From an uncultured Bacteroidales bacterium (lineage in GTDB: Bacteria; Bacteroidota; Bacteroidia; Bacteroidales; WCHB1-69), in assembly GCA_905233585.1 (NCBI GenBank), contig CAJOFD010000006.1, positions 1-64,000 on the forward strand: 64,000 bases of DNA, in the 5' to 3' direction. Each line of letters starts with the position of its first letter. Position 1 is the first letter of the stretch. Below the pieces are notes generated by a model, which was given only the letters and a program-made list of their open reading frames with translations, was not told where the DNA came from and ran no database searches. Of this stretch, positions 1 to 64,000 are shown one piece after another. The translations under genes were made by a program, and so were the position numbers.

Positions 1-954
1 GCCTCCCTTAAAATCCAATATGCCTGAAGAATAATTGCATATGGCACCGCCTTGACTAACAGCAGAATTCCTATTCATAGTTGTGGTTCCATAAACTCTA
101 AATGTGGCATCCCAATTCATAATACCACCTCCCATAGATGCTGCATTATTATCATTAATAGTTAAATTGCCATAACAGGTAAAAATAGCCACATCTCCAT
201 CACCATGATTAAGAATAGCACCGCCATCGTTACTGGTACTAACATTTGAAGTAAACACAATATTACCTGGATTGTTTGCATTTGTTCCAACCAGCACAGT
301 CCCCTTGTAATTAAAAATAGCACCGCCTCTTGCTTTAATAGAATTACCTGTAAATGTATTTGTCCCTAAGCAAGTAAGAGTACCATAATTGGTTACAGCA
401 CCTCCACCATAACCATACGAACTATATGTATAAGTAGATACATTATTGGAAAAAGTACAATTGTTAATTGTGGCAGCGTAGCCTCTTTCAACCCTCAAAC
501 ACATACCATAAGATGATGATTTGATATTTTTTATCTCACAGTTTGTCAATACAAGTGTTGAGGTGCTTGAAGTAAACATTGCATTTGAAACAGAGATACT
601 ATTTCCATCTAAAATAATATCTGTCATATTCAAATTTCCGTTCACCGTTATACGTCCTGCAGCATTGTTTCGTTTTATAGTACGTTTGGTACCACTTGAA
701 CTACTCACCACATTGATAGTTACCCCTGCCGCAACCGTGGCTGCACTATTGATAGTAGCATTATTGTTGGTAACGGTAAGTGTATATGTACCACTTGTAC
801 AAGCATTGATAGCCGTAGCAAGGTCTGAATAAGTGCCTGTACCACTACCAGACCTCGTAATCTGGGCTTTTATAGTACCTTGATAACTAAAACACAAAAT
901 GGTTAATACCATTAACAAAAAACATCTACTTTGTCCATTTATAAAAGATTTCAT
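1..954 (-). CDS. Beta-helix (polymorphic outer-membrane-type) surface protein, N-terminal part
   Basis: The first 318 codons are present; the C-terminus lies beyond the left edge. The ATG at 954 opens a Sec signal peptide (hydrophobic residues about 11-23, likely cleavage after Ala30). The mature part is rich in Thr, Asn, Ser and Gly and carries repeated Gly-Gly-Ala-Ile/Val-x-Asn motifs (GGAVTN, GGAIFN, GGAILN, GGGIMN, GGAICN), typical of right-handed beta-helix Pmp or pectate-lyase-like repeats. Such proteins are surface-exposed or secreted, in Bacteroidota often through T9SS; the sorting domain would be in the missing part. A TAnnTTTG element at 1171-1178 could drive it with a leader of about 210 nt. 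The substrate or partner cannot be told. Confidence 0.8.
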   Translation of the reverse strand, partial: MKSFINGQSRCFLLMVLTILCFSYQGTIKAQITRSGSGTGTYSDLATAINACTSGTYTLTVTNNNATINSAATVAAGVTINVVSSSSGTKRTIKRNNAAGRITVNGNLNMTDIILDGNSISVSNAMFTSSTSTLVLTNCEIKNIKSSSYGMCLRVERGYAATINNCTFSNNVSTYTYSSYGYGGGAVTNYGTLTCLGTNTFTGNSIKARGGAIFNYKGTVLVGTNANNPGNIVFTSNVSTSNDGGAILNHGDGDVAIFTCYGNLTINDNNAASMGGGIMNWDATFRVYGTTTMNRNSAVSQGGAICNYSSGILDFKGG

Positions 955-1252
955 CTTTTTTAGATATTTAAATAATAAACATTATTAATTTATAACATAA
1001 TAATATGATAAAGAAAAATGACATTTTGTTGCCTTCATAGGCTTTTTATTCCCATTTTTTATGTTCAAAATTGCCGTTTGAGGGCTTTTCTCTCATTCTT
1101 TCTTATGTTGTAATCTCTATATTTTTCTTATTTACTGATTTATAACAAATAAAACGCACTAACAAAAATGCAAATATAGCCTTTTTTTTTTGATATATTT
1201 CCTATTCTTTTATAAGAAAATACAATCCCGCTGTAAATATAGGAGCGGAGTA
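955..1252. other. Intergenic region between surface protein and S41 protease
   Basis: About 300 AT-rich bases without a credible gene. They hold the presumed leader of the surface protein and one minus-strand TAnnTTTG element. I saw no repeat or tRNA here. Confidence 0.6.
1171..1178 (-). promoter_or_regulatory. TAnnTTTG (-7) promoter element, surface protein
   Basis: Minus-strand TATATTTG matches the Bacteroidota -7 consensus. No clear TTTG -33 box is present, and the distance to the ATG at 954 is long, so this is tentative. Confidence 0.35.
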
Positions 1253-1290
1253 CAACAAAAAGGGGTGATGTACATCACCCCTTTTTGTTG
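1253..1290. terminator. Bidirectional hairpin terminator, perfect 38-bp palindrome
   Basis: A perfect inverted repeat of 2 x 19 bases with a GTGATGTACATCAC core and A5/T5 edges. It abuts the stop codon of the S41 protease (stop at 1291-1293). The T-run on either strand would let it end transcription from both sides. Confidence 0.8.
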
Positions 1291-3069
1291 TCATTTTATT
1301 TTATGCTTTTTGAAATAGGTGTCGCTACTGATAATCTCGATTGCCTTCTGATATGTATTATCGGCTTCCAGCCAAATTTTTGTTGCCTCATTGGAGGAAT
1401 AGACGTGCCGTGCAATCAAAGTTTTTATTTGCCGTTTGATATATGCTTCTGTATCAAAACCGCTTTGGCGTTGCTGATGAAGACGAATTTGCTCTGCGAT
1501 ATAAGCATTAAATGCATTTTGGAAGTCCGTATTTTTTGTCAAAGATTCATAGGTAGAAAATTTTGCCTTTAGACTGTCTTTTTGTGTATCCAAAAAGTTT
1601 TTCAGATATATGCTAATATCAAAATCCATCGTATTGTTCGGAGTAATCCCTTCTTTTTCCGCATAAGCATAAAATTCATCTAATATATCTTTGCCTACTT
1701 TGAAATTTTTATAAAAATCATCAAAATCTCTGTACTTCTGCTGCAGGGCATTTTTGTTTTTGTCCAGATAAGCAAACACAAATTGATTAAAAATATTGTT
1801 TCTGTACAATTTCAAATAGAAATCAGAAGCGATAGTTGTATCTATGGGAACAAAAATATCAGGCATAATGCCTCCGCCACCATAGACAACCCTTTTGTTT
1901 GCGGTGTAGAATTTCAAGGAATCGGGGAAATGAATGCTGTCGGCATGTGTCAGTTCACCAGCGTTGTATCTTTTGATAGCGTCAAGGCTATAATCTTCTA
2001 TGCCCTCGTATGGTTTTTGAATACATCTGCCGCTGGGGATATAGTATTTTGAAGTGGTAAGCCGCACGGCAGAGCCATCACGCAAGGCGATTTGCGATTG
2101 CACCAAACCCTTACCAAAAGAACGACGGCCAATAATCACCCCTCTGTCCCAATCTTGAATAGCCCCCGAAACAATTTCGGAAGCCGAAGCGGAATATTCA
2201 TCTATCAAAACCACCAATTTGCCGGTCTCCATCAACCCGTTGCGACCTGTTGTATATTGCACTTGTTCGCCATTTTGATTGTTTTTGGTATAAACAATAA
2301 CTTTATTATTCTCCCTGATAAATTCATCGGCAATATCGATAGCGATATTCAGATAGCCGCCCGAATTGCCGCGAAGGTCAAAGATAAGATTTTCCATACC
2401 CTGTTTTTGCAACAAAGTCATGGCATTGACTAGTTCTTTGTGAGAAGTCTGCGTAAATCCGTCCAAACGGATATAGCCCGTTTTGTTATCCACCATAAAA
2501 TAACTTTCAATGCTATTGATAGGGATTTTGTCCCGAATAATGGTAAAATAGAACAACTTGTCTTCGTTGCCCCGCTTGATACCCAACAAGACTTTGGAGC
2601 CTTTGGGGCCACGCAGTTTTTTATATACCCATTCGTTGGTGCAAATTTTGCCTGTGGCGGCGGAATCATCTATGGTTACGATTTTATCACCCGGCAAAAC
2701 GCCGACCAATTCACAAGGGCCGCCCTTGATGGTCTGCACTACCGTCAGCGTATCTTTGAAAATCTGATAGGCAATACCCACACCTTCAAAATTACCCACC
2801 AATTTTTCATTCATTATATTAAAATCTTTTTTGGGAATATAAACGGAATGAGGGTCTAATTGTTTGAGCATTTCTACAATACCTTTTTCAGTAAGATTGA
2901 CAAAATCGATGGTGTCCACATATTGAAAATCGACCATCCACATCAATTGTTCCATCTTTTTCACCTGTTCATTGTGGGTCTGTATTCTATTCGCCTGTCC
3001 GCAAACAGATAGGGTTCCGAAAACAAAAACCAGCACAAATGCTATTAGTAATCCTTTTATACTTTTCAT
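1291..3069 (-). CDS. S41 family C-terminal processing peptidase (CtpA/Prc type)
   Basis: 592 aa. An N-terminal hydrophobic segment (residues about 7-24) directs it to the periplasm, possibly as a cleaved signal. A PDZ domain follows (about 90-170, with the GVGIAY and GDKIVTID motifs), then the S41 catalytic domain (about 190-360). The serine of SASASEIV (Ser295) and the lysine of SFGKGLVQ (Lys320) are 25 residues apart, the spacing of the Ser/Lys dyad in E. coli Prc. Members cut the C-terminal tails of periplasmic or secreted proteins. A long C-terminal region (about 400-592) is typical of Bacteroidota members. A TACCTTTG element at 3108-3115 probably drives it, and the perfect hairpin at 1253-1290 ends it. 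Confidence 0.95.
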   Translation of the reverse strand: MKSIKGLLIAFVLVFVFGTLSVCGQANRIQTHNEQVKKMEQLMWMVDFQYVDTIDFVNLTEKGIVEMLKQLDPHSVYIPKKDFNIMNEKLVGNFEGVGIAYQIFKDTLTVVQTIKGGPCELVGVLPGDKIVTIDDSAATGKICTNEWVYKKLRGPKGSKVLLGIKRGNEDKLFYFTIIRDKIPINSIESYFMVDNKTGYIRLDGFTQTSHKELVNAMTLLQKQGMENLIFDLRGNSGGYLNIAIDIADEFIRENNKVIVYTKNNQNGEQVQYTTGRNGLMETGKLVVLIDEYSASASEIVSGAIQDWDRGVIIGRRSFGKGLVQSQIALRDGSAVRLTTSKYYIPSGRCIQKPYEGIEDYSLDAIKRYNAGELTHADSIHFPDSLKFYTANKRVVYGGGGIMPDIFVPIDTTIASDFYLKLYRNNIFNQFVFAYLDKNKNALQQKYRDFDDFYKNFKVGKDILDEFYAYAEKEGITPNNTMDFDISIYLKNFLDTQKDSLKAKFSTYESLTKNTDFQNAFNAYIAEQIRLHQQRQSGFDTEAYIKRQIKTLIARHVYSSNEATKIWLEADNTYQKAIEIISSDTYFKKHKIK

Positions 3070-3107
3070 TTTCTGTCTTTTTTTATTAACTCAAATCAAA
3101 ACGTTTG

Positions 3108-3134
3108 CAAAGGTAACACAAAAATCAATTCAAA
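3108..3134 (-). promoter_or_regulatory. Promoter of S41 protease
   Basis: Minus-strand TACCTTTG (3115-3108) with a TTTG 15 bases upstream (3134-3131). The -7 box fits the consensus; the spacing is shorter than the usual 17-23. Confidence 0.5.
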
Positions 3135-3151
3135 CATCTATTAAAAAGTAG

Positions 3152-3159
3152 TATCTTTG
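3152..3159 (+). promoter_or_regulatory. TAnnTTTG promoter element, lolA-like gene
   Basis: TATCTTTG lies 37 bases before the ATG at 3196, a good -7 box for the Bacteroidota primary sigma factor. No -33 TTTG was seen. Confidence 0.55.
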
Positions 3160-3195
3160 CACCACTTTAAAATTAAACCAAAAAGACAAGATACA

Positions 3196-3726
3196 ATGAA
3201 AAACCTATTAACCGTATTATTTGCCATAGGCGTTTTAATACTTTCGGCACAAACCATAGAAAGCGATTTTCAACAGACAAGATTCATCAAGGCTTCGGGC
3301 AAAAGCACCGAATCGAACGGAAAACTCAAATTCCAAAACCCCGACAAATTAAATATGACTTATACCAACCCTGCGAAAGATTATTTTATCATTGACGGGA
3401 AAACGGTGAAAATAAACCTCAAAGGCAAAAAAGCCACCATTGACACAGACAAAAACACCGTAATGCGAACACAAAAAAACACCCTTCTCAATTGCATCAA
3501 AGGCAATTGGAAAGAAGCCGCCTCCGACAACAACGCCGATATTAACGTTACCGAAAAAAGCAAAGAAAAAAATGTTACCATCACTGCAAAAAAAGCAAAT
3601 CTAAAAGGCTATTCCAAAATAACTCTCACCTACAGAAAAACAGACAATATGCTCACAGAAATGATTCTTGAAGAATTTAACGGCATTGTCAATACCTATA
3701 AAATGAGCAATATCAGCAAAAAATAA
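3196..3726 (+). CDS. LolA-like outer membrane lipoprotein carrier protein
   Basis: 176 aa from the ATG at 3196. This start gives a clean signal peptide (residues 1-18, cleavage near LSA-QT) and follows the TATCTTTG element; a longer frame from 3157 would overlap that element. The body fits the LolA/LppC-like fold: an early FxQTRFIK motif, alternating beta-strands, and a KITLTYRK...L.EMILEEFNGI end. LolA shuttles lipoproteins across the periplasm, but in Bacteroidota several LolA-like paralogues exist and this one may serve another lipid or lipoprotein. It is divergent from the S41 protease, stands alone, and is followed by a strong terminator. Confidence 0.8.
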   Translation: MKNLLTVLFAIGVLILSAQTIESDFQQTRFIKASGKSTESNGKLKFQNPDKLNMTYTNPAKDYFIIDGKTVKINLKGKKATIDTDKNTVMRTQKNTLLNCIKGNWKEAASDNNADINVTEKSKEKNVTITAKKANLKGYSKITLTYRKTDNMLTEMILEEFNGIVNTYKMSNISKK

Positions 3727-3786
3727 ACTTGTCTCAATACAGTGAAACAAACCGGTTGAGCAGCGAGAACTATAAATTGGAAATTT

Positions 3787-3816
3787 AAAAGACGATGTGT
3801 TCATCGTCTTTTTTTA
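3787..3816 (+). terminator. Rho-independent terminator of lolA-like gene
   Basis: An 11-bp stem (AAAAGACGATG at 3787-3797 with CATCGTCTTTT at 3802-3812), a 4-base loop and a T-run. Confidence 0.85.
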
Positions 3817-3946
3817 TTTTATAGTCTGCCAGCCTATCGTCTGTCTTCCTCCTTAAAAGTCGGAACAATATGCACATATTTTAATTAATGGTAAAAAAAG
3901 AGCCGCCATACTATGGCAACCCAAAATAATTTACAAATTTAAATAC

Positions 3947-4864
3947 TTAATTGTCTTTGTGAAAAATAAGCGTATCGTATCTGGCATGATAGCCCGAAAA
4001 AATACCCGTAACATTTTCGCCCTCTATATTGGTGGGATAATGTTTGGTTATTAAAAATGGATTGCTACCCAAAAAGATGTCTGTCTGCAATGGAAACCAA
4101 TATTTCAAAGTTGCCGTATCTGTCAAGGTGGCACGCAAAACAATCGTATCACCAGGTTTAAAATAAGAACGCGAATAATCTTCTCTTACCGAATCGGTCA
4201 TGCCGGAGATATTAAAATTGCTCAACGGCGAACGGGAAATTTCGTAGGTGATTTGTTTCCCGTTAAAAGTCAAATCATCAAAGGTGCCCAAGCGTATCGG
4301 CGAATAGGCAATATCCAAATGTGTTATTTTGCAAAAAAAACGATAGCAATCGTATGTTTCCGGTCTGTCTTGAAAGATAATTCTCATCGGATAAAAAGTG
4401 TCATACACCGCCGTATTGACAGGGAAGAACAAAGAATCTATCAGCATCGGCTGTTGCGGAATCCGTGCTTTGGCGGTAAAAACCTGCCCGCTGTCGTCTT
4501 CTACATAAAGACTGTATTCTTTTCCGGCCTTCCCTTTGATAGTCTTGCCTACGTATGCCGCCCCTACTATGCCGAAAATATGTTCGGTAGTAAATCCCAA
4601 AGCCAATTGTTCGCTGTTGCCGTCTTCATCGGTGATATATACTTTGGCATTTTTGTCCGCGGATGCCAACACCTCTTCTGCCCCGATGGTGGAATAATAC
4701 GACAGCGAATTGGAGACCACCACCACGGGATATTGGTCGTTTTCTATCCACCCTTCTATGACTTTGGTATTTTTCTTGCCCGGCAATTTCATGCCAATGG
4801 GGGTTTCGCAGGCCCAGAACAAAAACAAACAAATTATCACAATACTCCACAATATTTTTTTCAT
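3947..4864 (-). CDS. DUF4249 family outer-surface lipoprotein
   Basis: 305 aa. A lipoprotein signal peptide ends at the lipobox FWAC (Cys19). The rest is beta-rich with the family's early pattern of a VIEGWI strand, followed by DQYPVVVV and a YVGKTIKGKAGKEYSL strand. In Bacteroidota, DUF4249 proteins are encoded directly after TonB-dependent receptors and are thought to be the accessory lipoprotein of such receptors. Here the gene follows the receptor by 3 bases, so the two are almost surely co-transcribed. The transported ligand is unknown. Confidence 0.88.
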   Translation of the reverse strand: MKKILWSIVIICLFLFWACETPIGMKLPGKKNTKVIEGWIENDQYPVVVVSNSLSYYSTIGAEEVLASADKNAKVYITDEDGNSEQLALGFTTEHIFGIVGAAYVGKTIKGKAGKEYSLYVEDDSGQVFTAKARIPQQPMLIDSLFFPVNTAVYDTFYPMRIIFQDRPETYDCYRFFCKITHLDIAYSPIRLGTFDDLTFNGKQITYEISRSPLSNFNISGMTDSVREDYSRSYFKPGDTIVLRATLTDTATLKYWFPLQTDIFLGSNPFLITKHYPTNIEGENVTGIFSGYHARYDTLIFHKDN

Positions 4865-4867
4865 CGT

Positions 4868-7225
4868 TTAGTTGAATTTGAAGTTATATGAAATAGAAGG
4901 CAGAATCGGGAACAATGACATCTGGTAAGCCTGATTGCTTATTTTCATATTGCTTTGTTCCATTCGCGTACTAATAGAAATAAAAAACGGATTCTTGCGG
5001 TTATAGACATTATAAACCGAGAAGTTGAGTACATGCTCAAACCGTTCTGTACGTTTCATAATCCAATTTACGGCAATATCCATTCGGTGATAAGGAGGCA
5101 CTCTGTAAGCATTTTTATCGCTATATTGTACCACCATATTATATCCCATAAAATAAAAACCGACAGGCACGGTCATGGTGTTGCCCGTAGCATACACCCA
5201 CACCACCGAAGCCGTGAGGTTGGGCAAAATATCGTATGAAAGAGAAATGGACACATCGTGTCTACGGTCGTTTTTGGCAAAAAACTCCTTGCCGCCATTC
5301 AACTCCGGAAAAGTATATTTTGTCCACGAAAGCGTATAACCTATCCAACCTGTAAATTTGCCAATAGTTTTGTTTATCAAAAATTCAACGCCATAACTAT
5401 ACCCATCGCCTTGAGTAAACTGCATATCCAAACTATTGGAGGCTTGTGTCAATGGCGAATAGCCCTCCCGATATTCGGTAACATTTTTCATTGTTTTATA
5501 ATAGGCTTCCACCGAACATTCTATCATATTATTCTTAAAATTTTTATACACACCCATAGAATATTGATTGCCTATCATAGGTTTTACCGCTATGGAACTT
5601 GGCATCCACACATCGGTAGGCAACGAAATGGAAGACAATGCCACCTGATGCAAATATTGATAGTTATGTACATAAGACGCCTTGATGGACAATGATTTGT
5701 CTATCAAAAAACGCAAAGAAAGGCGGGGTTCCAAGCCCCAATAGTCTTTCACTTTCTTGCCCATGGAATAAACCACAGAATCTTGTACCCGCCCGAATTG
5801 GTCGGCAGTATATTGCACATATTTGCCCACATGTGCAAAATATGAAGCCCGCAAACCTACATTCAAACGAATAAAATCGCCCAAATCAACCTCCTCATTG
5901 GCATAACCTGCCACTTCATGGGCAAAATAATTTGGCGAAACAGGTATATCCAAATCCGAACCCGCCTCTGCGGCATACGAATTGGGAATAAAATGATGAA
6001 AGATATACGACATGCCGAATTTCAAAGTATTGTTCGCATTGACCATATATGTCAAATCTGATTTCAGGCTATAATCTCTTATTCCCGATTTGATGGTCAT
6101 GCTATATACATCAACCGACATATCTGTCCCGAAATCATAATCGCTGAACAACACCGAAGTATTTAGAAACAGTTTGCTGGAAATATTGTAATTCCACCGA
6201 AACGATGCCGAAGCATTTCGCCATGTAAAATGGGCATTCATAGCCGACTCCGAACTTTTAAATCCGTAGGTGTCCATTCCATAATAACCGCTGAGAAATA
6301 TCCGATGTTTATCGTTGATAATCCAATTGGTTTTGGCATTAAGGTCATAGAAATAAAATTTCAAACCCTTTAAAGGGGAATCTTTTTTCAAAAACGGTTG
6401 AATAAGGGCATCGATATAGGTTCGGCGAGCCGACACCAAAAACGAAGCCTTGTCTTTCACTATAGGTCCTTGGGCTGTCAAGCGGGCAAATATCAAGCCT
6501 ATGCCCCCTTCCACCTGATATTTTTTCATATTGCCCTCTTTCATATTTACATTCAAAACTGAAGCCAATCGGCCGCCATAGTTGGCAGCCATTCCCGATT
6601 TTATCATCTCGGCAGAACGAATGGCATCGGTATTGAAAATAGAAAAGAAACCGAACAAATGTCCCGTATTGTAAATAATAGCCTCATCTAACAGCACCAA
6701 ATTTTGGTCTAAACCGCCACCCCGCACGTGATACCCTGAAGAGCCCTCACCCGCACTTTGCACCCCCGGCATCAACTGGACCGTTTTGATAACATCTACT
6801 TCTCCGAAAAACGAAGGCATCTTTTTCAACGCCTCCACATTCACCACCTGCGTACCCATAGCAGCAGCCCTGACATTATCATCTGAGCGGGTGGCACTGA
6901 CAACAACCTCTTGCTTGGTATAAACAATAGGTGTCAATTCTATATCTTTTCTGATAGACTTGTTCAAATTTATATTTTCCTGAAAAGAGCGATAACCCAC
7001 CGCCTGTATTTTGAACAAATATTCTCCACTTTCAACGGTGATGGAATAATAGCCGTATGTATTTGTCGCTGTACCTTTATTGATATCAACAAAATATACA
7101 TTCACCCCCGAAATGGCCTCTCCGCTTTTGGAATCTTTCACATAGCCGCTAATGGTATATTTCTGGGCAAATAATATTGTTGAACACAACAATAATAATA
7201 TTGACAAAACAGATCGCTTACTCAC
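4868..7225 (-). CDS. TonB-dependent receptor with carboxypeptidase-like N-terminal domain
   Basis: 785 aa from a GTG start; a stop codon directly upstream leaves no earlier choice. A signal peptide (1-20, cleavage FAQ-KY) is followed by a CarboxypepD-regulatory-like domain (about 22-100), a plug domain (about 115-225, with VIKTVQLMPGVQ and GYHVRGGGLDQN), and a 22-strand outer-membrane barrel to the C-terminal aromatic strand ending in Phe-Asn. It takes up an unidentified substrate with energy from TonB. It forms a two-gene unit with the DUF4249 lipoprotein. The short family length and lack of a SusD partner argue against a polysaccharide Sus system and for a metal, peptide or cofactor ligand, but this is inference. 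Confidence 0.93.
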   Translation of the reverse strand: MSKRSVLSILLLLCSTILFAQKYTISGYVKDSKSGEAISGVNVYFVDINKGTATNTYGYYSITVESGEYLFKIQAVGYRSFQENINLNKSIRKDIELTPIVYTKQEVVVSATRSDDNVRAAAMGTQVVNVEALKKMPSFFGEVDVIKTVQLMPGVQSAGEGSSGYHVRGGGLDQNLVLLDEAIIYNTGHLFGFFSIFNTDAIRSAEMIKSGMAANYGGRLASVLNVNMKEGNMKKYQVEGGIGLIFARLTAQGPIVKDKASFLVSARRTYIDALIQPFLKKDSPLKGLKFYFYDLNAKTNWIINDKHRIFLSGYYGMDTYGFKSSESAMNAHFTWRNASASFRWNYNISSKLFLNTSVLFSDYDFGTDMSVDVYSMTIKSGIRDYSLKSDLTYMVNANNTLKFGMSYIFHHFIPNSYAAEAGSDLDIPVSPNYFAHEVAGYANEEVDLGDFIRLNVGLRASYFAHVGKYVQYTADQFGRVQDSVVYSMGKKVKDYWGLEPRLSLRFLIDKSLSIKASYVHNYQYLHQVALSSISLPTDVWMPSSIAVKPMIGNQYSMGVYKNFKNNMIECSVEAYYKTMKNVTEYREGYSPLTQASNSLDMQFTQGDGYSYGVEFLINKTIGKFTGWIGYTLSWTKYTFPELNGGKEFFAKNDRRHDVSISLSYDILPNLTASVVWVYATGNTMTVPVGFYFMGYNMVVQYSDKNAYRVPPYHRMDIAVNWIMKRTERFEHVLNFSVYNVYNRKNPFFISISTRMEQSNMKISNQAYQMSLFPILPSISYNFKFN

Positions 7226-7325
7226 CTATATGTTTTATTTTACCAATCTTATAACGATACTATCCGTCTTTTTAGTATTTTTAACAAAATTTTTAACGAC
7301 CGTGTGCTATTATCAATAAAAAAAC

Positions 7326-7333
7326 TATCTTTG
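7326..7333 (+). promoter_or_regulatory. TAnnTTTG promoter element, maf
   Basis: TATCTTTG lies 21 bases before the maf ATG, implying a very short leader. Confidence 0.55.
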
Positions 7334-7354
7334 TAAAAAAAAGACAAATTGACA

Positions 7355-7942
7355 ATGTTACTCAATAGCATAAAAGACAAAAAAGTAGTCTTGGCCTCGG
7401 GGTCTCCACGCAGAAAAGAGTTGTTGCATGAAATGGGCATTAACTTTGAAGTATGCGTATCCCAAGGCGAAGAAATCTACTCCCCTTTGATGAGCACCAC
7501 AGAAATAGCCGCTCATTTGGCAACACAAAAATGCCAACTTGTCGCCCAACAGTTTCCGGCAGACACTATCGTTATTGGAGGTGATACCATTGTGTGTTTG
7601 GACGGAGAAATATTAGGCAAACCTTCTTCCGAATCAGAAGCGATGGAAATGCTGGCAAAATTGTCCGGCAAAACCCACGAAGTAATCAGTGGCATTGCCA
7701 TTGCCTATCAAAACAAAACATACAGCAACTTTGATGTGGCAAAGGTGCATTTTTTGCCTTTGACAGATGAAGAAATTGCCTATTATGTATCACATTTCCG
7801 TCCTCTGGACAAGGCCGGAGCCTATGGCATTCAGGAATGGATAGGTTTGAAAAAAATAGACCGTATCGAAGGGTCTTTTTATACCATTATGGGTATGCCA
7901 ACAGCCCTGTTGGCACAAATGCTGGAACATATTCTTCAATAA
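7355..7942 (+). CDS. maf: Maf-like nucleotide pyrophosphatase
   Basis: 195 aa. The ATG at 7355 is preferred over a TTG two codons upstream. The family signature LASGSPRRKELL starts at residue 14, and GGDTIVCLDGEILGKP and a SGKTHEVISG segment follow in the usual order. Maf proteins hydrolyse non-canonical or modified nucleoside triphosphates (dTTP/UTP or m7GTP types), cleaning the nucleotide pool in the cytoplasm. The length is normal. It stands alone between divergent and convergent neighbours. The exact substrate class cannot be set from sequence by eye. Confidence 0.93.
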   Translation: MLLNSIKDKKVVLASGSPRRKELLHEMGINFEVCVSQGEEIYSPLMSTTEIAAHLATQKCQLVAQQFPADTIVIGGDTIVCLDGEILGKPSSESEAMEMLAKLSGKTHEVISGIAIAYQNKTYSNFDVAKVHFLPLTDEEIAYYVSHFRPLDKAGAYGIQEWIGLKKIDRIEGSFYTIMGMPTALLAQMLEHILQ

Positions 7943-7944
7943 AA

Positions 7945-7969
7945 AAGAGCCACACATTGTGTGGCTCTT
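7945..7969 (+). terminator. Hairpin after maf
   Basis: An 11-bp GC-rich stem (AAGAGCCACAC / GTGTGGCTCTT) with a 3-base loop starts just after the maf stop. The T-run is short. Confidence 0.6.
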
Positions 7970-8015
7970 AACATATTATTCAATTTAAAACAAATGATTA
8001 TGGTTCTCAATGAAG

Positions 8016-8054
8016 TGAAAAGAGATTAACATAATCGATTGTAATCTCTTTTCA
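8016..8054 (-). terminator. Hairpin after rubredoxin gene
   Basis: A 13-bp perfect stem (TGAAAAGAGATTA / TAATCTCTTTTCA) with a 13-base loop lies between convergent maf and rubredoxin. On the minus strand it follows the rubredoxin stop; it may serve both directions. Confidence 0.5.
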
Positions 8055-8091
8055 ACAAAACAAAAACAAAAAAAATGTGTACTTCTTTTAC

Positions 8092-8250
8092 TTATTCTTC
8101 TGGTTCGAAATCGGATTTGCCGACACCACAAAGGGGACAAGTCCAATCGTCAGGAATTTCTTCAAAAGGTGTACCGGGGGCAATGCCGCTATCAGGATCG
8201 CCTACTGCAGGGTCGTACACATAACCGCATACTGAACAAACGTATTTCAT
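8092..8250 (-). CDS. Rubredoxin
   Basis: 52 aa. The two CxxCG knuckles (Cys5/Cys8 and Cys38/Cys41) bind one iron, with the usual [25 protein letters not shown] core between them. It is a cytoplasmic one-electron carrier. It follows the flavin reductase by 30 bases, and the pair probably forms an electron chain from NAD(P)H to rubredoxin that feeds rubrerythrin-type peroxidases or oxygen reductases; a reverse rubrerythrin is encoded at 17.4 kb. Length and motifs are normal. Confidence 0.97.
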
Positions 8251-8280
8251 ACTTCTCTTTTTTATAAATGATTGATAATT

Positions 8281-8796
8281 TTATTTTTCTTCTTGAGCGT
8301 GTGGAGCATTTTTAGGAGCCGTTCCACCCTTTACCTGATGATAGTAAGCATAGGTCAGCGGTTCATGGACATCGTCAAGCACACTGCTGTCCAACACCTC
8401 CCCTATCAACAAAATATGTGTACCCACATCTACTTGTTGTATCAATTTACATTCAAACCAAGCCAAGGCATCGGTAGTAACAATCGGGGTATTGGTTTGT
8501 GTTCCCATCACAAATTCGCAATGAGCAAACTTGTCAAAATCTTTGCCGGAGCGAAAACCGAAAGTCCCCATCGTGGCAGGCGTGTAATGCTGTTTCAACA
8601 CCGAAACGGCAAAAGCCTTATTTTCACTTACCAACGACAGGGTAAAATTGTTTTTATTACAAGCCACGGCTATTTGATTGGGTGAGGCTGTTACCTGAAA
8701 TGCTGTAGTAGCCACAAATGCATTCTTTGTTACGGTATTGCCCGCACTTACTATATAAACGCCATAAGTTAATTTTTCAAAAGCCTTTATATTCAT
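8281..8796 (-). CDS. Flavin reductase family protein (FMN-binding split barrel)
   Basis: 171 aa. It has the split-barrel flavin reductase fold: an early LTYGVYIVSAG segment, NAFVATTAFQVTASP, then NKNNFTLSLVSENKAFAVSVL and DALAWFECKL, all in the order seen in flavoredoxin and NAD(P)H:rubredoxin-type reductases. It should hold FMN and pass electrons to the rubredoxin encoded 30 bases downstream. Some relatives carry a C-terminal rubredoxin domain; here the two are separate genes in one operon. It most likely works in oxygen or peroxide defence of an anaerobe. The electron donor is not evident. Confidence 0.88.
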   Translation of the reverse strand: MNIKAFEKLTYGVYIVSAGNTVTKNAFVATTAFQVTASPNQIAVACNKNNFTLSLVSENKAFAVSVLKQHYTPATMGTFGFRSGKDFDKFAHCEFVMGTQTNTPIVTTDALAWFECKLIQQVDVGTHILLIGEVLDSSVLDDVHEPLTYAYYHQVKGGTAPKNAPHAQEEK

Positions 8797-8811
8797 TTTA
8801 TTGTCAAATAC

Positions 8812-8841
8812 AAAAAAATGAGGAGTTACTAAAATCTCCTC
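8812..8841 (-). terminator. Terminator of rpmG-DUF4295
   Basis: On the minus strand a GAGGAG/CTCCTC stem (8841-8836 with 8825-8820) is followed by A and seven T. It sits 36 bases after the DUF4295 stop. Confidence 0.65.
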
Positions 8842-8876
8842 TATTTAAAGTATTAAAAAAATAAAAAATAATATTT

Positions 8877-9032
8877 TTATTTTTTTGCTAAAAAATCTTT
8901 CACTTGGTCTGTTGGAACAATACTTTCTTTAAAAGTATAGGCACCTGTTTTAGGAGAACGTTCCATACGGACAACTTTTGCAAAATCTTTACCTGTTGAT
9001 TTTTTCAGTGTTGCAACAACTTTCTTTGCCAT
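8877..9032 (-). CDS. DUF4295 family small basic protein
   Basis: 51 aa, MAKKVVATLKKSTGKDFAKV at the N-terminus, ending in DFLAKK. This Lys-rich family is restricted to Bacteroidota and is nearly always encoded beside rpmG (bL33), as here with 8 bases between the genes. The size, charge and constant linkage suggest a ribosome-associated protein, but its function is not established. The gene is too short for many ORF filters; the reading frame, start and stop are clear. Confidence 0.92.
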   Translation of the reverse strand: MAKKVVATLKKSTGKDFAKVVRMERSPKTGAYTFKESIVPTDQVKDFLAKK

Positions 9033-9040
9033 ATCTCAAA

Positions 9041-9229
9041 TTATTTTATTTCTTTATGAACTGTAACTTTTTTCAAATAAGGATTGTATTTCTTCAATTC
9101 CAATCTATCCGGCGTATTTTTACGATTTTTGGTCGTAATATATCTTGACATACCCGGCACACCAGAGGCTTTTTGCTCTGTACATTCAAGTATAACTTGT
9201 TGTCTTGCTTCTTTATTTTTCTTTGCCAT
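9041..9229 (-). CDS. rpmG: 50S ribosomal protein bL33
   Basis: 62 aa. The family core [14 protein letters not shown]...[21 protein letters not shown] is clear. It has only one cysteine, so it is the zinc-free form. It leads the pair with DUF4295. In many Bacteroidota rpmB (bL28) stands just upstream and ftsY downstream; neither is here. A TACCTTTG promoter element lies 24 bases before the ATG. Confidence 0.97.
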
Positions 9230-9252
9230 TTTTACCTATATTTTTGAGTTTG

Positions 9253-9279
9253 CAAAGGTATAATTTTTTTCTTTACAAA
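9253..9279 (-). promoter_or_regulatory. Promoter of rpmG-DUF4295
   Basis: Minus-strand TACCTTTG (9260-9253) with TTTG 15 bases upstream (9279-9276). Confidence 0.55.
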
Positions 9280-9437
9280 ATTCATTTTTTTTGAAAAAAT
9301 ATATTCTATTTTTCATTATATAATAATATCTAACATTCTTTTGCTTATCTGACAATGCACAGAACACTATGTTCAGAAAAAAATTATTGCAAACATGCTC
9401 CTTCTGTCTTTATCCTTGCATAGCCAAAACCCGACCA

Positions 9438-10481
9438 TTAATTTCTTGCAAAGAATAACCCTGCACCATAAAGAGGCACATTGGTTATTCTCTCTTGTTC
9501 CCGATATGCACTCATCGAAAAACGAACGGCACGCATCGCTTCTTTGTTTTGAAGTATGGTTTTTAAGGATTGGGATTGAAGATTCTCTTTCGCTTTCACT
9601 TCAATAGGAACAACTTGTATATCTTGTTGAATAATAAAATCTATCTCAAGACTACTTGTTTCCCGACTATAATAGAACAATGATTGGTCTATACTTGCCG
9701 CAAGTTGGGTGCAAACGTAGTTTTCGGTAAACATACCCTTTCCCTCCTCCATATTGTTAGGTAACAAAAGCATAGCAGATGGAGTATTTGTCAAGGCTCC
9801 CAATAAGCCGACATCAAGCAGATATAGTTTGAAAGCAGCAAAATCCTCATAGATTTTCAATGGAATAGCATCATGGGCAGAGATAAATGCGGCAACCGCA
9901 CTCGGCATACCTCCTACAAAATAATACTCACGTAACAATTGTATCAATGTTGAATGAAAACCTTGAAGGATATTCCAATCTTTAAGCAGCAAGATGTCTG
10001 CCATCTTATCATTTCCTTTCGCTCTTAAAAATTCATCAAACGACATAGGATACATTTTAATCAAATCCACTTTGCCAACAGGAAACGATTCTCCATGACG
10101 CATGGCAATGCCAAGTAACGAACCCGCTACACAAATATAATATTCTGGAGCATTCTCACAAAAATACTTCAGAGACGATAAGCCTCGCTGAAGTTCTTGT
10201 ATCTCATCAAGGATAATCAAGTTTTTTTTCGGAAGAATCACCTCTTTTGTTATAGCACTAATAGTAAGAATAATCCTTTCTGTATCATAGTTCTCTATGA
10301 ACAAATCCTTTACAATTGTATTATTATCACAATTAATATATGCAACATTCTTATAATATGTCTTTCCGAATTGTTTTAGAATATATGTTTTACCTACCTG
10401 ACGTGCCCCCGAGAGAATCAATGGTTTTCGGAACAAAGAATCTTTCCATGTAATTAACTCTTTTACAATATTTCTATACAT
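9438..10481 (-). CDS. AAA ATPase / DUF4143 protein with a large internal deletion
   Basis: 347 aa, against about 400-440 for the family and 442 for the paralogue at 14.0 kb. The N-terminal AAA_14 domain is intact: Walker A GARQVGKT at 25-32 and Walker B LIILDEIQE at about 88-96, with the AGSLLG sensor at 119-124. After the GGMPSAV motif (190-196) the protein jumps directly to a PLKIYEDFAAFKLYLLDVGLLG segment, whereas relatives have about 85 residues between these landmarks. The C-terminal DUF4143 part with IDFIIQ and VPIEVKAKE (PD-(D/E)xK-like residues) remains. The deletion is in frame at about residue 205. The function of this family is unsettled; the copy may be non-functional. Confidence 0.85.
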   Translation of the reverse strand: MYRNIVKELITWKDSLFRKPLILSGARQVGKTYILKQFGKTYYKNVAYINCDNNTIVKDLFIENYDTERIILTISAITKEVILPKKNLIILDEIQELQRGLSSLKYFCENAPEYYICVAGSLLGIAMRHGESFPVGKVDLIKMYPMSFDEFLRAKGNDKMADILLLKDWNILQGFHSTLIQLLREYYFVGGMPSAVAAFISAHDAIPLKIYEDFAAFKLYLLDVGLLGALTNTPSAMLLLPNNMEEGKGMFTENYVCTQLAASIDQSLFYYSRETSSLEIDFIIQQDIQVVPIEVKAKENLQSQSLKTILQNKEAMRAVRFSMSAYREQERITNVPLYGAGLFFARN

Positions 10482-10610
10482 ATTTTTCTACTTGTTTTTC
10501 AAATGCAAGATACAAAAAATAGTGTTACAACTAAAAAAACACACTTTTTATAGCGACTTTTTAAGAAAAATTACATTTTTTTATAGCAACTTTTGAAAAA
10601 CGGGAAGCAA

Positions 10611-10635
10611 AAAAATGGCTGCCATAAAGGCAGCC
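10611..10635 (-). terminator. Terminator of BspA-like gene
   Basis: Minus-strand GGCTGCC stem with a 5-base loop (10635-10617), followed by A and seven-T tract. Confidence 0.8.
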
Positions 10636-10666
10636 CATCTACACTATTTATTTAACCATTAAATCC

Positions 10667-12298
10667 TTATTTTAGGGCTATTTTTCTGACACAATTGCCC
10701 ACTTTGACAAAGTAAATACCTTTAGGCATATCCGCTACATTTATTGTGATAGCGTCTGTGGCATGATTGATACGTTTCAGAACTTGACCCAATGTGTTTA
10801 CAATCTGAATGTCTGTCGGTTGCTCCAAACCTGAAACGGTAATTTGCTCCTTGGCAGGATTGGGATACAACCTGACAGCCGAATTTTCATTGGAAATCTC
10901 TTTGATACCCGTTGCGGATTCGGTAAAATGGGCAATCAATGTCATACCTTCTTCCCAAACAAGCGTACGCGGATTATCGGTATTGTTGCCGTCCTTGCGG
11001 GTCATGGTCTGACCGTTGATGCGGTCTTCCCAATAAGCAAACCTATAGCCCTGCTTAGGGACAGCCAATACGGTAACCTGCGGATTATCAGGAGTCGGTC
11101 TGCATAACATTTGAACATTTCCTTGGTTGGTATCATAAGATTGAATAAGCAAAATAGGCATAAAATAGGCTGTTATCGACCTGTCTTGGGACATTATTAA
11201 TGTTCTTAGATTATTTGTATCTCCATCGTTCCAACTCATAAATTGATAACCAGCATTCGCAGTAGCAATTACAACGGCACGGGGATTTGTACATGTAACA
11301 GGTATCGTTACCATAGCGGTACCCTTGCTTATATCTGCTGAAGAAACAGATAGAATAAATGTACCATTTTCTGCGACATTAGTAAATATTCCATCTAATG
11401 CGGTTTTATATGCGGATAATCTTCCGCAAGGAACCTTTACCTCTACTTTGTTTTTCATAGCATAATCAAAACTACTTGAGGTAAGCCCAGGTGGATTTTC
11501 TCCATAAAAAACAATCTGCCGTAATGCAGTATCATAATCGAACGCCATTGCACCTATGTTTGCAACCTTTGTACCAAAAGATACAGACTGCAACGCGGAG
11601 CATTCCGCAAAAGCCACAGTCCCTATATTCTCAACCGAATTGGTCATATTTACGGAAATTAGTTTCGTACATTTTACAAAAGCATGCATAAAAATGACTG
11701 ATACAGAATTTGGAATAGTGTATTCGCCACTTTTCCCTTTTGGACATTCAAATAAGGTATCTCCTGTCTTATTAAACACCACACCATCTACTGATTGCAA
11801 ATAAGGATTTTCTGCGGAAACATTAATAGCGGTTAGATTGGGACAGTCGCGATAAACCATAGGACCGCTATTAAAATTATAACGAGCAGATTTACCAATA
11901 TTTATAGTAGTAAGACTCTGACAACCATTAAAATTATCTCCTCCTATATATTCTACTGAATTGGGAATATCTATGGTTGTTAATTTTGAACAATTTACAA
12001 AAACATAATCCTGTATTCGTTGTAAAGAATCATGTAAAGAAACAGAAGTTAAATTGGAACAACCAGCAAAAGCACTATCTGCTAATATTCCTACAAAATA
12101 AGTATTTCCTCCATAGGAAACAAATTTAGGAATCATCACGTTTCCCGAATATGAATTGGGACCATTGTGGGTAACAGACACCCAAATACCTGAATATTTA
12201 TAATAAATCCCATCTACTTCAAAATCGTATGCCCAAGCGGTGCGGGCAAAAAGCAACAACATTGTTGCCAAAACAAATGTCTTTATTTGTCTGTACAT
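10667..12298 (-). CDS. BspA-like leucine-rich repeat surface protein with T9SS sorting domain
   Basis: 543 aa. A signal peptide (1-23, cleavage AWA-YD) precedes several LRR_5/BspA repeats (about 60-285) of the form F.gCs.LtsV.lpnSV..Ig..AF. Two divergent bacterial repeat segments follow (about 310-460), each with a GYxFxxW motif and an ITAYF/LIAHF end. The last 84 residues are a Por-type C-terminal sorting domain (VRLYPNPAKEQITV ... GIYFVKVGN ... KIALK), so the protein is exported by the type IX system and anchored or released at the surface. BspA proteins bind host or neighbour-cell ligands. It starts 12 bases after the membrane lipoprotein gene and probably shares its transcript. Confidence 0.93.
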   Translation of the reverse strand: MYRQIKTFVLATMLLLFARTAWAYDFEVDGIYYKYSGIWVSVTHNGPNSYSGNVMIPKFVSYGGNTYFVGILADSAFAGCSNLTSVSLHDSLQRIQDYVFVNCSKLTTIDIPNSVEYIGGDNFNGCQSLTTINIGKSARYNFNSGPMVYRDCPNLTAINVSAENPYLQSVDGVVFNKTGDTLFECPKGKSGEYTIPNSVSVIFMHAFVKCTKLISVNMTNSVENIGTVAFAECSALQSVSFGTKVANIGAMAFDYDTALRQIVFYGENPPGLTSSSFDYAMKNKVEVKVPCGRLSAYKTALDGIFTNVAENGTFILSVSSADISKGTAMVTIPVTCTNPRAVVIATANAGYQFMSWNDGDTNNLRTLIMSQDRSITAYFMPILLIQSYDTNQGNVQMLCRPTPDNPQVTVLAVPKQGYRFAYWEDRINGQTMTRKDGNNTDNPRTLVWEEGMTLIAHFTESATGIKEISNENSAVRLYPNPAKEQITVSGLEQPTDIQIVNTLGQVLKRINHATDAITINVADMPKGIYFVKVGNCVRKIALK

Positions 12299-12310
12299 AT
12301 TTCTATATTT

Positions 12311-13792
12311 TTATTTATACAACACATAATTTCTAAAGAAATTGACCAAAGCAACAATAAACATAGCCAAAGCCAAAAGTGCTAATAAGATAAAGCCGAT
12401 AAGAAGTGCAATAAAATGTTCACTATAATCTCTGTCTGTAGTGGTTGTTCCATCGCTCCAATGAGTTACTGTTTTATAGGTGCGTCCAGACCCCATAATA
12501 CCAAAGGCTGCTAAGGTAAGAGCCGTCATTAATTTGGAACGATTAGAATTGTCTTTACCTGAACTTTCTTGTTTATATATCATCCAATATGTTTTTCTAC
12601 TGGCAAAATAATATCCAAGAGGCACTAATATAAATGCAGAATCCATCCCCCCTGATATGCCCAATAACAAAACAACTACAATAGAACCTATAATCAAATA
12701 CGTTTTACTACCTGTGAACTGACGTTTATTTAACATTTTAAATACATCAACATATTTATTGTATTCATTAATACATTCTTCATTTGTTAGAGCAATTTCT
12801 ATAATCTGTAACAATACATTTCTATAGTCTTCCATCTGTTGTTTGCTGGTTATCATAAGTTCAGTTTCTCCATGCTCATTTACCACAGGAGTCAGACTAT
12901 TGCGAACATTATCCAACATTTGCAGTACCGTTTCGTTTTCCTCGTCTGTTGAAGCAAGAGGCAAGCCCATTTTTTCCCGATATTGCTCAAAATCAGCCGA
13001 CGTCTTTAATACAATTTTTCGATTTTTGAAACATAATACATAAATTATATATACAAAAGGTGCACCCAATATCGCTGCCCATATAATAGCTAAAACCACT
13101 CTCCATATAGTCATCCATACAGAATCCGTATCTTTTTGTACCCCTGCGGTTGAAGATATTGTATTAGCCGCTCCTGCGGATTCGTAACTGCATGAACGGG
13201 TTTCTTCAGCATTATTCAAACCCAATGAGGGATAATTTACCGTACGAAGCACCCAGTTGCCGTTATCGTCAAACTTTTTGTACGAATAGGTGATATTCTC
13301 TGTCTTTTTCGTCTCCGCATCCGTATATTTAATTGTTGTAAGCCAACCATCGGCATCATAAACAAATTGAGCGGTACCCGTTTCCATTTTTTCATCTGTA
13401 TCCTCATTCACATAAGAATATTTTTGTTCAACAAGTTGTCCCTCTGTAGAATAAATATATTCTATCTCCCGCAAACCGTCACCTTCCACCGAAGAAACCT
13501 TAGCAATACGGTTGTTTTCGTCTCTTTCCAAAGTATATCGGGCTCCGAAATCTTCAGACTCCACTGCAACCTGATTGACAATCGTCAATTTGCCCTCCTT
13601 TGAAAATTCCAGATTATAAGTACTCCATAAGTCCCCTACATCGTTGATAGAGGATTCTACCTTTGTTACATTACCCTTTAATCCGAAGGTGGTAGCCCTG
13701 TCGCTTTGAGAAACACCCGAACATGAATAAAAAACTATTGCCAGTGCAATCAGACTGGTTTTTACTAAATTTCTTTTTAAATTTGTTTCCAT
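12311..13792 (-). CDS. Unrecognised lipoprotein with four C-terminal membrane segments
   Basis: 493 aa. I do not recognise the family as a whole. The N-terminus is a lipoprotein signal (FYSC, Cys24). Residues about 30-205 form YD/RHS-like beta strands (for example LEFSKEGKL, YIYSTEGQLVEQKYSY, AQFVYDADGWLTTIKY), a style common in Bacteroidota lipoproteins. Then come a hydrophobic segment (about 226-252), a cytoplasm-like acidic stretch (about 265-360), a long hydrophobic pair near 365-400, and two more segments near 420-435 and 455-485. A lipobox plus true membrane helices in one chain is odd. It lies 12 bases upstream of the BspA-like T9SS cargo. The promoter element at 13828-13835 fits its start. 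Confidence 0.75.
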   Translation of the reverse strand: METNLKRNLVKTSLIALAIVFYSCSGVSQSDRATTFGLKGNVTKVESSINDVGDLWSTYNLEFSKEGKLTIVNQVAVESEDFGARYTLERDENNRIAKVSSVEGDGLREIEYIYSTEGQLVEQKYSYVNEDTDEKMETGTAQFVYDADGWLTTIKYTDAETKKTENITYSYKKFDDNGNWVLRTVNYPSLGLNNAEETRSCSYESAGAANTISSTAGVQKDTDSVWMTIWRVVLAIIWAAILGAPFVYIIYVLCFKNRKIVLKTSADFEQYREKMGLPLASTDEENETVLQMLDNVRNSLTPVVNEHGETELMITSKQQMEDYRNVLLQIIEIALTNEECINEYNKYVDVFKMLNKRQFTGSKTYLIIGSIVVVLLLGISGGMDSAFILVPLGYYFASRKTYWMIYKQESSGKDNSNRSKLMTALTLAAFGIMGSGRTYKTVTHWSDGTTTTDRDYSEHFIALLIGFILLALLALAMFIVALVNFFRNYVLYK

Positions 13793-13827
13793 AAAATTTT
13801 ATTTTTACTTTTCTCCCATAAAGATTG

Positions 13828-13856
13828 CAAAAGTAAAATATTCAACTATGTTTCAA
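13828..13856 (-). promoter_or_regulatory. Promoter of membrane lipoprotein-BspA unit
   Basis: Minus-strand TACTTTTG (13835-13828) with a TTG 18 bases upstream (13856-13854). It lies 36 bases before the ATG. Confidence 0.55.
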
Positions 13857-14025
13857 CGAATTACAGTATAACAAAAATATTACATAAATGCAACAAAATT
13901 GTTACACCTTTCTATTGGGAGGAGAAAATACGAGTAGGGCGACCAATAGATAATATTGGTCACCCTATGCAAGAAAAAGACTAAATGATCAAGTATAAAT
14001 ATATTCTATTCTGTCTTTATATGTA

Positions 14026-15354
14026 TCAGATTGTAGAAGAAGGGAAAAGATTACCTATAGCATAAAGAGGATAAATATCAACATCCGCTAATTGTGCAAA
14101 ATTCTCCATAGATGTACGGACCCCCCTTGCAATTTGTTTGAGTTGCATAAACATACGCATACTTTTCATCCCCCCCTTTGCTCCAGCCTTTACCTCTATA
14201 GGACAAACAATATTATTCCGTTCTATTAAATAATCGACTTCAGCAACAGCATTTTTTTCTTCCCTACGCCAATAAAACAACGCTGCTGGCAAGAAACAAG
14301 ATTGTGCCTTAATGATTTCCAATCCGACAAACACCTCTGCTAAAACACCTCTATTTATAATATCCATATCGGAAGCAAGAAGTATATTGGCAACATCTAA
14401 ATGCAATAAACGTTGCATAATACCAGTATCAAACAAAAACATTTTTCTGTATTTTTCATTCATCTCAGCCCCAAGCGGAATTCCATTGCCTGATGTATGA
14501 GTTACGGGAATTATCAACCCTGCCATACAAAGCATATTTACAGCCTCTTTGATAACATCGATCCGAAATTCTCTATCTACATGAGAATAAACAAACTTAC
14601 CTGTATTTTGTTCTGCTACGGCATAGAGTGCCTTTTGTAACAAAATAGGATTAGCACGCTTGCGATACTTTTTAAAATCATCTGTATATGAAACTATTAA
14701 TGTATCCAACACTTGTTGGCAGTCTCGTATATTTTGTGTTTCCACATAAGTGGCAATCACTTCCGGCATACCGCCAAGCAATAAAAATTGTCGTAACAAT
14801 TGTTGGGCTTTTTCATGAATAGGTTGCGACAATGGATATTGAGGAGAAGCATTTTTGATGGCTTTACACAAAGAAGCATTGCCTGTTGCCTGCAAAAACT
14901 CATTGAAACAAAATGGATACATAAATATAGATTGTACACGCCCGACTCCAAAAGAAGGCAGTTCCGCCAAGGTAAACTCAAGTAAAGAACCCGCTGCCAC
15001 CACATGCAAACTAGGATATTTTTCATAAAAATATCTCAACATATTGATAGCCTCCGGACAAGCCTGTATTTCATCTAAAAACAAGAGCGTTTTTTTCTCA
15101 ACTATCGGAATATTCATCAATACAGACAAATGCTCTGCAATCTGCTGTGGAGACAAGCCCTGCTGAAATAAGACATGAAAATCGTAGTGCTCATTCAAAT
15201 CAATTTCTACGTAATATTCAAATTGTTTGGCGAGGTGGCGAATAGCGTACGTCTTCCCCACTTGCCTTGCCCCTCTTATTAATAGCGGTTTATGATGCAA
15301 TTGGTTTTTCCATTGTATTAATACCTTGTCTATTTCACGTTCTATATACTCCAT
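14026..15354 (-). CDS. AAA ATPase with DUF4143 domain
   Basis: 442 aa, full family length. AAA_14 domain: Walker A GARQVGKT at 28-35, Walker B LLFLDEIQA at about 90-98, and AGSLLEF at 121-127. The GGMPEVI motif follows at about 194-200, then the middle DUF4143 region, and a C-terminal nuclease-like segment with AEVDYLIE and CPIEVKAGAKGG. The role of these abundant ATPases is unknown; suggestions from their distribution include mobile or defence functions, which I cannot test here. It has a very good promoter (15378-15408), and a 33-bp tandem repeat lies just upstream of that promoter. It is a paralogue of the shortened gene at 9.4 kb. Confidence 0.93.
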   Translation of the reverse strand: MEYIEREIDKVLIQWKNQLHHKPLLIRGARQVGKTYAIRHLAKQFEYYVEIDLNEHYDFHVLFQQGLSPQQIAEHLSVLMNIPIVEKKTLLFLDEIQACPEAINMLRYFYEKYPSLHVVAAGSLLEFTLAELPSFGVGRVQSIFMYPFCFNEFLQATGNASLCKAIKNASPQYPLSQPIHEKAQQLLRQFLLLGGMPEVIATYVETQNIRDCQQVLDTLIVSYTDDFKKYRKRANPILLQKALYAVAEQNTGKFVYSHVDREFRIDVIKEAVNMLCMAGLIIPVTHTSGNGIPLGAEMNEKYRKMFLFDTGIMQRLLHLDVANILLASDMDIINRGVLAEVFVGLEIIKAQSCFLPAALFYWRREEKNAVAEVDYLIERNNIVCPIEVKAGAKGGMKSMRMFMQLKQIARGVRTSMENFAQLADVDIYPLYAIGNLFPSSTI

Positions 15355-15377
15355 AAATCCAATTTTTCACACTGCTG

Positions 15378-15408
15378 CAAAGATAACATTTTTTTATTAT
15401 ATATCAAA
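15378..15408 (-). promoter_or_regulatory. Consensus Bacteroidota promoter of AAA/DUF4143 gene
   Basis: Minus-strand TTTG (15408-15405), 19 bases, then TATCTTTG (15385-15378); both boxes and spacing are consensus. It ends 23 bases before the ATG. Confidence 0.8.
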
Positions 15409-15425
15409 TAAATATGATTATTTTT

Positions 15426-15510
15426 CGTAAAAATCCAAACATAAAACATGTCAAAAAACGTAAAAATCCAAACATAAAACATGTCAAAAAACGTAAAAAT
15501 CCAAACATAA
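15426..15510. repeat. 33-bp direct tandem repeat, 2.6 copies
   Basis: Identical units begin at 15426, 15459 and 15492; the last is cut off after about 19 bases. Each unit contains a CATGT half that forms ACATGT, and an A6 stretch. There are no spacers, so it is not a CRISPR array. The block lies directly upstream of the -33 box of the ATPase promoter and just after the HTH gene, which suggests an operator array, though a simple replication slip is possible. Confidence 0.9.
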
Positions 15511-15555
15511 GAGTAAAATTCTCCTATGGCAAACCACTCTCGCATGTACCATTGG

Positions 15556-15783
15556 TCAGTCTTGGATTTTGCATTTCAGATTGGCGGAATACAAGGCAAA
15601 AAAATCATAATCCAGCACCTTAGAAACACGATAAAGCAACTCTGTATCAATACTATACGAATTAAACATACGATAACAAGCCATACGACTAATATTCAGT
15701 TTGTTAGCCAGCCACGACACACCGCATTCTTGTCTTTGCAATTCATTGTATATTGCCTTACCTATATCTATATGTTGGTCCAT
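15556..15783 (-). CDS. Small helix-turn-helix protein
   Basis: 75 aa from the ATG at 15783. The segment from about 21 to 60 (VSWLANKLNISRMACYRMF, then DTELLYRVSKVLDYDFF) has the Cro/CI-type HTH pattern: helix, turn, recognition helix, then a third helix. Such proteins bind DNA as dimers and often repress nearby genes. It has no fused effector domain and no obvious toxin partner. Upstream, on the same strand, lies a large dyad ending in a terminator-like hairpin (15807-15947); downstream lie the 33-bp repeats and the ATPase promoter. A role in controlling the ATPase gene is inference. Confidence 0.75.
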   Translation of the reverse strand: MDQHIDIGKAIYNELQRQECGVSWLANKLNISRMACYRMFNSYSIDTELLYRVSKVLDYDFFALYSANLKCKIQD

Positions 15784-15806
15784 AATAATCTTAAAAAAAC
15801 AAGCAT

Positions 15807-15840
15807 AAAAAAACCGTGAACTTTCTGTCGAAGTTCAAGG
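15807..15840 (-). terminator. Intrinsic terminator upstream of HTH gene
   Basis: On the minus strand CCTTGAACTT (15840-15831) pairs with AAGTTCACGG (15823-15814), with one mismatch and a 7-base loop, followed by seven T (15813-15807). Its 5' arm is also part of the larger dyad at 15829-15947, so the two structures exclude each other. Confidence 0.75.
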
Positions 15841-15947
15841 TTTCTGGACACACCTATCTATAAAACAAGAAAGCCCACGGTATTCCCATGAGCGTTTCTG
15901 CTTATCTTGCCTATAGATAGTCAAATTTGTCCAGAATTTGAACTTCG
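15829..15947 (-). ncRNA. Long dyad: candidate structured leader or small RNA
   Basis: Read on the minus strand, the arm 15947-15912 pairs with 15862-15829 in three uninterrupted blocks of 10, 9 and 9 bp (CGAAGTTCAA, TTCTGGACA, CTATCTATA and complements). The stem continues inward with a GCAAGATAAGC/GCTTTCTTG block and a CTCATGG/CCGTGGG tip that needs G-U pairs, which favours RNA of this strand. It lies between the glycosyltransferase stop (16037) and the HTH start (15783). It could be an attenuator leader, a free-standing small RNA with a terminator, or a MITE-like remnant; I saw no target-site duplication. Confidence 0.55.
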
Positions 15948-16036
15948 CAATAAAGCAAAAATCGCTATTTTGTTATATCTATATTAAAACTATCGTATCA
16001 TATTTTCTTTTACCATTTGCAAAAATACATTTTTTA

Positions 16037-17209
16037 TTAATGTTTGGACTTGTCCATTACATTTTTATATACATTAAACAATTGTTTTCCAATATATTCA
16101 CAAGTATACTGCTGCCCAACTTCACGAATGTTTTCCACATCAAAATCATGATAATGGTCTATCATAAAATTTAAGGCTTCAAGCAAAGCCTTTTCATCTG
16201 CAACAGGCACAAAAACACCTTCTTTGTCTGATACTTTTTCGGCAATAGCCTCAATGTGAGTGGATACAATAGGACACCCGACTGCCAAACTCTCCGAAAT
16301 AACCACAGAATCAGTCTCATAATTGGAAAACAACAGAAAAACATCGCTCTGATAAAACCAATTGCATACTTCTTGCGGTGTTTTTTCTCCTAAAAATTTC
16401 ACTTTATCTTCACCCAAATCCAATGTTTTGGCATAGGCTCTCGTCTGCTCATAATCTATTCCATTGCCTATCATTACAAACTCAAAATCATCACGTTGCT
16501 TAAATAATTGTTGCACAACACGCAACATGCCGCACATATTTTTTGAACATTCTTCAAAACAAGATACATGCAATATGCGACATTTCTCATGAGGCAGTTT
16601 TGTTTGTCTTTTGTAGAAAAAATCATCTACCACATTGCGAACTACCTGATAATTATTATTTTTCAAGCCACGCCGGATCATCGATTGTTTCAAAAAATCA
16701 GACACAGCCATCACCGCATCGGCTTCTTTCACCACTTTTTCTGTTATCCTTTTTCTAAAAAAACCCTTATAGGTCTTATCTTCAGGCAAATATCGGCACC
16801 ATTGTTCCATAACAACATAGGGAATATGATATTTCTTTTTTAGCAAGTAGGCCAAAACACCGCTTTTTGTCAATATATTGGCTTGACAACAAACGGGTTG
16901 GGAAGTTTGTTGCAACAACATCTTATAGGCTTTTCTATAGGCTCGCCAATAATTCAACAATTGTGACAAACGGCGGAAAAGTTTATTTTGACAAAACGGA
17001 AAATAAACATAAATTTCCCTGACTCCATTTGTTGTTTGAGTGATACAATCAAATGTTTTCACATTTTCATCTGCTAACAAATACAAAACAGACACCTCTG
17101 CAAAACGTGCGACTGCTTCTGCATGTTTTCTCACAAACAAGCCCAACATATTATCATATCTATTGGGATACCAAGGTGAAAAGAAGAGAACATGTGGTTT
17201 ATTTTGCAT
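16037..17209 (-). CDS. Glycosyltransferase, GT4-like (GT-B fold)
   Basis: 390 aa. The N-terminal half has the acceptor domain start VLFFSPWYPNRYDNMLGLFV. The C-terminal half has a FVMIGNG.DYEQTR and VKFLGEK strand pattern and the E-x7-E donor-binding motif in NYETDSVVISESLAVGCPIV. These retaining enzymes use nucleotide sugars to build surface glycans. There is no other glycan gene beside it, so the product polysaccharide or glycolipid is unknown. A promoter with good boxes lies at 17261-17293. Transcription may run on into, or stop at, the dyad/terminator at 15.8-15.9 kb. Confidence 0.9.
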   Translation of the reverse strand: MQNKPHVLFFSPWYPNRYDNMLGLFVRKHAEAVARFAEVSVLYLLADENVKTFDCITQTTNGVREIYVYFPFCQNKLFRRLSQLLNYWRAYRKAYKMLLQQTSQPVCCQANILTKSGVLAYLLKKKYHIPYVVMEQWCRYLPEDKTYKGFFRKRITEKVVKEADAVMAVSDFLKQSMIRRGLKNNNYQVVRNVVDDFFYKRQTKLPHEKCRILHVSCFEECSKNMCGMLRVVQQLFKQRDDFEFVMIGNGIDYEQTRAYAKTLDLGEDKVKFLGEKTPQEVCNWFYQSDVFLLFSNYETDSVVISESLAVGCPIVSTHIEAIAEKVSDKEGVFVPVADEKALLEALNFMIDHYHDFDVENIREVGQQYTCEYIGKQLFNVYKNVMDKSKH

Positions 17210-17260
17210 TTTTCAAAATAAATGATTTAGATTTATATTTGGAATAAAAAAGTTTTCGTG

Positions 17261-17293
17261 CAAAAATAACATTTTTTTAAGTTCTTTTTCAAA
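17261..17293 (-). promoter_or_regulatory. Promoter of glycosyltransferase
   Basis: Minus-strand TTTG (17293-17290), 21 bases, TATTTTTG (17268-17261). Confidence 0.6.
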
Positions 17294-17305
17294 TTTTTGA
17301 GATAT

Positions 17306-17337
17306 AAAAAAAGACCGCTGTATTTTGGCGGTCTTTT
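17306..17337 (-). terminator. Terminator of rubrerythrin gene
   Basis: Minus-strand AAAAGACCGC / GCGGTCTTTT stem with a 9-base loop and a T-run, 17 bases after the stop. Confidence 0.85.
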
Positions 17338-17354
17338 GTGAAAAATGTAAATCC

Positions 17355-17906
17355 TTATTTTTTGAAATAGCGGTTAAATAAACCTTCAAAGCCTTTGCCG
17401 TGACGGGCTTCATCTTTTGCCATTTCATGTACGGTGTCATGAATAGCATCTAAATCCTGTGCTTTTGCATTGCGGGCAATTCTCATTTTGTCGTCACATG
17501 CCCCCGCTTCTGCATTCATACGTTTTTCGAGATTTGTTTTGGTGTCCCAAACAATATCACCGAGCAGTTCCGCAAATTTGGCGGCGTGTTCTGCTTCTTC
17601 CCAAGCATAACGTTTAAATGCCTCTGCAATTTCAGGATAGCCTTCTCTATCGGCTTGGCGACTCATCGCCAAATACATACCGACTTCTGAACATTCGGCA
17701 TTAAAATGAGCGTTCAAATCCTTTTTCATTTCTTCGGAACAATCTTTTGCAATACCGATAACATGTTCTGTAACAAAATTCAATGCTCCGGTTTCTTCTA
17801 ACAATTTGAATTTACTTTTGGGCACTTTGCATTGTGGACAAAAATCTGGTGCATCATCGCCTTCGTGAACATACCCGCAAACGGTACAAATAAATTTCTT
17901 TTTCAT
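17355..17906 (-). CDS. Reverse rubrerythrin (N-terminal rubredoxin domain)
   Basis: 183 aa. The rubredoxin-like domain is at the N-terminus (Cys7, Cys10, Cys23, Cys26), followed by the four-helix ferritin-like di-iron domain with EEAEH at 103-107 and DEARH at 165-169. This reversed order defines the peroxide-reducing reverse rubrerythrins known from clostridia and other anaerobes. It turns hydrogen peroxide into water with electrons from NAD(P)H via reductase and rubredoxin, probably the pair at 8.1-8.8 kb. It stands alone with its own promoter element and terminator. Length and motifs are complete. Confidence 0.94.
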
Positions 17907-17971
17907 TTCTGCAAATTATTTGACATTAAAAATTAGTTTTATTTACATATATAGTATTATTTTTTCTAATA

Positions 17972-17999
17972 CAAATATACCATGTATATATTTTACAAA
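17972..17999 (-). promoter_or_regulatory. Promoter of rubrerythrin gene
   Basis: Minus-strand TATATTTG (17979-17972) with TTTG 16 bases upstream (17999-17996). Confidence 0.5.
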
Positions 18000-18114
18000 A
18001 ATATAAAAATATTACATATAAAAGTATTCTTTTCGAAATTTTTATAAAAAATATATTCACAAGCCAACAAAATAAAAATTGCATTTCAACGTTATTAAAA
18101 TAAAAATCAATCAA

Positions 18115-18438
18115 ATGGAAGATTTTTTCAAACATCAGTCTTGCAGTATAACTATTTGCGACAAACAAGGTATTGTTCTTTATATGAACGAGCGTGCCGT
18201 CAATACTTTTGGCGACAAACGGGGTGAAAATCTTTATGCCTGCCACCCTCCTCACGCCATCGCTAAAATCAATCAAATGTTACTTGACGGTAGTGACAAC
18301 TGTTATACCATAGAAAAAAACGGGGTAAAAAAAATGATATTCCAAACTCCATGGAAAAACAATGAGGGAGAGATTTGCGGATTGATTGAATATTCTTTCG
18401 TTATTCCGTTTGAAATGCCTCACTATGTGAGAAAATAA
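18115..18438 (+). CDS. Single PAS-domain protein
   Basis: 107 aa from the ATG at 18115, preferred over a TTG at 18079. The chain is one PAS domain: SITICDKQGIVLYMNERAV, then an AAxxCHPPHA-like helix with a CHP motif (Cys42-His43), an EKNGVKKMIFQTPW strand pair and a GLIEYSFVIPFEMPHYVR end. PAS domains of this kind sense small ligands or redox state. There is no kinase or output domain, so it would need a partner. It is 7 bases upstream of the di-haem peroxidase gene and probably co-transcribed with it. Confidence 0.8.
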   Translation: MEDFFKHQSCSITICDKQGIVLYMNERAVNTFGDKRGENLYACHPPHAIAKINQMLLDGSDNCYTIEKNGVKKMIFQTPWKNNEGEICGLIEYSFVIPFEMPHYVRK

Positions 18439-18445
18439 GTTTGCG

Positions 18446-19573
18446 GTGAGAAGGCTTCTCTACATACTGATTATCATAATTTTATCAACGTCTTGCCATA
18501 AGCCTAAACCCGAAGAGCAATTCCATACTACACCCTATAATTTAACAATTCCGCCTTTTTTCCCGACTAAAACCAACATTCCACAAGACAATCCGCTGAC
18601 TATAGAAGGCGTTAAATTGGGACGGTATTTATTTTATGATACCCGTTTGCGGGGCTATCTTGGTACAAATCAAGATTCTATGATGAGTTGTGCATCGTGC
18701 CATTTGCAAAAAAATGCTTTTGTCTGCGGCATTGACCACCCCAAATACATCAACGGCAAAACTTTCGGAATAACAGGTATTCCGACCAATCACAATATGA
18801 TGCCTTTGTTCAATTTAATATTCAACAACAATGGTTATTTGTGGAATGGATTTGTCAATCAATCCAATGCTGCTTATCAAAATTTGGAAGATATTGTCCG
18901 AATGGCAATCTTGGCAGAAGATGAAATATATACTACCGAAGAACGTTGCACCAAAGCCATTGCAAGTATAGCCATCTATCCGCCGATGTTCAAAGCAGCA
19001 TTTGGAACTGAAGATGTTACGATGGACAGAATATGCAAGGCAATTGCCCAATTTTTAAGAACATTGGTTTCCGCCAACTCCAGATTCGACAAATACATTC
19101 GCGGGGAGTTGCAACTTTCTGATGATGAATTGCAAGGTTTTGTTCTTTTTACCACCGAAGAAGGTGCGGATTGTTTCCATTGTCACGGTAATGACGGAAA
19201 TTTATTGATGACAACCAATTTGTTTTATAACAATGGATTGGATTCTATCTTTACAGATAATCACGACAGGTTTTCCGTTACCCGACAATCCAAAGACCAT
19301 GGGGCATATCGGGCTCCATCTTTACGCAACATAGCCCTCACGGCACCCTATATGCATGACGGAAGATACAAATCATTGGAAGAAGTAATTGATTTTTATA
19401 GTGATAGTGTAAAAAATACACCTTATACCCACCCGCTTATGCACCACGCTCATCAAAAAGGCGTACAACTTACTCCAATAGAAAAACGTCAACTCAAAGC
19501 ATTTTTGAATTGTTTGACAGATGAGGATTTTATACAAAATCCCGATTTTTCAAAACCTGCTGAACTACCTTAA
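18446..19573 (+). CDS. Di-haem cytochrome c peroxidase (MauG family), lipoprotein
   Basis: 375 aa from a GTG start, chosen because it gives a lipoprotein signal with Cys17 in STSC. Two haem c sites are visible: CASCH at 82-86 and CFHCH at 243-247. A PYMHDG motif at 301-306 could supply the distal Met303 ligand of the high-potential haem. The family reduces hydrogen peroxide in the periplasm with electrons from a c-type cytochrome or quinol chain; Bacteroidota members are often membrane-anchored. Its last four bases overlap the stop of the convergent DUF2851 gene. Peroxidase rather than another MauG activity is likely but not proven. Confidence 0.92.
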   Translation: MRRLLYILIIIILSTSCHKPKPEEQFHTTPYNLTIPPFFPTKTNIPQDNPLTIEGVKLGRYLFYDTRLRGYLGTNQDSMMSCASCHLQKNAFVCGIDHPKYINGKTFGITGIPTNHNMMPLFNLIFNNNGYLWNGFVNQSNAAYQNLEDIVRMAILAEDEIYTTEERCTKAIASIAIYPPMFKAAFGTEDVTMDRICKAIAQFLRTLVSANSRFDKYIRGELQLSDDELQGFVLFTTEEGADCFHCHGNDGNLLMTTNLFYNNGLDSIFTDNHDRFSVTRQSKDHGAYRAPSLRNIALTAPYMHDGRYKSLEEVIDFYSDSVKNTPYTHPLMHHAHQKGVQLTPIEKRQLKAFLNCLTDEDFIQNPDFSKPAELP

Positions 19574-20847
19574 TTTTTCAATAGATGAATGCCTATTCCA
19601 CATTGTAAACAATGCCTTGGTTTACAATATGATTCATACAATTCTATCAATGCTTGGGATTGTAAGGCATTGTTAAAATCTTTGCGTAAGCAAGTATAAT
19701 ATTTTACTATCTGATTATTTTCCAATGGAATTGATTCATACAACGTAATCACCTTGTTTTTTAAGCCAGTGTCATTTTGCCAAGATGCATAGGCAAACAA
19801 AAACGGTAATATGGCATTTATAATCAAAGAATTAATCGAAGATTTCCCCAATCTCTTTTTTGATTTTTGTTTGGCAGGCACATCAAAACGGAAATGTGTA
19901 TCCCAATAAGCAGAAGCCGTTACAGAAAACAATCTTTCAATATCTTCTATTGTATTCATCTCCAATATCTTTGACAATAAGGCTGTTGACTGATGTACCA
20001 AAGCCGCCATTTGAGCCAAACGGATATGCGGTTGCCCGCTAGGATACAAACGTGCCCAATGCCACATGGCATAATCACAAGCAGGCTGCAATTTGAATTT
20101 GGATTGTAAAAAACGATATTCTTTCTGTAATTGTTGCGGATAATCATCTGCAAAACTGCCCTCCAACAGACCGGCTTGCCCTAAAAACAAAGACTCTATT
20201 TGCAAAAGAGAATCTTTTTGTTTTGCTAAAATATTCAAATTCAACGATTTTGCAACCATCAACATCGGTTCTGCATTTGTTTTAAAGCCAAAAGATTTCG
20301 CTATGATATGATAAAAGACTTCTTCCTTATGAAAAACATTGCTTTTAAGTTCTTTTTCAATATGTTGTGTACGTTTTTCCAATCTATCCAACATCAATCT
20401 GTCTAACCACGCAAAACAACGAAAAGAATCCACTTCTGCAAAACGATTTTGACAAACTATCGTATGAGTTGATTCCATATATTGTCGATATTCTGTTATC
20501 AATGAAGTATTGATGAGATTTTTCAGTTCTAAAGTTGGAACAGCAACTCCATTTTTATCATAAACAGGCACATCATACTGATATACAACATGTAAAACAA
20601 CATTATTGTAGGCATCATCTTGACTATGCTTATGTTTATTCCAATCAGAAGATTTGATATGTAATTCTACCGAACCAGCCCATAGGGTGTGGGCAATTCT
20701 AATTTTAGCACGAAGAAAATCGGGACCGCTATTGTTATTTTCCTCGCCAATGCTTAATATATCTACTGATTCACCTTCAATAGTTTGCAAAGAACAACTA
20801 TTGAACAGTCTGTATTTCCAAATATATTGTAGTAATTTTTCATCCAT
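19570..20847 (-). CDS. DUF2851 family protein
   Basis: 425 aa. The N-terminus (LLQYIWKYRLF, then NSGPDFLRAKI and WAGSVELHIKSSDW) and the HsqDDAYNNVVLHVVY motif match the DUF2851 family, which is nearly confined to Bacteroidota. The conserved Asp, Glu and Lys residues in the GPDF, SVELHIKSSDW pattern recall PD-(D/E)xK nucleases, but no activity is known to me. The C-terminus has a CLQCGIG pair of cysteines (CxxC). It follows the SDR gene by 6 bases, in a permease-SDR-DUF2851 run, and ends against the peroxidase gene with a 4-base convergent overlap. Confidence 0.88.
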   Translation of the reverse strand: MDEKLLQYIWKYRLFNSCSLQTIEGESVDILSIGEENNNSGPDFLRAKIRIAHTLWAGSVELHIKSSDWNKHKHSQDDAYNNVVLHVVYQYDVPVYDKNGVAVPTLELKNLINTSLITEYRQYMESTHTIVCQNRFAEVDSFRCFAWLDRLMLDRLEKRTQHIEKELKSNVFHKEEVFYHIIAKSFGFKTNAEPMLMVAKSLNLNILAKQKDSLLQIESLFLGQAGLLEGSFADDYPQQLQKEYRFLQSKFKLQPACDYAMWHWARLYPSGQPHIRLAQMAALVHQSTALLSKILEMNTIEDIERLFSVTASAYWDTHFRFDVPAKQKSKKRLGKSSINSLIINAILPFLFAYASWQNDTGLKNKVITLYESIPLENNQIVKYYTCLRKDFNNALQSQALIELYESYCKPRHCLQCGIGIHLLKN

Positions 20848-20853
20848 AAGAAT

Positions 20854-21603
20854 CTATTTTTTATGGAAATGCAAGGCGTTGGCTTGAGACAGACAAGTTA
20901 CCGTCAAATCGTTGATACAAACATGTTGGGGCATAGCAACCAAATAAGCAACAATATCGGCAATATCATCTCCTGAAAGCGGTTGATACCCTTTATAAAC
21001 ATTGTCCGCTTTTTCCTTATCGCCATGAAAACGGACAAGAGAGAATTCTGTTTCGGCAGCTCCAGGGCATATCTGACTGACTTTTATTCCGTATGGCAAC
21101 ATATCTATACGCATTGCTTTGCTAATAGCATCTACCGCATGTTTGGTGGCACAATACACATTTCCGTTGGGATAAACATCTTTGCCCGCCACAGACCCGA
21201 TATTGATAATATGACCGCATCGGCGTTCTATCATCAATGGGGCAATCAAACGGCTGACATAAAGCAAACCCTTGACATTTGTATCTATCATACGGTTCCA
21301 ATCATCAAAACTTCCCTCTTGAATAGTACCCAGACCTGCAGCCAGACCGGCATTGTTCACCAAAACATCAATCTCTTTCCATTGTTCCGGCAATGCATCT
21401 ATTGCATTTTTCACAGCGTCTGCATCTCTGACATCATAATTGGACACCCGGACATCTACGCCCTTGGCTTTTAGTTCTTTTTCCAAATCCGACAAACGTT
21501 CTTTTCTTCTGCCGGTAATAATCAGATTGTAACCTTCTTTTGCCAAACGGCGGGCTATAGACAAGCCAAAACCGCTTGTCGCTCCTGTAATATATGCTAT
21601 CAT
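20854..21603 (-). CDS. Short-chain dehydrogenase/reductase (YdfG-like)
   Basis: 249 aa. Classical SDR layout: TGATSGFG nucleotide motif at 6-13, NNAG at 83-86, and catalytic Ser137, Tyr150 and Lys154 in the YCATK context. The arginines after strand 2 (TGRRKER) suggest NADP(H). The closest named group by pattern is YdfG, which acts on 3-hydroxy acids such as serine and 3-hydroxypropionate, but substrate cannot be inferred safely. It lies between the permease gene (11-base gap) and DUF2851 (6-base gap). Confidence 0.93.
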   Translation of the reverse strand: MIAYITGATSGFGLSIARRLAKEGYNLIITGRRKERLSDLEKELKAKGVDVRVSNYDVRDADAVKNAIDALPEQWKEIDVLVNNAGLAAGLGTIQEGSFDDWNRMIDTNVKGLLYVSRLIAPLMIERRCGHIINIGSVAGKDVYPNGNVYCATKHAVDAISKAMRIDMLPYGIKVSQICPGAAETEFSLVRFHGDKEKADNVYKGYQPLSGDDIADIVAYLVAMPQHVCINDLTVTCLSQANALHFHKK

Positions 21604-21614
21604 AATTGTTTTTC

Positions 21615-22727
21615 TTATACTGCTCTGCTTTTATAAAATAAAATTGTTACCGCATTAGTTACAAATGCAAATATGGAAATTCCCAACAAATAAAAACGCA
21701 TGTCAAACAAAGAACTTCCTTTCAAGATAATACTTCTTAATATTGAAATATAATGAGCAATCGGATTGACTAAATTGATAATTTGTGCCCAAGTCGGCAT
21801 ACTTTCCAATGGCGTGAACAAACCGCTCAAAAGAATAAAGGCAATGAAAAAGAAAATCAAAACAAACATCGATTGCACCTGATTTTCAGCAAAAATACTA
21901 ACCATAAAACCTAAACCCAACATGGCTAACAAAAAAATGGCTGTCAAAAGCAACAAAGCTGCAATAGACCCTTGAACACTAATGCCAAACACACCATACA
22001 TGATTAATAATCCGACGGCAAATTCAACCATACCAATCAACCAAAATGACATCATTTTACCTGTAAAAAACTGCATTTTGGTAATAGGAGTAATATTTAT
22101 TTGTTCTATTGTACCTAATTCTTTTTCCCTTACAATATTCAAGGTAGAAAGCATGGCACCTATCATACTCACCAGAACGGCTAATATACCCGGTACAAAA
22201 ATGTTCTTATAGTCCATTTTTTCATTAAACCAATAACTTGTCATTACAGTTATTTGCTGCCCGTCATAGGAAGCATTCCCTTGTTTGGAAATTGTTTGGA
22301 AATAATCTGTAAACAATTGCTGCAAATACGCGACACCGATAGAGGCTTTCATACTATTCACAGCATTGGCAGTTATATTTATATCAGGTTGTTCTCCCCG
22401 ATAAAGTTGGGCTTCACAATTAGGGGGGATTTCGATAAGAATATCCACTTTGTTTTTTTTCATAGCCAATTCCCCGTCTTTTGCCGAACGGATATCGGGA
22501 ACTAATTTAAAATATTGCGAGCCTAAAAATGCACTTTCTATTCCTCGGGAAAAAGATGTTCTATCATGATCAACAATGGCGATATCCAAACTTTTTATTT
22601 CCATATCTGCAGCAAATGGAAATATCAACATTTCTGCTAATGGCAAGAAAGTAACCAATTTCCACAATATAGGATTGCGGAAAATCTGTAACAATTCTTT
22701 TTTTATTAAAATTAATATAGTTCTCAC
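21615..22727 (-). CDS. ABC-2 type transporter permease, orphan
   Basis: 370 aa from the GTG at 22727. A TTG at 22766 is also open, but it falls inside the perfect palindrome that terminates buk, so the later start is preferred. One N-terminal membrane segment (after LLQIFRNPILW), a long extracytoplasmic part with VDHDRTSFSRGIESAFLGSQYF, and five C-terminal segments match the YhhJ/YbhR class of permeases, which partner an ATPase and an HlyD-like adaptor in drug or metabolite export. No ATPase, adaptor or second permease gene is next to it, so partners must be elsewhere or lost. Confidence 0.88.
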   Translation of the reverse strand: MRTILILIKKELLQIFRNPILWKLVTFLPLAEMLIFPFAADMEIKSLDIAIVDHDRTSFSRGIESAFLGSQYFKLVPDIRSAKDGELAMKKNKVDILIEIPPNCEAQLYRGEQPDINITANAVNSMKASIGVAYLQQLFTDYFQTISKQGNASYDGQQITVMTSYWFNEKMDYKNIFVPGILAVLVSMIGAMLSTLNIVREKELGTIEQINITPITKMQFFTGKMMSFWLIGMVEFAVGLLIMYGVFGISVQGSIAALLLLTAIFLLAMLGLGFMVSIFAENQVQSMFVLIFFFIAFILLSGLFTPLESMPTWAQIINLVNPIAHYISILRSIILKGSSLFDMRFYLLGISIFAFVTNAVTILFYKSRAV

Positions 22728-22734
22728 TTCCCCC

Positions 22735-22770
22735 AAAAAATGATTTGGCAAGAATATTCTTGCCAAATCA
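22735..22770 (-). terminator. Terminator of buk, perfect 30-bp palindrome
   Basis: A perfect palindrome at 22741-22770 (TTGGCAAGAATATTCTTGCCAA core) begins 17 bases after the buk stop, followed on the minus strand by six T (22740-22735). Confidence 0.85.
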
Positions 22771-22787
22771 AATAAAAGTTTTTATTT

Positions 22788-23903
22788 TTAGTATTCTCTA
22801 CAGGGGATTTCGCCCTTTATCATCAGAATAACATTATAAGCTAAGGCTTCATTTTCGTTTTCACCCGGGAATACTTCTATTGGAGCAATATGTTGCACTC
22901 TTTCTTTAATCTTGGCAACAAATGGTTTGCCATATGCCATTCCACCTGTTAAAAGGATTGCATCAACTTTGCCTTTCAACACTGTTGAAGCAGCACCTAT
23001 TTCCTTACAAATTTGATAAGCCATAGCGGAATCGTAAAAATCGGCTTCTTTATCACCAGCCTTAATTCTATTTTCTACTTCAAGAGCATCGTTTGTGCCA
23101 AGATAAGCCACAAACCCACCCTTGCCTGTAACCATTTGCTTCAATTGATCTTTTGTATATTCTCCGCTGAAACAAGCATTGATAACAGAAATGACAGGTA
23201 ATGAACCGCTACGTTCAGGAGAAAAAGGACCATCTCCGTTCAAGGCCTGATTAACATCTATAACTTGACCGCCTTGATGTACGCCTATACTAATACCCCC
23301 ACCCATGTGAACAACAATCAAATTCAAATCTTCGTATTTTTTATTGTTTCTTTTAGCATAAATACGAGATACCATTTTTTGATTCAAGGCATGGAAAATA
23401 GGATTACGTACAAATGCAGGGTGTCCGCTTATTTTAGCAATTGGAGCCATTTCGTCCACAACACCGGGGTCTGCAATATAGGCAGTATCTAAACCAATAG
23501 ATTTAGCAATATCCAAGGCTATCAAACCACCAAGGTTACAAGCATGTTCACCAGCAATACCTATTGTTAAATCATGCACCATTGCATCATTTACTTTGTA
23601 AATGCCAGAGGGAATACTTTTGACCAAACCACCTCTACCGATTACATAATCCATTTCATTAACATCAATATTATTTGCTGCCAATTCGTCAAATATCACC
23701 TGTTTACGAAAAGCATATTGGTCTGCTATACGTTTAAACGACTTTATTGTTTCCGAACTATGTTTGATGTTTTTCGAAAAAATCGTGTTTATCCCTTTGA
23801 CTTCATCTGCAACAGTTGTATCCAACTCCATTACAGATGTTTTTGTTGAGGTTGAACCCGGGTTGATAACCAAAACTTTTGCTTTCTTTACGTTATCTGC
23901 CAT
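22788..23903 (-). CDS. buk: Butyrate kinase
   Basis: 371 aa. Acetate/propionate-kinase fold: phosphate motif NPGSTSTK at 14-21, VHMGGGISIGVH and a DGPFSPERSG segment, then a C-terminal LTGGMAYGKPF nucleotide motif. It interconverts butyryl-phosphate plus ADP with butyrate plus ATP, or the branched-chain counterparts. Phosphate butyryltransferase (ptb), usually beside it, is absent here, so the acyl-phosphate donor enzyme must be elsewhere. It has its own promoter element (23965-23972) and a strong terminator. A branched-chain fatty acid kinase is the main alternative. Confidence 0.94.
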   Translation of the reverse strand: MADNVKKAKVLVINPGSTSTKTSVMELDTTVADEVKGINTIFSKNIKHSSETIKSFKRIADQYAFRKQVIFDELAANNIDVNEMDYVIGRGGLVKSIPSGIYKVNDAMVHDLTIGIAGEHACNLGGLIALDIAKSIGLDTAYIADPGVVDEMAPIAKISGHPAFVRNPIFHALNQKMVSRIYAKRNNKKYEDLNLIVVHMGGGISIGVHQGGQVIDVNQALNGDGPFSPERSGSLPVISVINACFSGEYTKDQLKQMVTGKGGFVAYLGTNDALEVENRIKAGDKEADFYDSAMAYQICKEIGAASTVLKGKVDAILLTGGMAYGKPFVAKIKERVQHIAPIEVFPGENENEALAYNVILMIKGEIPCREY

Positions 23904-23964
23904 ATTTTCTTTTTTTATAGTTTGTATTAATATTAAAATTCTATGTTTGTATGAAATTCTTTGA

Positions 23965-23972
23965 CAAAAGTA
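23965..23972 (-). promoter_or_regulatory. TAnnTTTG element, buk
   Basis: Minus-strand TACTTTTG lies 61 bases before the buk ATG. No -33 box was seen. Confidence 0.45.
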
Positions 23973-24127
23973 TAAAAAAAAATTTATTTTTAAGGGATTT
24001 CCCCTAAAAAAGTATTTAACCGTTTTCGGCTTATCGATATTTTAATAGTATATTATTTATCAAATATTTAAGTTTATTTTAAGATAAACTATTAACAAAA
24101 AAACGCTTAATAAGATTTATTTTGATG

Positions 24128-25936
24128 CTATTGGAAAGATTGTTCTTTGACCATTTGAGCATAAAAACCATTTTGTTCAAGCATTTGTTTATGTGTTCCT
24201 TGTTCCACCACTTTCCCGCTATCCAGCACCAAAATATGGTCAGCATTCACAATGGTGGACAATCGATGAGCAATAATGATACAAGTCTTATTTTCAGACA
24301 ACCTGTCAATAGCCTCTTGCACCAGTTGTTCAGACTGGGAATCCAAAGCAGAAGTAGCTTCGTCCATAATAAGAATGGGAGCATTTTTCAATAAAGCCCT
24401 TGCTATGCTCAGGCGTTGCTTTTGTCCTCCAGAAAGTTTATTGCCCATATCACCGACATTGGTGGACAATCCCTCTTCTGTTTGCAATACAAAATCATAA
24501 GCATTGGCAGTTTTCAGTGCGGCAATCACCTCATTTTCCGATGCAGGAGTATTCAGTTTTACGTTATTGTAAATAGTATCATTAAACATAATACTATCTT
24601 GCGAAATAACACCGAACAAAGCACGCAAACTATCTATTGATAAATTCTGAATATTTTTCCCGTCAATAAGTATTTCGCCTTGTTCTATATCATAATATCG
24701 CAACAACAAATCCACAATAGTTGTTTTACCCACACCCGATTTGCCGCAAACAGCCACTTTTTGCCCTTTAAATATGGTAAAATCAACATCGGTTAAAACT
24801 GATTGTTTTTTGTAACCAAAGACAATATGTTTAAACTCTATCTTATCTCGAAAATCGGCAATAGTTTCACCCACATTTTGTTGCGTTTCAGCTACGGACA
24901 ACAATTCCTCTATTCTATCCATGGAGGCGGTTCCCTTTTTTATATTCGCCAACGAATCTACTATTGACTTAATCGGATTGATTATCTGAGTGAATAAAAC
25001 AATATAAGTAATAAACATTTCGGCAGAAAATGGATTTTGCTTATCCAACACCGCCACCGAACCCGTCAAGAGAATGATTACAACCATAATTGTTCCTAAA
25101 AACTCGCCTGTAGGAGAGGATAAATCTCTCATTCTTGCCGTTTTTATAAACAATTTAGTATATATTTGATTGATTGCTGCAAATGTCTGTTGTCTATTGG
25201 CAATCGCATTAAAGGCTTTGATAACACGCAAAGCATAAATGGACTCTTCTATCCTGCCCGTCATATCAGCCTGTTTTTCTTTCAAATCTTTGGAACTCGA
25301 CTTCAACTTGCGTTGTATTTTACTAATAATAAAACCAACCAACGGAAAAGCCACAAAAACGAATAAGGTTAATTTTATATTTATAAAAAACAATGCTCCA
25401 ATATAGAACAAAATCACCAAAGGATAATTCAACAAACTTTGCATGGCCTCTAATACTGACATATCCAATTCCTGTACATCATTTACAGCACGGGAAATAA
25501 TATCTCCTTTTTTGTGTGTGGCAAAATACGAAAGTGGCAAATGCAAAATTTTTGTATAAAATCTCAACCGATATTGCTCCACCAACGACACACGAATATG
25601 TGTATATAGCCATAGCGATAAATAAGCAAAACATTTACACAAGAAAAACGATACAAAGACAACAGACAACAACAACAGCAAGGCGGGAACTATACCATAA
25701 GCCGTTTCAAATTGTTCCAAATAATATTGTGCCATCTGCAACAAACTATCCGAAGACATACTCCAAGTAGGTTTTTCAACGATGGTTTCTTGATTAAATA
25801 TCAAAGATAAAAAAGGAGCCAATACGGAAATGGAAAACAATGACAGTATGGTTGATAGTATATTGCACAATACCACTATCAACATTTTGAACAAATGCGG
25901 TTTGAATAAACTTGATATTTTTTTTGTATCACTCAT
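24128..25936 (-). CDS. ABC exporter, fused membrane and ATPase domains (MsbA-like)
   Basis: 602 aa from the ATG at 25936. Six-helix membrane domain (about 15-330), then the ATPase: Walker A GKSGVGKT at 398-405, Q-loop VISQDS, signature LSGGQ at 501-505, Walker B ILIMDE at 521-526, and the H-loop IAHRLS at 555-560. Homodimeric exporters of this type flip lipids such as lipid A core or export drugs or peptides. The ATG shares one base with the stop of the preceding lipoprotein gene, which points to translational coupling. Substrate is unknown; MsbA-type lipid flipping is a reasonable guess from layout. Confidence 0.93.
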   Translation of the reverse strand: MSDTKKISSLFKPHLFKMLIVVLCNILSTILSLFSISVLAPFLSLIFNQETIVEKPTWSMSSDSLLQMAQYYLEQFETAYGIVPALLLLLSVVFVSFFLCKCFAYLSLWLYTHIRVSLVEQYRLRFYTKILHLPLSYFATHKKGDIISRAVNDVQELDMSVLEAMQSLLNYPLVILFYIGALFFINIKLTLFVFVAFPLVGFIISKIQRKLKSSSKDLKEKQADMTGRIEESIYALRVIKAFNAIANRQQTFAAINQIYTKLFIKTARMRDLSSPTGEFLGTIMVVIILLTGSVAVLDKQNPFSAEMFITYIVLFTQIINPIKSIVDSLANIKKGTASMDRIEELLSVAETQQNVGETIADFRDKIEFKHIVFGYKKQSVLTDVDFTIFKGQKVAVCGKSGVGKTTIVDLLLRYYDIEQGEILIDGKNIQNLSIDSLRALFGVISQDSIMFNDTIYNNVKLNTPASENEVIAALKTANAYDFVLQTEEGLSTNVGDMGNKLSGGQKQRLSIARALLKNAPILIMDEATSALDSQSEQLVQEAIDRLSENKTCIIIAHRLSTIVNADHILVLDSGKVVEQGTHKQMLEQNGFYAQMVKEQSFQ

Positions 25937-26814
25937 CAATCTTGTTTTAATTCAAATTGTTCTCCGTTAAACACATAAACGATTGTTTCTATCGTTCCAT
26001 CTGAATTTTTCATCGTATAAACAAGTTGCTGTTTTTTATAATCGAACTTACTAAGCACATTCATATCTTTGGGATACAACATAAAACAATATTCTTCCAA
26101 TGAAGAAAAACCGATATAATCAAAATGTAAAGTATCGTTTTGCAAAGCCAACACCGTTGAACCCTTAAATTTTTGAGAACCATTCATATCTCCCTCAAAA
26201 TTAACAAGATATAAATTTTTATCTATCCGACTATTTAATTTGTAAACAGCCGTGATTTTACTTGCCTTAAAATCTATATCGTGTGTATTTTGTCCTTGTT
26301 TATTAAAAGCGGTTCTTAGTTTTTTGTCTTTTGTAAAATACTGAAAAACATTTATATTTGAATTAAACGGAGCACCAATATTTTCATTCCAACTATAAGC
26401 ACGCAATTGTTTGTCTGAAGAAACAGCCGTAGAAAGCATCTTATGTTTTAATGGATTATAAACACTTTCTATATCTTGCAAAATATTTTGCATATAATGT
26501 ATGGCCATATAGTTTAACGAATCCGTTACATTATACGCATCTATCTGATTAGTATCCACTACACGTGTTAAAGAATCCAATATGGCATACAAAACCTTTC
26601 TTTTTTCAATAAAAGTTGTTTCGGGTATTTCATATTCTTCTATACGATTACGTACTTCTATAGGATTATTACCGGCAACAACAACAATACCTTCTGTGGT
26701 ATCTTCTCTGGCATAACGATGAATATCTATGGGGTCTTCTATTGTATTTTCTTGATTTCCACAAGCATTCATCAGAATCAATATGACTAAAAAGACAAAT
26801 AAATTTTTGCACAT
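25936..26814 (-). CDS. Unrecognised lipoprotein encoded before the ABC exporter
   Basis: 292 aa from the ATG at 26814. This start gives a lipobox (LMNAC, Cys18) and follows a TACTTTTG element at 26843-26850; a longer frame from 26853 would run through that element. The mature part has an alpha-helical first half and a beta-rich second half (YKLNSRIDKNLYLVNFEGDMN, then YIGFSSLEEYCFMLYPKDMN). I do not recognise the family. It overlaps the exporter start by one base, so both proteins are made from one message; a periplasmic role linked to the exporter is an inference. Confidence 0.75.
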   Translation of the reverse strand: MCKNLFVFLVILILMNACGNQENTIEDPIDIHRYAREDTTEGIVVVAGNNPIEVRNRIEEYEIPETTFIEKRKVLYAILDSLTRVVDTNQIDAYNVTDSLNYMAIHYMQNILQDIESVYNPLKHKMLSTAVSSDKQLRAYSWNENIGAPFNSNINVFQYFTKDKKLRTAFNKQGQNTHDIDFKASKITAVYKLNSRIDKNLYLVNFEGDMNGSQKFKGSTVLALQNDTLHFDYIGFSSLEEYCFMLYPKDMNVLSKFDYKKQQLVYTMKNSDGTIETIVYVFNGEQFELKQD

Positions 26815-26842
26815 ACTTCTTCTTAGAAACAAAAATAAAAAA

Positions 26843-26850
26843 CAAAAGTA
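26843..26850 (-). promoter_or_regulatory. TAnnTTTG element, lipoprotein-ABC exporter operon
   Basis: Minus-strand TACTTTTG 28 bases before the preferred ATG at 26814. Confidence 0.5.
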
Positions 26851-26888
26851 CAATTTTTTCAGTAAACTTATCTAATTATCTAACACTC

Positions 26889-28745
26889 TTAAAATTGAAA
26901 ATATATAAACGCCTGAAAATCTGCAATATTAAATTGATACAAAATAAAAACAAACACCACAACTGCTATCGCCATCAGTGGCAGGGGCAAACAAGCAAAA
27001 TTATATCTATACCAACGCTTCCACCTTTCTGGCAACCAATGTATTATCATGCCAATTGCAAATAAAACAAATATACTATAATATTGTGTTACAATCTGTC
27101 CAATCAACGACCAATTCCAATGTCCACCAATTTGAGCCACCATATTTTGAGCCGTTTCCCATGCTTCCTTATTTGCTGTTGCCGGATCCAAATTGGAACC
27201 CGAACGGAAAAACAAACGTGTAAACGTTATAAAAACGAAAGTTGTAAAAATAGACCATGCCCTATTGATAATTGGCAATGTCCCCCCTTTCGTCAAAAGA
27301 CAATACAAAAAAGAAATAAATGTACCTATAAACAAAATACCTGTCCAAATTTCACCAATAACAAAAATTGGACGGGGAAATAAAAATTCAAAAAAAACAA
27401 AAATTGCAAATAAACTTGCCGTTATTAAAGTTTTCTGCCAAGCAGTACGATTACGCCATATTTTAAAAGATAAAATACCTACACCATTCAATCCACCCCA
27501 TATCATAAAATTCCAACTTGCCCCATGCCACAAACCGCCCAGCAACATTGTATTCATGAGGTTAATATTCGTATAAATTTTCTGTCTGACATTCGGGTAA
27601 AAAATACCTACTAACAATAACACAACAAAAAGAAGAGCAATAGTTAAGGTTACCCAAATTGAATTTGCCAAGAATATAATTATCAGTGCAATAATACCAA
27701 CTATCAAAAAAGTACCAGCCGTTGCATTGCGGTTACCTCCAAGCGGAATATACAGATATGATTGCAACCATTTTGACAACGAAATATGCCAACGTTTCCA
27801 AAAATTACTGGGATTTGTAGCCTTGTAGGGAGAATTAAAGTTTTTCGGCAAATAAAAGCCCATTATCATAGCAATGCCTATCGCAATATCTGTATATCCC
27901 GAAAAATCAGCATAAACTTGCAATGAATAACTAAATAAGGCCATTAGGTTTTCAAAACCTGTAAACATCAATGGATTGGCAAATACTCTGTCTATAAAAT
28001 TCACTGCCAAATAATCACTTAAAATCATCTTTTTGGCCAAACCATTCAATATCCAAAACACAGCGATTCCAAATTGTTTTTTGGTTAAAAAGAATTTTTC
28101 GTACAATTGCGGAATAAACTCATTGGCTCTAACTATCGGACCTGCAACCAACTGAGGGAAAAAGCTGACATAAAACCCAAAATCCAAAATATTTGTTACC
28201 GGCTTTACCTTACCTCGATATACATCGACAGAATAACTTATAGTTTGAAATGTATAAAATGATATACCTACAGGCAACAATATTCTATCTACCAAAAACG
28301 AAGACCCCGTCAAATTATTTGTCCATAAGGCTAAATAATTCACTACCTGAAAATTACTATGGAACAAATCATTAAACAAATTGGTAACAAAATACGCATA
28401 TTTAAAATAAAAAAGAACGCCTAAATTGATAATAACAGAAAAAAACAAAAACAATCGTTTTTTCCATTGTTTTTCAGTCGCAGCAATACATTGCCCCCAA
28501 ACAAAATCAGAACAAGTGGAAAATATTAATATCAATAAAAACAAACCGCTTGTTTTATAATAAAAGAATAGACTTACAGCAAACAAAAATGCATTTCTAA
28601 GCAATCTTTTGCTATGAAATATAGAAAAAATCACCATTACAAAAGCAAAAAATGCCCAAAAATAGAATTGGGTAAACAAAAGCGGTGTCTGCTCATTAAA
28701 TGCAAAAACTCTTTCTAAAAATGCTCGTATATTTATCCAATTCAT
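26889..28745 (-). CDS. MBOAT family O-acyltransferase (AlgI/DltB-like)
   Basis: 618 aa with about 12 membrane segments. The conserved core is clear: LLPVGISFYTFQTISY (157-172), FPQLVAGPIVRA (196-207), FWKRWHISLSKWLQSYLYIPLGG (His320) and LLGGLWHGASWNF with the putative catalytic His407. Members move an acyl group, usually acetyl, across the membrane to surface sugars or teichoic-type polymers. It is the last gene of a three-gene unit with two SGNH proteins (gaps 2 and 3 bases), which likely finish the transfer on the periplasmic side. The target glycan is not known. Confidence 0.95.
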   Translation of the reverse strand: MNWINIRAFLERVFAFNEQTPLLFTQFYFWAFFAFVMVIFSIFHSKRLLRNAFLFAVSLFFYYKTSGLFLLILIFSTCSDFVWGQCIAATEKQWKKRLFLFFSVIINLGVLFYFKYAYFVTNLFNDLFHSNFQVVNYLALWTNNLTGSSFLVDRILLPVGISFYTFQTISYSVDVYRGKVKPVTNILDFGFYVSFFPQLVAGPIVRANEFIPQLYEKFFLTKKQFGIAVFWILNGLAKKMILSDYLAVNFIDRVFANPLMFTGFENLMALFSYSLQVYADFSGYTDIAIGIAMIMGFYLPKNFNSPYKATNPSNFWKRWHISLSKWLQSYLYIPLGGNRNATAGTFLIVGIIALIIIFLANSIWVTLTIALLFVVLLLVGIFYPNVRQKIYTNINLMNTMLLGGLWHGASWNFMIWGGLNGVGILSFKIWRNRTAWQKTLITASLFAIFVFFEFLFPRPIFVIGEIWTGILFIGTFISFLYCLLTKGGTLPIINRAWSIFTTFVFITFTRLFFRSGSNLDPATANKEAWETAQNMVAQIGGHWNWSLIGQIVTQYYSIFVLFAIGMIIHWLPERWKRWYRYNFACLPLPLMAIAVVVFVFILYQFNIADFQAFIYFQF

Positions 28746-28747
28746 TG

Positions 28748-30019
28748 TTATTTATCTCTATTCAAATGTTTGACATATGCGTCCAACATGGCATTGTACA
28801 ACAAATCGCCAAGAACAAAATAGCCCTCTGTTGTAAAATGGACTTTATCCTTTTTGGCTAAACCTACTTTTTCCCATTCGGACATCGATTTCAAGCCTCC
28901 CATATAAGCAAATAAATCAAAAACGCCACAATGATAATACCTCGCCAATGAATAAAAAGCCTGCTGTGCCAAAAATCCATTAGTATTGTTTACATATCTT
29001 CGACTAATTCTCCTATAACTATCATTATTGGTGGTAAACAATACTTTACAATTAGGAGCAATTGTTTTTATCCGTTTTATCAATGTTTTATAATTATTAA
29101 TAAATTGCAATGTATCAAAATCATCACAATTGGCATCATTTATCCCGATAGAAAAAATACACAAATCAGGCTGAATGAGTTGCAAATCATTTTCTAACAA
29201 TTCACATTTGAGATAAGACGGTACACTTGCTCCATTGACACCTATATCAACATATGAAATACCTGATTTTTGGTTATCCACATAAAAACCTCGCAAATAA
29301 AAAGGTTGCCATAAAGTATCATCATGTACAAATTTCAAGGTAAAAGTATCGATATATGATTCTACATTAAAAGAATATGACAAAGTGGCCTCATTCCACG
29401 TACCATCTATTATTGTTGAGTCCTTCAATAGCAATTGCGGACGCACCCACATTGAATCACTATACCCTAAAACATGAATGATATTAAAATTATATGAAAG
29501 GCTATCGTTTTTTCTTGTAAAAATAGTTATGGTCGCCAAACTGTCTTCCGGCACCACACACATACCCGACAAACCTAAGGCAAAACAGGGTTCTCTTTGC
29601 GTATTTTTCGCCGATTGCCAATTGCCACTATAACTTGTAGAATAATTATATGGGTTATTGGTTTTAGCCACAGAAAAAGGGAACAATATTCCACGAGCTG
29701 CCACCAAGCCGGGCGACAATGTTAATAAATTGGCTCGCACTCTATTGGAAAAAATACCTGCTTGTATATGAGAACCTCCCATGTGTAAGATTGTCAATTG
29801 TTTTTTTTCTCCATTTATCAACAAATCATCTATTTTGTGAAAAATATCTTCATAAGCCAAACTATCATTGGCAGGAAATACCAATGACACACGTTCTTGA
29901 GGCTGATAAGGAGTATGAGGAATATTGCGGAAAACCGATTGTCCGCACATATCGTCGATTCGACAAAAATAAAAAAACAATCCAATGCAAAACGATAGAA
30001 CAAAAAACTTGCTTTTCAT
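28748..30019 (-). CDS. SGNH/GDSL-like protein, partner of MBOAT (GGS variant)
   Basis: 423 aa with a signal peptide or anchor (residues about 5-20). Block I reads ILHMGGSHIQAG, so the usual GDS is GGS: the nucleophile serine remains but the Asp is lost. Block III has SIGINDAN and block V KDKVHFTTEGY, giving the Asp-x-x-His pair. In MBOAT systems such SGNH proteins (AlgX/AlgJ- or PatB-like) transfer the acyl group to the glycan or remove it. It sits between the other SGNH gene and the MBOAT gene with gaps of 3 and 2 bases. Activity of this GGS variant is uncertain. Confidence 0.88.
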   Translation of the reverse strand: MKSKFFVLSFCIGLFFYFCRIDDMCGQSVFRNIPHTPYQPQERVSLVFPANDSLAYEDIFHKIDDLLINGEKKQLTILHMGGSHIQAGIFSNRVRANLLTLSPGLVAARGILFPFSVAKTNNPYNYSTSYSGNWQSAKNTQREPCFALGLSGMCVVPEDSLATITIFTRKNDSLSYNFNIIHVLGYSDSMWVRPQLLLKDSTIIDGTWNEATLSYSFNVESYIDTFTLKFVHDDTLWQPFYLRGFYVDNQKSGISYVDIGVNGASVPSYLKCELLENDLQLIQPDLCIFSIGINDANCDDFDTLQFINNYKTLIKRIKTIAPNCKVLFTTNNDSYRRISRRYVNNTNGFLAQQAFYSLARYYHCGVFDLFAYMGGLKSMSEWEKVGLAKKDKVHFTTEGYFVLGDLLYNAMLDAYVKHLNRDK

Positions 30020-30022
30020 CTC

Positions 30023-31462
30023 CTATTGCATTTTCATAAATTTGTCAATCATATCTTTAGGACAGGTTTTTCTTAACCGATAGAACTCATAATGAGTCAA
30101 AAATGAATTGGCAAGTATTTGTGCAATTTCATTCGCTCCTTTTTCGGTAAAATGCACATAATCACCGCCAGCCCATGCAGGAGAATGTTTTACCCATGAC
30201 ACCATGGAATTTTCTCCGCCCATCACATGAAACATATCCCAATATGCCGCTCCATTTGCCAAGGCTGTTTTTTTCAAAGCCTCATTCATATCTGGTAAAT
30301 ATGGATAAGTTTGCATTTTGCCATTTATACGTTTTGACATATCAGAAGGACCTATAAACAATATTTTTGCTTGAGGATTGCAATGTTGAATAAATTTTAT
30401 CTGTTTGGCTAACCTTTCCATATACGCATCTATAGCCTTTTGACTATTTATTTGAGGCATCATATTACCCCCGTATTGCAAAATTATCAACTTAACATTC
30501 ATCGTTTGATAAGCATTGGCTAATGTGGAGGAATCCATACGAGTGAAAATTGTGCCTGAACAGCCTCTCATAGGCACATTAGTTACACATACACCAGAGG
30601 TCCCCTCTACAGAAAGAGCATATATTTCTGCTGTACCATTCAATGAAACTGTTGTCTTATTTATGGGTTTATCCGATGTCCACTCCAAACGACTTACACC
30701 TTTATATGCAGAAGCAATAGAGCGTTGTTTGCCCATACAAGTAGCTGAAAAATTATTGCCATTGTTACCTAACAACAGAACTACTCTTGAAAAATTTTGC
30801 GTATTACGATATGTCCTTTCCGTATTGTATGCTGACACTGAAACATTTGCCTGCCCACATACTTGGCCAAGATTCGCCAACAAACCATATCTTTTATGTG
30901 AGGCTCGTGGTTGCGAAGTATCCCCATAAACTACATATCGAGATAATGCCCCTGAATAGGTTTGCCTTACTGTAAATGTAGGAATAGTTTGTATAGCTGG
31001 TAGCATACCCACCCCCTGTCCTCCAAACTTTTGTTGTAATTCATGTCGGAACAAACTTGTTATTCTATCCATTTCTATTTGAGAATCACCATAATGGAGG
31101 ATATGGACGGTTTTATTTTCTGTTTTTGCACGCTCAAATACGGCAAAAAGTGTATCATAATATTTGTAATTGTCCTTAGGAAAATATATTCGTGCAACAT
31201 TATTCCTTACATAATTACGATAAAAAGACAAACTATCCAATATCGAATTTTTACCGGAAACATCAGTTTGTGCTTTTAACAGTTCCACATTGGCATTTAT
31301 ATCTATAGTAGATTCTTGTTCTACCGCAAACACTTCATTTAAAGATGGAAATTTAAATGTTTTTGTTCCAATCTGCACTCCATCTTGTGGAAAAACAGCA
31401 CAGATAGCTGCTAACAAGGAAAACACAAATAGTATAAATATAACAATTTTATATGGTTTCAT
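30023..31462 (-). CDS. SGNH/GDSL-like protein, first gene of MBOAT operon
   Basis: 479 aa from the ATG at 31462 (M-K-P-Y-K). The longer frame from 31498 overlaps the TACTTTTG promoter element, so it is rejected. One N-terminal membrane anchor or signal (about 6-24). Block I is ILHYGDSQIEMDR, followed by a ILQYGGNMMP segment, GPSDMS and the block V motif GGDYVHFTEKGANE. It is a paralogue of the next gene; two SGNH proteins before one MBOAT suggests one acyltransferase and one partner or esterase. The operon is probably for O-acetylation of a surface polysaccharide. Confidence 0.88.
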   Translation of the reverse strand: MKPYKIVIFILFVFSLLAAICAVFPQDGVQIGTKTFKFPSLNEVFAVEQESTIDINANVELLKAQTDVSGKNSILDSLSFYRNYVRNNVARIYFPKDNYKYYDTLFAVFERAKTENKTVHILHYGDSQIEMDRITSLFRHELQQKFGGQGVGMLPAIQTIPTFTVRQTYSGALSRYVVYGDTSQPRASHKRYGLLANLGQVCGQANVSVSAYNTERTYRNTQNFSRVVLLLGNNGNNFSATCMGKQRSIASAYKGVSRLEWTSDKPINKTTVSLNGTAEIYALSVEGTSGVCVTNVPMRGCSGTIFTRMDSSTLANAYQTMNVKLIILQYGGNMMPQINSQKAIDAYMERLAKQIKFIQHCNPQAKILFIGPSDMSKRINGKMQTYPYLPDMNEALKKTALANGAAYWDMFHVMGGENSMVSWVKHSPAWAGGDYVHFTEKGANEIAQILANSFLTHYEFYRLRKTCPKDMIDKFMKMQ

Positions 31463-31473
31463 CTTTTTTTCTG

Positions 31474-31481
31474 CAAAAGTA
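31474..31481 (-). promoter_or_regulatory. TAnnTTTG element, SGNH-SGNH-MBOAT operon
   Basis: Minus-strand TACTTTTG only 11 bases before the ATG at 31462, so the message would be nearly leaderless. Confidence 0.5.
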
Positions 31482-31601
31482 ATAAAAAAAATAAACAACT
31501 ACCTATATTATATTCCATAAAACAATAATAGTTAGCGATATAACCACTAACTATTATATAAATATCAAATGTAACAACTTCAATTTTTCTAAAAAAATTT
31601 G

Positions 31602-31675
31602 TGACCCCGACAGGATTCAAACCTGTAACCTTCTGATCCGTAGTCAGATGCTCTATTCAGTTGAGCCACGGGGCC
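31602..31675 (-). tRNA. tRNA-Arg (anticodon ACG)
   Basis: 74 nt without an encoded CCA. Acceptor stem GGCCCCG / CGGGGTC (one G-U pair), D-stem GCTC/GAGC, anticodon stem TCTGA/TCAGA around loop CTACGGA with anticodon ACG, T-stem ACAGG/CCTGT around TTTGAAT, discriminator A. ACG needs TadA editing to inosine to read CGC and CGA. A TACCTTTG element lies 19 bases upstream. Confidence 0.97.
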
Positions 31676-31694
31676 ATACCCTTATGTTGATTTG

Positions 31695-31702
31695 CAAAGG
31701 TA
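31695..31702 (-). promoter_or_regulatory. TAnnTTTG element, tRNA-Arg
   Basis: Minus-strand TACCTTTG ends 19 bases before the mature tRNA 5' end. Confidence 0.55.
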
Positions 31703-31822
31703 TAAAAAAAAACTAAACATATCGTCTTTTTTTTTCATATTTTTTTACACATTCTAAAGCATTGATTATCTTATTCTATTTATCATTATTTGCTTGTATA
31801 AATAACATAATAGAATATTTTT

Positions 31823-31856
31823 TATAAAAAAAAGAGGTGTATTTCTACACCTCTTT
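31823..31856 (-). terminator. Terminator of the ribosomal protein supercluster
   Basis: Minus-strand AAAGAGGTGTA / TACACCTCTTT 11-bp stem with a 4-base loop, then a T8 tract; it lies 30 bases after the rplQ stop. Confidence 0.9.
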
Positions 31857-31886
31857 GGCTGATTTTGTAAGTGAATTTAACTTAGT

Positions 31887-32414
31887 TTACTCTTCTGTTG
31901 GAGCAGTCACAGGTTCTGCAGTATTTTCAACTACAGCCTCTGTTTGAGGAGTTTCTGCAACAGCCTCTACTTGTTCTTCTTCAATTTTCTTTTTAGCACC
32001 ACCTCTACGTGTTGATTTAGTTTTCTTCTTACCGCCTTTGTTTTGACTATAATTTTCATTATAATCAACCAATTCAATTATACACATTTCTGCGGCATCA
32101 CCAACGCGGAAGCCAGTTTTCAAAATTCGAGTGTATCCCCCTGGACGATTAGCCACTTTTTGAGAAATTTCTCTAAATAATTCTGAAACTGCTTCTTTGT
32201 TTTGCAAATAACTGAAAACTACTCTACGAGAATTGGTAGAATCATCCTTTGATTTTGTAATCAAAGGTTCTACATATTTACGAAGTGCTTTTGCTTTTGC
32301 AACTGTTGTATTTATTCTTTTGTGAAGAATAAGTGAAGATGCCATATTAGACATCATAGCCTTACGGTGTGCACTTGTTCTACCTAAATGATTTACTTTT
32401 TTTCCGTGTCTCAT
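31887..32414 (-). CDS. rplQ: 50S ribosomal protein bL17 with long acidic tail
   Basis: 175 aa. The conserved L17 domain fills residues 1-120 ([20 protein letters not shown] onward). A tail of about 55 residues follows, first Lys/Arg-rich ([18 protein letters not shown]), then acidic and Ala/Val/Pro-rich, ending EPVTAPTEE. Such tails are common in Bacteroidota. It is the last gene of the alpha cluster, 9 bases after rpoA, followed by the operon terminator. Confidence 0.98.
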
Positions 32415-32423
32415 AATCTCTCC

Positions 32424-33419
32424 CTACTTTTCTAAATCCAATTTGTATTTTGAAATATTCATACCAAAATCTAAACCTTTCGATTTCACTAAATCTTCTA
32501 ATTCACTTAATGATTTTTTTCCGAAATTTCTAAATTTCAATAAATCTGCTTTTTGGAACGCAACCAAATCGCCAAGTGTATCAACTTCTGCTGTTTTTAA
32601 ACAATTCAAAGCTCTAACAGACAAATCCATATCTATCAATTTAGTTTTTAGCAATTGTCTGATATGCAATGAATTTTCATCAAATTCAGAGGTTAATTCA
32701 ACTTCATCTGTTGAAATATCTATTTTTTCATCAGAGAAGAGAACAAAATGTTGAATTAGAACACTAGCAGCTTTTTTCAAAGCTTCTTTGGGATGAACTG
32801 AAGCATCAGTAGTTATTTCAAAGACTAATTTTTCAAAATCTGTCTTTTGTTCTACACGATAATTTTCAACTCTATACATTACGTTTTTGATTGGAGTATG
32901 AATAGAATCCAAAACAATTACTCCATGACCTTCGTGAAGCATTCTGTTTTCTTCAATAGTAACGTATCCGCGTCCTTTATTGATTGTAAATTCTATATCC
33001 AATTTTACGCTTGGTTCCATTGAACAAATATGAAGGTCTGTATTCAATACTTGAAAATTATTGAGGAATTTATTCATATCACCTGCCACAAATTCATCTT
33101 GACCAGTAATAGTAACTCTCACTTTTTCTTCTGTTTGACCTTCAATTTTACTCTTTAGGCGTATCTGTTTTACATTCAGAACAATGTCTGTAACGTCTTC
33201 AATGACTCCAGGAATGGTAGCAAATTCATGGGCTACACCTTCTATTTTCATAGAAGTAATGGCATAGCCTTCCAAGGAAGATAGCAATACTCTACGGAGT
33301 GCATTTCCAATCGTTACACCATACCCTGGTTGTAGGGGACGAAATTCGAAAATCCCGAAAGAATCTGTCGATTCTATCATTAGCACTTTATCAGGCTTTT
33401 GAAAAGGTATTGTAACCAT
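32424..33419 (-). CDS. rpoA: RNA polymerase alpha subunit
   Basis: 331 aa. N-terminal assembly domain (about 1-230, with [26 protein letters not shown]) and a C-terminal DNA- and activator-binding domain (about 250-325, with [20 protein letters not shown] and [12 protein letters not shown]-like helices). It dimerises to nucleate RNA polymerase. It sits between rpsD (44-base gap) and rplQ (9-base gap), the usual alpha-operon order. Confidence 0.99.
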
Positions 33420-33463
33420 TGTATATTAATTTTTATTATTTTTACTAAACTTTCAATTATTTT

Positions 33464-34078
33464 TTATTTAGAATACAACTCAACAATCAATTGTTCGTTG
33501 ATTTTTTCAGGTATTGCTTCTCTTTCCGGATATTGCATAAATTTGCCTGACATTTGATTGCTGTCCCATTCTAACCATGGATAAGCACTTGCACTTCTGC
33601 GACTCAAAGAATCTACGATTGCTTCACATGATTTAGAGCGTTCTCTTACACCTACAATATCGCCTGGTCTAACAGCATAAGATGGAATGTTTACCACATT
33701 GCCATTTACTACAATATGTCTGTGCGAAACCAATTGTCTTGCTGCTGCACGTGTTGGAGCAATACCCAAACGATAAACAACATTATCCAACCGGGCTTCA
33801 ATCATTTGCAATAATATTTCACCAGTAATACCTTTCTTTGCAGATGCTTTTTTGAAAGTATTTCTAAATTGACGTTCTAATATACCATAGATATATTTTA
33901 CTTTTTGTTTTTCTCTCAATTGCAATCCGTATTCAGATATTTTGCTTGACTTTGCAACTACACGACCTTTCATTGTTGCATTTTTCTCTTCTCGTCTTGT
34001 ATAAAATTTATCAGGTCCGTATATTTGGTCTTTAAATTTTCTTGCTATTTTTGTTTTAGGTCCAATATATCTTGCCAT
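33464..34078 (-). CDS. rpsD: 30S ribosomal protein uS4
   Basis: 204 aa. S4 RNA-binding domain around residues 97-160 ([12 protein letters not shown], then [13 protein letters not shown]). It nucleates 30S assembly on 16S rRNA and in many bacteria represses the alpha operon. The N-terminal part has no zinc cysteines. Gap to rpsK is 36 bases. Confidence 0.99.
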
Positions 34079-34114
34079 AAAATTATCTTTTTTCTTTCTT
34101 GTTAATAAAATTCA

Positions 34115-34504
34115 TTAAACTCTACGTCTTTTTGGCGGTCTGCAACCATTGTGTGGAAGAGGAGTAACATCTATAATTTCGGTTACTTCTATACCAGCAG
34201 CATTTATGGTACGAATAGCAGATTCACGTCCGCCACCAGGACCTTTAACATATACTTTTACTCTACGTAAGCCCAAATCATATGCAACTTTGGCAGCATC
34301 TTGTGCCGCAGTTTGTGCTGCATAGGGAGTATTCTTTTTAGAACCTCTAAAACCCATCTTACCTGCTGAAGACCAAGATATTGCTTGACCTATACTATTG
34401 GTTAACGTTACTATTACATTATTGAAAGATGCTTGAATATAAGCTCTTCCAATGGCGTCCACCTTTACTACTCTTTTTTTGGTAACTTTTGTTGTTTTTG
34501 CCAT
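34115..34504 (-). CDS. rpsK: 30S ribosomal protein uS11
   Basis: 129 aa, full length. Core motifs [21 protein letters not shown] and [13 protein letters not shown], ending in [12 protein letters not shown]. It forms the 30S platform near the mRNA exit. Gap to rpsM is 25 bases. Confidence 0.99.
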
Positions 34505-34529
34505 AAATCTTTTTTAATTTTAAATGTTA

Positions 34530-34904
34530 CTACTTCGTTGCTTTCTTTTTATTGGCAACAACTTTCTTACGTCCTTTTCGTGTACGCGCATTGTTTTTCG
34601 TAGATTGACCACGAAGAGGTAATCCAATACGATGACGAATTCCACGATAACAACCAATGTCCATCAATCGTTTGATATTCATTTGGACTTCTGAACGAAG
34701 TGCTCCTTCAATTTTCATGTCCGCAATGATACCACGTATTGCGTTCAAATCATTATCATCCCAGTCTTGTACTTTCTTGTCAGGAGATACGTTGGCTTCT
34801 GCCAATATCTTCGCAGACGTTGAGCGACCAATACCGTAAATATAGGTTAAACCTATTACTCCTCTTTTGTTATTTGGTAAATCAATACCAGCAATTCTTG
34901 CCAT
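34530..34904 (-). CDS. rpsM: 30S ribosomal protein uS13
   Basis: 124 aa. Starts [20 protein letters not shown] and carries the Arg-rich [14 protein letters not shown] and [10 protein letters not shown] motifs. It contacts P-site tRNA and 50S bridges at the 30S head. It follows rpmJ by 30 bases. Confidence 0.99.
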
Positions 34905-34934
34905 ATATTATACTTTAATTTTATATTATTTAAA

Positions 34935-35051
34935 TTATCCTTGTCTTTGTTTAAATTTCGGGTTCTTTTTGTTTATAACATAAACCACACCTTTACGACG
35001 AACTATCTTACAATCGTCTGACCTTTTCTTTACTGATGTTCTAACTTTCAT
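34935..35051 (-). CDS. rpmJ: 50S ribosomal protein bL36
   Basis: 38 aa, [20 protein letters not shown] followed by the NPKFKQRQG end. Only Cys14 of the zinc ligand set is present, so it is the zinc-free type common in Bacteroidota. It lies between infA (10-base gap) and rpsM, its standard place. Confidence 0.97.
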
Positions 35052-35061
35052 TTCTTTTACC

Positions 35062-35283
35062 TTAATTTTTATATCTAAAAATAATTCTTGCCTTTGTCAA
35101 ATCATAGATAGACATTTCCATTTTTACTTTATCTCCTGGCAATATCTTTATATAGTGCATCCGCATTTTCCCAGATACATGAGCAGTAACAATATGCCCG
35201 TTTTCGAGTTCTACTCTAAACATTGCATTTCCTAACGATTCTTTTACTATACCATCTTGTTCTATTGCCTCTTGCTTTGCCAT
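35062..35283 (-). CDS. infA: Translation initiation factor IF-1
   Basis: 73 aa, one S1/OB-fold domain: [38 protein letters not shown] and [11 protein letters not shown]. It binds the 30S A site during initiation. It follows map by 22 bases. Confidence 0.99.
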
Positions 35284-35305
35284 CTATGTTTCTATTTCTT
35301 TTTTT

Positions 35306-36085
35306 TTATTTATTTTTATTTAATACTTCTTCTATAAATTTATATGTGGACAAAACCTCTGTTCCATTATCTCTTATAGCCACCATGTGTTCATAATGTG
35401 CTGAAGGCAATCCATCGGCTGTTCTTGTTGTCCAACCGTCTCGATCTATACGGATATTCTTCACACCTAAATTTATCATGGGTTCTATACAGATAACCAA
35501 CCCTTTTTTTATCTTGGGACCACTGCCCTTTTGCCCATAATTGGGTACTTCCGGTGATTCATGCAAATTGCGACCGACTCCATGTCCGACCATTTCTCTC
35601 ACTACTGAATAGCCAAAACTTTCCACATAAGTTTGAATAGTATGACTAATATCTCCAATGCGATTTCCAACTACTGCTTGTTCTATACCTAAATACAAAG
35701 ATTGTTTGGTTCTATCACAAAGGTTTCTTATTTCTTCAGCAACTTCTCCTACACAAAATGTATAAGCATAGTCTGCATGGAATCCATTTTTTTTCGCTCC
35801 ACAATCAATAGAGACTATATCGCCATCGTGCAACTCATTTTGCCCCGGAATACCATGTACAATGACATCATTTACAGAAATACACAATGTTGCAGGAAAA
35901 CCATTATAGTTTTTAAAACTTGGTACTGCTCCATTGTCTCTAATAAAAGTTTCTGCTAATGTATCAAGTGTCTTACACCGTACTCCCGGACGAATTACTT
36001 TTGCAATCTCACCAAGAGTTTTTCCAACTATCAAAGAACTTTCCTTTAATACCTCTATTTCTCGTTCTGTCTTGAGATGTATCAT
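35306..36085 (-). CDS. map: Methionine aminopeptidase, type I
   Basis: 259 aa. All five metal ligands can be placed: Asp94, Asp105, His168, Glu201 and Glu232, each three positions before those of the E. coli enzyme; the HGVGRNLHESP motif is intact. It removes the initiator methionine from new proteins. It lies between secY (21-base gap) and infA, the usual Bacteroidota arrangement. No N-terminal zinc-finger extension is present. Confidence 0.98.
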   Translation of the reverse strand: MIHLKTEREIEVLKESSLIVGKTLGEIAKVIRPGVRCKTLDTLAETFIRDNGAVPSFKNYNGFPATLCISVNDVIVHGIPGQNELHDGDIVSIDCGAKKNGFHADYAYTFCVGEVAEEIRNLCDRTKQSLYLGIEQAVVGNRIGDISHTIQTYVESFGYSVVREMVGHGVGRNLHESPEVPNYGQKGSGPKIKKGLVICIEPMINLGVKNIRIDRDGWTTRTADGLPSAHYEHMVAIRDNGTEVLSTYKFIEEVLNKNK

Positions 36086-36106
36086 CTATCGGATTTCTTC
36101 TATACA

Positions 36107-37492
36107 TTAAACAGGAAGACCTGCACTATTACGTCCTTTTATACGACCAGAACTTGTTAATCCATCATAATGTCTCATCAAAAGATGACTTTCAATTTGT
36201 TGTAAGGTATCTAATACAACACCTACTAAAATCAATAATGATGTTCCACCGAAAAATTGGGCAAATTGTGAATTGATGCCAAATATTCTTGCGAATGCAG
36301 GCATAATAGCAATTATACCTAAAAAGATTGCACCCGGTAAGGTAATTCTAGATATAATTGTATCTATAAATTCTTCAGTTTTACGACCAGGTTTCACACC
36401 TGGAATAAAACCGCCATTTCGTTTCATATCTTCAGCAATTTGTCTAGGATTAAACGTAATAGCTGTATAGAAATAGGTGAACATAATTATCAAAATGAAG
36501 AAAACCAAATTGTACCAAAAGCCTTCAAAATTGGTCATTGCAGCAGCAAAACCGCTCATCGCTTCTGTATTTGATGCAAACCCCATGATAGTTAAAGGTA
36601 AAAACATAATTGCTTGTGCAAATATGATAGGCATTACACCTGCAGCATTAACTTTCAATGGTAAATATTGTCTTTGACCACCATACATACGATTACCTTC
36701 TATACGTTTTGCATATTGAACGGGAACTCTACGAGTACCTTGAACCAACAATATCGTAACAAATATAACGGCTATCAACAATACAATTTCTATCAAAAAT
36801 ACAACCAAACCACCATTGCCTGTTTCTGCTACTTTTGATGCAAATTCTGCAGACAATGCAAATGGTAATCTTGCTATGATACCTATCATAATGATAAGAG
36901 AAATTCCATTCCCGACACCTTTTTCAGTAATACGTTCACCTAACCACATAATGAACAATGTACTAGAAACAAGAACTATTAAAGATGTAAATATAAACGA
37001 GAAAGGCAAATTACCTTCTATTACTTCTCCTGTCAAGGTATGAAATACTCCCGAGTGCGTTCCAACTGTATTAACCATATTAGCCAAATATGCAGGTGCT
37101 TGCAAAGCAGTTACTGCTATGGTCAACAAACGAGTTAATTGGGTAATTTTCTTTCTACCACTCTCACCTTCACGTTGTAATCTTTGAAAATAAGGTACAA
37201 CCAAGGTCAATAATTGTATAACAATTGACGCAGAAATATAGGGCATAATTCCTAATGCAAAAATAGAAGCATTAGAAAATGCACCTCCCGAAAACATATC
37301 CAACATTCCTAATAAACCTTTTTGTGAATTTGCCGTAAATGCTGTCATAGACAAAGCCTTCACATCAATACCCGGTAAAGATATATAGGAACCTATTCGA
37401 TATATCAAAATAATACCCAACGTATATAAAATACGTTTACGGAGTTCTTCAATATGATAAATGTTCCTTATTGTGGTTATAAATCTCTTCAT
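36107..37492 (-). CDS. secY: Preprotein translocase subunit SecY
   Basis: 461 aa with ten membrane segments. Plug region after ISLPGIDVK, the LGIMPYISASIVIQLL segment, and a RRVPVQYAKR cytosolic loop are typical. It forms the protein channel with SecE and SecG, which are not in the window. It is 2 bases after rplO. Confidence 0.99.
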   Translation of the reverse strand: MKRFITTIRNIYHIEELRKRILYTLGIILIYRIGSYISLPGIDVKALSMTAFTANSQKGLLGMLDMFSGGAFSNASIFALGIMPYISASIVIQLLTLVVPYFQRLQREGESGRKKITQLTRLLTIAVTALQAPAYLANMVNTVGTHSGVFHTLTGEVIEGNLPFSFIFTSLIVLVSSTLFIMWLGERITEKGVGNGISLIIMIGIIARLPFALSAEFASKVAETGNGGLVVFLIEIVLLIAVIFVTILLVQGTRRVPVQYAKRIEGNRMYGGQRQYLPLKVNAAGVMPIIFAQAIMFLPLTIMGFASNTEAMSGFAAAMTNFEGFWYNLVFFILIIMFTYFYTAITFNPRQIAEDMKRNGGFIPGVKPGRKTEEFIDTIISRITLPGAIFLGIIAIMPAFARIFGINSQFAQFFGGTSLLILVGVVLDTLQQIESHLLMRHYDGLTSSGRIKGRNSAGLPV

Positions 37493-37494
37493 GA

Positions 37495-37941
37495 TTATAA
37501 TTTTGTTACAACACCGCCATTTGCTTCAATCATTTGTTTGGCTTTTTCAGAAAAAGCATGAGCCGTTACGTTTAATTTTGCAGTAAGTTCACCTTTTGCC
37601 AAAATTTTCACGCGATCATTTTTCCCCAATAAACCATTTTGTTGTAAAACTTCGACATCTATTGTTGTCAAATGTTTATTGTCTGCCAAATATTGTAATG
37701 TTGATAAATTTACAGCAGTATATTCTACTCTATTTATATTTTTAAAACCAAATTTCGGTACTCTTCTATACAATGGCATTTGACCACCTTCGAAACCGAT
37801 TTTTCGGGAATAACCTGAACGAGATTGAGCTCCTTTGTGTCCTCTTGTAGAAGTACCACCTCTACCAGAACCTTGACCTCTACCTATTCGTTTTTCCGAC
37901 TTTGTCGAACCTTTTGCAGGTTTTAAATTACTTAAATTCAT
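37495..37941 (-). CDS. rplO: 50S ribosomal protein uL15
   Basis: 148 aa. N-terminal Gly/Arg-rich tail (RIGRGQGSGRGGTSTRGHKG) and GFEGGQMPLYRRVPKFGF are clear. Late 50S assembly protein. Gap to rpmD 27 bases, to secY 2 bases. Confidence 0.99.
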   Translation of the reverse strand: MNLSNLKPAKGSTKSEKRIGRGQGSGRGGTSTRGHKGAQSRSGYSRKIGFEGGQMPLYRRVPKFGFKNINRVEYTAVNLSTLQYLADNKHLTTIDVEVLQQNGLLGKNDRVKILAKGELTAKLNVTAHAFSEKAKQMIEANGGVVTKL

Positions 37942-37968
37942 TTTATTATAATTTTCCGATGTTTTTTA

Positions 37969-38151
37969 CTAAATTTCTTCTATTTTTAACAAGTGTTTTA
38001 CTTGGTCTATCATTCCCAACACTTGAGGAGTGGCAACCACTTCTATTGGACGATTCAACTTTTGGATACCCAAAGCCTTTATCGTTCTTTTTTGTACTTG
38101 TGGTCTATCTATTTGGCTTTTTATTTGTGTTAATCTTAACTTCTTTTCCAT
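37969..38151 (-). CDS. rpmD: 50S ribosomal protein uL30
   Basis: 60 aa from the ATG at 38151; TTG and GTG codons just upstream are less likely. Core LRLTQIKSQIDRPQVQKRTIK then LNRPIEVVATPQVLGMI. Short bacterial form. It lies between rpsE and rplO as usual. Confidence 0.97.
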   Translation of the reverse strand: MEKKLRLTQIKSQIDRPQVQKRTIKALGIQKLNRPIEVVATPQVLGMIDQVKHLLKIEEI

Positions 38152-38173
38152 CACCAATCAATTTTAACAATTA

Positions 38174-38683
38174 TCAACCATTAAAAACTGTATTCAAATC
38201 TACGCCACGTGCTTGAGCAACCATATAAGGATCTCTCATTTTAGCCAAAGCCTCAAATGTTGCTTTTACTACACTATGAGGATTTGATGAACCTTTTGAT
38301 TTTGCAAGAACGTTTTTTACGCCTACACTTTCCAACACGGCACGCATAGCACCACCAGCAATAACTCCAGTACCAGGCGATGCTGGTTTTAAGAATACCA
38401 AAGCACCACTATAGTGTCCTTCTTGTGCATGAGGAATGGTTCCTTTTAAAATAGGCACACGTATCAAATTCTTTTTAGCATCTTCTGTTCCTTTGGCAAC
38501 AGCAGCAGTTACTTCTTTGGCTTTACCCAAACCATAACCAACAACACCATTTTCATTGCCTATAACAACAATAGCCGAAAAACTAAAAGTTCTACCACCC
38601 TTGGTTACTTTTGTTACACGACCAACATGCACAACTTTTTCTTTAAATTGTTCTATCTCGCTTGCTTTAATTCTTTCTGACAT
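38174..38683 (-). CDS. rpsE: 30S ribosomal protein uS5
   Basis: 169 aa from the ATG at 38683, preferred over a TTG at 38692 that would overlap the spacer to rplR. dsRNA-binding-like N domain ([21 protein letters not shown]) and C domain with [19 protein letters not shown]. It shapes the mRNA entry and decoding fidelity. Confidence 0.98.
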
Positions 38684-38693
38684 TATTTTCAAT

Positions 38694-39056
38694 TTAGAAT
38701 TTTAAACCATTTTCTCTAGCTGCTTCTGCTAAAGATTTAACTCTACCATGATACAAATAACCGTTTCTATCAAAAACAACAGTTTCTATTCCTGCTGCCA
38801 ATGCACGGGTTGCCAATTCTTTTCCTACCAATTTAGCTTTTTCTATTTTAGTCACTTTTTGGTCCTTAATAGAAGCGATAGTTGAAGAAGCAGAAACCAA
38901 CGTTACTCCTAAATCATCATTAATAACTTGTGCATATATTTGCTCGTTACTTCTAAACACTGATAATCTTGGACGTTGAGCAGTTCCTTGTATATCTTTT
39001 CTAATTCTATGTTTAATTCTTTCTCTTCTAAATACTTTACGATTCTTTGTTCCCAT
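38694..39056 (-). CDS. rplR: 50S ribosomal protein uL18
   Basis: 120 aa. Starts with a basic [22 protein letters not shown] segment and has [24 protein letters not shown] at the end. It binds 5S rRNA with uL5. Gap to rplF 32 bases. Confidence 0.99.
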
Positions 39057-39088
39057 CTTTAAATACGGTTTAACATGTTCTACGTTTA

Positions 39089-39646
39089 TTATTTATCTGC
39101 TGATTTTCCAACCTTAGTACGAACAACCTCACCTTTGAAACGAATACCTTTACCTTTGTATGGTTCTGGTTTTCTATAAGATCTTATTTTATTTGCAACT
39201 TGTCCTAATAATTGTTTATCTGAACAAGTCAATTTAATCATAGGATCTTTACCTTTCTCGGTAATAGTTTCTACTGATATTTCTTTTGGCAATTCAAAGA
39301 TGATGTTATGAGAATAGCCTAAAGACAATTCTAATAATTGTCCTGTCGCTTGTGCTCTATATCCAGTTCCTACTAGTTGTTGTTCTATCGTAAAACCTTC
39401 AGATACACCTTTTACCATATTAGCCAACAAAGCTCTATATAAGCCATGCATTGCTCTATGACGTTTTTGATCTGTATGACGAGTTAGATGCAAATGACCG
39501 TCTTCTACTGACATAGAAATACAAGGATCTACATATTGTGTCAATTCTCCTCTTTTTCCTTTTACTGTTACAATATGTGTTTTTTCATTTATATCAATTG
39601 TAACATTTTCTGGTAATGCTATGGGTAATTTACCTATTCTTGACAT
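39089..39646 (-). CDS. rplF: 50S ribosomal protein uL6
   Basis: 185 aa. Two repeated L6 domains; the C-terminal one carries [16 protein letters not shown]. It sits near the factor-binding centre. Gap to rpsH 18 bases. Confidence 0.99.
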
Positions 39647-39664
39647 ATTGCTTCCTCCTTTTCT

Positions 39665-40063
39665 TTAACTGATATAACAAATAACTTCTCCACCTACACC
39701 AAGGCTACGGGCTTCTTTATCTGTCATCAAACCTCTTGATGTCGAAATTATAGCAATACCCATACCATTCAATACCTTTGGAAGATCTTTTGCTCCAACA
39801 TATTTTCTCAAACCTGGACGACTTACACGTTTCAAGTCCATTATTGCACTTTGTTTTGATACTGGGTGATATTTTAATGCTATTTTTATAGTATTTGGAA
39901 CAGTTTTCGTTTCAAATTTATAATTTAAAATATAACCTTTTTCAAATAAAATTTTTGTTATTTCTCTTTTCATATTTGACATAGGTATTTCAACTACCCT
40001 ATGATTTGCCCTCACGGCATTACGAATTCTTGTCAAATAATCTGCTATTGGATCCGTGTTCAT
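39665..40063 (-). CDS. rpsH: 30S ribosomal protein uS8
   Basis: 132 aa. [20 protein letters not shown] at the start and [18 protein letters not shown] near the end are signature segments. In many bacteria S8 represses the spc operon; I could not verify a target site here. Gap to rpsN 21 bases. Confidence 0.99.
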
Positions 40064-40084
40064 TTCTTTTATCTATTTTATTTA

Positions 40085-40354
40085 TTACCAACTTGCTTTT
40101 TTAACTCCAGGTATCAATCCTTTTGAGGCCATTTCTCTAAAATTAATACGAGAAATACCAAAGGTTCTCATATAACCTTTTGGACGACCTGTTAATTTAC
40201 AACGATTATGCAATCTTATTGAATTAGAATTTAAGGGCAATTTTTGCAAACCTACCCAATCGCCAGCAGCTTTTAATTCTGCTCTCTTGGCTGCATATTT
40301 ATTAACTAATTTCGCTCTTTTTACCTCACGAGCTTTCATTGATTCTTTTGCCAT
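40085..40354 (-). CDS. rpsN: 30S ribosomal protein uS14, zinc-free long form
   Basis: 89 aa. The long form without the CxxC pairs: only Cys53 (in [11 protein letters not shown]) is present. The end [22 protein letters not shown] is typical. Gap to rplE 3 bases. Confidence 0.99.
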
Positions 40355-40357
40355 ATC

Positions 40358-40915
40358 TTATTTTTTCTGATTTTTAAATGGTAATCCAAATTCTTTTAAC
40401 AATGCCAAACATTCTTCATCATTATGGGCTGTTGTTACAAAAGTAATATCCATTCCATTAATTTTATTGATTTTGTCAATATCAATTTCAGGGAAGATAA
40501 TTTGTTCGGTTACACCCATTGAATAATTTCCTTTGCCATCAAAACCTTTATCGTTGATACCTCTAAAATCTCTGATACGAGGAATTGAGACTGAAATTAA
40601 TCTATCAAGAAATTCATACATTCTATCACCTCTCAAAGTAACACGTACACCAACAGCATTACCTTTTCTAAGTTTAAAATTTGATATATCTTTTCTTGAT
40701 TTTGTTGCTACTGCTTTTTGTCCAGCAATCATAGTCATTTCAGAAATACCTATATCTATTAATTTCTTGTCTGCAGTGGCTGCACCTATTCCCTGATTCA
40801 AACATATTTTTGTAATTTTAGGAATACGCATTACAGTTGAAAAATTAAACTGTTTTTGCAATGCAGGCATTATTTCATTCTCGTATTTTTCCCTTAATCT
40901 CGGTTTATAAGCCAT
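40358..40915 (-). CDS. rplE: 50S ribosomal protein uL5
   Basis: 185 aa. Core motifs [15 protein letters not shown], then [25 protein letters not shown] and [12 protein letters not shown]. Binds 5S rRNA and contacts P-site tRNA. Gap to rplX 1 base. Confidence 0.99.
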
Positions 40916-40916
40916 A

Positions 40917-41237
40917 TTACTTTATCTCCTCTCCAGATTTTTTTGAATACCTTACTAATTTACCATTCTCTGCTTTCTTTCTTCCAATTCGAGAGGCAAC
41001 TCCTTTGGAGTCCACAACCATCAAATTAGAGATATGAACAGCTGCTTCTTGTTTTATTATTCCTCCTTGTGGGTGTTTTGCGGAAGGTTTTACGGCTTTT
41101 GAAACCATATTTACACCTTCAACAAACGCTCTATAGTTTTTTACATCAACTTTGAGCACTTTTCCGGTCTGTCCTTTATCATCACCTGATAAAACTTTTA
41201 CCGTGTCACCTTTTTTGATATGTATTTTCGGTTGCAT
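40917..41237 (-). CDS. rplX: 50S ribosomal protein uL24
   Basis: 106 aa from the ATG at 41237, which puts the conserved [22 protein letters not shown] motif at the usual distance from the start. An ATG at 41258 would add seven residues. Initiates 50S assembly. Close to rplE (1-base gap). Confidence 0.95.
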
Positions 41238-41268
41238 GATATTTAACTGATTTTTCATTAATTACCCT

Positions 41269-41637
41269 TTATAGCACTTCTGGTGCCAATGAAACTATTT
41301 TCATATATTGTTTTTCTCTCAATTCACGAGCAACAGGTCCAAATATACGTGTTCCACGCAATTCATCTGTCGCGGTTAGCAAAACAACTGCATTATCGTC
41401 AAAACGAATGTAAGAACCATCATTTCTACGAACTTCTTTTTTGGTTCTAACAACAACAGCTTTACTAACTGTACCTTTTTTTATATTACCTGAAGGTATT
41501 GCGTCTTTAACGGTAACAATAATTTTATCACCGACAGTAGCGTAACGTTTTTTTGTTCCGCCCAACACACGAATACACAACACTTCCTTTGCTCCGCTAT
41601 TATCTGCTACAGATAATCTTGATTCTTGTTGTATCAT
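41269..41637 (-). CDS. rplN: 50S ribosomal protein uL14
   Basis: 122 aa. [20 protein letters not shown] start and [13 protein letters not shown] end are near-invariant. Contacts 16S rRNA helix 14 across the subunit interface. Gap to rpsQ 3 bases. Confidence 0.99.
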
Positions 41638-41640
41638 TTT

Positions 41641-41895
41641 CTATTTTGCCTTTTCAATTATTTCTACCAAACGCCAGCACTTATTTTTACTCAAAGGTCT
41701 GGTCTCCATTATTCTAACAACATCACCAATATTGCATTCCTCTTTTTCATCATGAGCCATAAAACGTGATGTTTTTTTCAAAAACTTTCCATATTTAGGG
41801 TGTTTAAATTTACGTTCAACAACAACAACGATAGATTTATTCATTTTGTTGCTTACTACAACCCCTTCTCTTTGTTTTCTAAAATTTCTATCCAT
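41641..41895 (-). CDS. rpsQ: 30S ribosomal protein uS17
   Basis: 84 aa OB-fold protein with [20 protein letters not shown] and [20 protein letters not shown]. Gap to rpmC 17 bases. Confidence 0.99.
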
Positions 41896-41912
41896 ACAGA
41901 ATATTTTCTCCT

Positions 41913-42122
41913 TTATTTTACAGATTTACTTTCAGCAATTTCTCTTGCTCTTATTTCAGTCATCAATCGAGCTACCGTTTTACGACCTTCTTTGATAAGA
42001 TTCGGGTTTTCAATTGTAGAAACAGCATTATGCAATTTTAATTTTGCCAATTGTTTCTTTTCTTCATTTAATCTTTCTACCAACTCTTTGGTAGTTAATT
42101 CTTTTATTACTGACTGTTTCAT
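41913..42122 (-). CDS. rpmC: 50S ribosomal protein uL29
   Basis: 69 aa, two antiparallel helices ([21 protein letters not shown], then [19 protein letters not shown]). It lies at the peptide exit and helps dock trigger factor and SRP. Gap to rplP 4 bases. Confidence 0.98.
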
Positions 42123-42126
42123 ATGC

Positions 42127-42555
42127 TTATAATGTTTCTTCTGAATAATCTCTTCTTACCACAAATTTTGTCAAAATAGGCAATTTTTGAGCACCTAAAC
42201 GCATCGCTTCTTTTGCAACTTCCATCGTTACACCATCTGCTTCAAAGAGTATTCTACCTGGAGAAACTCTTGCTACAAAATACTCAGGATTACCTTTACC
42301 TTTACCCATACGTACTTCAGCAGGTTTTTTTGTAATAGGTTTATCTGGGAATATTCTAATCCACAATTGACCTTCACGTTTCATATGACGTGTTATTGCT
42401 TGACGAGCAGCTTCTATTTGACGACCTGTCATTAAGCATTCTTGAGTTGCTTTTAGGGCGAACGAACCAAACGCAATTTCACTACCTCGTTTGGTATTTC
42501 CTTTCATTTTGCCCTTTTGGACTCTTCTATATTTTGTTTTTTTAGGCTGTAACAT
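42127..42555 (-). CDS. rplP: 50S ribosomal protein uL16
   Basis: 142 aa. [19 protein letters not shown] start and the [19 protein letters not shown] loop that reaches towards the peptidyl-transferase centre. Gap to rpsC 34 bases. Confidence 0.99.
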
Positions 42556-42589
42556 CGCTTTATCTTTTATTTATCTTCCTTTATTTTAA

Positions 42590-43315
42590 CTATTTACGTC
42601 TTTCACCACCACGTTCACTACGTCTTATCATTGGCTTACGACCATCTTTGTTTGAAATTGGATCGGATGCGGCTTGGAACAAATCTTTTTTCCCATATAC
42701 CAATCCTCTACAAATCCAAACTTTCACACCAATTCTACCATAAGTTGTATGGGCTTCTGCATGATGATAATCTATATCTGCACGCAAAGTATGAAGTGGA
42801 GTTCTACCTTCTTTGTAATGTTCGGTTCTAGCCATTTCTGCACCACCAATACGTCCTGAAATAGAAACTTTTATACCTTCTGCACCCGCACGCATTGTAG
42901 TTTGAATTGCACCTTTAATAGCTCTACGATAAAACACACGACCTTCAATCTGTCCTGCTATATTTTGAGCAACAACCACAGCATCTAATTCAGGGCGTTT
43001 TATTTCTACAATATTTATTTGAACTTCTTTATTGGTAATCTTTTTTAATTCTTCTTTCAACTTATCAACTTCTGAACCTGCTTTACCAATAATAACACCA
43101 GGGCGAGCAGCATTGATAGTTACCGTAACCAACTTTAATGTTCTTTCAATATAAATTTTAGAAACACCGGCTCTATACAAACGTGCATTCAGATATTTTC
43201 TGATTTTATCATCTTCTACTAAATTTTGGCCGAAACTTTTTCCGCCATACCAACTAGAATCCCAACCGCGAACTATACCTAAACGTATTCCTATTGGATT
43301 AACTTTTTGTCCCAT
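42590..43315 (-). CDS. rpsC: 30S ribosomal protein uS3
   Basis: 241 aa. KH type II domain (about 40-110, with [16 protein letters not shown]) and the C-terminal S3 domain (about 120-210). Part of the mRNA entry helicase. It begins directly after the rplV stop. Confidence 0.99.
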
Positions 43316-43738
43316 TTATTCTTCTGTTTGATTTACGTTTTCTACTACTTTGCTATCTAATACTATCGTGATGTGATTTGAACGTTTTTTTATTTGATAA
43401 GCACGTCCTCTTGGAGCTGTCATCAATCTTTTCATTATAGCACCACCATCAACAAATATTTCTTTTATATATAAATTGCTATCTTCCACTCTTTTATCTT
43501 CATTTTTTGCTTGCCAATTAGCAATTGCGGAAAGTAACAAAGTATGCATTTTTGCGGATGATTCTTTTTTACTATATTTCAATACATTCAAAGCATAATC
43601 AACATTTTTGCCTCGGATCATATCTGCCATCAAACGAGCCTTTCTTGGAGAGGTCGTATTGTTTACAAGACGTGCTACGCATTTTGTGCGATTTTCTTCT
43701 TTTCTAGCTTCTGCAGCTAATCTTTTTCTTGCACCCAT
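43316..43738 (-). CDS. rplV: 50S ribosomal protein uL22
   Basis: 140 aa. RLVNNTTSPRKARLMADMIRG then the exit-tunnel hairpin with MKRLMTAPRGRAYQIKKRSNH. The stop abuts the rpsC start. The Glu/Lys-rich start is normal for the group. Confidence 0.99.
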   Translation of the reverse strand: MGARKRLAAEARKEENRTKCVARLVNNTTSPRKARLMADMIRGKNVDYALNVLKYSKKESSAKMHTLLLSAIANWQAKNEDKRVEDSNLYIKEIFVDGGAIMKRLMTAPRGRAYQIKKRSNHITIVLDSKVVENVNQTEE

Positions 43739-43756
43739 TTTCCTAATTTATTTGCT

Positions 43757-44035
43757 TTATTTTTTTCCTTTATCTTTACTACCAGCATGACCACGGAATA
43801 TACGTGTTGGAGCAAATTCACCTAATTTGTGTCCCACCATATTTTCTGTTACATATACGGGAATAAATTTATTCCCATTATGCACAGCAATAGTTTGTCC
43901 TACAAAATCAGGAGAAATCATTGATGCTCTACTCCATGTTTTTATTGCTACTTTTTTGCCCGATTGTTGAGCATCTATTACTCTTTGCTCTAACTTATAA
44001 TGTATATACGGACCTTTTCTTAACGATCTACTCAT
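43757..44035 (-). CDS. rpsS: 30S ribosomal protein uS19
   Basis: 92 aa. [15 protein letters not shown] start, [14 protein letters not shown] and [11 protein letters not shown](I)FRGH motifs. Binds uS13 at the 30S head. Gap to rplV 18 bases. Confidence 0.99.
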
Positions 44036-44050
44036 GTTGTCTATCTTTTA

Positions 44051-44875
44051 TTATTTTTTCCTTCTTTCAACAATAAATTGAGTTGATGCTTTTTTAGGTT
44101 TACGAGTCTTGTAACCTTTAGCAATCAAACCTTTTCTTGAACGTGGGTGTCCACCTGACGCTCTACCTTCACCACCACCCATTGGGTGATCTACTGGGTT
44201 CATAACAACGCCACGAACTCTTGGACGACGCCCCAACCAACGAGAACGTCCCGCTTTACCTGATACTTGTAAATTGTGTTCTATATTGGAAACCATTCCT
44301 ATAGTTGCTTTACAAGTACATAAGATTTTACGAGTTTCACCTGAAGGCAATTTAATAGTTGCATAACGGTCTTCTCTTGACATCAATTGCGCATATGAAC
44401 CTGCACTTCTTGCTATTTTTGCACCACCACCAGGTTGCATTTCTATGTTATGAATAACTGTTCCAAGGGGAATTTCTGCCAAGAACAATGTATTCCCTAA
44501 ATCTGGAGAAATACCTTTTCCTGATAAGATTTTCTGACCAACTTGTAAACCATGAGGAGCAACAATGTAACGTTTTTCACCATCAGCATAAAAAACCAAA
44601 GCAATACGAGCAGAACGATTAGGGTCATATTCTATGGTTTTTACAGTAGCAGGCACTCCATCTTTATTTCTTAAAAAGTCAATAATACGATATTGTTTTT
44701 TGTGTCCGCCACCGATATAACGCATAGTCATTTTACCTTCGTTATTTCTACCGCCAGTGCGTTTTTTTGATAACAACAAACTCTTTTCGGGGGTTGAAGT
44801 TGTTATCTCTTCAAAGTTGCTTACCAACTTAAATCTCTGACCGGCTGTTACCGGTTTGAATTTTTTTAAACCCAT
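44051..44875 (-). CDS. rplB: 50S ribosomal protein uL2
   Basis: 274 aa. RNA-binding OB and SH3-like domains, with [19 protein letters not shown] and the near-catalytic loop [17 protein letters not shown] containing the conserved His. Needed for subunit joining and peptidyl transfer. Gap to rpsS 15 bases. Confidence 0.99.
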
Positions 44876-44892
44876 CTTTTTTTATTTCTTAA

Positions 44893-45192
44893 CTAAATAT
44901 TACTATAAAAATCAATTGTTTGACCTTCTTTTAGTTGAACAATTGCTTTCTTAAAACTTGAACGTTTGCCTGTAACCAAACCTTTTGCGGTTCTACGGGT
45001 TACTTTCTTACCACGTTGAATAAGTGTATTTACCTTCTCAACTTCAACTTCATATAATTCTTCTACGGCATTTTTTATATCTTGTCTGTCTGCTCTACGA
45101 TCGACAACAAAGCCATATCGATTATGTTTTTCACTATCAGCCACCATCTTTTCTGAAACAAGTGGTCGAATTATCACTTTCATTTTATCCAT
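44893..45192 (-). CDS. rplW: 50S ribosomal protein uL23
   Basis: 99 aa. [20 protein letters not shown], then [21 protein letters not shown]. Docking site of SRP and trigger factor at the exit tunnel. Start at 45192 is 2 bases after the rplD stop; an in-frame ATG three codons later is possible. Confidence 0.98.
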
Positions 45193-45194
45193 TT

Positions 45195-45830
45195 CTACGC
45201 ATTTATTTTAAAATGTTCATCAAATTTGGAAGCACTTTGCTCTAAAATAACAATTTTTTGAGCATTTAAAATTTGGTAAGTATTTAAATCTGAAACAGTT
45301 AAAATATTTACCTTATCCAAATTACGAGAAGACAAATATACATTTTTATTTAATTCATCAACAATAAATAAGGTTTTTTTATCAAAAAGATTTATGTTTT
45401 TCAATATTTTAACCATATCTTTTGTCTTAGGAGCCTCAAAATCAAAGTTTTCCAACACCATTAAATTATTTTCTTTAGCTTGAGTAGATAAAGCAGAAAT
45501 TCTTGCTAATCTTTTTACTTTTTTATTCAATTTAAAGCTATAATCTCTTGGTTGAGGGCCAAAAACTCTTGCGCCACCATGCAATAAGGGTGATTTTATA
45601 CTACCTCTACGAGCACCACCACCACCTTTTTGGCTACCTAATTTTTTTGTTGACCCTGACAATGTAGATTTTTCTTTACTACAATGGGTTCCTTGACGCT
45701 GATTGGCCAAATATTGTTTTACATCTAACCAAATAGCATGCTCATTAGGTTCTACGGCAAATATATTATCATTTAAAGTTACCGTTCTACCTGCTTCTGT
45801 TCCGTCTGTTTTATATACTTTTAGCTCCAT
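45195..45830 (-). CDS. rplD: 50S ribosomal protein uL4
   Basis: 211 aa. The tunnel loop region ([20 protein letters not shown], then [24 protein letters not shown]) is intact. In many bacteria L4 represses the S10 operon. Its start overlaps the end of rplC by 10 bases. Confidence 0.98.
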
Positions 45831-46450
45831 CTTTCTATTTTTAAATATGAACCATTATATCCCGGTACAGAACCTTTTACTATTAATAGATTCTTTTCTG
45901 GAATAATTTTTACAATTTGTAAATTTATCATTTTAACTTTATTACCACCAGTTCTACCTGCCATTCTCATACCTTTGAATACTCTTGAAGGATATGAAGA
46001 TGCACCCATTGAACCAGGAGCACGTAGTCTGTTATGTTGTCCGTGAGTACTATCACCGACGCCACCAAAACCATGACGTTTCACAACACCTTGAAAACCT
46101 TTTCCTTTGCTGATACCTGAAACATCAATAAACTCACCTTCTTCAAAGACGGTAACATCAAGAATTTCTCCATGTTGTTTGCGATGTTCAAGTTCAAAAC
46201 GAGAAAATTCTCTAACAACACGTTTAGGAGTTGTTTTTGCCTTTGCAAAATGTCCTTGCATCGCTTTTGACGTGTTCTTTTCTTTCTTGTCATCGAATGC
46301 TAATTGTATAGCATCATAACCATCTTTTTCTACTGTTCTTACTTGTGTTACAACACAAGGACCAGCCTCTATTACTGTGCATGGAATATTTTTTCCAGAG
46401 GCATCAAAAATACTGGTCATACCAATTTTTTTACCAATTAATCCTGACAT
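45821..46450 (-). CDS. rplC: 50S ribosomal protein uL3
   Basis: 209 aa. [19 protein letters not shown] start and the [22 protein letters not shown] loop with the conserved Gln near the peptidyl-transferase centre. Gap to rpsJ is 62 bases; the end overlaps rplD. Confidence 0.99.
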
Positions 46451-46512
46451 TTTTACTTGTACTTGATTATTTTTTATTTAACTTCCTTTTACAATCTTTA
46501 CAGTTAAAAAAC

Positions 46513-46824
46513 TTATTTTATTTCAACATCTACTCCACTTGGCAATTCAAGTTTCATTAATGCGTCAATAGTTTTTGCTGTTGTTCCGTAAATATCCAAT
46601 AAACGTTTATAAGAAGACAATTCAAACTGTTCTCTTGATTTTTTGTTTACAAAAGTAGAACGGTTTACTGTAAAAATCTTCTTTTGGGTCGGTAGTGGAA
46701 TAGGACCAACTACAACAACATTGTCGTCCTTAACGGCATTGACTGTCTTCACAATTCTTTCGGCTGATTTATCAACCAAACTGTGGTCATACGACTTTAA
46801 TTTAATTCTAATTTTTTGACTCAC
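46513..46824 (-). CDS. rpsJ: 30S ribosomal protein uS10
   Basis: 103 aa. [20 protein letters not shown] start and [17 protein letters not shown] core. Also the partner of NusB in antitermination. It follows fusA by 16 bases, with no tuf gene between, as in many Bacteroidota. Confidence 0.99.
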
Positions 46825-46840
46825 TTTTGTTTATATTAAA

Positions 46841-48937
46841 TTATTTAACACTTAATTTCCATTTTGACACCAATTCGTTAATTACATTTGCAGGCGGTTC
46901 TGCATAATGAGAAAATTCCATTGTTACAGAACCCCTTCCTGAGGTTAATGATCTCAAATTGGTAATATAACCAAACATTTCTGCAAGAGGAACATTTGCT
47001 TTTATATGTTGTAAGCCTATTTTGGCCGATATTTCAGACAAAACTGCTCTTCTTCTGTTCAAGTCACCTGTTACATTTCCCAAATATATATCAGGGACAA
47101 CAACTTCCACTTTCATGATAGGTTCCAATAATGTAGGATCTGCCTTTTTGGTGGATTCTTTAAAGGCTTTATAGGCACATATTTCAAAAGAGTTTGCATC
47201 TGAATCAACAGGATGATAAGAACCATCTATTAAAACTACTTTCGCATTTATCAATTGATAACCTAAAAGAGGTCCATTATTCATCGCTTTTTCAAAACCT
47301 TTTTGAATACTTGGAATAAACTCTTTAGGAATATTTCCACCTTTTACCTCATTAATAAATTGCAAACCTTTTATACCTTCATCTGCTGGAGATATTTCAA
47401 ATTCAATATCAGCGAATTGACCACGCCCACCCGTTTGTTTTTTGTGTATTTCTCTATGATGAACCTTTGTGCGAATCGCTTCTCTGTATGAAACAATTGG
47501 ATTGCCAGAATTGCATTCTACATGAAATTCTCTTTTGATTCTATCTATCAAAATTTCAAGATGCAACTCTCCCATTCCACTGATAACGGTTTGCCCGCTT
47601 TCTGTATCGGTAGTAACTTTGAAAGTAGGGTCTTCTTCTGCCAATTTTTGCAAACTGGCACTTAATTTATCTATATCTTCTTGTGTTTTAGGTTCAATTG
47701 CAATACTGATAACTGGCTCTGGAAATTCTATTGACTCCAATACAATAGGATGATTTTCATCGCAAATAGTATTTCCTGTTCTCATTTCTTTCAACCCAAC
47801 TAAAACACCAATATTTCCAGCAGATATTGATTCTAAATTTTTCTGTTTATTGGCATGCATTTCAAAAATTCTTGACACACGTTCTTTTTTGCCAGTAGAA
47901 GTATTCAAAACATAACTACCTGCTTGCAATGTGCCGGAATAAACTCTAAAAAATGCAATTTTTCCAACAAAAGGATCTGTGGCTATTTTGAATATAAGGG
48001 CGGAAAAGGGTTCATTTTCACTTGGCAAACGCGTTTCCTCATTATTATTCTTAGGACTTATCCCCTTGATAGCCCCTTTGTCCAACGGACTTGGCAAATA
48101 ATAAGTGATAGCATCTAACAATCGTTGTACTCCTTTATTTCGGAACGAAGAACCACACAAAACGGGTGTTATTTTCAATGAAATTGTTGCCTCCCTAATG
48201 GCAGATATAATATCTTCCGTAGTAATTAAATCTGGATTTTCCAAATATTTCTCAAGCAAATCCTCTCTTTCTTCAGCAACTCCTTCTATAAGTTTTAGAC
48301 GATATTCTGTAACAACATCTTGAATATCGTCAGGAATAGGAATTTCATTGATAACCATACCCTTAGACTCTTCGTCCCAGATATAGGCTTTATTAAATAC
48401 CAAATCTACAATACCCTTAAAATCATCTTCTGCACCAATTGGTATTTGCAATGGAATAGGGTTTGCTCCTAAGCGTTGTTTGATTTGAGCAACAACATCA
48501 AAGAAGTCCGCCCCCATTCTATCCATTTTATTAATATAACTAATACGAGGCACGCCATATTTATCGGCTTGTCTCCACACTGTTTCTGATTGAGGTTGCA
48601 CCCCACCGACAGCACAAAACAAAGCCACCGCTCCATCTAAAATTCTTAAAGAGCGTTCTACTTCTACGGTAAAATCAACGTGACCGGGAGTGTCAATTAT
48701 ATTAATTTTGAAGGGCATTTCATCTCTCTTCCAGAAGACTGTTGTGGCAGCAGAGGTAATGGTAATGCCTCGTTCTTGCTCTTGCTCCATAAAATCCATA
48801 GTAGCCGCACCGTCATGTACTTCACCTAATTTGTAATTTTTGCCAGTGTAGTACAAAATACGTTCGGTTGTAGTGGTTTTACCAGCATCAATATGAGCCA
48901 TAATACCAATATTCCGTACCAATTTCAAATCTTCCAT
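46841..48937 (-). CDS. fusA: Elongation factor G
   Basis: 698 aa. GTPase motifs AHIDAGKTT (14-22), the EQERGITI switch I segment, DTPGH (82-86) and NKMD (136-139), then domains II-V, including a [14 protein letters not shown] domain IV entry and the [15 protein letters not shown] end. It drives translocation and ribosome recycling. It lies in the str position between rpsG and rpsJ; tuf is absent. With all GTPase residues present, it is the true translocase and not the inactive EF-G2 type. Confidence 0.99.
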
Positions 48938-48972
48938 TTCTTTATGCTATGCTCTTCTATTTTAACGTATAA

Positions 48973-49440
48973 CTAAAAGCGAAAATGAGAGAATGCTTTG
49001 TTTGCTTCTGCCATTCTATGAATTTCTTCTTTACGTTTAAATGCAGCACCTTCTTCTTTGTATGCAGCCATGATTTCTGCAGCCAATTTTTGGCTCATAG
49101 ATTTTTCATGACGTTTACGAGAGAAGTTTATCAAATTTTTCATACCGACAGATTGTTTTCTTTCTGGACGAATTTCAGAAGGAATTTGGAATGTTGCACC
49201 ACCGATTCTTCTACTGCGTACCTCTACAGAAGGTGTAACATTAGCCAAGGCTTGTCTCCATACTTCCAAACCATCTTCTTTCGTTTTTTCTGCAACAACA
49301 TCTATTGCTTCGTAGAAAATTTTGAAAGCTCCATTTTTCTTACCACCTAACATGATGTTATTGACAAATTTTGTTACTTGAACATCATTATATTTTGGAT
49401 CTGGTAATATAATTCTTTTCTTTGGTCTTGCTTTTCTCAT
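48973..49440 (-). CDS. rpsG: 30S ribosomal protein uS7
   Basis: 155 aa. [19 protein letters not shown] start, [20 protein letters not shown] and [20 protein letters not shown]. Nucleates the 30S head; S7 commonly represses the str operon. Gap to fusA 35 bases. Confidence 0.99.
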
Positions 49441-49489
49441 GCTCTTTTATGTTTTTTTAAAGAACTTTTCTTATATTTATTTTTTTAAT

Positions 49490-49870
49490 TTATGCTTTTG
49501 CTTTTGGACGTTTAGCACCATATTTTGAACGTCTTTGTTTTCTACCTTCTACACCAGAAGTATCCAATGCACCTCTAATAATATGGTATCTTACACCTGG
49601 AAGATCCTTTACTCTTCCGCCTCTAATCATCACGATAGAGTGTTCTTGCAAATTGTGACCTTCACCTGGAATGTACGCATTTACTTCCTTTTGGTTGGTC
49701 AATCTAACTCTTGCTACTTTTCTCATCGCAGAATTTGGTTTTTTAGGAGTAGTTGTATAAACTCTCACGCAAACACCTCTTCTTTGTGGACAAGCATCTA
49801 ATGCAGGGGACTTACTTTTATATTTCATTTGAGTCCGCCCTTTTCTTACTAATTGTTGAATTGTAGGCAT
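49490..49870 (-). CDS. rpsL: 30S ribosomal protein uS12
   Basis: 126 aa. Contains [18 protein letters not shown] and the [17 protein letters not shown] segment around the decoding centre; Lys at the classical streptomycin position (in the TTPKKPNS stretch) looks wild type. First gene of the 18-kb supercluster, with a TATATTTG element about 85 bases upstream. Confidence 0.99.
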
Positions 49871-50308
49871 ATCTTACTTTTTATCCTTATTTTTTATGTT
49901 TTATATTTATTCTCTATATTAAAAACTCACCCTAAAAATACATTTTAAGGAGTGCAAATATAAAACTTTTTTTTCTAATATTCATCATTTTGATAGAAAA
50001 TATTTTCTAAATGCTTTGGTTACGAATTACATCTATCTATAAAAGCAAACAAATGATGACTAAATAGTTGTTTATCAAATTATTTAATTCAAAAACAGAA
50101 AGAAAAAGGAACAAAAAGTTATTAACATTTTTATCTTAAATACTTATCATTTTTTTCAATATTTTACATAAAAAAACAATTTTTTATCAAATTTATCATT
50201 GCTATTTGGCAGTTTTTTTCAAAAACATTTGTAAAAAATATCATTTTTGCAACCGAATTTCACCATCGTTTTTGTTTGCTTAAAATTTTTCAACTGTTTG
50301 TTATATTC
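49871..50308. other. Divergent intergenic region rpsL / M20 amidohydrolase
   Basis: About 440 very AT-rich bases with no credible gene. It contains the likely promoter of the ribosomal supercluster on one side and of the amidohydrolase on the other. I saw no strong hairpin or known leader motif. Confidence 0.6.
49955..49962 (-). promoter_or_regulatory. TAnnTTTG element, str/S10/spc/alpha supercluster
   Basis: Minus-strand TATATTTG about 85 bases before rpsL. No -33 TTTG seen, so it is a candidate only. Confidence 0.4.
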
Positions 50309-50338
50309 TTTGACAGAACAATTTTTATGCTATCTTTG
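50309..50338 (+). promoter_or_regulatory. Consensus Bacteroidota promoter, M20 amidohydrolase
   Basis: TTTG (50309-50312), 18 bases, TATCTTTG (50331-50338). It supports the ATG at 50363, 24 bases downstream. Confidence 0.8.
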
Positions 50339-50362
50339 TCATTGATTTTAAATGAGAAAAAA

Positions 50363-51556
50363 ATGAATAATATTATTCAAGAAATCAATAATTTAGCAAA
50401 TGAATATTATCCTCAAGCGATAAAAATCAGAAGACATTTGCATCAATATCCCGAACTTTCAGGACACGAGCAAAAAACGGCTCAATATATATCAGAGCAA
50501 TTGGCATTAATTGGCATAAAGTCCAGTAAAATGCTTGATAATACAGCAGTTGTAGCAGAAATAAACGGGACACAGGACAAATCTGCATCAACTATCGTTT
50601 TGCGGGCAGATATGGATGCCCTGCCTATTGAAGAAAAAAATACTTTTGATTTTATCTCTAAAAACAAAGGTGTTATGCATGCTTGCGGACATGATATGCA
50701 CATGGCCAATATACTAACAGCAGCATACGTATTATGGCACCTCAAAAATAATTTTTCCGGAAAAATTTTGTTGGTTTTTCAACCTTCGGAAGAAATGTTC
50801 CCGGGAGGAGCAATTCGTCTCATTCAAAGTGGATTGTTTGATAAATATCAAATAAAAGCAGTTTTGGGTTGCCATGTTACCCCTGAAATTCCGACAGGAC
50901 AAATTGGACTAAAATGCGGCAACTACATGGCTTCTACCGATGAATTATACATCACCATCAAGGGTAAAGGCGGACATGCCGCCATTCCTTCTATGTTTAT
51001 TAATCCATTATTAATCACATCGGAAATATTGTTGGCTTTGGAACATTTTTGCGAGGAGTTTGCTCCAAAAGACATTCCGTCTGTTTTAACCTTTGGACGA
51101 ATTGTCGGAGATGGGAAAACAAATGTTGTACCTGAATCTGTAAAAATAGAAGGAACATTGCGTACCTTTAATGAAGAATGGCGACAAGAAGCCTATAAAA
51201 AACTCATAGAAATATGCAATAATATCGCAGCAATACGCAATGGAAGTGTTGAAGTATTTATAGATAAAGGTTATCCTGTTTTGATAAATAACGAAAAATT
51301 AACCCAACAATGTGCAAATTGGGCAAAACAATTTATTGGTGATGAAAATGTTCTATCTTTAGATTACAGAATGACAGCAGAAGATTTTGCACATTATTCA
51401 CACCATTATCCTGCTGTGTTTTTCCGATTAGGTACTCAAATAGAAGGTCTGCAAACGAATCTGCATGCTGCCAATTTCAATGCTAACGAAGAGGCTTTGA
51501 AAACAGGGGCAACCCTAATGTCATTCTTCGCTATTAACCTTTTAACTGAAAAATAA
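50363..51556 (+). CDS. M20 family amidohydrolase (hippurate/N-acyl-amino-acid hydrolase type)
   Basis: 397 aa. The start at 50363 is set by the promoter; an in-frame TTG at 50276 would lie upstream of it. Motifs: RRHLHQYPELSG (23-34), RADMDALPIE (81-90), HACGHDMH (106-113) with the Cys and His metal ligands, PSEEMFPGG with the catalytic Glu, and a dimerisation domain containing the KGGHAAIPSM segment. It is cytoplasmic, with no signal peptide, and likely removes acyl or aminoacyl groups from N-acyl amino acids. Substrate is unsettled. It stands alone. Confidence 0.93.
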   Translation: MNNIIQEINNLANEYYPQAIKIRRHLHQYPELSGHEQKTAQYISEQLALIGIKSSKMLDNTAVVAEINGTQDKSASTIVLRADMDALPIEEKNTFDFISKNKGVMHACGHDMHMANILTAAYVLWHLKNNFSGKILLVFQPSEEMFPGGAIRLIQSGLFDKYQIKAVLGCHVTPEIPTGQIGLKCGNYMASTDELYITIKGKGGHAAIPSMFINPLLITSEILLALEHFCEEFAPKDIPSVLTFGRIVGDGKTNVVPESVKIEGTLRTFNEEWRQEAYKKLIEICNNIAAIRNGSVEVFIDKGYPVLINNEKLTQQCANWAKQFIGDENVLSLDYRMTAEDFAHYSHHYPAVFFRLGTQIEGLQTNLHAANFNANEEALKTGATLMSFFAINLLTEK

Positions 51557-51663
51557 GCACAAGCAACCTTTTAGTTCTTGAAATGAAGGAAACAAAGAAC
51601 ATTTTGATTATATAGATATAATATGTTCTGCTTTATCTTTTCCTTGTATATATACAAGAAATC

Positions 51664-52443
51664 TTATTTACTCAATAAATAATAGACAGCCGTTGTGTAA
51701 AAATCTCTGATATAAGGCAAAGAACGAAATATCGGTAGGGTTTTTCTCGGTTTGAGTCTGAATTTTATTTCATAATTAGGATTAATGAAATAAAACGTTT
51801 TATTTAAAATTGTTAAATTATTGGCTTTGCAGATACGCTCAAAACGTTCAATAGTGATACCCGTTTCCTTTATTTCCAACAAATCGGCTATCCCTTTTTC
51901 GTCTTCATGCCCCCAACTCAAAATTTGAGCATAACATTTGGCAGGCAACAAATGGAAATATGGAAGTTTTGACAATTTACTTTGACACACTTGCTGATGA
52001 CCGCCAAAAGGCATAAACCAAGGTGGAAATGCAAAAAACAATACTCCATCTTTGTTTAAAAAACGCAGAATAAAATTCATAAACTTTTCTTGATTATGAA
52101 TATGTTCGATAACATCACGCAACATAATGATGTCAAAGGTTATTTCATTATCTTGAAAATCATAAATATCCTTTTCTATCAATGTCATATTGTTCACATT
52201 GGGATGTTCTTGAAAAAATTGTTTGGCATTGCCAATTTGCTCTTTGTTCAAATCAATTCCCATACACTGCACCCCACGGTCTAAAAACGGTTTAAGGTTA
52301 CCCCCTTCCCCGCAACCGACTTCCAAAATTTTACAATTTTTATCAATAGATTTATATTGTTCAATATATGGAAGAACATATTTTTCTGTTGTATAACTCT
52401 GCTCGTCAAAATATAATTTACGATTTGTGTATCTTTCTTGCAT
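51664..52443 (-). CDS. Class I SAM-dependent methyltransferase
   Basis: 259 aa from the ATG at 52443. An ATG at 52470 lies upstream of a TAATTTTG element (52466-52459) that would be the promoter, so the later start is preferred. SAM motif I is ILEVGCGEGGNLKPF, with acidic MGIDLN at the end of strand 2 and FDIIMLRDVIEHIHNQE as motif post-I/II. The C-terminal third is basic and hydrophobic (RLKPRKTLPIFRSLPYIRDF). Members act on lipids, quinones or glycans. Nothing around it fixes the substrate; it lies just downstream of the LtaS-like gene. Confidence 0.88.
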   Translation of the reverse strand: MQERYTNRKLYFDEQSYTTEKYVLPYIEQYKSIDKNCKILEVGCGEGGNLKPFLDRGVQCMGIDLNKEQIGNAKQFFQEHPNVNNMTLIEKDIYDFQDNEITFDIIMLRDVIEHIHNQEKFMNFILRFLNKDGVLFFAFPPWFMPFGGHQQVCQSKLSKLPYFHLLPAKCYAQILSWGHEDEKGIADLLEIKETGITIERFERICKANNLTILNKTFYFINPNYEIKFRLKPRKTLPIFRSLPYIRDFYTTAVYYLLSK

Positions 52444-52458
52444 ACGAAAATATTTATG

Positions 52459-52466
52459 CAAAATTA
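52459..52466 (-). promoter_or_regulatory. TAnnTTTG element, methyltransferase
   Basis: Minus-strand TAATTTTG 15 bases before the ATG at 52443; it falls inside the longer alternative frame. Confidence 0.4.
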
Positions 52467-52475
52467 GCATAATTT

Positions 52476-54344
52476 TTAATAATCCATATAAGTTTGATAA
52501 AGATATTGTAAAAAAGCTTCGCCTTGTTGTTTTACAATATCAAAATAAAGCGAATCTCCCTCAAAATTTTGAATAAAGGTACTTTCTGTATTAAACTGAA
52601 CTATCGACCCTTGAGGAATTTTATAACCAAACCCTTCAAGGGCTTCAAAAAACGCAAATTGTTGATGATGGGCATTGTAAATATTCCGCCCAAACAAAAA
52701 ATTTTCATTGTTGATATTCAGTTGCGATAAAATAGTTTTTGCCAAATCGATATGGGAACATATATCGGAATTGACACTTCCTTTGTATTCATCTTTAAGA
52801 ACTTCGCCAAACCATAGCATAGGCACACGCTGGTAGTTGAAATTCATTGCCGATTCTTGTTGCAAATGAGTAGGGTGTCCATGGTCGCCAACCAAAATAA
52901 ACAACGTGTTTTCATACCACGGTTCTTGACGTACTTTTTCAAAATATTTGCCTAACCAATAGTCGCAATATTTTGCCGAATTTAAATAGGTGAAATTTGC
53001 AAGATTTTCATTTTGCACTTGGGGTGTATTTTTAGGATAATCGTAGGGACTATGAGTACTCACAGTAAACCAAACAGAAAAAAATGGCTGTTGTGTTTCA
53101 GTCAGGCTGTTTAAATGTATGTCTGTCATATATTGGTCAGGAATACCTAATTTGCCCCGAGGAAGTTTCTTGGGCAAATCTTTACTCTCTACAATCTTGT
53201 CAAAATTGCAATGCAATAGAAATGCTCTGATATTTCCATAGTCCAAATTGCCTCCGAAATAAAAAGAAGTAGCATAACCATTTTGTTGCAAAGGTTGAGT
53301 TAAACTTGGTAAATGTATATATTTTTCTTGATTGTCTGTAATATCAAAAATAGGAACAGAGGGGAATCCGCTCAATATGCTACAAACCGCTTGCTGTGAG
53401 CGATGTCCATTGGCATACATATTGGTGAAAAGAATGCCCTCTTTTTCCAATTTTTGAAAATTGGGAGTTATTGAATCATTCCTTCCCGTTAAATCATCAA
53501 CAAGATCGGCAGACCAACTTTCCAACAAAATAATGACAATATTAATATTGTTTGTTTTCAAGATATTAATATTGCTATCCTTTTCGGTAAAATGAATTTG
53601 CTTGAAAACAGCCTCCGCTTGTTCATTATCCATAAAATGAAATTTGTTTTTATCAACACTTTTAAAATTAATAAAGTGCATAATAAGATTAAAATCAGGG
53701 TTTACGGCAGCGTCATTTAAAATAGTATGGCGAGAAAAACAGGCTGCACTTTGAGTAATAGGAATCGCATCAAAACCGCCCCGCATACCTAAAAAGCACA
53801 ATAATGCAGACAAACAAAAACACAAAGGAATTTTTAAGAATTTCTTATTAATACAAGTAATTTCCGGTTTTAAAACCCACCTGCGATATACCCATAAAGA
53901 AGCACCCATCAGCACAGCAATGCCGACAAAAAACAATAGTAATTCTACGCTATTGACCGATTGTACGATTTCTGTAGGGTGTTTAAGATAAAGAAAAATT
54001 TTGTAATTCAATTTGGTTAACCATTCTTTATATACACCTATTTCACCGAAAAGCACCAAATTGGCAAACAACAACTCTATTCCGCAAACTATCATTTGTA
54101 GATGAAACAGAATTTTTCCCTTTATACAAAGTTGAAGTGCAGACAAGATAATCGGCAAAACGCAGAAATAACAAGCCATAGCCGTGTCTAAACGCCATGC
54201 CGCTATATATGTTTTTAAAATTTCAGAAAAATCAATACCGACAAGCAAATGGTGATAAACACACAAAAATATAGTTCTCCCTATTGCAAAGAAAATAAGC
54301 CAAAACAAGTAAATTTTCAACAACGTTATCCAAAAACGTTTCAT
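52476..54344 (-). CDS. LtaS-like membrane sulfatase/phosphoglycerol transferase
   Basis: 622 aa. Five N-terminal membrane segments (about 8-30, 52-72, 78-102, 132-152, 172-188) precede a periplasmic alkaline-phosphatase-fold domain (about 265-590). Metal and active-site landmarks: IILLESWSAD (Glu275), a NGHRSQQAVCSILSG segment where Ser316 stands at the nucleophile position, WFTVSTHSPY (His431) and GDHGH (486-490). Relatives in Bacteroidota add phosphoethanolamine or phosphoglycerol to glycans or lipids; a true lipoteichoic acid role is not expected in a Gram-negative cell. A Ser nucleophile instead of Thr, if right, is unusual. Confidence 0.88.
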   Translation of the reverse strand: MKRFWITLLKIYLFWLIFFAIGRTIFLCVYHHLLVGIDFSEILKTYIAAWRLDTAMACYFCVLPIILSALQLCIKGKILFHLQMIVCGIELLFANLVLFGEIGVYKEWLTKLNYKIFLYLKHPTEIVQSVNSVELLLFFVGIAVLMGASLWVYRRWVLKPEITCINKKFLKIPLCFCLSALLCFLGMRGGFDAIPITQSAACFSRHTILNDAAVNPDFNLIMHFINFKSVDKNKFHFMDNEQAEAVFKQIHFTEKDSNINILKTNNINIVIILLESWSADLVDDLTGRNDSITPNFQKLEKEGILFTNMYANGHRSQQAVCSILSGFPSVPIFDITDNQEKYIHLPSLTQPLQQNGYATSFYFGGNLDYGNIRAFLLHCNFDKIVESKDLPKKLPRGKLGIPDQYMTDIHLNSLTETQQPFFSVWFTVSTHSPYDYPKNTPQVQNENLANFTYLNSAKYCDYWLGKYFEKVRQEPWYENTLFILVGDHGHPTHLQQESAMNFNYQRVPMLWFGEVLKDEYKGSVNSDICSHIDLAKTILSQLNINNENFLFGRNIYNAHHQQFAFFEALEGFGYKIPQGSIVQFNTESTFIQNFEGDSLYFDIVKQQGEAFLQYLYQTYMDY

Positions 54345-54372
54345 TTGTGCGTAACAATATTTGCTTATAAAG

Positions 54373-54404
54373 AAAAAGGGGACAAATGTCCTCCTTCCCT
54401 TTTT
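54373..54404 (-). terminator. Terminator of rnf operon
   Basis: On the minus strand AAAAAGGG ... CCTTTTT flank an inner GGACA/TGTCC stem, 15 bases after the rnfA stop and before the LtaS-like gene. Confidence 0.65.
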
Positions 54405-54418
54405 ATAAAAAGTTATTC

Positions 54419-55006
54419 TTAATATTTGAACAAATTTAAACCGGCAAAACCCATAAATGCCAATGCTAAAATACCTGCTGTAATCAAAGCGATAGGCATA
54501 CCTTTCATATTTTTAGGCGGGTCCATCATTTCAAGATGTTCTCTACAACCGGCAAAGAGTACCAATGCTAAAGCGAAACCAACTGCCGTGAAAAAAGCAT
54601 ATAGCAATGCTCCACCAAGATTGTAATTTTGTTGTATTACCATAATGGAAACCCCCAAAACAGCACAATTGGTTGTAATCAATGGTAAAAATATTCCTAA
54701 TGCCTGATACAAAGACGGACTAACTTTTTTCAACATAATTTCCAACATTTGTACCAATGCCGCTATAATTAATATGTAGCATATTGTTTGTAGAAATACT
54801 AAATTAAAAGGTACCAAAATGTACTGGAAAACCAAATAGGTTACCAAAGTGGCAATGGTTATGACAAAAATAACAGCAGCCCCCATTCCCATTGAGGTTG
54901 AAATCTTGTTTGATACCCCCAAAAAAGGACAAATGCCTAAAAACTGCGAAAAAACAATATTATTGACAAATACAGTTGAAATAATAATAACAACTAATGC
55001 TTCCAT
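54419..55006 (-). CDS. rnfA: Rnf complex subunit A
   Basis: 195 aa, six membrane segments. The family motifs NNIVFSQFLGICPFLG and LPLITTNCAVLGVSI (each with a conserved Cys) are present. RnfA and RnfE form a pseudo-symmetric pair that holds a membrane iron-sulfur site. The Rnf complex moves electrons between ferredoxin and NAD, driving sodium or proton export. Last gene of rnfCDGEA, 25 bases after rnfE. Confidence 0.97.
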   Translation of the reverse strand: MEALVVIIISTVFVNNIVFSQFLGICPFLGVSNKISTSMGMGAAVIFVITIATLVTYLVFQYILVPFNLVFLQTICYILIIAALVQMLEIMLKKVSPSLYQALGIFLPLITTNCAVLGVSIMVIQQNYNLGGALLYAFFTAVGFALALVLFAGCREHLEMMDPPKNMKGMPIALITAGILALAFMGFAGLNLFKY

Positions 55007-55031
55007 ACTTCTTTAATTTTGAAATTATTAA

Positions 55032-55625
55032 CTATCTAGAGGTTTCTCTATTTTTTATACTATTGATTAATGCTAAAAGCAATCCCAAAGCCAAAAATCC
55101 ACCCGGTGCCAAAACAAATACCAAAGCACCATCTATATTGGCCAATTTGTGGCTAAAGAACGATATATTCCCCAAAAATTCTCTAACGATACCCAACAAC
55201 GTTAATGAGCAGGTAAACCCCAATCCCATTCCCAAACCATCAATGGTAGAGTTGAGAACATTATTTTTGGAGGCAAATGCTTCCGCACGACCCAATACCA
55301 AACAATTGACTACAATCAAAGGAATAAAAAGCCCCAATTGTGCATGCAAATCAGGAATATAGGCTTGCATTAACAAATCAACCATGGTTACAAAAGATGC
55401 AATGATCACAATAAATGCGGGAATACGTACTGTATCCGGAATTACATTCTTTAATGTTGAAATAACAATATTTGATAAGATAAGCACAAATGTTGTTGCC
55501 AATCCCATTCCCAATCCATTGATAGCAGAAGTCGTAACTCCTAATGTTGGACACATTCCCAACAACAAAACAAAGGTTGGGTTTTCTTTTAAAAGACCAT
55601 TGGTAAATATTTTCCACTTATTCAT
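55032..55625 (-). CDS. rnfE: Rnf complex subunit E
   Basis: 197 aa, six membrane segments. KENPTFVLLLGMCPTLGVTTSAINGLGMG and LFIPLIVVNCLVLGRAEAFAS, the RnfE counterparts of the RnfA cysteine motifs. It overlaps the end of rnfG by 8 bases, indicating coupling. Confidence 0.97.
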   Translation of the reverse strand: MNKWKIFTNGLLKENPTFVLLLGMCPTLGVTTSAINGLGMGLATTFVLILSNIVISTLKNVIPDTVRIPAFIVIIASFVTMVDLLMQAYIPDLHAQLGLFIPLIVVNCLVLGRAEAFASKNNVLNSTIDGLGMGLGFTCSLTLLGIVREFLGNISFFSHKLANIDGALVFVLAPGGFLALGLLLALINSIKNRETSR

Positions 55626-56235
55626 TGTCTTCTCCTCCTATTATTGATAAAATAGCATCATGTGCTCTGTTTACAGCATCGCAATACGCACGTGAACTGA
55701 TAGTAGCAGCCGTAATTGCATCTATTTCGCCTCCATCTTTTTTTACTTTTACCGGAAAATTTTTCATACTTTCAAATTGTTTTGAAAAATCCGATTTGGC
55801 AGGTTCCATTTTATCCCCCAATCCTGGAGTCTCATGATGTTCCAAAACTTCAATTCTTTTTATACTGCCATCGGCTTGGAATCCCACCATCAACTTAACG
55901 CGTCCCCCAAAACCATTATCCGAAAAAGTTTCTACAGCCAATGCAACCAAGGTTTCTCCTTGATAAGCTTTGTATATAGATAAAGAATCGGCTTTGGCTT
56001 CTTTTTTGAAAACATTGTTTTCCACCGCTGATTCTATCGGCACTTTACATTCTTCCATTCTATCATAATCAGGCAAAACTTTTTTGATAGCATTTTCTTT
56101 ATTTAATTTTTTTGTTTCTTCAATTGGTTTTTCGGTTAAGCTATAAACCAATCCTAATATGCCTGCCGAGACAGCGGTAATAATTAACAGACATATTAAT
56201 ATATTCTTAAAATCTGATTCTATTTTCTTACCCAT
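55618..56235 (-). CDS. rnfG: Rnf complex subunit G
   Basis: 205 aa. One N-terminal membrane helix (about 11-31), then a periplasmic FMN-binding domain. The covalent FMN site reads DAITAATISS (172-181), with Thr178 the expected phosphoester residue; the first positions differ from the common SGAT. HHETPGLGDK (133-142) is another family mark. Overlaps rnfE by 8 bases. Confidence 0.96.
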   Translation of the reverse strand: MGKKIESDFKNILICLLIITAVSAGILGLVYSLTEKPIEETKKLNKENAIKKVLPDYDRMEECKVPIESAVENNVFKKEAKADSLSIYKAYQGETLVALAVETFSDNGFGGRVKLMVGFQADGSIKRIEVLEHHETPGLGDKMEPAKSDFSKQFESMKNFPVKVKKDGGEIDAITAATISSRAYCDAVNRAHDAILSIIGGEDNE

Positions 56236-56251
56236 AATATTATCTTTTTAA

Positions 56252-57253
56252 TTATACAACAACTTTTTCGCCGAAACGTTTAGGTTTAAATCCTTTGTTT
56301 ATCAAAGGAGTAACAGCATTCATCAATAATATCGCAAAAGAAACGCCTTCGGGATAGCTGCCCCAAACACGAATGCATATTGTAAGCAATCCGCACCCGA
56401 AGCCAAAAATAATTTTACCCCAAGCACTCATTGGAGAGGTAACCATATCGGTTGCCATAAATATGGCTCCTAATAGCAACCCTCCGCTCAACAAATGATA
56501 TGACGGAGCAATATACAATTGAGGATTTGCCAAATGTAAAATAGTGGCAAACACAAATACTGTACCTATAAAACTAACCGGAATATGCCAAGTGATAACT
56601 TTTCTTGCCAACAGAATAATTCCCCCCAATATAATGGCTGCAGCTGCAACTTCTCCTAAAGAACCACCTCTGTCTCCCAATAACAATTGCATATAATCTG
56701 GCAATTGAGAAGTGAGAGCCGAAACATCTTCTCCTTTGTTCATGGCACTTTTTATCACTGCCAAAGGTGTTGCACCTGTTGTTGCATCTAAAGACATAAA
56801 CTCCGACATCTTGGTGATTGGTTTAGGCCATGTGGTCATTTGTTGTGGAAATGAAATCAATAAGAATACACGTCCTACAATGGCTGGATTAAATATGTTT
56901 TTACCCAAACCTCCAAAAGCCATCTTGCTAACACCAATTGCTACCAATGCACCAACAATAATAATTGCCCAATGTAAATTGCTCGGTACATTGAACGCTA
57001 ACAACAAGCCTGTAATAACGGCAGACCCATCTCCAATGGTTGTTTTGCCTTTGTAGATAAATTTTTGAATAAACCATTCAAAAAACACACAAGCAGCTAC
57101 ACTAATAAGTGTAACTCTTACAGCATTGATGCCGAAATAATAAATAGAGCATAGTAATGCTGGCATTAATGCAATAACAACTGTCCACATTATTTTTTTA
57201 ACCGAATCATTGGTATGGACATGTGGTGAACCTGAAATATGTAATGTATTCAT
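56252..57253 (-). CDS. rnfD: Rnf complex subunit D
   Basis: 333 aa, about nine to ten membrane segments. Covalent FMN site in SLDATTGATPLAVIK, Thr162 by family rule. GGLGKNIFNPAIVGRVFL is the other signature. Gap to rnfG 16 bases. Works with RnfG in electron flow across the membrane. Confidence 0.97.
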   Translation of the reverse strand: MNTLHISGSPHVHTNDSVKKIMWTVVIALMPALLCSIYYFGINAVRVTLISVAACVFFEWFIQKFIYKGKTTIGDGSAVITGLLLAFNVPSNLHWAIIIVGALVAIGVSKMAFGGLGKNIFNPAIVGRVFLLISFPQQMTTWPKPITKMSEFMSLDATTGATPLAVIKSAMNKGEDVSALTSQLPDYMQLLLGDRGGSLGEVAAAAIILGGIILLARKVITWHIPVSFIGTVFVFATILHLANPQLYIAPSYHLLSGGLLLGAIFMATDMVTSPMSAWGKIIFGFGCGLLTICIRVWGSYPEGVSFAILLMNAVTPLINKGFKPKRFGEKVVV

Positions 57254-57273
57254 ACTTTCTCTTTCTTTTTTTA

Positions 57274-58611
57274 TTATTTATTTTGTTGCATTCTTGCTCT
57301 AATCATACCACCCGTACGATTTTTGCCCAAACGAATATAATCTAACAAAGGGCGAGCCGAAGGACAGGTAAATTGACAACTGCCACATTCTATGCAAGAC
57401 ATTATTTGTTCTTTTTCGCAATCTTCCAATCTGTTTTGCTTTGACAACAAAGATAGCAAATAAGGTTCCAAGCCCATAGGACAAGCCTCTACACAACGTG
57501 CACAACGGATACAATTTTGTGGTTCAAGTCTTTTTGCTTCTTTGGCATTCAACTGCAATAAACTAGAAAAACCTTTGATTGTATAGGAATTAATATTGCT
57601 TATGGACTTACCCATCATAGGGCCTCCGCTGATTACTTTTTCGGTATCTTCAGCCAAACCGCCATTGGCTTCAATTATATCTTTAAGGGGCGTTCCCAAT
57701 CTTACACGATAATTTTTGGGATTGGCTACTGATTTTCCTGAATAGGTCATATAGTTAGATATAAGCGGTTTGTTTTTTTGAACAGCCTCATATACAGCCA
57801 ATGCTGTGGATACATTATCGACTACACAACCTACATCTATCGGCAATTTGCCTGCCGGCACTTCTCTGCCTGTTATAGATTTTATCAATTGTTTTTCTGC
57901 CCCTTGTGGATATTTTGTTTTCAACGTAACCACATGAACTCCACTATATTTAGTGGCTATTTGTTGCAGATTGGCAATGGCTTCTTGTTTATTGTGTTCC
58001 ACTCCAATATACACATCATTCAATGCCAAGGCTTTGCGAAGAATACAGGCTCCAATTATCAATTCTTCGCCTCTTTCTATCATTATTCTATTATCAATAG
58101 AAATATAAGGTTCACATTCTGCAGCATTGATAATGCAATATTGAGCCTTTTTCCCGTCTGGAATCATCAGTTTTACATGGGTAGGGAAACAGGCTCCGCC
58201 CAAACCGACAATACCTTTTTCTTTGATACAAGCAATAATTTCATTCTTTTCCATTTTGATATCAGAAACGATGTCGGGCGTCCGGTCTATGCTTTCTTCC
58301 CATTCATCACCTTCTACGGTAATAGTAATTGCTTGTTTTTTCAAACCTGCAATATCTGAAACCATATCTATTTTTGCTACTGTACCTGAACACGAAGCAT
58401 GCAAATTGGCAGAAATAAAAGCCTCACCTTTTGCTATGAGTTGTCCTACTTTCACTTTATCTCCTTTGGCTACAATCACCGTTGATGGAGCGCCTAAATG
58501 TTGCGTTGCAAACATCACTACTTGTTGAGGAATAAGAAAATCTTCCAATTTAATAGGATGTGCAAATTTGTTTTCTTCGGGGTGAATCCCACCCATTTTG
58601 AATGTTTTCAC
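57274..58611 (-). CDS. rnfC: Rnf complex subunit C
   Basis: 445 aa from the GTG at 58611, which places KTFKMGGIHPEENK at the N-terminus as in other Bacteroidota; a TTG at 58632 would add seven residues. The NADH/FMN-binding GLGGACFPTHVK loop lies at about 136-147. Two [4Fe-4S] ferredoxin-like sites follow: CIRCARCVEACP (367-378) and CIECGSCQFTCP (406-417). It is the cytoplasmic NAD-side subunit. It is the first gene of the operon and has its own promoter element; rnfB, which usually precedes it in this phylum, is absent. Confidence 0.96.
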   Translation of the reverse strand: MKTFKMGGIHPEENKFAHPIKLEDFLIPQQVVMFATQHLGAPSTVIVAKGDKVKVGQLIAKGEAFISANLHASCSGTVAKIDMVSDIAGLKKQAITITVEGDEWEESIDRTPDIVSDIKMEKNEIIACIKEKGIVGLGGACFPTHVKLMIPDGKKAQYCIINAAECEPYISIDNRIMIERGEELIIGACILRKALALNDVYIGVEHNKQEAIANLQQIATKYSGVHVVTLKTKYPQGAEKQLIKSITGREVPAGKLPIDVGCVVDNVSTALAVYEAVQKNKPLISNYMTYSGKSVANPKNYRVRLGTPLKDIIEANGGLAEDTEKVISGGPMMGKSISNINSYTIKGFSSLLQLNAKEAKRLEPQNCIRCARCVEACPMGLEPYLLSLLSKQNRLEDCEKEQIMSCIECGSCQFTCPSARPLLDYIRLGKNRTGGMIRARMQQNK

Positions 58612-58646
58612 GTATATATTTTTTGTTAACAATACTATATATTTTG

Positions 58647-58654
58647 CAAAGATA
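58647..58654 (-). promoter_or_regulatory. TAnnTTTG element, rnfCDGEA operon
   Basis: Minus-strand TATCTTTG 35 bases before the rnfC GTG; no clear -33 box. Confidence 0.55.
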
Positions 58655-58926
58655 ACTATAATTTAAATATACACAGCATAAATTTTATCTTAAAAAACAT
58701 AATATATTGATATTAAATAAAATTCAATCCTTAATAACCGTGAATTTAGAATAAGTATAAATAATACATTCAACAATATAACAATCAACACCTTACAAAA
58801 TACATAGAAGTTAAAATTTTATTTATGGTAAAAATTCAACTAACAAAATGTATTTTCGTATTTTTATTTTAAAGGATATATTATACAAATAATAAGCCTA
58901 ACTCTACTTGTTATTTATATTATATG
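58655..58926. other. Divergent intergenic region rnfC / barrel pseudogene
   Basis: About 270 very AT-rich bases (378 between the genes) with many in-frame stops on both strands. There is no remnant of rnfB that I can see, and no strong repeat. Confidence 0.65.
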
Positions 58927-58934
58927 TATGTTTG
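58927..58934 (+). promoter_or_regulatory. TAnnTTTG element, outer-membrane barrel gene
   Basis: TATGTTTG with a TTG 16 bases upstream (58908-58910); the leader would be about 70 nt. Confidence 0.45.
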
Positions 58935-59010
58935 TGAGACATTGAAATAAAAAAATCAAGAATTATATCTAATTTAAACATTATTATTATAAACGATTAA
59001 AATATAACTT

Positions 59011-60368
59011 ATGTATATTTATCATAAAAAATTAACTTCATTTACGTTAGCAATAATTGCTATAACGATGACAATCAACCTGCAAGCACAAAAAAAGACC
59101 AATGAATTTACAATTGATGCTAAAATGCTTACTCGTGGAGAGATACGCGAAGGTGGATTCAACTCCGATAGCACAGATAACAAAAAGATGGCTCATTTTA
59201 TCTTGGGCCAATATCAACTTAATCTCACCTACAAACATTCTTCATGGTTTGAAGCAAAACTCTCCCCTAAGGTAACTTATATTTGGGGACAATCTTCCGC
59301 AGATTTGAATCTTTCCGAAGCTTGGATATTGATGAAATCTAAGCAAGGTCTTTTTTTCAAAATCGGTCGTCAAATGTTAGCATACGATGATAACGTATTT
59401 TGGGATACGATGACTGGACTGTAACCGCACCTACCCACGATATATTGATATTCGGGTACGAAGGACATGGACACAAAGTACACGCACTTCTTGCTTATAA
59501 TCAAAATCCTGCTAACATGGACATCGGAGGCAACGAATATTCTGATGGATTACAGCCATATAAAACGATGCAAACTATTTGGTATCACTATGATACACCC
59601 AAATCGATATTTGGATTTTCCCTACTGGGCATGAATCTCGGAGTGCAAGGGCTCACTAATACTGATGAAGTAAAAACCTTTTACCAACAATTAGTCGGTA
59701 CTTATATAAAACTAAAACCCCCATTTGTAACAACAGAAGGTGCATTCTACTACCAAATGGGGAAAGAGGAGCACAATATTCCCATTGATGCTTACATGGC
59801 TACTATAAAAATTACCGCTGACCCCATTAAAATGTTATCTATCTATGCTGGCTACGACTATCTACGAGGCGATAAATATCTCTCTGTTCCCAAAAGAGGC
59901 CAGTTGGGTCTTGTATTTCACGACAAAATAAGAGGATTTTGCTCACTCTTTGGCTCTCATCACCAATTCTATGGCGCTATGTATTTCTTTTACATGGAAA
60001 GTTATGTAGGAAACTTCACCCCCGGATTGCAAAATCTCTATAGTGGAGTAAAGGTAAAACCTATTGAAAATATGAAAATCAACTTAGCCTACCACTTCTT
60101 TGCCACAGCAACCAAACTTAATGGTATGAAAAAACCATTGGGACATGAACTCGAAATGGGATTATCTTATTCTTTTGCAAAATTTGTTGAACTATCTGCT
60201 GGATACTCATACATGAATAGCACCTCAACAATGGTTAAACTCCAACGTGTTTCTGAAAAACGAAGACTACATTGGGGCTGGTTGATGGTAAAAGTTACTC
60301 CAACTTTGTTTAGTACGACATGGCAGAAAAAGAAAAAAACACAAAAGCATAATATACCCCAAGAATAA
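59011..60368 (+). pseudogene. Outer-membrane beta-barrel (alginate-export-like porin), frameshifted
   Basis: Two overlapping frames (59011-59424 and 59400-60368) make one protein of about 450 aa. The first has a signal peptide (cleavage NLQAQ-KK) and barrel strands ending LFFKIGRQMLAYDD. The second resumes with WTVTAPTHDILIFGYEG and continues as barrel strands to residue about 300. In relatives of the alginate-export family the GRQ.LAYDD motif runs straight into a DW.....HD segment, so the break is internal. Adding one base in the TTTTGGG run near 59398-59404 restores ...DDNVFWGYDDWTV. It may be a recent pseudogene, a sequencing error or a switchable frame. It stands alone, with a terminator after it. 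Substrate unknown. Confidence 0.85.
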
Positions 60369-60394
60369 ATCCTTATAAGTTTAGTTTATATAGA

Positions 60395-60437
60395 CATTAT
60401 AGGGTCGTGGAATACCACGACCCTATAATGTTTGTTT
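60395..60437 (+). terminator. Terminator after barrel gene
   Basis: A perfect 16-bp stem (CATTATAGGGTCGTGG and complement) with a 4-base AATA loop at 60395-60430, then TTTGTTT. Confidence 0.9.
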
Positions 60438-60682
60438 CCCCAACAACCTATGGATATATTTTCTCCCTTTTAGGAAAATATTAGTACGTTATTGTTTATT
60501 ATTTTATTATATTTATTTAAAAAAAATTACAGCCATAAAACTATACCTTGCCCCAGAGAAGGTTTGGTCATATTTTCTTTGTTATCCTCAAAGAAAGGAT
60601 AGATAATAGCAAGATTGTTTTCGATGAAACAAATGCACACTATTGTGCGTCCATGGCACGCTAAAATCCCACTATACTTTGC
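60438..60682. other. Intergenic region between two convergent terminators
   Basis: About 245 bases. On the minus strand an open stretch of about 50 codons (ending ...SLGQGIVLWL) crosses it without a convincing start; I could not assign it to a family. No repeat seen. Confidence 0.4.
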
Positions 60683-60720
60683 TAAAAAATAGGGCTGTCC
60701 TAATAGACAGCCCTATTTTA
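60683..60720 (-). terminator. Terminator of the FN3-repeat surface protein gene
   Basis: A 14-bp stem AAAATAGGGCTGTC / GACAGCCCTATTTT around a 6-base loop, with a T-run on the minus strand, 18 bases after the stop. Confidence 0.85.
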
Positions 60721-60737
60721 TTTAGATTTATAAACTT

Positions 60738-63700
60738 CTATTCTATTGTTTCCTCTCGTAAGGCAGGACGAACAAGACGAACAGACATACCCTGCTCAGG
60801 TTCAACATCCTGTATCATAGGGGTGTTCAAAACAGATGTAAAAAACAACAAGAAAGACGAATTATTATTGGAACAATTGCAGGTAGCAGTCCAATAGTAG
60901 CCCACTTCAAGAGTTTCCTCAACAGATGTGCCATATCTATAGCCAGCAGCAGGCAAAAATACCACTCCTTCTTTCTCCATCTTAGCCCATTTGGTGGAAT
61001 CAATATCCTGATAATTCATTGTTGTATTAGGATTATTTAATACATAAATAGATGTACTCCATTTATCTGGAACTATTACCAATCCTGGAACACCATGAAT
61101 TTTTGCCAAAGCATACCGTATGCCTGATGTTGTTGAACGTTTATTTAACAAATAATCCCACTCTGCTTCAGTTAAAGTACGCCACATTCCAATGGGATCG
61201 GTTGTACCAGTCTTGGGATTATAAATAGCATTATTTGCACCCCAATCATAATCTATACTATTACTCCCATAAGCGATGCCACAAACAACCAAGTCTGCAC
61301 AATCAAAATGATAGTTTATAGCGTATGGTTGCCGTACATCGCCGTGGTCATAGCGCCATCCATTTGTAGCAAAGCCAAATAAATCTATCCAACCTTTATA
61401 GGTAGAGTCAATATATTTGTTATCTGCTCCAATTATATCCCACTGATTAGGAGCAAAACGCCATGTACCCTCTCCTACAGTGTCACCATCTATATTTATC
61501 ATAGCATGAGTTGTGGGCAAATCGCCACCACCTGTAGCACTCCATTGCAAATTGCCAGAGGAGAAATAAACACAATTTTCAGCTGCAACAGAGAAATAAA
61601 TTTTTTTGGTTGTAAATGTTATTTCGTTGCCATAGGCAGTACCAACACTATTGGTAGCATATGCACGTACGTAATAAGTAGTATATTCGCTTAAGTCTGT
61701 TATATTACTAACAAAACTACCTATACCATTGCCATCGGTAGTATGATTATCATTGATAGTTGGATTTGGTGATGTACTCCAACATATACCTCTATCAGTT
61801 ACAGTATCTCCACCATCATCAGTAATATCTCCTCCACTTATAGCTGTGGTAACAGTAATGGCACTGACATTAATTGTTGTTAATGTCGGCACAACAGCTG
61901 CAGTAGTAAAGGTAATTTCATTACCATAGGCAGTACCTATGCTATTGGTAGCATACGCTCTAACATAATATGTAGTATTGCCAATCAAACCTATCATATT
62001 ACTTGTAAAACTACCTATACCACTACCAGCGGTAGTATGATTATCATTGATAGTTGGATTTGGTGATGTACTCCAACATATACCTCTATCTGTTATAGTA
62101 TCTCCACCATCATAAGCAATATCTCCTCCACTTGTAGCGGTAGTAGCAGTAATATTGCTGATAGTAGTTGTGGTTAATGTTGGCAATGTAGCCAAAGTAG
62201 TAAAGGTAATTTCATTACCATAGGCAGTACCTACACTATTGGTTGCATACGCTCTAACATAATATGTGGTATGGGGTGTTAAATTAGTAGTTAGACTACT
62301 TGTAAAACTACCTATACCACTACCATTGGTAGTATGATTATCATTGATAGTTGGATTTGGTGAAGTACTCCAACATATACCTCTAACAGTTACCTGAGCA
62401 CCACCATCATAAGTAATATCTCCTCCACTTGTAGCGGTAGTAGCGGTAATATTGCTAATAGTAGTTGTGGTTAATATTGGAGCCGATTTAGAAGTAGTAA
62501 AGGAAATTTCATTGCCATAGGCAGTGCCTACGCTATTAGTAGCATACGCTCTAACATAATATGTAGTATTGCCTCTTAAGTCCGTAATATTACGTATAAA
62601 ACTACCTATACCATCTCCATCTATTGTATAATTGTCGTTAATAGTAGGATTATGAGAAGTACTCCAGCATAAACCTCTAACAGTTACAGTATCGCCACCA
62701 TCAGAAGTAATATCACCTCCACTTGCTGCAGTGGTAGCAGTAACGTTGTTAGCGATAATGGTTGTTAAAGTAGGCAATGTTTTAGAAGTTGTGAGGGTTA
62801 TCTCATTACCATAAATAGTGCCAACACTATTAGTTGCGTAAGCACGAACATAATAAGTAGTATTGGGTGTTAAATTAGTTAGACTACTTGTAAAACTACC
62901 TATACCACTGCCATCGGTTGTATAATTGTCGTTTATAGTTGGATTTTGAGAAGTACTCCAACATATACCTCTATCAATTACTTGATCACCACCATCATAA
63001 GTAATATCTCCACCACTTGTAGCAGTAGTAGCAGTAATATTGCTGGCTGTAATTGTTGTTATTGTTGGCAATGTAGCCGAAGTAGTAAAGGTAATTTCAT
63101 TGCCATATATAGTACCTTCAAAATTAGTGGCATAAGCACGAACATAATAAGTAGTATTGGGTGTTAAATTAGTTAGACTACTTGTAAAACTACCTATACC
63201 ACTACCATCGGTTGTATAATTGTCATTTATAGTTGGATTTTGAGAAGTACTCCAACATATACCTCTATCAGTTACTGGAGCAATTCCTTCGGAAGTAATA
63301 ACGCCACCACTTACGGCAGAGGTAGCAGTAATATTGCTGGCTGTTGTAGTAGATATAACAGGAGAGAAATTTCGCACAAGACGTACAGCACGACCGTAGT
63401 AGCAATAACTATACGACATAGCAACATAATCAGAATTGAAATACAAATCGTAGGCTCTGTTGTTATCGTTATATGAAGAAGACCAATAGAAACTGTGTAA
63501 ATCAAACTCAGAAACCAAAGTGCCAAAACGGTAGCCCGTAATAGGGAAAAATATCGCCCCTGCATTCTCTAATATTTTCCAATCTATAGCACTTATTACA
63601 TTGGAAGAATAAGCGGCTGATGCAGTATTCGTCTTTTTTAATTTATAAGTAGAGTTACTCCAATTGTCAGGAACTATAATTAATCCATTTACATCATTAA

Positions 63701-64000
63701 CTTTTGCCTTGGCATAACGTATGCCTGAAGTTGTAATACGTGTATTTAGTAAATATTCCCACTCTTCTTTGGTTATTGTTCTCCATGTGCCTGCTGAATC
63801 AAACGCATTTGTTTGAGGATTATAAATAGCATTATAAACACCCCAATCATAATTGGTACCAAAGATATTATTATTGGCATAATCGCTATATGATGTACTT
63901 GTTATATAGGGATATTTGTTATTATATCCACTCGTTCCCCAACCAAACAAATCAATCCAATCAGAGTAAGTTGATGAAATATTTTTGTTATTTGGTCCAA
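60738..64000 (-). CDS. Giant surface protein: two lectin-like domains flanking six FN3-like repeats (5' part missing)
   Basis: 1086 residues are in the window; the frame stays open to the right edge, so a TTG-started frame at 63950 is not the real start. Order: a Bacteroidales lectin-like/FISUMP-type domain (to about 63400; WIDLFGWGTSGY, DWGVYNAIYNP, GTWRTITKEEW, GYRFGT, FYWSSSY, VRLVRN), six repeats of about 98 residues (63340-61609; SNITATTATSGG, DRGICWS, NPTINDN, TTYYVRAYATNSVG, GNEITFTT), and a second copy of the first domain (61600-60738; WIDLFGFATNGW, GMWRTLTEAEW, YYWTATC, VRLVRP). The end REETIE has no T9SS sorting domain. Such proteins are surface adhesins or ligand binders. The terminal lectin-like tails resemble variable regions of DGR targets. 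Confidence 0.85.
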   Translation of the reverse strand, partial: GPNNKNISSTYSDWIDLFGWGTSGYNNKYPYITSTSYSDYANNNIFGTNYDWGVYNAIYNPQTNAFDSAGTWRTITKEEWEYLLNTRITTSGIRYAKAKVNDVNGLIIVPDNWSNSTYKLKKTNTASAAYSSNVISAIDWKILENAGAIFFPITGYRFGTLVSEFDLHSFYWSSSYNDNNRAYDLYFNSDYVAMSYSYCYYGRAVRLVRNFSPVISTTTASNITATSAVSGGVITSEGIAPVTDRGICWSTSQNPTINDNYTTDGSGIGSFTSSLTNLTPNTTYYVRAYATNFEGTIYGNEITFTTSATLPTITTITASNITATTATSGGDITYDGGDQVIDRGICWSTSQNPTINDNYTTDGSGIGSFTSSLTNLTPNTTYYVRAYATNSVGTIYGNEITLTTSKTLPTLTTIIANNVTATTAASGGDITSDGGDTVTVRGLCWSTSHNPTINDNYTIDGDGIGSFIRNITDLRGNTTYYVRAYATNSVGTAYGNEISFTTSKSAPILTTTTISNITATTATSGGDITYDGGAQVTVRGICWSTSPNPTINDNHTTNGSGIGSFTSSLTTNLTPHTTYYVRAYATNSVGTAYGNEITFTTLATLPTLTTTTISNITATTATSGGDIAYDGGDTITDRGICWSTSPNPTINDNHTTAGSGIGSFTSNMIGLIGNTTYYVRAYATNSIGTAYGNEITFTTAAVVPTLTTINVSAITVTTAISGGDITDDGGDTVTDRGICWSTSPNPTINDNHTTDGNGIGSFVSNITDLSEYTTYYVRAYATNSVGTAYGNEITFTTKKIYFSVAAENCVYFSSGNLQWSATGGGDLPTTHAMINIDGDTVGEGTWRFAPNQWDIIGADNKYIDSTYKGWIDLFGFATNGWRYDHGDVRQPYAINYHFDCADLVVCGIAYGSNSIDYDWGANNAIYNPKTGTTDPIGMWRTLTEAEWDYLLNKRSTTSGIRYALAKIHGVPGLVIVPDKWSTSIYVLNNPNTTMNYQDIDSTKWAKMEKEGVVFLPAAGYRYGTSVEETLEVGYYWTATCNCSNNNSSFLLFFTSVLNTPMIQDVEPEQGMSVRLVRPALREETIE
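61609..63340 (-). repeat. Six in-frame tandem repeats of about 294 bp encoding FN3-like units
   Basis: Units of 98 aa (one of 99 with an extra Thr, last about 86) are highly alike, with near-identical DNA around the TATTATGTTAGAGCATACGC and GATAATCATAC parts. The level of identity suggests recent duplication or gene conversion, and unit number could vary by recombination. Confidence 0.9.

Follow-up and report, generated by a model that had tools for sequence, protein, structure and literature searches.

The window (the whole 64,000-nt stretch of DNA analysed, from an uncultured Bacteroidales bacterium) encodes a small HTH gene on its minus strand, preceded by a structured leader element and a putative promoter. 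The features are as follows:

16027-16020, minus strand: putative promoter -7 element TATTTTTG (TAnnTTTG), 51 nt 5' of P0; based on the sequence and on family-wide enrichment of the motif
15970-15807, minus strand: whole leader element, a member of a leader-RNA family without an Rfam match
15952-15968, minus strand: P0, a short 5' hairpin with an AGCG/TGCT core; paired in 97.9% of cells, with G-C and G-U variants
15938-15947, minus strand: P1 5' strand CGAAGTTCAA, partner 15829-15838; double-sided changes at six of seven tested P1 pairs
15922-15940, minus strand: S1 hairpin CAAATT/AATTTG, whose loop CTGGACA contains the KL 5' strand; compensatory change, cognate strands better than swapped
15929-15934, minus strand: KL 5' strand CTGGAC, partner 15844-15849; hypervariable, yet complementary in nearly all copies
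15912-15920, minus strand: P2 5' strand CTATCTATA, partner 15854-15862; based on the fold of the window
15873-15893, minus strand: P3, apical hairpin GCTCATGG/CCGTGGGC, the predicted antiterminator; paired in 99.8% of cells
15881-15869, minus strand: 5' strand of terminator helix T (ACCGTGGGCTTTC; written ACCGUGGGCUUUC with its partner), the strand common to P3 and T; 12-bp helix with compensatory pairs
15838-15855, minus strand: S2 hairpin AGGT/ACCT, whose loop contains the KL 3' strand GTCCAG (15849-15844); nearly invariant, and predicted to persist in the terminator fold
15829-15838, minus strand: P1 3' strand TTGAACTTCG, which doubles as the 5' arm of a local terminator proposed earlier; based on fold and covariation
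15813-15825, minus strand: tail, the 3' strand of helix T (GAAAGTTCACGGT; paired form GAAAGUUCACGGU), directly 5' of the U-run; based on covariation and folding
15807-15813, minus strand: U-run of seven T, the expected 3' end of a terminated leader; based on the sequence
15556-15783, minus strand: small HTH_3 gene of 75 aa (ORF; Pfam HTH_3, 4.4e-05), the predicted regulated gene

An earlier note, made from the sequence alone, proposed that the arms 15947-15912 and 15862-15829 pair. They do, in a long stem of three stacked helices (CGAAGTTCAA/TTGAACTTCG, TCTGGACA/TGTCCAGA and CTATCTATA/TATAGATAG; about 27-28 bp). All other sequence features named in the note are also present: the local hairpin CCTTGAACTT/AAAGTTCACGG followed by seven T (15813-15807), the HTH gene shortly after this T-run (ATG at 15783, 23 nt 3' of it) and the promoter element. 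The note argued from G-U pairs for an RNA role on the minus strand, and folding energies agree. The minus-strand RNA 15960-15800 has a predicted energy of -58.7 kcal/mol (z = -6.9; none of 200 shuffles as good), compared with -44.6 kcal/mol (z = -5.7) for the plus strand of the same region. Thus, the minus strand is favoured as the RNA strand.

Just 3' of the HTH gene, three tandem 38-nt units (ATGTTTGGATTTTTACGTTTTTTGACATGTTTT-like) occupy 15426-15512 of the minus strand. Two seemingly paralogous ATP-binding proteins with a GARQVGKTY motif (AAA/DUF4143 type by eye) are encoded at 9438-10481 and 14026-15354, and one of these genes adjoins the HTH gene.

Relatives of the leader and their genomic context

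BLAST with the 256-nt leader as query recovered one strong relative and about 25 diverged copies, mostly of the structured part, from genomes of the same family. A weak match in the same genome (C54:682-745) was set aside, as it spans the AT-rich leader only. A pattern search with the apical sequence found at least 116 stretches; among the matches listed, all come from MAGs with Bacteroidales, Bacteroidia, Bacteroidetes or Ca. Colimorpha in the title, chiefly of rumen and gut origin. Covariance model R1 was built on 58 sequences that share less than 80% identity; it has matches in 88 of 148 relatives and recovers 13 copies from this genome. Model R2, built on 43 mostly diverged copies, finds 27 copies in this genome, and one more precedes an HTH gene (L243), giving about 28. 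With R2, 81 of 198 sampled Bacteroidales genomes proved to carry copies, as did 30 of 247 genomes in a phylum-wide sample, with copies in orders other than Bacteroidales as well. The earlier note knew of no RNA family with this pattern, and Rfam 15 indeed contains no family that matches the element in the window region, in 14 loci (12 of them diverged copies from this genome) or in class-level copies.

The copy nearest to that of the window (L070) is 98.2% identical over the element, compared with 82% for the HTH gene (74% as protein) and 90% for the upstream gene. One contig (L118) carries two tandem copies 2.5 kb apart (at 1012 and 3475), each before its own gene.

Being multi-copy, palindromic and intergenic, the element could be taken for a mobile palindrome dispersed through the genome, such as the MITE-like remnant that the earlier note gave as an alternative. 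However, the 27 copies of this genome have a mean identity of 44%, and 2.8% of pairs reach 80%. These are not near-identical dispersed copies, and thus a simple MITE is refuted. The compensatory changes described below and the fixed orientation of the copies relative to genes also argue against mobility, as does the lack of matches in phages and plasmids (by BLAST) and in viral contigs (by pattern scan). We give this explanation almost no weight.

The motif TAnnTTTG is enriched 60-105 nt 5' of P0, where it occurs in 90 of 137 copies, compared with 27 for the opposite strand and about 8 for shuffled sequence. The stretch from this motif to P0 is 54% A and poor in ATG (48 versus 90 expected before the switch, in 90 leaders); one short ATG run in the stretch of the window is not shared as a family feature. 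This depletion makes a leader peptide unlikely. Attenuation of the trp type, which also uses an exclusive antiterminator and terminator, was rejected on the same basis, with no conserved short ORF across the 90 leaders.

According to a simple gene caller, the downstream gene is on the same strand in 132 of 145 copies and the upstream gene in 99 of 143. The first count is probably too low because the caller misses small genes, including the HTH gene of the window. A same-strand ORF begins within 320 nt in 124 of 132 copies, at a median of 49.5 nt 3' of the U-run. In this genome genes closely follow all copies, and an ORF was found on the expected side in 26 of 27, a permissive test given that the other side scores 14 of 27. 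Comparison among copies thus establishes, at the level of sequence, a position between promoter motif and same-strand gene, as expected of an attenuator, and we conclude that the copies are leaders.

An ordinary terminator of the upstream gene would suit those loci, the window included, where that gene is on the same strand. However, it points the opposite way in 44 of 143 cases, the promoter motif is situated between the upstream gene and the element, and a plain terminator leaves the conserved exclusive fold (below) unexplained. We therefore regard this function as highly improbable. The terminated leader of about 200 nt could also be a small regulatory RNA acting in trans, with the downstream gene read through or transcribed from its own promoter. 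Such an RNA would have its own promoter and terminator, as the element appears to, and small RNAs are known in Bacteroides (PMC7366714). The same-strand gene that follows nearly every copy at short distance weighs against this possibility, and a plain small RNA would have no use for a second, conserved fold in which the terminator is undone. It is accordingly a reading that we consider improbable, if less so than an upstream-gene terminator.

In six loci (L012, L014, L015, L022, L035 and L038) a second conserved motif, TTTGTGA..AAGCGGAAACGGTT..AACCGATTGA..TTACAAACATAAA, with complementary ends, occurs between the U-run and the start codon of secreted-protein genes. At another locus (L171, 1719-1753) a DUF805b RNA (RF02914; 39.9 bits, above gathering) is situated shortly 3' of the element and 5' of the start codon of a lipoprotein-like gene.

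Two mutually exclusive folds

The copies have a common architecture: hairpin P0 at the 5' end, followed by a closed fold made up of P1, hypervariable helix KL, P2 and the apical P3, and then a tail. As the earlier note had anticipated for a functional RNA, the homologues are not identical and retain pairing through many compensatory changes. Across P0, P1, KL and P3, 96.1% of cells are paired, with 214 double changes versus 58 in shuffles, and pairing drops to 35-43% when the strands are slid. Cognate KL strands pair at -7.0 kcal/mol, versus -2.4 kcal/mol when swapped. P2 was not scored column by column because its length varies in relatives.

Two small hairpins, S1 and S2, each enclose one KL strand. 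S1 shows a compensatory change (CAAAUU/AAUUUG in the window versus GAAAU/AUUUC in most copies), and its cognate strands were better than swapped ones. S2 is less certain: apart from an exchange of U-A for C-G at one pair in six sequences it is nearly invariant, and its cognate strands were not better than swapped strands in the energy test because it hardly varies. Were S1, S2 and KL all present at once, the core would be a four-way junction with kissing loops, although the helices may instead form a nested long stem.

Helix T, of 12-13 bp, forms between the 3' arm of P3 and the tail, which precedes the U-run. This helix is paired in 95.3% of cells over 12 bp, and in the most diverged copies it is altered in concert on both sides. 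Cognate tails outpair swapped ones in both the 43 diverged and the 58 core copies (0 of 2000 permutations as good). The closing position is A-T in 52 copies, T-A in 51, G-T in 3 and A-A in none, with mismatches in a minority (A-C in 18 and T-T in 12) that count against the switch; the next position is C-G in 132, T-A in 3 and C-T in 1. The GC-rich helix T is followed directly by the U-run, as in intrinsic terminators.

P3 and T share 15880-15873 and are thus mutually exclusive, and both are conserved by covariation, as expected of an attenuator whose alternative helix uses a terminator strand. The P3 5' arm and the tail, rivals for this one strand, co-vary at an A/G position (P = 0.001, by a statistic that ignores relatedness). 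Comparison of the copies thus demonstrates both predicted folds and their exclusivity.

When the 3' part is folded alone, the terminator forms in 58 of 58 sequences (mean -25.2 kcal/mol, versus -14.2 kcal/mol for P3 alone). With the 5' half included, 56 of 58 minimum-energy folds contain P3, and T can be imposed only at a cost of about 12 kcal/mol. Given this difference, closure of the 5' half onto the 3' half is predicted to decide the outcome of the switch. At equilibrium the terminator is less stable than the closed fold by about 12 kcal/mol, so termination would need kinetics or a factor.

The interpretation given in the earlier note is supported in part. The results favour its attenuator-like leader with two exclusive folds, its promoter at TATTTTTG and a role on this strand. 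The kind of mechanism was right, whereas the terminator needs correcting: the conserved one joins 15881-15869 to 15825-15813 and does not use the P1 arm (15840-15831). The local hairpin at 15840-15814, which the note took to be the terminator, is a weaker alternative that is patchy across the family. It has an energy of -10.9 kcal/mol in the window. Among relatives its mean is -8.1 kcal/mol and it forms a good fold in 21 of 58 representatives, compared with a mean of -15.9 kcal/mol for the helix of P3 arm and tail, which is strong in 56 of 58.

Predicted regulation, downstream genes and known systems

We predict, with a probability of about 0.82, that the element is a cis-acting transcription attenuator belonging to a large, uncatalogued family of Bacteroidota 5' leader RNAs. 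Transcription would start just 3' of TATTTTTG and proceed through the A-rich stretch, poor in start codons, and P0 into the switch. In the first fold the 5' half would close on the 3' half (P1, KL, P2 and P3), so that the 3' arm of P3 is held and RNA polymerase reads into the gene. In the second, this arm would pair with the tail to form an intrinsic terminator with a long loop that retains S2. The terminator would beat P3 alone if the 5' half were kept open, and would lose if it closed. We infer that termination and read-through take place in cells. A signal would act on the region of S1, S2, P1 and P2; candidates are a protein (for example, an antitermination factor), a small molecule and a trans-acting RNA.

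The genes following the element are varied. Of the 27 R2 copies in this genome, 16 precede genes for exported or lipoprotein-like proteins (judged by their N-termini), 8 precede small HTH genes (9 when L243 is included) and 3 precede others. The genome encodes 11 small HTH paralogues (the gene of the window and ten more); the element is present in 9 and absent in one (L241), and the remaining paralogue (L244) is truncated by a contig end. The link to HTH genes drawn in the earlier note therefore holds for 9 of 10 assessable paralogues, although the targets extend far beyond HTH genes. At one locus (L245; G000:C44:61 and C44:1722) a pair of very similar small HTH genes is separated by 1.7 kb, the second with the element and the first truncated upstream by the contig end.

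Defence genes, among them restriction-modification genes, also follow copies of the element, as do genes for SusC-like receptors and ECF sigma factors. In the wider set, with 111 downstream proteins, Pfam identified ResIII or SNF2 helicases (9), MmeI/N6 methylases (6-8), PLD (6) and HTH_3 (4); NCBIfam identified a phospholipase-D antiphage family in 7, and PADLOC methylases in up to 10. In a set from outside Bacteroidales (21 loci, one of them Bacteroidales), 11 of 21 encode a SusC-type TonB-dependent receptor, 2 a sigma-70 family protein and 1 an N6/N4 methylase. The SusC-type receptor genes outside Bacteroidales are about 200-580 nt from the element, and at seven loci (L231, L232, L239, L266, L267, L268 and L275) the spacing of about 200-490 nt is longer than in Bacteroidales. 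Throughout Bacteroidota, the leader probably decides whether polymerase reads on into a gene for an exported protein, a small regulator, the uptake of nutrients or defence against phages.

If so, a whole phylum, whose members live in the gut and in the environment, would possess a widespread cis-regulatory RNA that reaches about 28 copies in one genome and has a clear two-state fold open to testing. Its targets would be costly genes of the cell border (defence, surface and secreted proteins, TonB-dependent receptors and small regulators), and the signal, once found, would show how they are switched, perhaps together. The conserved pairs specify exact mutations for testing the mechanism. More tentatively, and in our view doubtful, the family could be an ancient signal-sensing class, with a four-way junction and kissing S1 and S2 loops, through which defence, exported and nutrient-uptake proteins and small DNA-binding regulators across Bacteroidota are switched on or off together in response to a single common factor or metabolite.

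Processive antitermination RNAs (HK022 put, Bacillus EAR and LoaP leaders) are structured leader RNAs that overcome termination in surface or acquired operons. The element could be of this type, modifying RNA polymerase to carry it past this terminator and those further downstream. It is likewise a structured leader (for LoaP leader RNAs, see PMC12691694), many of its targets are long defence or surface genes, and its structured core exceeds the needs of a simple switch. However, the competing terminator strand is within the element itself, and in many cases the target is one short gene, as with the 75-aa HTH gene. We consider this explanation unlikely, although it is the strongest competitor of the attenuator.

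Riboswitches and protein-binding attenuators with a terminator platform resemble the element in that a structured 5' domain competes with a terminator for one strand 5' of a gene. The element differs in matching no aptamer family known to Rfam 15, and its targets (defence, exported proteins, HTH, SusC and ECF sigma genes) fit no single metabolite. The kind of mechanism is known, while the family, its architecture and its set of genes are new, to judge from Rfam and from searches of open papers, in which no earlier description was found. Flavo-1, Bacteroidales-1, Bacteroides-1 and 6S-Flavo (PMC2864571) are likewise conserved structured RNAs of this phylum, and their models gave no match to the window or its relatives at E <= 1. 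Fremin and Bhatt (2021) report HTH_XRE as the commonest domain directly downstream of candidate RNAs (PMC8040213), and thus partial earlier detection is possible. The main text of that paper was found to describe no such family, second fold or mechanism. The sugar-responsive roc mRNA leader of Bacteroides thetaiotaomicron also controls a surface-protein gene (PMC10294740); at 54 nt, it is too short to be this element.
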